Source: a virus. From it: a DNA stretch of 21,991 nucleotides. Positions 1 through 21,991 of this stretch are shown here, piece after piece. Each line of letters starts with the position of its first letter. The stretch's first letter is position 1. The stretch spans positions 1 through 21,991 of IMG/VR virus record IMGVR_UViG_3300009180_000242. The stretch is one strand, 5' to 3'. The notes under the pieces are model-generated. The model had not been told where the DNA came from. It saw nothing but the letters and a program-made list of their open reading frames with translations, and ran no database searches. The position numbers and the translations under genes were made by a program.

Positions 1-23
1 CCTGACCACTTAATAAGTATCAT
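1..23 (-). CDS. 5' end of a further small gene (runs off the window)
   Basis: An ATG on the minus strand overlaps the stop codon of the preceding mini-gene as ATGA, the same coupling used throughout this block. Only seven codons (MILIKWS) lie in the window, so no function can be given. It is called only because it continues the pattern of coupled genes. Confidence 0.4.
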
Positions 24-139
24 AAAACCCTCCAATACCTGTCTTTAGGGTTAGCTAACATAGACTTCAATAGGGCATCCACAGTGGGGAACCACTGAGT
101 AACCCTCATACCTTCGTAAGTAATAATATCAAAGCTCAT
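20..139 (-). CDS. 39-residue hypothetical mini-protein
   Basis: A complete 39-codon frame beginning MSFDIITYEGMRV and ending in WRVL. Its ATG overlaps the stop of the upstream 32-residue gene (ATGA), and its own stop overlaps the next ATG, so it fits the translationally coupled chain. It has a YxxxRVTQWFP segment and a short helix (VDALLKSMLA) but no family I recognise, no membrane segment and no Cys cluster. The start is fixed by the junction repeat immediately upstream, which supplies the purine-rich ribosome-binding region. Function unknown; existence inferred from coupling rather than from homology. Confidence 0.6.
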   Translation of the reverse strand: MSFDIITYEGMRVTQWFPTVDALLKSMLANPKDRYWRVL

Positions 140-158
140 TTCTCTTGTGCCTTTCTTA
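136..158 (-). repeat. Gene-junction repeat, copy A
   Basis: Read on the minus strand this is TAAGAAAGG followed by CACAAGAGAAATGA. It encodes the RKAQEK end of the 32-residue gene and contains the ATG of the 39-residue gene. The same segment recurs at 231-253 (minus) and 6779-6801 (plus), with variants at 437-462, 1014-1037 and 1158-1180. Confidence 0.9.
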
Positions 159-234
159 GTAAGATACCAGCTTCACATTTAGGGCATTTATATTTACTTA
201 CGTTATGTCCATGTACGCAATAGTAATCAGTCAT
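136..234 (-). CDS. 32-residue Cys/His mini-protein with LRKAQEK tail
   Basis: A 32-codon frame, MTDYYCVHGHNVSKYKCPKC then EAGILLRKAQEK. It has a CxHxH segment followed ten residues later by CPKC, a spacing that could hold one zinc ion, although such a short protein would be a minimal zinc knuckle. Start and stop are both in ATGA overlaps with neighbours. The last residues are encoded by the gene-junction repeat. No family is recognised; the zinc binding is inferred from the Cys/His pattern only. Confidence 0.65.
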   Translation of the reverse strand: MTDYYCVHGHNVSKYKCPKCEAGILLRKAQEK

Positions 235-253
235 TTCTCTTGTGCCTTTCTTA
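231..253 (-). repeat. Gene-junction repeat, copy B
   Basis: Identical over 23 bases to copy A. It encodes the RKAQEK end of the 69-residue gene and holds the start codon of the 32-residue Cys/His gene, with AAGAG directly upstream of the ATG. Confidence 0.9.
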
Positions 254-440
254 GTATTGCTCTAGCAAAATCAACTTCATCTTTGCTTTCTTCCCATTCA
301 GACATTATTTCCTCATCTGTTAGTGTCTTTGCTGGATGTTTGTAGAGTGGATTCCAAACCATATAGCCATCGTCTTCCCCTTTAACTAAAGAAAGCTGGT
401 CATCGCCGCTTCTAATCCACGCTACTGGTTCATTGTTCAT
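231..440 (-). CDS. Hypothetical phage protein, EPVAW...FARAIL family
   Basis: A 69-residue protein beginning MNNEPVAWIRSGDD, with a central PLYKHPAKTLTDEEI and a C-terminal FARAILRKAQEK. From memory this architecture (EPVAW at the N-terminus, PLYxxP in the middle, LTDEEI, then FARAI near the end) is common in small hypothetical proteins of phages and prophages, with no assigned function. It is acidic and soluble and has no Cys cluster. Both ends lie in ATGA overlaps. It is the most likely source of the RKAQEK tail seen on neighbouring genes, because FARAI plus a basic tail is native to this family. Confidence 0.85.
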   Translation of the reverse strand: MNNEPVAWIRSGDDQLSLVKGEDDGYMVWNPLYKHPAKTLTDEEIMSEWEESKDEVDFARAILRKAQEK

Positions 441-462
441 TTCTCACTAGCCTTTCTTAGTA
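437..462 (-). repeat. Gene-junction repeat, variant copy C
   Basis: Same layout as copies A and B but with GCTAGTGAG in place of GCACAAGAG, so the encoded tail is RKASEK. It holds the start codon of the 69-residue gene. Confidence 0.75.
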
Positions 463-736
463 TTTCTACATCACCCATAAGGTCTTTAAAAAATTGATTC
501 TCTGTCTTCAACGCTTCTATTTCAGCTAATGCCATTCCTTCTGAAATCTGCCAATTTCTATTCATGTGTTTGAGTTCGGCTATTTCAGCTTGTTGCTGGC
601 TATTAGCTTCCATTAAAGACCGCTTCCATTCTGCTAAATCTTGAATTTCATAATCTTGCTGGCTACATTTTTTAACTAGCTTTAATACTTCATCACTAAG
701 TTCCTTTAGCTGTGGCATTAGTTCATTTGCGTTCAT
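437..736 (-). CDS. Coiled-coil hypothetical protein with LRKASEK tail
   Basis: A 99-residue protein, almost entirely predicted helix with heptad-like spacing (LKELSDEVLKLVKK, QQQAEIAELKHMNRN, ALAEIEALKTENQ), so probably an elongated coiled-coil oligomer. There is no catalytic motif. Its DNA at 507-532 is identical over 26 bases to 6688-6713 of a + strand gene 6 kb away, and both genes end in an LRKA(S/Q)EK tail. It starts at an ATGA overlap with the 33-residue membrane protein and ends in an ATGA overlap with the 69-residue gene. Function unknown. Confidence 0.85.
   Translation of the reverse strand: MNANELMPQLKELSDEVLKLVKKCSQQDYEIQDLAEWKRSLMEANSQQQAEIAELKHMNRNWQISEGMALAEIEALKTENQFFKDLMGDVEILRKASEK
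507..532 (-). repeat. 26-base segment shared with 6688-6713
   Basis: Read on the minus strand it begins GCATTAGCTGAAATAGAAGC and codes for ALAEIEAL in the coiled-coil gene. The identical 26 bases lie at 6688-6713 on the + strand, in the same reading frame of another small gene. Confidence 0.9.
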
Positions 737-834
737 TTAATAATCCCCGTAACCAATGCAATAGCAATCATAAACATGCTAATACCAAATAAAAGCATAG
801 TTATGCCGAAACAGTACTCTACAAATTCGTTCAT
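733..834 (-). CDS. 33-residue single-helix membrane mini-protein
   Basis: MNEFVEYCFG is followed by about 20 hydrophobic residues (MLLFGISMFMIAIALVTGII) and a terminal Lys, so a single transmembrane helix with a short acidic N-terminus. The start ATG overlaps the TGA of the Cys-rich gene upstream and the stop overlaps the ATG of the coiled-coil gene, both as ATGA. Tiny membrane proteins of this kind in phages can act on the host envelope, but nothing here shows the role. Confidence 0.7.
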   Translation of the reverse strand: MNEFVEYCFGITMLLFGISMFMIAIALVTGIIK

Positions 835-1016
835 TCGCAATTCTTCCTTAATCGTTTGGTCTTGTCTTCGTTATCGCTGAAGTACTTACATTCTTTACCT
901 TGCCTTGGACTATCTACAAAGTAAGACTGCCGATACTCACAAGCCCTAGCAGTAAAGCGATAACACCTCTCTCGCTTCTTACAAGTCTCGTCACAACACA
1001 TTGTTATATCAGCCAT
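831..1016 (-). CDS. Cys-rich small phage protein
   Basis: A 61-residue protein with cysteines in MCCDETCKKRERCYRF, then a later C and GKECKYF, about seven Cys in all. The pattern MCCDxxCxxRExCYRFTA recalls a recurrent small hypothetical protein of phages that probably binds zinc or forms a disulphide-free metal knuckle. The start at 1016 lies 8 bases inside the upstream 50-residue gene. No enzymatic motif; function unknown. Confidence 0.85.
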   Translation of the reverse strand: MADITMCCDETCKKRERCYRFTARACEYRQSYFVDSPRQGKECKYFSDNEDKTKRLRKNCE

Positions 1017-1161
1017 TCTCTTGTGCCTTTCTTAGTATTTCTTGCAATTCTTTAACTGTAAGTTCAGAAACCAACTTTACTTTTGGCTTGCATTTATGTG
1101 ACTTAACATCAAAAACATCAAGTGGATAATCACATTTTGCGCAACTTATTCTCATTGTCAT
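1009..1161 (-). CDS. 50-residue zinc-knuckle-like mini-protein, RKAQEN tail
   Basis: The frame reads MTMRISCAKCDYPLDVFDVK, then SHKCKPK and finally EILRKAQENG. CAKC plus HKC twelve residues later forms a plausible C2HC metal site. It ends just after a one-base-shorter copy of the gene-junction repeat: the missing base changes the tail from QEK-stop to QENG-stop and moves the stop 8 bases past the next ATG. It starts in an ATGA overlap with the 42-residue gene (an in-frame ATG at 1155 is an alternative). Function unknown. Confidence 0.7.
   Translation of the reverse strand: MTMRISCAKCDYPLDVFDVKSHKCKPKVKLVSELTVKELQEILRKAQENG
1014..1037 (-). repeat. Gene-junction repeat, copy D (one base shorter)
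   Basis: Matches the full repeat except that one A of the AAATG end is missing, so the stop codon no longer coincides with the next start. It holds the start codon of the Cys-rich gene. Confidence 0.8.
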
Positions 1162-1180
1162 TTTTCTTGTGCCTTTAATA
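1158..1180 (-). repeat. Gene-junction repeat, degenerate copy E
   Basis: On the minus strand AAAGGCACAAGAAAAATGA, preceded by ATATT instead of CTAAG. It encodes the LKAQEK end of the 42-residue gene and carries the ATG of the 50-residue gene. Confidence 0.7.
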
Positions 1181-1286
1181 TCTCTTGCAATGTTTTAATG
1201 GCTTCCTGAATAAGATAATTTTCTTTGCTGGAGTGTGGGTTGCCATAGCGTTGATCTAATGCTTCAATTAAGTCTTTTAAATTCAT
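1158..1286 (-). CDS. 42-residue helical mini-protein with LKAQEK tail
   Basis: MNLKDLIEALDQRYGNPHSS is followed by a helix ending ILKAQEK. The start at 1286 is preferred because it overlaps the stop of the upstream membrane mini-protein (ATGA); an ATG at 1298 in the same frame would add four residues. It is probably a small helical protein. It shares only the tail with its neighbours and has no recognised family. Confidence 0.65.
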   Translation of the reverse strand: MNLKDLIEALDQRYGNPHSSKENYLIQEAIKTLQEILKAQEK

Positions 1287-1375
1287 TTGGATAGCCATTT
1301 CGTTAAGTAATATAAAAAGAAAAATACACATACTGCTGTTAAAAAAGTTACCTTTACTTCATCAAACAGAATCAT
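1283..1375 (-). CDS. 30-residue single-helix membrane mini-protein
   Basis: MILFDEVKVTFLTAVCVFFF then LYYLTKWLSK: one hydrophobic helix (about residues 9-24) ending in a basic Lys-rich tail, as expected for a protein with its C-terminus in the cytoplasm. The stop is coupled to the next gene by ATGA. The start lies inside the 3' end of the 60-residue gene (14-base overlap). This is a second tiny membrane protein in the same block; function unknown. Confidence 0.6.
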   Translation of the reverse strand: MILFDEVKVTFLTAVCVFFFLYYLTKWLSK

Positions 1376-1544
1376 GGCTAACTCCTTTGTTTGTAAGGCT
1401 GTAACCAAATATATAAAACAACGGCCCATTAGCCAGCTCAACTATACGGCGCTTACTTTCTACCTTATTAGCTCTGCGTTCCATAGAGTAGGTTATGGAA
1501 TTCTTGTGGGTAAACATTTCCCCTTTTTTGCGTTTAGTTGCCAT
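1362..1544 (-). CDS. 60-residue basic hypothetical protein, first gene of the left minus-strand block
   Basis: It starts MATKRKKGEMFTHKN, with AAAGGA about seven bases upstream of the ATG (a good Shine-Dalgarno), and is rich in Lys and Arg through the middle (ERRANKVESKRRIVE). It is the promoter-proximal gene of the leftward block, divergent from the resolvase. The basic character would allow nucleic-acid binding, but no fold is recognised. The + strand frame covering the same bases is an upstream extension of the resolvase and probably not translated. Confidence 0.65.
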   Translation of the reverse strand: MATKRKKGEMFTHKNSITYSMERRANKVESKRRIVELANGPLFYIFGYSLTNKGVSHDSV

Positions 1545-1570
1545 TGTGTTATCCTTTATGTGTTATTCGT

Positions 1571-1602
1571 ACCTATTGTAAACCTAAATTTAATACCTAT
1601 TG
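1571..1602. promoter_or_regulatory. Divergent control region with two ACCTATTG repeats
   Basis: The 63 bases between the leftward block and the resolvase carry ACCTATTG at 1571-1578 and again at 1595-1602, 24 bases apart (about two helical turns), with a third ACCTA between them. AT-rich hexamers (TTTAAT near 1588, and TTTACA on the minus strand) could be promoter elements, but none is strong. The repeats are a plausible operator for a regulator of both transcripts; this is inference. Confidence 0.35.
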
Positions 1603-1607
1603 CATTG

Positions 1608-1964
1608 GTGATTACCCTTACATTTCCATATCCTCCATCTGTGAATTCTTACTGGTTGCAATCAGGTAAGCGAAGATATATTTCCAAGCGGGGCGTAGAG
1701 TTCAAGCGAGCGGTGCATGAGATATGTAATCAGTTGGATACATTTGGAGATCAGCCATTAGAAGTGTCAATCATTCTTTACCCAAGAGATAAAAGATTGT
1801 TGGACATTGACAACATTTGCAAAGCGATACTTGACTCCATGAACGGGATCTTGTATGACGACGACCAGCAAGTATGGAAACTAACTGTTGAGCGGGGCGA
1901 AAAGATAAAAGGTGGTGGATGCCAGGTAACAATCAAGCCATATATTTTTCCCAGTAAAAATTGA
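1608..1964 (+). CDS. rusA: RusA-family Holliday junction resolvase
   Basis: The protein cuts four-way DNA junctions and would resolve recombination or replication intermediates before packaging. From the GTG at 1608 it has 118 residues, close to the 120 of E. coli RusA. The N-terminus carries the family signature FPYPPSVNSYW. The catalytic acidic block is LLDIDNICKAILDSMNGILYD, where the DxD of DIDN and the Asp in DDDQQV correspond to the three metal-binding aspartates of RusA. The open frame extends upstream to 1374, but that part runs antisense through the neighbouring gene and is not RusA-like. TTG at 1605 is an alternative start; no Shine-Dalgarno precedes either. Confidence 0.9.
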   Translation: MITLTFPYPPSVNSYWLQSGKRRYISKRGVEFKRAVHEICNQLDTFGDQPLEVSIILYPRDKRLLDIDNICKAILDSMNGILYDDDQQVWKLTVERGEKIKGGGCQVTIKPYIFPSKN

Positions 1965-2029
1965 TATTTACAAAAAACAGGGAAAAGTATGTATATGGTT
2001 AATACATTGAGCTTTATGTGGGCTTATGT

Positions 2030-2041
2030 GCAATATATTGC
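2030..2041. repeat. Perfect 12-base palindrome GCAATATATTGC
   Basis: A perfect inverted repeat in the AT-rich intergenic region downstream of the resolvase. It could be a dimeric protein binding site or an origin element. I saw no second copy in the window. Confidence 0.45.
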
Positions 2042-2294
2042 GTAAATTACAGACAGTAGGTTGTTTTTTACAGTTACAGGCTTTGCTTTGTTTTTACTGT
2101 GAAATTAACTTTGTTATTGCTTTATAACATGGTGAGTGTTAAAAGAAAAAAAGTGCGTTAAATATATGATTTGTATAGGTTATTTCTGCAAAAATAGGAC
2201 ATTGAATGAGCATTGTTTGTCCGAAATTTGTATGTTTATTTGTAACTTATAAGAATAAATTAAGCAGTTCATTTGCAGCCTACAAGTATCAACT

Positions 2295-2306
2295 GGTAAT
2301 ATTACC
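2295..2306. repeat. Palindrome GGTAATATTACC, copy 1
   Basis: A perfect 12-base palindrome, extended to 14 by flanking T and A. The same 12 bases recur at 13482, 14092 and 14287. This copy is in non-coding DNA upstream of the terminator pair. Confidence 0.8.
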
Positions 2307-2387
2307 AATTTAGGGTAAACCCCAATACTGTACAAAAAGACAGTAAGTATAATAACCATGTAGTTTCCTTTGTGGTTGATGGGTTTA

Positions 2388-2420
2388 GGGTTGGCATCAC
2401 GGAGCCAGCCCTTTTTTTTT
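2388..2420 (+). terminator. Rho-independent terminator
   Basis: GGGTTGGC (2388-2395) pairs with GCCAGCCC (2404-2411) around an 8-base loop, giving an 8-pair stem with one G-T pair, followed by nine T. It is a strong rightward terminator. It lies more than 400 bases past the resolvase stop, so either that transcript has a long tail or a separate non-coding RNA ends here. Confidence 0.85.
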
Positions 2421-2487
2421 AGCAATAAGTACATTCCCTAGTATGACAATCATTCAGTTGTGATAAACTAATTTCGTTGAATAAAAC

Positions 2488-2514
2488 AACCTCACTCATC
2501 GGTGGGGTTTTTCT
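2488..2514 (+). terminator. Second rho-independent terminator
   Basis: AACCTCAC (2488-2495) pairs with GTGGGGTT (2502-2509) around a TCATCG loop, with one T-G pair, followed by TTTTTC. It sits 70 bases after the first terminator and just before the structured segment, insulating the rightward operon from upstream transcription. Confidence 0.8.
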
Positions 2515-2522
2515 TTCAGCGG

Positions 2523-2738
2523 ATCTAACTGGGCGGGGAAGGACACACCAGCGGTTAGATTACAAGCGCACTGGGGGTTAGTGGATGTAAAGCGCAAATA
2601 TCGGTGGCGAAGCTAGTGCCGATTCTACGAACGACTGGCGAGTGCTGTGGCTCCAATTGGATACGGCTAAAGGACGCACAGGTAGGCTAAGTGCGTCCAC
2701 CAAAAGGATACGAGCCGGACACTATGTGTAACACATAG
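2523..2738 (+). ncRNA. Candidate structured RNA or long structured leader
   Basis: A gene-free segment richer in G and C than its surroundings, with many perfect stems: ATCTAAC/GTTAGAT (2523-2529 with 2554-2560), ATCGG/CCGAT (2600-2604 with 2619-2623), GGACGCAC/GTGCGTCC (2672-2679 with 2691-2698), enclosed by GGCTC/GAGCC (2649-2653 with 2712-2716), and CTATGTG/CACATAG (2722-2728 with 2732-2738). It lies between a terminator and the first gene of the rightward operon, so it could be a leader controlling that operon or a separate phage RNA. It matches no tRNA, and I recognise no known riboswitch. The structure is by eye; the sense strand is inferred from the operon direction. Confidence 0.5.
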
Positions 2739-2762
2739 CTAACTGTAACAATAGAGAAGAGT

Positions 2763-2948
2763 ATGGACATACGAGAAGAAATAAGAAATCAAGTAGGGAT
2801 TGTCCCAATATCAGTACAAAAGGGATCAATACAAAATGTCATCAGATGGAAGGAAAAAGCGGTCAAAGCAATTAGCGTTGCAAACAATCCTAAATCCACA
2901 GAGCATGAACTTAAAATGACATTATCAGAACTTACAAGGAACCAATGA
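2763..2948 (+). CDS. 61-residue hypothetical protein, first gene of the rightward operon
   Basis: MDIREEIRNQVGIVPISVQK begins a small soluble protein with predicted helices and a loop at NNPKSTEHEL. GAGAAGAG precedes the ATG. Its stop is coupled to the ParB-like gene by an ATGA overlap, so the two probably act together or need matched amounts. It could be a small partner or regulator of the ParB-like protein; no family is recognised. Confidence 0.75.
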   Translation: MDIREEIRNQVGIVPISVQKGSIQNVIRWKEKAVKAISVANNPKSTEHELKMTLSELTRNQ

Positions 2949-3733
2949 AACTAACCAACATTATTTTGGATGACGCTTTACAAAACCGTGAGCGCATTGA
3001 CCAGGAGGTAATTAATGAATATACCGAGGTACTCAGAGAAGGCGGTAAGCTACCAGCTATTACGGTATACCACGATGGATCTAGCTATTATTTGGCTGAT
3101 GGATGGCACCGCTACCATGCGCATAAAGCAGCTGGGTTAGATGATATCGCCGTAGATGTAATTGAGGATACTTATCGTAACGCCTGGCTATACAGCCTTG
3201 GAGCCAATGAGGGACATGGCTTGCGTCGTTCTAACTTGGACAAATACAAAGCGGTTGATAAAGCATTTGACGATGTTGAATTAGAGAATGCAGCTGATCG
3301 AGAAATTGCTCGTATTTGTCGCGTATCCCATGTGTTCGTTGCAAATTACCGTCGTAAGTTGAATGGCGTTCCAGCCGTTGCAACACCGCGCCCAAAAGAA
3401 GTATTACCAGAACTATCAGAAATTAAGGAAGATGATTTAGATGAGAACCACCAGCTCCAAGAACTTGCTACCGAATTCCAAGCTCTTGCAGAAGAGAACG
3501 AAACCCTCAAGGCAAAGCTCGCAGTCGGCGCGATGGAAGGCACGGACGAAGAGAGGGAATCTGCTGGGTTGCTCCTTGAAAATCTTCAAATTACGGTTAA
3601 GGCTCAAGAAAGCGAGATCGTGCATTACAAAGCAAGAGTCAATTCATTAATGAACGAAAATAATGAACTTAAAAAACAAATTAAAACTTTAGATAAACAG
3701 ATTTTTGCAATGAGAAAGCAATTAGGACAATAG
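2945..3733 (+). CDS. ParB-like N-terminal-domain protein with C-terminal coiled coil
   Basis: Residues about 20-75 form a ParB/sulfiredoxin-type domain with the conserved DGWHRYHAHKAAGL block, which in ParB-family proteins binds a nucleotide. Residues about 90-140 contain GANEGHGLRRSN followed by a helix-turn-helix (DREIARICRVSHVFVANYRR). Residues about 165-260 are a long coiled coil (LATEFQALAEENETLKAKL and NENNELKKQIKTLDKQ). Phages use such proteins as DNA-binding or nuclease-like factors rather than for partition, and no ParA neighbour is seen here. It is followed at once by a terminator, so it closes a two-gene unit. Confidence 0.85.
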   Translation: MKLTNIILDDALQNRERIDQEVINEYTEVLREGGKLPAITVYHDGSSYYLADGWHRYHAHKAAGLDDIAVDVIEDTYRNAWLYSLGANEGHGLRRSNLDKYKAVDKAFDDVELENAADREIARICRVSHVFVANYRRKLNGVPAVATPRPKEVLPELSEIKEDDLDENHQLQELATEFQALAEENETLKAKLAVGAMEGTDEERESAGLLLENLQITVKAQESEIVHYKARVNSLMNENNELKKQIKTLDKQIFAMRKQLGQ

Positions 3734-3739
3734 CAATAA

Positions 3740-3805
3740 GGGGTTACACCTATATTTTTAATGCTTCACATACATTAATATTGTCGTAGGTTGTAACCCT
3801 TTTTC
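3740..3805 (+). terminator. Terminator with a nested stem after the ParB-like gene
   Basis: GGGTTACA (3741-3748) pairs with TGTAACCC (3792-3799), followed by five T. Inside the long loop CCTA/TAGG and TAATG/CATTA can also pair, extending the hairpin. It lies 7 bases past the ParB-like stop codon. Confidence 0.75.
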
Positions 3806-3817
3806 ATTAACCCGAAG

Positions 3818-3844
3818 CTAGGCGGTATCCTAGTAGCAAGGAGT
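3818..3844 (+). promoter_or_regulatory. Short hairpin next to the AAGGAG of the HNH gene
   Basis: CTAGG (3818-3822) pairs with CCTAG (3829-3833). AAGGAG follows at 3839-3844, five bases before the HNH start codon. The hairpin may modulate initiation. Confidence 0.35.
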
Positions 3845-3848
3845 ACGA

Positions 3849-4346
3849 ATGTTAGACCAAAAAACAGCTTTACAGTTTTTTGAATACAGAGATGGAAAAC
3901 TGTATTGCAAGACTAAAACCAGCCATAAATCAAATAAAGTTCAAATTGGTCAAGAGATTGGATCTCTTACAGGTAGTGAATACTTGCGTACAAAAGTTGC
4001 ATACAAAGAATACTATGTGCATAAAATTGTTTTCTTGATGCACCATGGTTATACACCTCAGATTGTTGACCATATTGACGGGAATCGCACAAACAATCGC
4101 ATTGAAAATTTAAGAGCGGTTAACCTATCACAAAATCAACACAATAGAGCTAAGTCGAAAAATAATAAGTCTGGATTTAAAAATGTATCCTGGTGTAAAA
4201 GAACAGGCAAATGGCAGGTTGTCATTGGGTTAAACAGTTTAAGTCTGCATTTTGGCAGGTTTCAAGATATTGAACTAGCCGATCTTGTCGCTCAAGAGGC
4301 AAGAGACAAATATCACAAAGAGTTTTCTAGGAAAATATCATGCTGA
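3849..4346 (+). CDS. HNH endonuclease with AP2-type DNA-binding domain (free-standing homing-type nuclease)
   Basis: A 165-residue protein. The centre holds the HNH core: YYVHKIVFLMHHGY, then VDHIDGNRTNNRIENLR and QNQHNR, with the DH, N and H residues expected of an HNH_3 site. The C-terminal part, SGFKNVSWCKRTGKWQVVI through FGRFQDIELADLVAQEA, is an AP2-like DNA-binding fold. This combination is typical of selfish homing endonucleases in phages. It has its own strong Shine-Dalgarno and sits between a terminator and the helicase, overlapping the helicase start by 7 bases. No intron boundaries are visible, so it is probably free-standing. Confidence 0.9.
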   Translation: MLDQKTALQFFEYRDGKLYCKTKTSHKSNKVQIGQEIGSLTGSEYLRTKVAYKEYYVHKIVFLMHHGYTPQIVDHIDGNRTNNRIENLRAVNLSQNQHNRAKSKNNKSGFKNVSWCKRTGKWQVVIGLNSLSLHFGRFQDIELADLVAQEARDKYHKEFSRKISC

Positions 4347-5839
4347 TTCTTAGACCTCATCAAGAAGAGGTAGTGCAAAAGCTCCGCGAAGGATTTGCAC
4401 AAGGACATACAAGGCAGTTGTTGTATGCTCCAACAGGCTTTGGTAAGACCGAAGTTGCTATGGCGATTATGAGTAAAGTCGCTGAGAAATTTAAAAAGAC
4501 CGCTATGTTATTGGATCGAATCGTATTGGTAGATCAGACAAGTGTTCGCCTTAACAAGTACGGCATAGATCATGGGGTAATGCAGGCAGGGCATTGGAGA
4601 AATCGTCCTACTGAGCGCATTCAGATCTGCTCAGCCCAAACCCTAGAGAAGCGCAAGAACTTCCCAGACATTGATCTATTGATGATTGACGAGTGCCATA
4701 TTGCCCGCAAGAAAACAGTAGAGTTCATTAAGAATAACCCACAGATTAAAGTCATTGGATTGACCGCCACGCCGTTTACAAAAGGGTTGGGTGATATCTA
4801 TACCCATGTGGTCGGGGCATCTCCTACGGGCGATCTGATTGAGAATGGCTGGCTTGTACCTCTCAAGGTATTTATTGCAAAAGAAATTGATATGTCTGGC
4901 GCCAAGAAAATAGCCGGAGAGTGGGCAGCGAATGAAGTTTCTAAGCGTGGTATGCAATTGACTGGCGATATTGTTGGTGAATGGATTAAGAAAACCCATG
5001 AAGTATTTGGTGGCCCAAGAAAGACTATTGTGTTCTGTTCAGGCGTAGAGCATGGTCGTGATCTAGTCAAGCAGTTTGCTGATGCTGGTTATAACTTTGT
5101 GTCAATTTCTTATAAGGAAGATGACCAATACAAGAAAGACATGATTGAGTTATTTACTCAGACAGATACAGAGATCCACGGATTAATTGCTACCGACATC
5201 CTTACTCGTGGGTTTGATGTGACCGATGTAATGATTGGCGTATCCGCCCGTCCATTCTCCAAGTCTTTTAGCTCCCATGTTCAGCAATTGGGTAGGGTTA
5301 TGCGCCCGCACCCAGGCAAAGAGTTTGGTATTTGGCTGGATCACTCAGGCAATTTTTTACGATTCAGGGAAGACTGGGATCATCTATACACCGAAGGAGT
5401 TAAGACTTTGGAGGAGGCTACTGGCGGGGATCGTGTACGCAAAGAGCCTACTGAAAAGGAAAAGTTACAGGCTAAGTGTCCCGAATGCAAGGAGCTTTGG
5501 ATCTCAAAGACAAATATATGCCATTCCTGCGGACACACTCGGCAGAATCTAAATTTGATTTTATCACTTCCTGGTGAACTTGAGGAGCTAGAAGCTACAA
5601 ATAAAAAGCTTCAGATAGCAAATGACCAGTTTTATGCTGAGCTAATATATTACGGGCGTATGAAGGGGTATCAGGATGGTTGGGCTAAGCATAAATACAA
5701 AGAGAAGTTTAAGGTATTTCCCCGTGGTCTTAAAGATGTCCAGCCTCAACCACCAACAACAGAGACCGTAAAGTGGGTTAAGAGCAGAATGATTGCATAT
5801 TCAAAAGGTAAAGCTAAACAACAAGGAGCAATAACATAA
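4340..5839 (+). CDS. Superfamily 2 DEAD/DEAH-type helicase with C-terminal zinc ribbon
   Basis: A 499-residue ATP-dependent nucleic-acid translocase. Motif I is APTGFGKT (residues 30-37), motif II DECH (117-120), motif III TAT (142-144), and the second RecA-like domain ends in QQLGRVMRPHPG (motif VI). The arrangement matches the phage SSL2/type III restriction-like helicases. After residue about 370, CPEC and CHSCGH form a four-Cys zinc ribbon, then a charged C-terminal region. It probably unwinds or remodels DNA during replication or recombination. Its start is inside the HNH gene end, and its stop overlaps the next ATG (TAATG). Confidence 0.9.
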   Translation: MLILRPHQEEVVQKLREGFAQGHTRQLLYAPTGFGKTEVAMAIMSKVAEKFKKTAMLLDRIVLVDQTSVRLNKYGIDHGVMQAGHWRNRPTERIQICSAQTLEKRKNFPDIDLLMIDECHIARKKTVEFIKNNPQIKVIGLTATPFTKGLGDIYTHVVGASPTGDLIENGWLVPLKVFIAKEIDMSGAKKIAGEWAANEVSKRGMQLTGDIVGEWIKKTHEVFGGPRKTIVFCSGVEHGRDLVKQFADAGYNFVSISYKEDDQYKKDMIELFTQTDTEIHGLIATDILTRGFDVTDVMIGVSARPFSKSFSSHVQQLGRVMRPHPGKEFGIWLDHSGNFLRFREDWDHLYTEGVKTLEEATGGDRVRKEPTEKEKLQAKCPECKELWISKTNICHSCGHTRQNLNLILSLPGELEELEATNKKLQIANDQFYAELIYYGRMKGYQDGWAKHKYKEKFKVFPRGLKDVQPQPPTTETVKWVKSRMIAYSKGKAKQQGAIT

Positions 5840-6006
5840 TGGAAAAGGTTTCATATAACGATTTTTCTATGACGCAACAAGAAGTAGCAGATGCGTTTGG
5901 TACAAGCAGGGCAAACTTAGGAAGCATAGAAGCTAGAGCAAAAGAAAAGTTTAAAAAAGCATTAGAGCAAAGAGGTATTAACATTAAAGATTTACTACAA
6001 GACTAA
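5839..6006 (+). CDS. 55-residue sigma region 4-like helix-turn-helix protein
   Basis: The frame begins MEKVSYNDFSMTQQEVADAF and continues GTSRANLGSIEARAKEKFKK. The TQQEVADAFGTSRANLGSIEARA segment has the spacing of the C-terminal (region 4.2) helix-turn-helix of sigma-70 factors, which contacts the -35 box. It has no other sigma domain, so it is more likely a small transcription regulator or anti-sigma-like adaptor than a working sigma factor. AAGGAG lies upstream within the helicase end, and the start shares one base with the helicase stop. Confidence 0.8.
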   Translation: MEKVSYNDFSMTQQEVADAFGTSRANLGSIEARAKEKFKKALEQRGINIKDLLQD

Positions 6007-6019
6007 CAAAGGAAAACAA

Positions 6020-6565
6020 ATGAACTTCACCCAAGACTGGTTTGACCATAACATTCAGCATTTAATAAAAATTGTTGCTAACCTTCCTAGTAAAAAACGA
6101 TTCTTAGAAATCGGTTGTTTTGAGGGTAGGTCTACCACATGGTTTTTACAAAACGCATTGGATGATGATGGATTGATCCATTGCGTAGATCTTTTTACCG
6201 TATATGAAGGTCAAGACGAATGTTTTATGAATAATATTGAAGAGGTAATTAAACCTACCCAGTCTTTATCATTCTTGCGCGGTACATCCTACCAAGGTTT
6301 AGCTCAATTGATTATGGAAAATAATCCATACGACTTCATCTATGTTGATGGCAGCCATACTGCTTACGATACATTGGCTGATGCTTGCATGGCTTGGGGT
6401 TTACTCAAGAGCGGTGGAGCTATGGTGTTTGACGATTACTTATGGAAACCTGAGCTAATTGATTATGACCGTCCTCAAATGGCTATTGATGCATTCTTAA
6501 ATATCTATCGTAATCAGTTAGATGTAGTTCATCGTGGTTATCAGATTGGAGTGGTAAAAAAATGA
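6020..6565 (+). CDS. Class I SAM-dependent methyltransferase (Methyltransf_24-like)
   Basis: A 181-residue Rossmann-type methyltransferase. FLEIGCFEGRSTTWFL is the glycine-rich SAM loop (about residues 28-43), HCVDLF the acidic end of strand 2, and YDFIYVDGSHTAYDTLADAC plus SGGAMVFDDY the motifs of the later strands. This family includes small-molecule, sugar and macrocin-type O-methyltransferases; the substrate cannot be told. AAAGGAAAAC precedes the ATG. The stop is coupled to the next gene by ATGA. It may modify a nucleotide, glycan or protein for the phage. Confidence 0.88.
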   Translation: MNFTQDWFDHNIQHLIKIVANLPSKKRFLEIGCFEGRSTTWFLQNALDDDGLIHCVDLFTVYEGQDECFMNNIEEVIKPTQSLSFLRGTSYQGLAQLIMENNPYDFIYVDGSHTAYDTLADACMAWGLLKSGGAMVFDDYLWKPELIDYDRPQMAIDAFLNIYRNQLDVVHRGYQIGVVKK

Positions 6566-6801
6566 ATACAGAACAAGCGGTATTAGATGCATTTAAACGT
6601 GGTAAAGCGTTTGGTTTTGCTGAAGGCATGAAGTCTATGAGGTTAAAAGAATCGCAACCATATCCAACAGTAAAACAATACGCTGACGCATTAGCTGAAA
6701 TAGAAGCGTTGAAACAAATACTGGCTTATGAAGGTATTGGAGTAAGTCAAGAATATCTAGATGAGTGCGTTGCAGAGTTAAGAAAGGCACAAGAGAAATG
6801 A
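6562..6801 (+). CDS. 79-residue hypothetical protein with LRKAQEK tail
   Basis: MNTEQAVLDAFKRGKAFGFA begins a helical protein that continues with ALAEIEALKQ and ends ELRKAQEK. Two DNA segments are shared exactly with the minus-strand block at the left end: 26 bases coding ALAEIEAL (6688-6713, same as 507-532) and the 23-base gene-junction repeat at its end (6779-6801). It therefore looks like a mosaic derived from those mini-genes. It is coupled by ATGA to both the methyltransferase upstream and the cytosine methylase downstream. Function unknown. Confidence 0.85.
   Translation: MNTEQAVLDAFKRGKAFGFAEGMKSMRLKESQPYPTVKQYADALAEIEALKQILAYEGIGVSQEYLDECVAELRKAQEK
6688..6713 (+). repeat. 26-base segment shared with 507-532
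   Basis: Exact inverted-orientation copy of the minus-strand segment in the coiled-coil gene, read in the same frame (ALAEIEAL). Confidence 0.9.
6779..6801 (+). repeat. Gene-junction repeat, copy F on the + strand
   Basis: Identical over 23 bases to copies A and B at the left end. It codes the RKAQEK tail of the 79-residue gene and includes the ATG of the cytosine methylase, so it sets the start of that enzyme at 6798. Confidence 0.9.
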
Positions 6802-8003
6802 GATACCTTTCGGTATGCTCTGGAGTAGAAGCAGCGAGCGTAGCCTGGCACGATCTAGGCTGGACGCCCGTAGCATTCTCAGAGATAGAGAAGTTCCCAT
6901 CAGAAGTATTAGCGCATCATTACCCTACTGTCCCCAATATGGGCGACATGACTAAATATAAGGAGTGGAATCTTGACTCAGTTGGACTTTTGGTTGGAGG
7001 CACTCCCTGCCAATCCTTTAGCGTTGCCGGACTCCGTAAAGGACTTGAAGACCCAAGAGGGAATCTTGCCTTATGCTATATTGGATTACTTGACCGCTTT
7101 AGACCCAAGTGGTGCATATTTGAAAACGTGCCAGGCCTCCTCAGTTCAAACGGAGGACGGGATTTTGGTTCCTTCCTTGGGGCGTTGGCAGAATGCGGGT
7201 ATGGGTTCGCGTATCGGGTGCTTGACGCTCAGTATTTCGGAGTTCCCCAGCGACGCAGGCGTGTCTTTGTTGTCGGATGTCTTGGAGACTGGGAATCTCC
7301 TGCCAAAGTTTTATTTGAGCGGGAAAGCTTGCGCAGGGATACTCCGCCGAGCAGAGAAACGGGGAAAGAAACTGCCGGCTTTGCTCCAAGCAGCTTTGGA
7401 AACTACGGTGAGGGAGTCGGGACATTGCGACGAGATGGAGGAGATCTCGGAGGAGGATCAGAAACCTTAGTCACTACCAATCGATTAGTGGCGTTCGGTG
7501 AATACTCTACTGATGGTACGGCTAGCACTCTGAAAGCCCGTGCCTACAAGGATCATACAGATCTCGTAGTTTACGAGACTCACCCAGCAGACTCCAGAGT
7601 TAAGCCAATGGGTGATGTATGCCAAACAGTGACCTCAAGATGGGGTACAGGTGGCGGTAACGTTCCATTGGTGGGTGCGTATTCAATCCGTGAAGATGCT
7701 AAGGCCAATAACTTTAGCGCTACTCCATTGGATGTAACGCCAGCCCTCCAAGCATTGCGCCCATCGGTTCAATCACATCATGCTCAGACTTTTGTAGCTC
7801 AGCATATGGCAGTTCGCCGCCTCACTCCAACAGAATGCGAGCGCTTGCAGGGTTTCCCTGATGGCTATACTGATATTCCTTGGCGTGGTAAGCCTGACTC
7901 TCCTGATGCCCCTAGGTACAAGGCTATGGGTAACTCAATGGCTGTCCCCGTAATGGCATGGATCGGTAAACGAATTCAGAAAGCTGAAGATGGACTTCTA
8001 TAG
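6798..8003 (+). CDS. dcm: DNA cytosine-C5 methyltransferase
   Basis: A 401-residue enzyme that would methylate cytosine in phage DNA, probably protecting it from restriction. Motif I is SVCSGVEAASVAW near the N-terminus; motif IV GGTPCQSF carries the catalytic Cys (residue 71); motif VI is ENV (109-111); motif VIII QRRRR (141-145); motifs IX-X are RRLTPTECERLQGFPDGYT and YKAMGNSMAVPV near the C-terminus. The variable segment between (about 160-340) is the target-recognition region. The start at 6798 overlaps the upstream stop as ATGA; an upstream in-frame codon at 6765 would lie inside the previous gene. Bases 6973-7470 also appear to code for a second protein in another frame. Confidence 0.95.
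   Translation: MRYLSVCSGVEAASVAWHDLGWTPVAFSEIEKFPSEVLAHHYPTVPNMGDMTKYKEWNLDSVGLLVGGTPCQSFSVAGLRKGLEDPRGNLALCYIGLLDRFRPKWCIFENVPGLLSSNGGRDFGSFLGALAECGYGFAYRVLDAQYFGVPQRRRRVFVVGCLGDWESPAKVLFERESLRRDTPPSRETGKETAGFAPSSFGNYGEGVGTLRRDGGDLGGGSETLVTTNRLVAFGEYSTDGTASTLKARAYKDHTDLVVYETHPADSRVKPMGDVCQTVTSRWGTGGGNVPLVGAYSIREDAKANNFSATPLDVTPALQALRPSVQSHHAQTFVAQHMAVRRLTPTECERLQGFPDGYTDIPWRGKPDSPDAPRYKAMGNSMAVPVMAWIGKRIQKAEDGLL
6960..6975 (+). promoter_or_regulatory. Internal ribosome-binding site and TTG start inside the methylase gene
   Basis: AAGGAG at 6960-6965, a 7-base spacer, then TTG at 6973. This is an ideal spacing for initiating the overlapping frame within the methylase coding region, where no ribosome-binding site is otherwise needed. 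Confidence 0.65.
6973..7470 (+). CDS. Overprinted protein encoded in an alternative frame of the cytosine methylase
   Basis: A 165-residue frame wholly inside the methylase gene. The C-terminal half reads like a real conserved protein: WQNAGMGSRIGCLTLSISEF, then SLLSDVLETGNLLPKFYLSG and KACAGILRRAEKRGKKLP (residues about 98-135). From memory, a hypothetical phage family with SLSDVLE, YFLS, KACxGILRRAEKRGKxLP occurs widely, and its codons read in the other frame give the methylase stretch VLFERESLRRDTPPSRETGK, so the overlap itself seems conserved. AAGGAG seven bases before the TTG start supports translation. Function unknown. The alternative, a chance open frame, is made less likely by the family resemblance. 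Confidence 0.7.
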   Translation: MTQLDFWLEALPANPLALPDSVKDLKTQEGILPYAILDYLTALDPSGAYLKTCQASSVQTEDGILVPSLGRWQNAGMGSRIGCLTLSISEFPSDAGVSLLSDVLETGNLLPKFYLSGKACAGILRRAEKRGKKLPALLQAALETTVRESGHCDEMEEISEEDQKP

Positions 8004-8796
8004 ATTTGCAGAGTCGCACGGACTTATAATTGATAATATCATTCAGGATCGTTGGGTTCGTGTGCCTACATCAGACAAGCCACATTCTCGTAACGGTGCA
8101 TACATCTTTGATGGATCTACAGGAGCGGTACAAAACTGGGCGCTACATGAGAAGCCAGTATCTTGGCGCGATAAGAATCACAAGCATGACCCTCAAGTAG
8201 CTACTCGTAAAGCAAAAGTAGCCGTCGATCAGGAATCTCGGCAGAAGCAGGCAGCAGGAAAGGCGTCCTGGATCCTAAACCAATGTAAGAAGCAAGCTCA
8301 TCCTTACATGGCTAAGAAGGGGTTTCCCAATGAAAAGGTCAATGTCTGGAATGAAATGATGGTCGTGCCTATGCGCATTGCCGGAAGTCTCGCTGGTCTT
8401 CAATTAATTTCAGTAGACGGCAAAAAGACTTTTTTAACTGGTCAAAAGAATAAGGGATCAGCAACGATCATAGATAACAAGGGCAAGATAATCTTATGTG
8501 AAGGAGTAGCTACTGCCATGTCCATTCGTAGAGCGCTGAAGTCTGTCCATCGTCGCTATACTATTGTGATCTGTTTCTCTGCTGGAAATATTGTAGAGAT
8601 GGCTAAGCAATATTCTGACTGTGTAATCGTAGCTGACCATGACCCAGTAGGGATCAGAGTAGCTAAACAATCTAAGCGGGTTTATTGTGTCCCGCCTGAT
8701 GATGGCGACGACTTTAACGACTATGAATTAAAGGTGGGAGCTAATGCAGCGGGGCAATATCTTATTGCAACCATTCCGTGGGGGAGTCCTGAGTAA
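7990..8796 (+). CDS. Toprim-domain primase-like protein
   Basis: A 268-residue protein with a Toprim fold in its C-terminal half: IILCEGVATAMSIRRAL carries the conserved Glu, CVIVADHDPVG the DxD motif that binds metal, and PPDDGDDFNDYE closes the domain. The N-terminal part (SRNGAYIFDGSTGAVQNW) resembles the substrate-presenting domain of phage and plasmid primases. The helicase half of T7-type primase-helicases is absent; the separate superfamily 2 helicase in the same operon may supply unwinding. It overlaps the methylase end by 14 bases and runs convergently into the minus-strand gene at 8762. Confidence 0.85.
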   Translation: MDFYRFAESHGLIIDNIIQDRWVRVPTSDKPHSRNGAYIFDGSTGAVQNWALHEKPVSWRDKNHKHDPQVATRKAKVAVDQESRQKQAAGKASWILNQCKKQAHPYMAKKGFPNEKVNVWNEMMVVPMRIAGSLAGLQLISVDGKKTFLTGQKNKGSATIIDNKGKIILCEGVATAMSIRRALKSVHRRYTIVICFSAGNIVEMAKQYSDCVIVADHDPVGIRVAKQSKRVYCVPPDDGDDFNDYELKVGANAAGQYLIATIPWGSPE

Positions 8797-8956
8797 ACTC
8801 ATTTTCCCGTACAAAGTCTGAGAGGGGATGATTAGCAATCATCTCTAGGACTGGGCCACTCAATGTATAGGATTGATTAGGTTTGCCAATGATTTCCACG
8901 ACAACTTCAACTTTGCCGTGGATACCATCTTTTAAGTAAACAATAACTGCGTTCAT
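8762..8956 (-). CDS. 64-residue hypothetical protein, last gene of the leftward block
   Basis: MNAVIVYLKDGIHGKVEVVV begins a small, mostly beta-strand-like protein. It overlaps the 3' end of the convergent Toprim gene by 35 bases, with no terminator between. It is coupled to the upstream gene by ATGA (start at 8956). No family is recognised. Confidence 0.75.
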   Translation of the reverse strand: MNAVIVYLKDGIHGKVEVVVEIIGKPNQSYTLSGPVLEMIANHPLSDFVRENEFTQDSPTEWLQ

Positions 8957-9135
8957 TTGACCAATCTTAAAGCCTGACCCTCAATAAATATATGGGGGTA
9001 AGAGTTTATCAATATTTTTAGGTTATCTTCATCTGCCAACAATGCAGCCTGACCTAATGATACCGCAAACCCTCCTTTATCTTTCAGCCTCTCAATAACT
9101 TGGATAAGATAATCCCTGTCTTTAAGTATCCTCAT
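8953..9135 (-). CDS. 60-residue hypothetical protein
   Basis: MRILKDRDYLIQVIERLKDK starts a helical protein ending IFIEGQALRLVK. The start at 9135 is chosen because it overlaps the TGA of the 21-residue membrane gene (ATGA); an in-frame ATG at 9144 would sit inside that gene. Its 3' end contains one copy of the TTGAGGGTCAGGCTT repeat. Function unknown. Confidence 0.75.
   Translation of the reverse strand: MRILKDRDYLIQVIERLKDKGGFAVSLGQAALLADEDNLKILINSYPHIFIEGQALRLVK
8970..8984 (-). repeat. TTGAGGGTCAGGCTT repeat, copy 1
   Basis: Fifteen-base exact repeat, read on the minus strand, inside the coding end of the 60-residue gene (codes EGQAL). Other copies are at 9516-9530 and 9984-9998. Confidence 0.8.
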
Positions 9136-9197
9136 AGCATACATAACGCAGCAAAAAAGAATAAAACCATAGCCAGGATAGCAACATCATCAATCAT
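9132..9197 (-). CDS. 21-residue membrane micro-protein
   Basis: MIDDVAILAMVLFFFAALCM plus a final Leu: a two-Asp N-terminus and one hydrophobic helix. AGGAGG lies six bases before the ATG, the best Shine-Dalgarno in this area, and the stop is coupled to the next gene by ATGA. The start overlaps the end of the upstream acidic gene by 8 bases. The strong ribosome-binding site argues that it is translated and is more than a spacer. Role unknown; envelope targeting is a guess. Confidence 0.65.
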   Translation of the reverse strand: MIDDVAILAMVLFFFAALCML

Positions 9198-9369
9198 CGC
9201 TATCCTCCTCTGAACCATTAACCTCAAGTTCTAAATCCCAATCGTTCCAGTTCTGATTCTGCGCTTGCTCGATTGCAACCTCCTCCGCCTCCTCATAATC
9301 AGGTGCGCTTACAAATACCGTGACCGTTCCTCTCACCTCTATGGTTACTGCATAGTTTTTCATTCTCAT
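9190..9369 (-). CDS. 59-residue acidic protein, paralogous in part to the gene at 12193
   Basis: From the ATG at 9369 (ATGA overlap, GGAG just upstream) it reads MRMKNYAVTIEVRGTVTVFV, then APDYEEAEEVA, and ends in an acidic tail (GSEEDSDD). The pattern NYxVTxE...V.A.D.E.AE..A is shared with the 64-residue protein at 12193-12387. The fold is probably a small alpha/beta domain. It recalls DpnD/PcfM-like phage and plasmid proteins, but the match is weak. The strongly acidic C-terminus is notable. Confidence 0.75.
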   Translation of the reverse strand: MRMKNYAVTIEVRGTVTVFVSAPDYEEAEEVAIEQAQNQNWNDWDLELEVNGSEEDSDD

Positions 9370-9581
9370 ATCTTCTCCGTCAATAAGTTTTTCAATGAAT
9401 TGGTCGAATCCACATACCCAGATTTGCATAATGCGTCCCTCTGTTTAATTAAAGAAAGTTCTGCAAACATCTTGTTTTTCAGAATAACCTTAGCCTCTGC
9501 GCCTCCGGCAGCATCAAGCCTGACCCTCAAGTAGTCTATACAGTCCTGTAAATCCAATAAATGCTTTACTTCTTTTTTCAT
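9366..9581 (-). CDS. 71-residue helical hypothetical protein
   Basis: MKKEVKHLLDLQDCIDYLRV then a helix-rich, mildly basic chain ending NLLTEKI. It is coupled at both ends by ATGA overlaps. The TTGAGGGTCAGGCTT repeat falls inside its coding sequence, in a different frame from the copy at 8970. No recognised domain. Confidence 0.75.
   Translation of the reverse strand: MKKEVKHLLDLQDCIDYLRVRLDAAGGAEAKVILKNKMFAELSLIKQRDALCKSGYVDSTNSLKNLLTEKI
9516..9530 (-). repeat. TTGAGGGTCAGGCTT repeat, copy 2
   Basis: Exact 15-base copy inside the 71-residue gene, read as LRVRL, so the conservation is of DNA and not of the peptide. Confidence 0.8.
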
Positions 9582-9760
9582 TCGTCCTCCCAGGTGCGTG
9601 ATGTGTATTCATCAATGATCTTTCTTAGCGTCCAATTGTCGTAGCCGTCCTTATACATCAGACAATCCTCCAAATACTCGGTATCGCCATTTTGTAATGC
9701 TTGGATAATCGTTTGCTTATCATCCTCGATAAGTCTTGCAACCATGTCTTCTCTTAACAT
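9578..9760 (-). CDS. 60-residue acidic hypothetical protein
   Basis: MLREDMVARLIEDDKQTIIQ is followed by GDTEYLEDCLMYKDGYDNWT and an acidic end. It resembles small helical phage proteins with two amphipathic helices. GGGAG precedes the ATG by about seven bases, within the end of the previous gene. The stop is coupled by ATGA to the next. Function unknown. Confidence 0.75.
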   Translation of the reverse strand: MLREDMVARLIEDDKQTIIQALQNGDTEYLEDCLMYKDGYDNWTLRKIIDEYTSRTWEDE

Positions 9761-9761
9761 T

Positions 9762-9971
9762 TCACTGCTCCCTTGTGTAATAAATTTCGCCCTTGAATTC
9801 GCTCGGTACTAGATAACTATCATAGCCATATGTATCTAAGTAAACTTCAATATCTTCCTCATCCAACATCACCTTGCAACGGATCTCATGCACCAATGCT
9901 AATGGGTATGTATCGTTACCTATCAATAAATCACCGAATGTCATTCTTCCATACCAAACTTGCTTTTTCAT
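9762..9971 (-). CDS. 69-residue hypothetical protein
   Basis: The start at 9971 (MKKQVWYGRMTFGDLL) follows AGGAGG by four bases. A longer frame to 9998 would begin inside the repeat at 9984-9998 and is less likely. The protein is acidic in the middle (MLDEEDIEVYLDTYG) and is probably a small alpha/beta fold. It is the first gene after the intergenic gap downstream of the terminator at 10062-10092. Confidence 0.78.
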   Translation of the reverse strand: MKKQVWYGRMTFGDLLIGNDTYPLALVHEIRCKVMLDEEDIEVYLDTYGYDSYLVPSEFKGEIYYTREQ

Positions 9972-9983
9972 AATGCCTCCTAT

Positions 9984-9998
9984 AAGCCTGACCCTCAA
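9984..9998 (-). repeat. TTGAGGGTCAGGCTT repeat, copy 3
   Basis: Exact 15-base copy in non-coding DNA immediately upstream of the AGGAGG of the 69-residue gene. This non-coding copy is the one most suggestive of a control role. Confidence 0.8.
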
Positions 9999-10061
9999 TT
10001 ACGATCTAGGCAGTTAAATTAAATGTCAATTCTAATGCGTACTTAATGCCGATTTTTAAAG

Positions 10062-10092
10062 AAAAAAAAGAGCAAACCCCTGGATAGGGTTT
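10062..10092 (-). terminator. Rho-independent terminator on the minus strand
   Basis: On the minus strand AAACCC pairs with GGGTTT (10074-10079 with 10087-10092) around a short loop, followed by CTCTTTTTTTT. The hairpin overlaps the stop codon of the 64-residue gene. It divides the leftward block into an upstream unit (10091-12936) and a downstream unit (8762-9971) that either has its own promoter or depends on read-through. Confidence 0.75.
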
Positions 10093-10285
10093 ACCCTAAG
10101 AAAAAGTCCTCCTCCTTTTCGTTCATGGTTTCGCCATCAATCCAAGTAAGCCCCCAACATGACTGATTATCTAAACAAACAATCAAAAATTTTCCCAACT
10201 TGTCTTTTATGACTTCATATCCTGAATGATGCCAATGTACTCGCCCGCCGTGTTCAATGGCTCGTTTGATTTCTTCTAATTTCAT
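10091..10285 (-). CDS. 64-residue small phage protein (SGYEVIKD type)
   Basis: MKLEEIKRAIEHGGRVHWHH, then SGYEVIKDKLGKFLIVCLDN and GLTWIDG. This compact beta-rich layout (helix, then VxWxxxxYEVI, LIVC, GLTW) is familiar from small hypothetical phage proteins of no known function. It is coupled to the upstream gene by ATGA and ends in a terminator hairpin. Confidence 0.85.
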   Translation of the reverse strand: MKLEEIKRAIEHGGRVHWHHSGYEVIKDKLGKFLIVCLDNQSCWGLTWIDGETMNEKEEDFFLG

Positions 10286-10428
10286 TGGGTCGCCTTTACT
10301 TGTTTAAGTTCGTTTTCTAGCTTGATAATCGCCCGCCTCGCCCTCTCTAATTGAGCGGGGTTGGTAGATGCGTTTAAAATGTGCCGTTGCCAATACAGGC
10401 TTTTTTCTAGCGTTTCGGGTGCGTTCAT
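10282..10428 (-). CDS. 48-residue helical hypothetical protein
   Basis: MNAPETLEKSLYWQRHILNA followed by a coiled-coil-like RARRAIIKLENELKQVK. The start at 10428 overlaps the stop of the 36-residue gene by ATGA. A longer frame reaching 10551 would read antisense-looking basic sequence and is rejected. It is probably a short two-helix protein. Function unknown. Confidence 0.75.
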   Translation of the reverse strand: MNAPETLEKSLYWQRHILNASTNPAQLERARRAIIKLENELKQVKATQ

Positions 10429-10535
10429 TGTTTCGCCCCCATAAGCTTTAGAATGTTGGCGACTTGCTCGCCGTTGATGTGTCCCCGTGCAAATGCGATC
10501 GCAAGGGCATAATTGATTTTTTGCTTGTCGGTCAT
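10425..10535 (-). CDS. 36-residue hypothetical mini-protein
   Basis: MTDKQKINYALAIAFARGHI then NGEQVANILKLMGAKQ. AGGAGG sits seven bases before the ATG, and the stop is coupled by ATGA. It looks like one or two amphipathic helices and is not a membrane protein. It is short, but the strong ribosome-binding site and the coupling support it. Confidence 0.7.
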   Translation of the reverse strand: MTDKQKINYALAIAFARGHINGEQVANILKLMGAKQ

Positions 10536-10537
10536 GT

Positions 10538-10897
10538 TTATGCCTCCTCAAAATTGACGGGTTCGGAATTTACCTTATTAGCTTGGAAGGTATAGATTGA
10601 ACTCCACAATTTAAGCTCGCCCCGTTTCCATTGTTCAATCTGCCCTCGTGTTGCAAAGGTACAATTCTCGTCTTCTAATAAGCTGATATCTACCCGCCCT
10701 ATATCCCCGCACGAATTAAACTCCACGGCATTTATATCCGCCCCCGTAAAGTCTAAAAGGCTCTGAATAAGATCGTCCAAACTCTCAGAAGCGAAAACCT
10801 GATTATCGCTATACATTTGGCTAGTATTTGGCAAGCACCCCTCACCATAAAGATCTTCTTCGCTGAATCGTGTCCACCCGTTTACTTGATAGGTCAT
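10538..10897 (-). CDS. 119-residue acidic hypothetical protein
   Basis: It begins MTYQVNGWTRFSEEDLYGEG and has ADINAVEFNSCGDIGRVDIS and WKRGELKLWSSIYTFQANKV. It is acidic overall, with no catalytic motif or membrane helix. Similar small proteins appear in accessory regions of phages and plasmids. GGGGCG precedes the start, and the ATG shares one base with the TAA of the upstream gene. Confidence 0.8.
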   Translation of the reverse strand: MTYQVNGWTRFSEEDLYGEGCLPNTSQMYSDNQVFASESLDDLIQSLLDFTGADINAVEFNSCGDIGRVDISLLEDENCTFATRGQIEQWKRGELKLWSSIYTFQANKVNSEPVNFEEA

Positions 10898-11643
10898 TAT
10901 TCGCCCCTTTCGTTCTTGGCAATTGCCTCGTCTAGTTGCGCTTGTAATTCTGCTTTTATGTATGTCTTGATTGCGTTTTTTGTGTCATCGTCTGAGAAGT
11001 GAATGGAGGCATAACCCCCATCTGTAACTCCTAGGGCATTTTGTACTGTTAGGCATAGCGCGTTAAGTGCGTCTTCTGCTAAATCGTCTATTTCGTCTTC
11101 TGTGGTCTCTTGAACCCCTACAATCAAAATCTTATGGGCTAATTCCTCGCCCCAAATTCCAGCATCTTCGTTGCCATCATAAAAGCCGATCATAAAAGCC
11201 GATCCAGTCGCGCCTAGTTTGTGAGAACAATCGCAGTCGCTTAGCACCACCCAATTATTGCCCACCTCTTTACCCCAAGCGGTACAACCTCCGCCCGTGT
11301 ATTGAATGGTAAAACCATAATATTCGGGGGATACCTCAAAACGCCCGCATTCGCTTAGCGTTGGATTAGTGATAGCGTGACCGTCATGGGTAAAGCTCAT
11401 ATCTTTTAAGTCTATCGCCTCAGCATTGGCGGGGATAGCCTCCCCGTCCCTGTATGCCGTGCCGAAAGTCATCGCCTCGGTCTTAATCTCATAATCTTTC
11501 CAAAATTCGGCTTTGGCTTTGTATTTCTCTGCGTGTATTGCTAAGCCATCAATTAGGGTCTGCTTAGCGGATCTCTCGTCTGTTCCTACTGCATTAAAAG
11601 AAAAATTACGACTTTCCAATGTTGCCAAATAGATTTTTTCCAT
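10897..11643 (-). CDS. 248-residue acidic protein of unknown function, largest of the leftward block
   Basis: MEKIYLATLESRNFSFNAVG opens a soluble protein with a run of aromatic and Cys residues in the centre (YYGFTIQYTGGGCTAWG, then VVLSDCDCSHKLG) and an acidic helical C-terminus (TTEDEIDDLAEDALNAL ... LQAQLDEAIAKNERGE). AAGGAG lies about ten bases before the ATG. The Cys/His residues could bind metal. I do not recognise a family. Its position among small accessory genes suggests host takeover or anti-defence, but that is only context. Confidence 0.82.
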   Translation of the reverse strand: MEKIYLATLESRNFSFNAVGTDERSAKQTLIDGLAIHAEKYKAKAEFWKDYEIKTEAMTFGTAYRDGEAIPANAEAIDLKDMSFTHDGHAITNPTLSECGRFEVSPEYYGFTIQYTGGGCTAWGKEVGNNWVVLSDCDCSHKLGATGSAFMIGFYDGNEDAGIWGEELAHKILIVGVQETTEDEIDDLAEDALNALCLTVQNALGVTDGGYASIHFSDDDTKNAIKTYIKAELQAQLDEAIAKNERGE

Positions 11644-11645
11644 GA

Positions 11646-11873
11646 TTAGATTGCTCCTTGTGTGAGTTCGTCAAAATAGCTTTGTGGCTTGTTTACTGCT
11701 AAGTGAGTCCATTTATTAATATGGCGGGTGGTGGTGTTGCTCCATTTTTTATCGGTCTTGTAAAACTGCCCGTCAATCCAACAAGCAACGGGGGTCTTAT
11801 AGCTAAATAGTACTTGTGTACCATTGCTTAGGGTGAGTTCGGTCATATTGCTTTGAATTGGTGATAATTTCAT
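11646..11873 (-). CDS. DUF8033-like small phage protein
   Basis: A 75-residue protein with NGTQVLFSYKTPVACWIDG followed by WSNTTTRHINKW. The combination VLFSYxTPVA and (S/T)xTTxRHINxW is the signature I associate with a phage domain of unknown function (DUF8033). It is coupled by ATGA to the gene upstream. It is widespread in phage accessory regions and its role is not established. Confidence 0.82.
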   Translation of the reverse strand: MKLSPIQSNMTELTLSNGTQVLFSYKTPVACWIDGQFYKTDKKWSNTTTRHINKWTHLAVNKPQSYFDELTQGAI

Positions 11874-12208
11874 TTCGTGCCTCGTGTGTATAGGTAATGT
11901 TCATTTGCTAAAAAATCGTTTAACCATTTCAAAAGCTCCGCCCATGTATCAAAGTTTTCTCCCTCCAATTGGAATCCGTCTTCATCCATTAAAGAGATGG
12001 CAAAGCGTTTGTAAGTGCTTGGATCAATATCGGCAAAGTCGCTTAAATCCTGATTCTTGTAATCCATGAAGATCTGCCAATACTTCCCGCCCGCTAGCTC
12101 CATCATGAGGGATGGGCAAGCGTCGTTGTGCCATGAGCTATCGTGGAAGCCCTCTAGCGTTGGTAGTACATCGTCAAAACTGGGAAATTCTTCTAGGTAA
12201 TTTTGCAT
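11870..12208 (-). CDS. 112-residue acidic hypothetical protein
   Basis: MQNYLEEFPSFDDVLPTLEG, then GFHDSSWHNDACPS and YWQIFMDYKNQDLSDFADID. The SWHNDxCPS segment with adjacent His, Asp and Cys recurs in small phage and plasmid proteins whose function is unknown to me. GGAG lies eight bases before the ATG. It overlaps the upstream gene by 16 bases. It is acidic and soluble. Confidence 0.82.
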   Translation of the reverse strand: MQNYLEEFPSFDDVLPTLEGFHDSSWHNDACPSLMMELAGGKYWQIFMDYKNQDLSDFADIDPSTYKRFAISLMDEDGFQLEGENFDTWAELLKWLNDFLANEHYLYTRGTK

Positions 12209-12387
12209 TTAATTATCTCCTCTTCTGTGTCCATCTCTATGCGACTGTCCTCATAGTGCCACTCAGTAGATCCCTCGTAGTATTCTTTTGAGGCTAGATC
12301 CTCGGCTTGCTCCCAATCGTCCGCCTCCACATCTATGTAAGTGCGTTTGATTGTGGTCTCTGTAAGTGTGACTGTGTAATTTGCCAT
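12193..12387 (-). CDS. 64-residue acidic protein, paralogue of the gene at 9190
   Basis: MANYTVTLTETTIKRTYIDV, then VEADDWEQAEDLASKEYYEG, with 18 acidic residues out of 64. AGGAGG seven bases before the ATG is an excellent ribosome-binding site. The NYxVTxxE...V.A.D.E.AE..A layout is shared with 9190-9369 and recalls DpnD/PcfM-like proteins. It may be a small protein-protein interaction or inhibitor domain; function unknown. Confidence 0.82.
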   Translation of the reverse strand: MANYTVTLTETTIKRTYIDVEADDWEQAEDLASKEYYEGSTEWHYEDSRIEMDTEEEIIKCKIT

Positions 12388-12389
12388 TT

Positions 12390-12593
12390 TTATTCCTCCT
12401 CAGTCGCTAAAACATACCCATCAGAATGCATTGGCAAGCCCATAGAACGATCAAGCATTGCATCAATACATGAGATTCCCAAATAGCAAACATTAGTAAT
12501 CTCAATGCATGATTCGTTAAAAGTGCAATTGTTGTCCTCAGCGTGTTCGTGGATATATTGGTCTTCAATGTCTATTTCAATTGTAAATTTCAT
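12390..12593 (-). CDS. 67-residue acidic hypothetical protein
   Basis: From the ATG at 12593 (AAGGAG about nine bases upstream) it reads MKFTIEIDIEDQYIHEHAED, then NNCTFNESCIEITNVCYLG and an acidic end (LATEEE). The longer frame to 12626 starts inside the neighbouring gene and is rejected. It has three Cys spread through the middle. The stop is three bases from the next ATG, and the next gene's ribosome-binding site lies in its last codons. Confidence 0.8.
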   Translation of the reverse strand: MKFTIEIDIEDQYIHEHAEDNNCTFNESCIEITNVCYLGISCIDAMLDRSMGLPMHSDGYVLATEEE

Positions 12594-12606
12594 AATCGCC
12601 CGCTCC

Positions 12607-12936
12607 TTAAAAGTTAATAAAAACAATGGTTTCGTTAGTCGTGCCGATTACTAAGGTGTTATCGTTTAGATACTCTTCAGCGTCCTCTAAAGTAATGTGT
12701 TGATCCTCTTCGAATTCGTCCTCGTATCCATAGGAAGAGGCAAACTCTTCCGCAGTCATTTCGCAGATCTCGCAACATAAGCCGATTACATCAAGATCAG
12801 ATTCCGATCCGTTGTCTCTGTCGTATTCCTCAATCCAATCAAATATTACCTCTAGGGCTTCATATGAGAATTGATCGCCTCTGCCCATGTTGTGGAATGC
12901 TTGGCGGAAGTCGTGTAAGTCTATGTTCTGTTTCAT
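12607..12936 (-). CDS. 109-residue very acidic protein, first gene of the leftward block
   Basis: MKQNIDLHDFRQAFHNMGRG then QFSYEALEVIFDWIEEYDRD and many Glu/Asp further on: I count 29 acidic and 4 basic residues. The MGRGDQFSYEAL(E)xxFDWIEE motif is one I have seen in small phage proteins of unknown role. The strong negative charge fits a DNA-mimic or protein-binding inhibitor, but no fold is recognised. AAAGGA precedes the ATG, and the gene is the promoter-proximal one of the block. Confidence 0.83.
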   Translation of the reverse strand: MKQNIDLHDFRQAFHNMGRGDQFSYEALEVIFDWIEEYDRDNGSESDLDVIGLCCEICEMTAEEFASSYGYEDEFEEDQHITLEDAEEYLNDNTLVIGTTNETIVFINF

Positions 12937-13004
12937 GTGTTCTATTCCTTTTAGGTTAGTAATCTATTGCATGGTTAATCTGCTATGTATTGCATTAAGA
13001 GAGA

Positions 13005-13034
13005 CTCTAACACACTTTGATTTTGACCTGTCAA
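13005..13034 (-). promoter_or_regulatory. Sigma-70-type promoter for the leftward block
   Basis: On the minus strand TTGACA (13029-13034, a perfect -35) is followed after 18 bases by TTAGAG (13005-13010, a moderate -10; GTTAGA gives 17). Transcription would start about 60-70 bases before the ATG at 12936. A perfect -35 ahead of small acidic accessory genes fits immediate-early expression by the host polymerase. Confidence 0.6.
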
Positions 13035-13053
13035 GCCCCTTTGATTTAGTCAA
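13015..13053. promoter_or_regulatory. Candidate operators overlapping the early promoter
   Basis: TTGACCTGTCAA (13023-13034) is an inverted repeat covering the -35 box; TTGATTTAGTCAA (13041-13053) is an imperfect second copy upstream. CTTTGATTT occurs at 13015-13023 and 13039-13047, 24 bases apart. The layout suggests a dimeric repressor at the promoter; inferred from symmetry alone. Confidence 0.4.
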
Positions 13054-13256
13054 GTATTGCCTATATAGAATAAGGCTTAGCGGGTGATCGCTTACCTGGT
13101 TACGCATTAAAATGATAAAAGCCCGCTATCTTTGAGCGGTATTTAATCTCTCTTTTATATATGGGCTGAGAGTAGATCTAAGCGGGTGTAATCAGGTGGG
13201 ATTGTGGGTGTCGTTGTCTTTACTTGATGGGGTTCTTCGCGTCTATTTCTCTCGTC

Positions 13257-13290
13257 TTAACTTTACAATCTAATCCGTTTAACTTTACAA
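13257..13290 (+). repeat. Two TTAACTTTACAA direct repeats, 22 bases apart
   Basis: TTAACTTTACAA at 13257-13268 and again at 13279-13290, a period of 22 bases (two helical turns), so both copies face the same side of the helix. Placement just upstream of the small terminase makes a terminase or late-regulator binding site plausible. Confidence 0.75.
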
Positions 13291-13481
13291 AACTGAAGGC
13301 ATTCGCGAGATGCTAGCCCGCTCAAATATTCCCCTTGGATCGGTTTGTATTCTTCCCTACTAGGAGATAACACAACCAATAGAGAGAGACATAGAGGCTT
13401 TCTTGTGTCCCTTTGTGCGTCCCAATTCTATTCGCGTCTCTCTAGCGTTGTCTTGGTACTGTGTTTTTATACAGTTATCGT

Positions 13482-13493
13482 GGTAATATTACC
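13482..13493. repeat. Palindrome GGTAATATTACC, copy 2
   Basis: It lies 26 bases upstream of the small terminase start, where a -35 element would be expected relative to the TTATAC at 13505-13510. A dimeric activator or repressor bound here would control the late operon; this is inference from position. Confidence 0.75.
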
Positions 13494-13518
13494 AAATACT
13501 CTTTTTATACCCATATAT

Positions 13519-14346
13519 ATGCCAAGCAAGCTCACTCGCAAACAGATTGCCGAAGGATTAGATCAACAACCTATTGATGTGCTATTACTAGGGCATAGAT
13601 CTACCAACTTAACCAGTAAACAAAAGGCATTCGCCAAGAATGTCGCGCTAGGAGATACGGGAGCAGATGCTTACCGTAAAGCCTACAATACTAAGGCTAA
13701 GCCCAAGACGGTAGGCGATAACGCTAGCAAGCTAAGGAACGACACCCGAATAGCAACGGAGATAGCTACCATTCAGGAGGCTATTGAGTTCAATAAATCG
13801 CATTCTACTGCTCAACTAAGGGCGCTAGTAGTGTCTCAGCTAACTAAAGAGGCACTCAATGAAGACAATCCTCCTGCCTCACGACTGACGGCACTCAAGG
13901 CGCTTGGCACAGTTGCGGGTGTGGATGCATTCGTAGAGCGCAAGGAGATCAAGACAATACGAGATAGCGATACGGCTAGAGCGGATCTCATGGCGCAACT
14001 CAAGCAAGCCATTAGCGAGAACATGAGGACGATCAACGAAGACACAGACGATGCCGACGAGCTAATGAGAGAGATATCAGGCGCGCCGAGTGGTAATATT
14101 ACCAGCGAATCCCAGCCGATTGAAATCATTGATAGCGCCGACCCACCTGGTGCCTACCCCCAAGATCTGATCGATGGTACGCCCAACTATATGCATAGTA
14201 TTCCACACAATATCCCACCTAAAGTTAGCGATCGCCCACATAATTTCCGCAGCGAAGAGGGGGAGGGGGTACAAAAAAATCCAAGTGGTAATATTACCGG
14301 CAACACAGAAACCCCCCCGTCAACTGTTTGGATTGAAAAGGGGTAG
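13519..14346 (+). CDS. terS: Terminase small subunit
   Basis: Recognises phage DNA and starts packaging with the large subunit. From the ATG at 13519 it has 275 residues. LTSKQKAFAKNVALGDTGAD then AYRKAYN is the N-terminal helix-turn-helix of Terminase_2-type small subunits, followed by helices for oligomerisation (ALVVSQLTKEALNEDNPPAS, RLTALKALGTVAG). Beyond about residue 190 the chain is disordered, with two PSGNIT motifs encoded by copies of GGTAATATTACC. The frame is open upstream to 13345, but that part is not terminase-like. No Shine-Dalgarno precedes the ATG. Confidence 0.85.
   Translation: MPSKLTRKQIAEGLDQQPIDVLLLGHRSTNLTSKQKAFAKNVALGDTGADAYRKAYNTKAKPKTVGDNASKLRNDTRIATEIATIQEAIEFNKSHSTAQLRALVVSQLTKEALNEDNPPASRLTALKALGTVAGVDAFVERKEIKTIRDSDTARADLMAQLKQAISENMRTINEDTDDADELMREISGAPSGNITSESQPIEIIDSADPPGAYPQDLIDGTPNYMHSIPHNIPPKVSDRPHNFRSEEGEGVQKNPSGNITGNTETPPSTVWIEKG
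14092..14103. repeat. Palindrome GGTAATATTACC, copy 3, in the terminase small subunit
   Basis: Codes GNIT within PSGNIT; the DNA is the same palindrome as at 2295 and 13482 (14-base form TGGTAATATTACCA). Confidence 0.75.
14287..14298. repeat. Palindrome GGTAATATTACC, copy 4, in the terminase small subunit
   Basis: Second in-gene copy, 195 bases after copy 3 and in the same reading frame, again coding PSGNIT. Confidence 0.75.
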
Positions 14347-14358
14347 GGGGGTATATAT

Positions 14359-14430
14359 ATGACATATGCAGAATTCTGGGCGGTATTTATTTTCTTTATC
14401 CTATTTTATTTGGTGATGTTTTGGCTATGA
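14359..14430 (+). CDS. 23-residue membrane micro-protein
   Basis: MTYAEFWAVFIFFILFYLVM then FWL: a short N-terminus and one strongly hydrophobic helix. AGGGGGG lies about eight bases before the ATG, and the stop TGA overlaps the ATG of the next gene (ATGA). It sits between the small terminase and an oxygenase-like gene. It could be a tiny membrane effector such as a lysis accessory protein, but nothing shows the role. Confidence 0.65.
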   Translation: MTYAEFWAVFIFFILFYLVMFWL

Positions 14431-14849
14431 GTTATAAAGAATTACCATATATTTGTGGGGTGGTAGATAAGTTGTTGGAGTTGGCACACGATCCAGCGGG
14501 CTACCAGCCTTACTATAATTTCCAAGCTAAGTTAGTTCCATATGAGCTATTGCAGAGTGAAGAGATGTTTGAAAGATTAAAAGATAAGAACTGGCGGGCG
14601 GGGATTTTAAAGATGGATCCGTATACTTGTTATAATTGGCATACAGATGATGACCGCAAAGTGTCTATTAACTTACTTTTGGAACATGGACAAAGCCATA
14701 CGGTGTTCGGGGCGGTGGATAATCCAAATTTTAAAATTGAAGAGTTGGTATATAAGCCACATACTTATTACTTATTGAATGTGACTAAACCACATATGGT
14801 TCTTAATCTGGATAAAGAGAGATATATTTTGAGTGTGGAGTTCTTATGA
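14427..14849 (+). CDS. 2OG-Fe(II) oxygenase-like (double-stranded beta-helix) protein
   Basis: A 140-residue protein with YNWHTDDDRKVSINLLLEHG, where His72 and Asp74 form the HxD iron ligands, and NVTKPHMVLNLD, where His123 is the likely third ligand, as in aspartyl/asparaginyl hydroxylase-like folds. An Arg near the end (DKERYILSVEF) may hold 2-oxoglutarate. Such proteins hydroxylate protein or nucleic-acid substrates; phages carry many with unknown targets. The start at 14427 is set by the ATGA overlap with the micro-protein. Confidence 0.75.
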   Translation: MSYKELPYICGVVDKLLELAHDPAGYQPYYNFQAKLVPYELLQSEEMFERLKDKNWRAGILKMDPYTCYNWHTDDDRKVSINLLLEHGQSHTVFGAVDNPNFKIEELVYKPHTYYLLNVTKPHMVLNLDKERYILSVEFL

Positions 14850-15073
14850 CTGAGCGCCAAGCACAAGTCTATATGGTAATTGATTCCTGGTGGAAAAAGT
14901 TTGGATTTGCCCCGTCTATAGATAATATTATGTCCATGACTGGAGATAAGGGGCGCGGGAATGTTGCTAGGATAATGAATCAACTTTGCATTTTGGGAGT
15001 TTGCAAGAGGGTTCCAAGGAAGGCGAGAAGCATCCGACCAGTTAATTTGAGGGTAAGAGACATTGGATATTGA
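14846..15073 (+). CDS. LexA-type winged-helix DNA-binding protein without protease domain
   Basis: A 75-residue protein. RQAQVYMVIDSWWKKFGFAP through PSIDNIMSMTGDKGRGNVAR and LGVCKRVPRKARSIRP follows the LexA N-terminal domain (xxGYPPSxxEIAxxxG, helix 3, then RRxxxxRAIR). The Ser/Lys peptidase domain of LexA is missing, so it would not self-cleave on DNA damage. It may regulate phage or host SOS genes, or the late operon itself. It is coupled by ATGA upstream and overlaps the large terminase start by 11 bases. Confidence 0.82.
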   Translation: MTERQAQVYMVIDSWWKKFGFAPSIDNIMSMTGDKGRGNVARIMNQLCILGVCKRVPRKARSIRPVNLRVRDIGY

Positions 15074-16550
15074 GTCAATCGTTAAAGGTTTACCAATAAA
15101 CGAACAAGAATCTTTCTTTGAGATGGCGGACGAGTATATAAACTCTCTAAAGCGCGAAAAGGCTCAGACTGATTTTATGGCTTACGTCAAAGAGATGTGG
15201 CCTGGGTTCGTAGGTGGAGCGCACCATAAAGTAATGGCTAAGGCTTTTGAGAGGATCGCAAAGGGGGAACTCAAGCGACTCATTATCAATATGCCACCAC
15301 GACACACAAAGTCGGAGTTTGGTTCCTATCTACTACCTTCTTGGTTCTTAGGACAATACCCTGGTAAAAAAATTATTCAAACATCCAACACCGCCGAACT
15401 TGCGGTGGGCTTTGGACGTAAGGTTCGTAACTTAGTAGATAGCGATGCATATGCCAAAATCTTCCCAAACGTCGCTCTCCGCTCGGATAGTAAAGCAGCT
15501 GGTCGATGGTCAACCAACGGTAACGGCGAGTATTTCGCTATTGGTGTTGGCGGTACTGTTACTGGTAAAGGCGCGGATTTGCTCATTATTGACGATCCTC
15601 ACTCAGAACAAGAAGCAGCCTTAGCCTCTACAGATCCATCTGTATTTGATAAAGTGTATGAGTGGTACACATCTGGCCCACGTCAGCGTTTGCAACCAGG
15701 CGGTGCGATTGTTGTAATTATGACTCGCTGGAGTAAGCGAGACCTAACGGGAAAAATACTACAGTCGGCAGTGGAGCGAGACGGGGACGAATGGGAAGTT
15801 ATCAACTTTCCAGCAATTTTGCCATCCGGCAAACCCCTATGGCCGCAGTTCTGGAGCCTAGAGGAACTTTCAGCTTTAAAAGAAGAACTGCCAGTATCCA
15901 AGTGGAATGCGCAGTATCAACAACAGCCTACGAGTGAAGAGGGCGCGCTAGTAAAGCGGGAGTGGTGGAAAATGTGGGATAAGGAAAGACCTCCCATGTG
16001 CGAATTTATTATCCAAGGATGGGATACTGCCTTTACTAAAAACGAGCGGAGCGACTATAGTGCTTGCACAACTTGGGGGGTATTCTATCTTAATGAAAAT
16101 GAAGATGACCCCAATATTATTTTATTGGACGCCTATAAGGAAAGGCTAGAGTTTCCAGAATTAAAGCAACGGGCAATGAGCATGTACAAAGAATGGGAGC
16201 CTGATGCATTTATTGTGGAGGCAAAAGCTTCTGGAGCGCCATTAGTGTTTGAGTTGCGTAGAATGGGTATTCCTGTTTCGGAGTTTACACCGACCCGTGG
16301 TAATGATAAGATTACACGGGTTAACTCGGTAACAGATTTGTTTGCGTCTGGCAAGATCTGGGCGCCGCGCAAAAGATGGGCAGAAGAAGTAATTGAAGAA
16401 ATGGCAGCATTTCCTAATTCGGATCACGATGACTTGGTGGACTCAAGTACAATGTGCCTTATCCGTTTTAGAAAAGGCGGGTTTTTACGCTTGCCAAGCG
16501 ACGAACAAGATGATCCGATTGAATTTAGACGCAAAGTTGCGTATTACTAG
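15063..16550 (+). CDS. terL: Terminase large subunit
   Basis: The motor that pumps DNA into the prohead and cuts it, 495 residues from a TTG start at 15063 (MDIESIVKG). The ATPase has a Walker A-like PPRHTKSE (78-85) and Walker B LLIIDDP (173-179), with a coupling motif at IMTRWS. The RNase H-like nuclease domain has QGWDTAF (Asp321), IVEAKASG and DHDDLVDS. GAGGG about ten bases upstream is a weak ribosome-binding site; the ATG at 15123 is an alternative start. It is followed by the portal gene after 8 bases. Confidence 0.95.
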   Translation: MDIESIVKGLPINEQESFFEMADEYINSLKREKAQTDFMAYVKEMWPGFVGGAHHKVMAKAFERIAKGELKRLIINMPPRHTKSEFGSYLLPSWFLGQYPGKKIIQTSNTAELAVGFGRKVRNLVDSDAYAKIFPNVALRSDSKAAGRWSTNGNGEYFAIGVGGTVTGKGADLLIIDDPHSEQEAALASTDPSVFDKVYEWYTSGPRQRLQPGGAIVVIMTRWSKRDLTGKILQSAVERDGDEWEVINFPAILPSGKPLWPQFWSLEELSALKEELPVSKWNAQYQQQPTSEEGALVKREWWKMWDKERPPMCEFIIQGWDTAFTKNERSDYSACTTWGVFYLNENEDDPNIILLDAYKERLEFPELKQRAMSMYKEWEPDAFIVEAKASGAPLVFELRRMGIPVSEFTPTRGNDKITRVNSVTDLFASGKIWAPRKRWAEEVIEEMAAFPNSDHDDLVDSSTMCLIRFRKGGFLRLPSDEQDDPIEFRRKVAYY

Positions 16551-16558
16551 GAAACACT

Positions 16559-19012
16559 ATGGCAATAGATAAAAGTTTATATCAAGCCCCGCAGGGATTG
16601 GAGTCTTTAGGCGTGGGTGAGCCAGACATTGAAATTGAAATTGAGGATCCAGAATCAGTATCCATTGATGTGGATGGTTTGGAAATAACCTTAGAGCCAG
16701 AAGAAGAGACTGGCGATACTTTTGATGCCAACTTAGCAGAGTACCTTGGCGAAGGTGTATTAACAGAATTAGTTGGAAACTTAATCGGTGACTATGATTC
16801 AGATGTAGCTTCCCGCAAAGACTGGATTCAAACTTATGTAGATGGTTTGGAACTCTTGGGAATGAAAATTGAAGATCGTACAGAACCATGGCCCGGAGCC
16901 TGTGGTGTGTACCATCCATTACTTTCAGAAGCTGTAGTGAAGTTCCAATCAGAAACGATTATGGAAACCTTCCCAGCATCTGGCCCAGTAAAAACACAAA
17001 TTATTGGCAAAGAAACGCAAGACAAGAAGGATGCGTCTGAGCGTGTGCAAGCCGACATGAATTTCAAATTAACAGACGAAATGGTTGAATACCGACCTGA
17101 ACATGAGCGCATGCTTTGGGGCTTGGGTATTGCTGGTAATGCATTTAAAAAGGTGTACTACGATCCAGCATTGGAACGTCAAGTATCCATGTACATTCCA
17201 GCAGAAGATATTGTTGTTCCTTACGGCGCATCATCTATTGAATCGGCAGAACGTGTAACCCATGTAATGCGCAAAACTGAAAATGAAATGCGCCGTTTAC
17301 AGGTTGCAGGATTTTACTGTGATGTTGATTTGGGTACTCCAAATAATACTTTAGATGAAGTTGAAAAGAAGATTGCTGAAAAGCTGGGCTTCCGCGCATC
17401 ATCTGATGACCGTTACAAAGTATTGGAAATGCACGTTGACCTAGATTTAGAGGGATACGAGCATGAAGATAAAGATGGCGAGCCTACAGGAATTGCTTTG
17501 CCGTATGTAGTCACTATTGAACTAGGTAGTAATACCATTTTAGCGATCCGTCGCAATTGGGCAGAGGATGATAAAAATCACAAAAAGCGTCAACACTTTG
17601 TCCATTACGGCTATATCCCTGGCTTTGGTTTCTACTGCTTTGGTCTTATCCACTTGGTTGGGGCTTTTGCTAAATCAGGCACTTCCATCCTACGCCAATT
17701 GGTTGATGCAGGCTCATTATCGAATTTGCCTGGTGGCTTTAAGACCCGTGGCTTGCGAGTTAAGGGCGACGACACCCCGATAGCTCCTGGTGAATTCAGA
17801 GATGTAGACGTTCCATCTGGCACGATGAAAGATAACATCATGCCGTTGCCATACAAAGAGCCTTCACAAGTTCTGTATAGCTTACTCAACAACATTGTTG
17901 AAGAAGGCCGTCGTTTCGCTTCTGCTGGAGATCTTAAAGTTTCAGATATGTCTAGCCAGTCTCCAGTTGGGACAACACTAGCAATCTTGGAAAGAACTCT
18001 CAAAGTAATGTCTGCGGTACAAGCCCGTATCCATTACTCTATGAAACAAGAGTTCCGTTTGCTCAAGAAGATTATTGCTGACTATACTCCAGAAGAGTAT
18101 TCATATGATCCATCTGAAGGCAATCGCCGCGCTAAAAAATCAGACTATGACTGCGTAGAGGTTATACCAGTTTCTGATCCTAACGCTGCTACAATGAGTC
18201 AAAAGGTTGTTCAATATCAAGCGGTTTTGCAGTTAGCGCAGTCTGCTCCACAGTTGTACAACTTACCATTGTTACACCGCCAAATGTTAGATGTATTGGG
18301 TATTAAGAATGCTTCAAAGCTGGTTCCATTACCAGACGATCAGCGTCCATCAGATCCAATTACAGAAAACATGCAGGCATTAAAAGGAAAACCGCTGAAG
18401 GCATTTATTTATCAAGATCATCAAGCGCATATTCAAGTGCATATGTCCGCTATGCAAGATCCTAAGATTGCCCAGATCATTGGTCAAAATCCAATGGCTC
18501 AACAAGTAATGGCTGCTATGCAAGCTCATATTGCTGAACACGTTGCTTACGAATATCGCAAACAAATGGAAGATATGATTGGTGTTCCAATTCCATATAG
18601 CGAAAGTGAAGATGATGATGAACAATTGCCAGAAGAAATTGAAATCCAAATTGCACGTTTAGCCGCGCCAGCCGCAGCCAAATTACTGCAAATGAATAAA
18701 GCTGAAATTGCACAACAACAAGCTCAGCAACAAGCACAAGATCCTTTAGTTCAATTGCAACAACAAGAGATGCAATTGAAGGCTAAGGAAGTTGACATCA
18801 AGGAACGTAAGCTAATTGCAGATTCTGCGGCTAAAGCTGACCAACTTGAGATTGAAAAATCCCGCATTGAAAGCCAGGAAAAAATTGCGGGAATGCAAGC
18901 AGCTATTAAATCCCAAAAAGACCAAGCAGACCGCCAGTCAAAAACTGAGATGGAAGCCGTTAAGTTGGGGATGGAAATGGCTAGATCAGATAAACCGACG
19001 AAAGGTAAATAA
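16559..19012 (+). CDS. Portal protein
   Basis: An 817-residue protein between terminase and scaffold, the usual position of the portal, which forms the ring through which DNA enters and leaves the head. The N-terminus is acidic (EIEIEDPESVSIDVDG). RTEPWPGACGVYHPLLSEAV and WGLGIAGNAFKKVYYDP match large portal proteins of uncultured aquatic phages as I remember them. The last 170 residues are Gln-rich and coiled-coil (AQQQAQQQAQDPLVQLQQQE, then KAKEVDIKERK), as in long-barrel portals. AGGAAA precedes the ATG. Confidence 0.9.
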   Translation: MAIDKSLYQAPQGLESLGVGEPDIEIEIEDPESVSIDVDGLEITLEPEEETGDTFDANLAEYLGEGVLTELVGNLIGDYDSDVASRKDWIQTYVDGLELLGMKIEDRTEPWPGACGVYHPLLSEAVVKFQSETIMETFPASGPVKTQIIGKETQDKKDASERVQADMNFKLTDEMVEYRPEHERMLWGLGIAGNAFKKVYYDPALERQVSMYIPAEDIVVPYGASSIESAERVTHVMRKTENEMRRLQVAGFYCDVDLGTPNNTLDEVEKKIAEKLGFRASSDDRYKVLEMHVDLDLEGYEHEDKDGEPTGIALPYVVTIELGSNTILAIRRNWAEDDKNHKKRQHFVHYGYIPGFGFYCFGLIHLVGAFAKSGTSILRQLVDAGSLSNLPGGFKTRGLRVKGDDTPIAPGEFRDVDVPSGTMKDNIMPLPYKEPSQVLYSLLNNIVEEGRRFASAGDLKVSDMSSQSPVGTTLAILERTLKVMSAVQARIHYSMKQEFRLLKKIIADYTPEEYSYDPSEGNRRAKKSDYDCVEVIPVSDPNAATMSQKVVQYQAVLQLAQSAPQLYNLPLLHRQMLDVLGIKNASKLVPLPDDQRPSDPITENMQALKGKPLKAFIYQDHQAHIQVHMSAMQDPKIAQIIGQNPMAQQVMAAMQAHIAEHVAYEYRKQMEDMIGVPIPYSESEDDDEQLPEEIEIQIARLAAPAAAKLLQMNKAEIAQQQAQQQAQDPLVQLQQQEMQLKAKEVDIKERKLIADSAAKADQLEIEKSRIESQEKIAGMQAAIKSQKDQADRQSKTEMEAVKLGMEMARSDKPTKGK

Positions 19013-19206
19013 TGATCGACAAAATGCTGAATCATCTATCACAAAAAATAGATGAGAAAGTTGGGCGACTACAAGAGGCGCTCGGTACTGGAGTGTGTAA
19101 AGATCACTCAGAGTACCAAAGGATGTGTGGTGAGATTCAGGGTCTGCTGACCGCACGTTTATTTATATCAGACCTTGACAAAAACCTGGAGAACTCTAAT
19201 GAGTGA
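19012..19206 (+). CDS. 64-residue hypothetical protein between portal and GroES-like gene
   Basis: MIDKMLNHLSQKIDEKVGRL starts a helical protein with DHSEYQRMCGEIQGLL, a pattern found in short coiled-coil head-module proteins. Its ATG shares one base with the portal stop, and AAAGG precedes it. It may help head assembly, by position only. Confidence 0.75.
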   Translation: MIDKMLNHLSQKIDEKVGRLQEALGTGVCKDHSEYQRMCGEIQGLLTARLFISDLDKNLENSNE

Positions 19207-19621
19207 AGCTGGAATTCTTATCGCCACAAACCCCGATAAGCCAGAAATAGTAGGAAAATTTACATTTGCAGCATCAGCAGAAGACAAAGCAAAGCAATTG
19301 CCTAAACCATCAGGGTATCGCATTCTATGCGCTATTCCAGAAGTGGAAGAAGCCTACGAAAGCGGGCTGATTAAGGCGGATCAAACCATGAATTATGAAG
19401 AGAAGCTGGCAACAGTTCTGTTTGTAGTTGAAATGGGTGAAGATTGCTACAAAGATTCGACACGATTTCCAACAGGCGCCTGGTGCAAACAAGGTGACTT
19501 TGTAATTGTGCGTCCAAATGCTGGTACACGCCTGTTAATTCATGGTCGTGAATTCCGTATGATTAACGATGATTCCGTAGAGGCTGTAGTTCAAGATCCT
19601 CGTGGCATCAAACGTGCATAA
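19199..19621 (+). CDS. GroES-like (Cpn10-fold) co-chaperonin
   Basis: A 140-residue protein. The middle reads PSGYRILCAIPEVEEAYESG followed by a long flexible segment (LIKADQTMNYEEKLA) and FVVEMGEDCYKDS, GAWCKQGDFVIVRPNAG, then REFRMINDDSVEAVV. This is the GroES order: barrel strand, mobile loop, Gly-rich turn, closing strands. Phage co-chaperonins (as in T4 gp31) help the host GroEL fold the capsid protein, and this gene sits in the head module. The start at 19199 follows GGAG by seven bases. Confidence 0.72.
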   Translation: MSEAGILIATNPDKPEIVGKFTFAASAEDKAKQLPKPSGYRILCAIPEVEEAYESGLIKADQTMNYEEKLATVLFVVEMGEDCYKDSTRFPTGAWCKQGDFVIVRPNAGTRLLIHGREFRMINDDSVEAVVQDPRGIKRA

Positions 19622-19632
19622 AGGGGCTGAGA

Positions 19633-20610
19633 ATGGCTGAAAATACACAAGATTTTGAAGAATTTGAATTTCCAGACGAAAAGGAAGCAAAAGCTGCCAC
19701 TAAGGTAGAAGTTGAATCCGATTCAGAATTTAGTATTGAGATTGAAGACGACACTCCTGAAGCAGATCGTGGTAAAGAGCCTGCTCCAAAGGCGCTTGTT
19801 GACGCTCTTGAAAATGATGAACTGGAAAAGTATCAAGGCGAGACTAAAGAGCGTTTTAAACAGCTTAAAAAGGTTTGGCATGATGAGCGTAGGGCAAAAG
19901 AAGCTGCTTATCGCGAACAGCAAGAAGCATTACGCCTTGCTAAAAAGATGGTTGATGAGAATAAAGTCCTCAAGCAACGCCTTTCTAACGGTGAAACTGT
20001 ATATGTTGATGCTGTAAAACAGGCTGCTGATCGTGAACTTGACATGGCTAAGGCTGAATACCGCGCTGCTTATGAGGCGGGCGACTCAGACAAGTTAATG
20101 GAAGCTCAAGACAGGATGCTTTCTGCTAGGTTAAAATCAGACAAAGCACAAAATTATCAACCTCAGTATCAAAATGCTTTACAAGAAGAAGAAGTTGATG
20201 TACAAATACAACAACCGCAAGTCAATGCGCCTGACTCCAAAGCCGTTTCGTGGCAAAAAAACAACGAATGGTTCGGACAAGACGAAGAAATGACGAGTCT
20301 AGCACTTGGCCTGCATGAGAAGTTGGTTCGCAATGGTGTACGAGCTGGATCTGATGATTACTATGACCGCATTAATCAAACGATGCGTAAAAGATTCCCA
20401 GAACAGTTTGAGCTTGAAGATGTTGAACAAGAGGAGAGACCACAAAAAGTATCTCCGAAGGCTAGTAATGTTGTAGCGCCTGTAGCACGGTCAACGAGTC
20501 CCAAAAAGATTCGACTAAGCAAGACGCAAGTAGTATTAGCTAAAAAACTTGGATTAACACCAGAGCAGTATGCCCGTGAACTAACTAAATTGGAGGCCCA
20601 AAATGGCTGA
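19633..20610 (+). CDS. Capsid scaffold or assembly protein
   Basis: A 325-residue protein: a very acidic N-terminus (DFEEFEFPDEKE and SIEIEDDTPEADRG), a long charged helical middle (RFKQLKKVWHDERRAKEAAY, then AYREQQEALRLAKKMVDEN) and a basic C-terminus (SPKKIRLSKTQVVLAKKLGL). This acidic-coil-basic layout and its position before the capsid genes are typical of scaffolds, whose C-terminus binds the capsid protein. AGGGGC precedes the ATG. Confidence 0.8.
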   Translation: MAENTQDFEEFEFPDEKEAKAATKVEVESDSEFSIEIEDDTPEADRGKEPAPKALVDALENDELEKYQGETKERFKQLKKVWHDERRAKEAAYREQQEALRLAKKMVDENKVLKQRLSNGETVYVDAVKQAADRELDMAKAEYRAAYEAGDSDKLMEAQDRMLSARLKSDKAQNYQPQYQNALQEEEVDVQIQQPQVNAPDSKAVSWQKNNEWFGQDEEMTSLALGLHEKLVRNGVRAGSDDYYDRINQTMRKRFPEQFELEDVEQEERPQKVSPKASNVVAPVARSTSPKKIRLSKTQVVLAKKLGLTPEQYARELTKLEAQNG

Positions 20611-21055
20611 AGTAAGAGCAAGTCGTGAGTTAAAAACCCGTGCAGTATCAGAGCGTCCCCAACAGTGGATGCCTGCTGAACTGCTCCCCGAGCCTGACAA
20701 AGAGGCTGGGTTTGCTTATCGCTGGATTCGTGTCGCAACGATGAACCAGGCAGATCCCCGCAATCTCTCAGCAAAAATGAGAGAAGGTTGGGAGCCAGTT
20801 CGGATTGAGGAACAACCTAAATTTCAACTGCTAATTGATCCCAATAGTCGCTTTAAGGACAATATTGAGATCGGTGGATTATTACTTTGCAAGACTCCTG
20901 AAGAGTTTATAAGTCAGCGAAATGCGCATTTTGCTCGACAAACACAAGCACAGACGGATGCTGTAGATAATAATTTAATGCGTCAAAGCGACCCACGGAT
21001 GCCACTCTTTTCAGAGCGGAAATCTACAAGTAGCTTTGGCAAAGGCAATAATTAA
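20603..21055 (+). CDS. 150-residue virion-associated hypothetical protein
   Basis: MAEVRASRELKTRAVSERPQ, then FAYRWIRVATMNQADPRNLS and AKMREGWEPVRIEEQPKF. I have seen YRWIR(V/I)...D.RN...K...GWE.V in small structural proteins of uncultured phages next to the capsid gene. GGAGG six bases before the ATG, inside the scaffold end, fixes the start. It is probably an internal or head-assembly protein. Confidence 0.75.
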   Translation: MAEVRASRELKTRAVSERPQQWMPAELLPEPDKEAGFAYRWIRVATMNQADPRNLSAKMREGWEPVRIEEQPKFQLLIDPNSRFKDNIEIGGLLLCKTPEEFISQRNAHFARQTQAQTDAVDNNLMRQSDPRMPLFSERKSTSSFGKGNN

Positions 21056-21079
21056 CTTTAAACTTTTGGAGATTCAATA

Positions 21080-21679
21080 ATGGCATATCCTACCGTTAGC
21101 GCTCCGTATGGTTTCAAGCCTGTAAATCGTTTGGACGGTCTGCCATATGCAGGCGCTGTACGTCCATTTAGCGTAGCTGGTACATCCAACTCCGCTATTT
21201 TCAACGGCGATTTAGTTCAGCTTGATACAAACGGACAAATCATTCCTTTAGCATCAGGTGGCACTTCAAACGCTACTTATGTTATTGGTGTATTCACTGG
21301 TTGTACTTACACTTCACCAGCAACAAATCAGAAATTATTTAGCCAGTTCTTGCCAGCAAGTACAGCGGCTGCTGATATTACTGCTTTCGTTGTTGATGAT
21401 CCTGCTGCCGTATTCAAAGTTGCCGTAACACTCGCTAATAGCGTTGTGTCTACAGCTACTACAGCTTCTGTTGGATCAAATATGTCTGTTGTATTGGGCG
21501 CTGGCTCTACCACTAATGGTAATTCTCAGTTCTCAGTATTAGCAGGTTCCCAAGCTACTGATACCCTCTTGACTCGTGTGGTTGGCGTTGTAACTGAAAC
21601 AGCTACAGGCGTTGATACATTCCAAGAATTGATCGTTAAGATCAATAACCATCAGTACAATAACCGCACTGGCGTATAA
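21080..21679 (+). CDS. Capsid decoration or head structural protein
   Basis: A 199-residue protein, beta-rich and poor in charge: MAYPTVSAPYGFKPVNRLDG, then FNGDLVQLDTNGQII, GVFTGCTYTSPATNQKLFSQ and AFVVDDPAAVFKVAV. The MAYPTVxxPYGxKPVN start is familiar from structural proteins beside capsid genes of uncultured phages. The Ser/Thr/Ala-rich strands suggest a surface or decoration role. GGAG precedes the ATG. Confidence 0.78.
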   Translation: MAYPTVSAPYGFKPVNRLDGLPYAGAVRPFSVAGTSNSAIFNGDLVQLDTNGQIIPLASGGTSNATYVIGVFTGCTYTSPATNQKLFSQFLPASTAAADITAFVVDDPAAVFKVAVTLANSVVSTATTASVGSNMSVVLGAGSTTNGNSQFSVLAGSQATDTLLTRVVGVVTETATGVDTFQELIVKINNHQYNNRTGV

Positions 21680-21689
21680 GGAGCATTAA

Positions 21690-21991
21690 ATGGCTATTTC
21701 ACGTTCACAACTACTGAAAGAGTTGCTCCCAGGATTGAATGCATTATTCGGTCTTGAGTACGCAACATATGGCGAACAACACAAAGAGATCTACGAAACT
21801 GAGACCTCTGAGCGTTCATTCGAAGAAGAAACAAAACTGTCAGGTTTCTCTGCTGCTCCTGTTAAATCCGAAGGCTCTGCCATCGCTTATGACAATGCAC
21901 AAGAAGCATGGACAGCGCGTTACAACCACGAAACTATTGCCCTTGGCTTTAGCTTGACTGAAGAAGCAATCGAAGACAACCTCTACGATTC
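21690..21991 (+). CDS. Major capsid protein (N-terminal part, cut by the window end)
   Basis: The frame opens MAISRSQLLKELLPGLNALF, then GLEYATYGEQHKEIYETETS and SERSFEEETKLSGFSAAPVK, still open at the last base. The LLPGLNALFGLEY...EIFE...SERAFEE...GFG.APVK pattern matches, from memory, major capsid proteins of aquatic phages with a Mu-like head fold. AAGGAG seven bases before the ATG supports high expression. About 100 residues are visible. Confidence 0.85.
   Translation, partial: MAISRSQLLKELLPGLNALFGLEYATYGEQHKEIYETETSERSFEEETKLSGFSAAPVKSEGSAIAYDNAQEAWTARYNHETIALGFSLTEEAIEDNLYD

Follow-up and report, generated by a model that had tools for sequence, protein, structure and literature searches.

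A gene under selection in the +1 frame of a phage C5 cytosine methylase may encode the enzyme's missing element as a partner subunit

Introduction

The prevailing view of overlapping genes is that most of them arose de novo as new proteins. Overlapping genes as such, split C5 cytosine methylases, the two-polypeptide enzyme M.EcoHK31I and the annotation of a "beta subunit" in phage MM1 are all already known, and they provide the closest comparisons for the gene pair described here, which we found in a 21,991-base IMG/VR virus record, the whole of which is referred to below as the window.

M.EcoHK31I resembles the arrangement proposed for the window locus in being a natural C5 methylase of two polypeptides, the smaller of which is reportedly read from another frame within the gene of the larger. 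Its motif IX is found in the small polypeptide (PMC3404938). M.AquI also consists of two chains, divided near the variable region (PMC3404938), but these are consecutive halves, the small chain comprising motifs IX-X, and there is no nested gene. In Dcm-type methylases of solved structure (PDB 3lx6 and 3me5), an element homologous to the one discussed here follows motif VIII in the same chain and frame, again with no nested gene. The nearest arrangement is that of pneumococcal phage MM1 (DQ113772), in which orf13 and orf14, annotated as the alpha and beta subunits of a C5 methyltransferase, stand in the same +1 relationship and share the motif SLSDILEEEVDERYFLS. MM1 differs from the window in belonging to a divergent branch of Firmicutes phages, in its shorter core, and in a bare annotation that does not note homology to the in-cis element of other methylases. 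We know of no experiment on MM1 orf14. In phage P1, the nested frame is present within the C5 half of dmt but the nested ORF is unannotated; that C5 half, unlike the window enzyme, is fused to an adenine methylase, and dmt has been reported to be non-essential (PMC10695390). An out-of-frame gene in a phage methylase gene is also known from the ShiLan domain, a hidden HNH endonuclease (PMC11855218), although this is a homing-endonuclease insertion rather than an element derived from the methylase. Finally, phrog_16143, to which the nested protein is weakly matched, is an uncharacterized phage family labeled DNA methyltransferase, without a specific function.

Results

A second reading frame within the methylase gene

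The outer gene of the window (6798-8003, plus strand, with ATG at 6798 and the stop at 8003) encodes a Dcm-type C5 cytosine methylase of 401 aa. Membership is established by the ordered motifs PCQ, ENV, QRRRR, motif IX and GNS, and by profile scores above cut-off for PF00145 (E=3e-55, 188 bits, cut-off 22) and TIGR00675 (189 bits, cut-off 101). Motifs IV, VI, VIII, IX and X are all read in frame 0 in the translation. A second, small methyltransferase of another kind (Methyltransf_24, 6020-6565) is encoded a short way upstream of the gene.

Wholly within this gene, on the same strand and in the +1 frame relative to the methylase, lies an ORF of 165 codons (6973-7470, TTG start, TAG stop), the product of which we propose to be a small partner (beta) subunit. 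The TTG follows by 7 nt a Shine-Dalgarno site, AAGGAG (6960-6965, plus strand), which is at the same time the methylase Lys-Glu codon pair AAG GAG. A preliminary description had located the frame and its start signal correctly, and its statement that GGTPCQSF, ENV and QRRRR stay intact in the overlap is borne out by the translation, in which GGTPCQSF, ENVPG and PQRRRRV are unbroken in the methylase frame. Motif VIII (PQRRRRV in translation, 7245-7265, plus strand) overlaps the nested frame directly 5' of the conserved element described below, while motif IX (RRLTPTECERLQGFPDGY, 7815-7868, plus strand) is read in frame 0 beyond the overlap, at a synonymous o/e of 1.1-1.2. With motif IX in the methylase frame and the nested ORF ending at 7470, the motif-IX test of membership fails, and we therefore do not claim that the pair is of the M.EcoHK31I type. 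Membership of the MM1 type is satisfied, by a tblastn match to orf14 and by the same register of motif VIII and LSDILE.

The start signal is conserved. Among the 35 relatives with Lys-Glu at this site (the remaining 34 lack it there and were not scored), 33 use the spelling AAGGAG, compared with 27% expected from codon use (P=8e-17), and in every one of the 35 an ATG, TTG or GTG follows the Shine-Dalgarno site by 7 or 10 nt. In-frame stops just upstream of the nested start are found in many relatives.

AlphaFold2 models the N-terminal two thirds of the nested protein with low confidence, pLDDT being mostly about 50 or less, and the last third as a confident small helical unit of short helix, turn, long helix and helix. 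The low-confidence region corresponds to the N part of the gene (6973-7230, plus strand), which also shows the weaker extra constraint, and the last predicted helix, residues 136-150, is encoded at 7378-7422 (plus strand; pLDDT about 90).

The nested frame is under selection

Our first set of relatives was picked by similarity to the nested frame and was thus biased, so the analysis was repeated with an unbiased set, gathered by searching with just the final 65 residues of the methylase, which lie outside the overlap. This set holds 69 distinct full-length methylases, and a recognizable nested frame is present in 68 of them; the exception, L240, has the core joined to methylase parts. Not one of 200 synonymous-codon shuffles of the window methylase leaves the nested frame free of stops, the mean being 4.8. 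Across the 69 relatives, stops per sequence in the alternative frame number 0.26 in the N part, where 3.03 are expected, and 0 in the core, where 1.01 are expected; outside the ORF there is no depletion, either upstream (1.33 vs 1.09 expected) or downstream (7.39 vs 6.36). A frame left open by chance is thereby ruled out. Synonymous divergence in the same relatives is about 1.2 (o/e) on either side of the overlap, 0.93 in the N part and 0.36 in the core, falling locally to 0.23 in the nested core (7263-7420). Control C5 methylases, nearly all of which lack the nested frame, have ordinary numbers of +1 stops (8.8 observed vs 9.5 shuffled).

Variability in the core by methylase codon position is 0.45/0.28/0.24, and since position 1, which is the loosest, corresponds to nested-frame position 3, the nested frame dominates there. 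The same codon periodicity is seen in P1-like phages and in bacterial loci, and none in control methylases without the nested core. In the frame-0 stretch VLFERESLRRDTPPSRETGKE (7308-7370, plus strand), methylase position 1 is the most variable (0.42-0.58 vs 0.16-0.35 at positions 2 and 3) and the methylase reading is largely a passenger of the nested frame. The preliminary description had taken VLFERESLRRDTPPSRETGK for a recurring methylase sequence; its recurrence is genuine but owes most to the alternative frame, which fixes the nucleotides concerned. Codon-position rates, which had been suggested as a check, place constraint on the nested frame as well as on the methylase frame.

Distribution and annotation of nested homologues

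Homologues of the nested frame were found in 506 stretches of the genome collection, at least 598 in viral contigs, 154 phage records and 537 plasmid records, the last mainly P1-like. When the homologues were mapped, as the preliminary description had advised, each of the 190 loci recovered by similarity to the nested frame proved to carry it at +1 within a C5 methylase, and no free-standing nested homologue was found among these loci or in the sampled genomes. Two candidates for a free-standing copy were rejected: L290 is located in a broken methylase, and gp104 of Mycobacterium phage Thibault lies within a methylase interrupted by HNH genes. In the latter (L324, Thibault 60195-65371), two annotated HNH genes split the methylase and the nested core is gp104 itself, of 81 residues. 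Of the 249 genomes sampled from one phylum, a C5 methylase is present in 137 and a nested match in only 6, one of which (L291) is a stop-ridden shadow; the nested frame therefore marks a subset of C5 enzymes. It is almost unannotated, the exceptions being MM1 orf14 ("C5 methyltransferase beta subunit") and Thibault gp104.

The window protein is matched to phrog_16143 at E=4e-5, and 110 of 111 nested proteins match the same family. The "common hypothetical family" recognized in the preliminary description is thus real, with the qualification that every member examined lies inside a methylase. Sequence searches of Pfam, NCBIfam and PDB with the nested protein gave nothing useful. In the BFVD library, the two best matches are Thibault gp104, a known carrier, and a phage cytosine methylase. 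A likeness to sigma-factor domain 2 (Foldseek, VIA-align) amounted to weak helical matches only, with Z about 5, and was not used. Literature searches found no paper on this nested methylase gene.

Membership of the overprinted gene pairs rests on homologues of the second frame and on selection in it, both of which are satisfied. Synonymous suppression, codon periodicity, stop depletion, a conserved ribosome-binding site and start, and wide spread together support the view, already put forward in the preliminary description, that this is an old overlapping pair with both frames constrained. We hold it to be close to certain that the nested frame is a true coding sequence under selection, production of the protein itself being inferred.

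Several loci depart from the common arrangement. A divergent Firmicutes-type branch (L335 and L028), with an NRER motif VIII and a KxFPL linker, has the nested arrangement with a shorter core. In L240 (133-1524), a single ORF comprises the methylase N-half (motifs I-VI), the nested core and motifs IX-X, with motif VIII in another frame, and may be a natural fusion, a decayed gene or an assembly error. In L129 (2024-3176), L097 (2550-3702) and L283 (975-2547), the nested frame runs in frame into the C-terminal motifs of the methylase, giving an apparent two-ORF split methylase, in L283 with a run of N between. The joins in L097, L129, L240 and L283 could be assembly errors or a different architecture. 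L025 (1725-4532) has a methylase frame of 936 codons with an intein-like interruption at the PCQ motif (GGTPC/FASGTLVTLDRGLVPIEEV).

The nested core resembles an in-cis element of ordinary methylases

The core of the nested protein has the motif LSDVLE..LPxKYYLSxKACxGILRR, which resembles an in-frame stretch lying about 32 residues past motif VIII in ordinary methylases, for example VGDILEKNVDQKYTISDRLWAGHQRRK. In the window this conserved element, LSDVLETGNLLPKFYLSGKACAGILRR, is read in the nested frame at 7270-7350 (plus strand), where the sequence comparisons indicate homology to the small-domain element found in cis in ordinary Dcm-type methylases. Alignment of the nested core with the in-cis element by hhalign gives a probability of about 94-95 and P of 4e-8 to 1e-7, at a score of 41.0 compared with a best of 22.6 among 400 column shuffles; one column-shuffle null contained an outlier, apparently an artifact, and the 22.6 maximum is that of a clean repeat. 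Against unfiltered bacterial controls the element scores more weakly (probability 53) because many of these controls lack it. An HMM profile of the element matches 98 of 111 nested proteins and, at 8 bits or more, not one of the 69 frame-0 methylases of the lineage, and a membership test for the in-cis element LxDIL..KYxLS..RR fails in the methylase chain of the window lineage, the element being found in the +1 frame instead.

A viral relative, L379, bridges both forms: its nested frame ends LSDILENDVADKYYLSSKAVAGIMKHKENHLAKGNGFG and is 47% identical to the in-cis element over 51 aa and 34% identical to nested proteins over 90 aa. The order of short helix, turn and long helix matches between a model of a canonical methylase and the nested protein, and the solved Dcm structures 3lx6 and 3me5 contain the element. 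The region of homology spans only about 27-50 residues, and the canonical set came to attention through its likeness to the core before being filtered by a five-residue pattern. With these caveats, we find that the alignments establish homology of the nested core to the small-domain element of ordinary Dcm-type methylases.

The element is in cis or nested, never both

In a survey of 364 methylases, the element occupies the +1 frame in 276 and is in cis in 49; 38 have it in neither position and 1 (L365) apparently in both. As a carrier of both versions L365 was rejected, its +1 frame being full of stops, and it serves as a warning that the nested profile can respond weakly to motif shadows. The survey thus demonstrates that the element is either in cis or nested, never both. 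The 38 methylases with neither version imply that the element is not needed by every C5 enzyme.

In cis, motif VIII and the element are separated by a median of 96 nt (32 residues); in all 54 nested relatives measured, the distance from the Pro codon of motif VIII to the nested-frame Asp codon is exactly 31 nt. The difference corresponds to a net loss of about 65 nt and a change of frame. In a tree of the N-terminal half of the methylase, grouping the nested-frame genes into one clade is not rejected (p-AU 0.99, better than the free quick tree). From this spacing we infer a deletion history, in which a net deletion of about 65 nt with a frame change would have joined motif VIII to the element while putting the two out of frame with each other; the methylase frame would later have been restored downstream, with the element surviving as a separate gene.

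A putative partner subunit and its alternatives

A part lost from the methylase chain, strongly selected, and never encountered away from the enzyme acts most simply on that enzyme. When a C5 methylase is divided between motif VIII and the recognition domain, its pieces can reassemble in trans (PMC3404938), and because this split point is the junction concerned here, a partner subunit is favored. In the mechanism we propose, the nested protein would be translated from its own ribosome-binding site inside the methylase codons and would dock, as a beta subunit, on the methylase at the junction of motif VIII and the recognition domain, there completing or controlling the enzyme; translation from the same message would keep the subunit in step with it. 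Of the two functions guessed at in the preliminary description, a methylase partner is favored by the homology of the core to a C5 element, and the anti-restriction factor is without evidence. We give this reading of a small partner made from the same message a qualified preference, its action in trans being inferred, with no evidence of expression or binding. Against it stand the TTG start in the window and the weaker constraint and low-confidence structure of the N-terminal 95 residues.

The nested gene might instead be real but encode a protein that works independently of the enzyme, perhaps a small autoregulator that binds nucleic acid, controls the methylase message or promoter and reuses an old methylase helix. 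Small regulators exist in some methylase systems, and the core is helical and basic (RRAEKRGK) with confidently predicted helices. A separate regulator could move, however, and this one is never found outside the methylase gene; its core, moreover, is homologous to a methylase element rather than to a regulator family known from the Pfam and PDB sequence searches, which gave nothing useful. We consider an autoregulator unlikely, though it remains credible.

A second alternative is that ribosomes enter the nested frame by programmed frameshifting, or that it is translated as a polypeptide joined with parts of the methylase and not as a separate protein, as might be suggested by L097, L129 and L283, in which it continues into the C-terminal methylase motifs, and by L240, in which it lies between the methylase halves. 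The kept ribosome-binding site and start, together with the upstream in-frame stops of many relatives, favor separate initiation over frameshifting; motif VIII and the element share nucleotides, so that one shifted product cannot keep both whole, and in the window the nested frame stops before the recognition domain. Such a product is improbable, and separate initiation of a partner subunit is retained.

It is more improbable still that the nested gene is an anti-restriction or anti-defense factor made together with the methylase: many carriers are phages, and phage methylases often give protection against restriction, but no anti-restriction family match to the nested protein was found in Pfam, PHROGs or NCBIfam (an absence that does not exclude one), and homology to a methylase element is the simpler reading. 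Least credible of all is the absence of any second protein, with the open frame merely reflecting methylase conservation or a signal in the DNA or RNA. Parts of the N-terminal pattern do follow from methylase motifs (GK(T/M) from WENV, for instance), but this reading is already contradicted by constraint and stop-depletion data, with 3-5 stops in synonymous shuffles where almost none occur and a +1-frame triplet periodicity in the core, neither the depletion nor the periodicity being seen in control methylases.

Discussion

What seems to be new here is the breadth of this arrangement, the demonstration of selection in both frames, and the identity of the nested protein as the enzyme's own missing element. 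We judge it reasonably probable that this is a same-strand overlapping pair in which the nested product is the missing element of the methylase, acting as a separate partner subunit; the production of that subunit, its binding and the deletion history are inferred. That a whole lineage, including phage P1 Dmt, lost a structural element from the chain and keeps it nested as an obligate or regulatory subunit acting in trans is a proposal toward which we lean only slightly.

If this is true, a protein encodes its own missing part inside itself, and the pair would be a naturally split enzyme compressed into a single segment of DNA. The resemblance of the nested protein to an exported part of the outer protein would constitute a different route to gene overlap, in which an enzyme may have exported one of its own parts into a hidden reading frame. 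Since the nested gene has a wide distribution but is hardly ever annotated, the annotations of P1-like phages and of many other phage methylases probably lack a gene, and expression of such methylases from recoded DNA would drop the partner unnoticed. The nested gene is directly testable in a laboratory phage.
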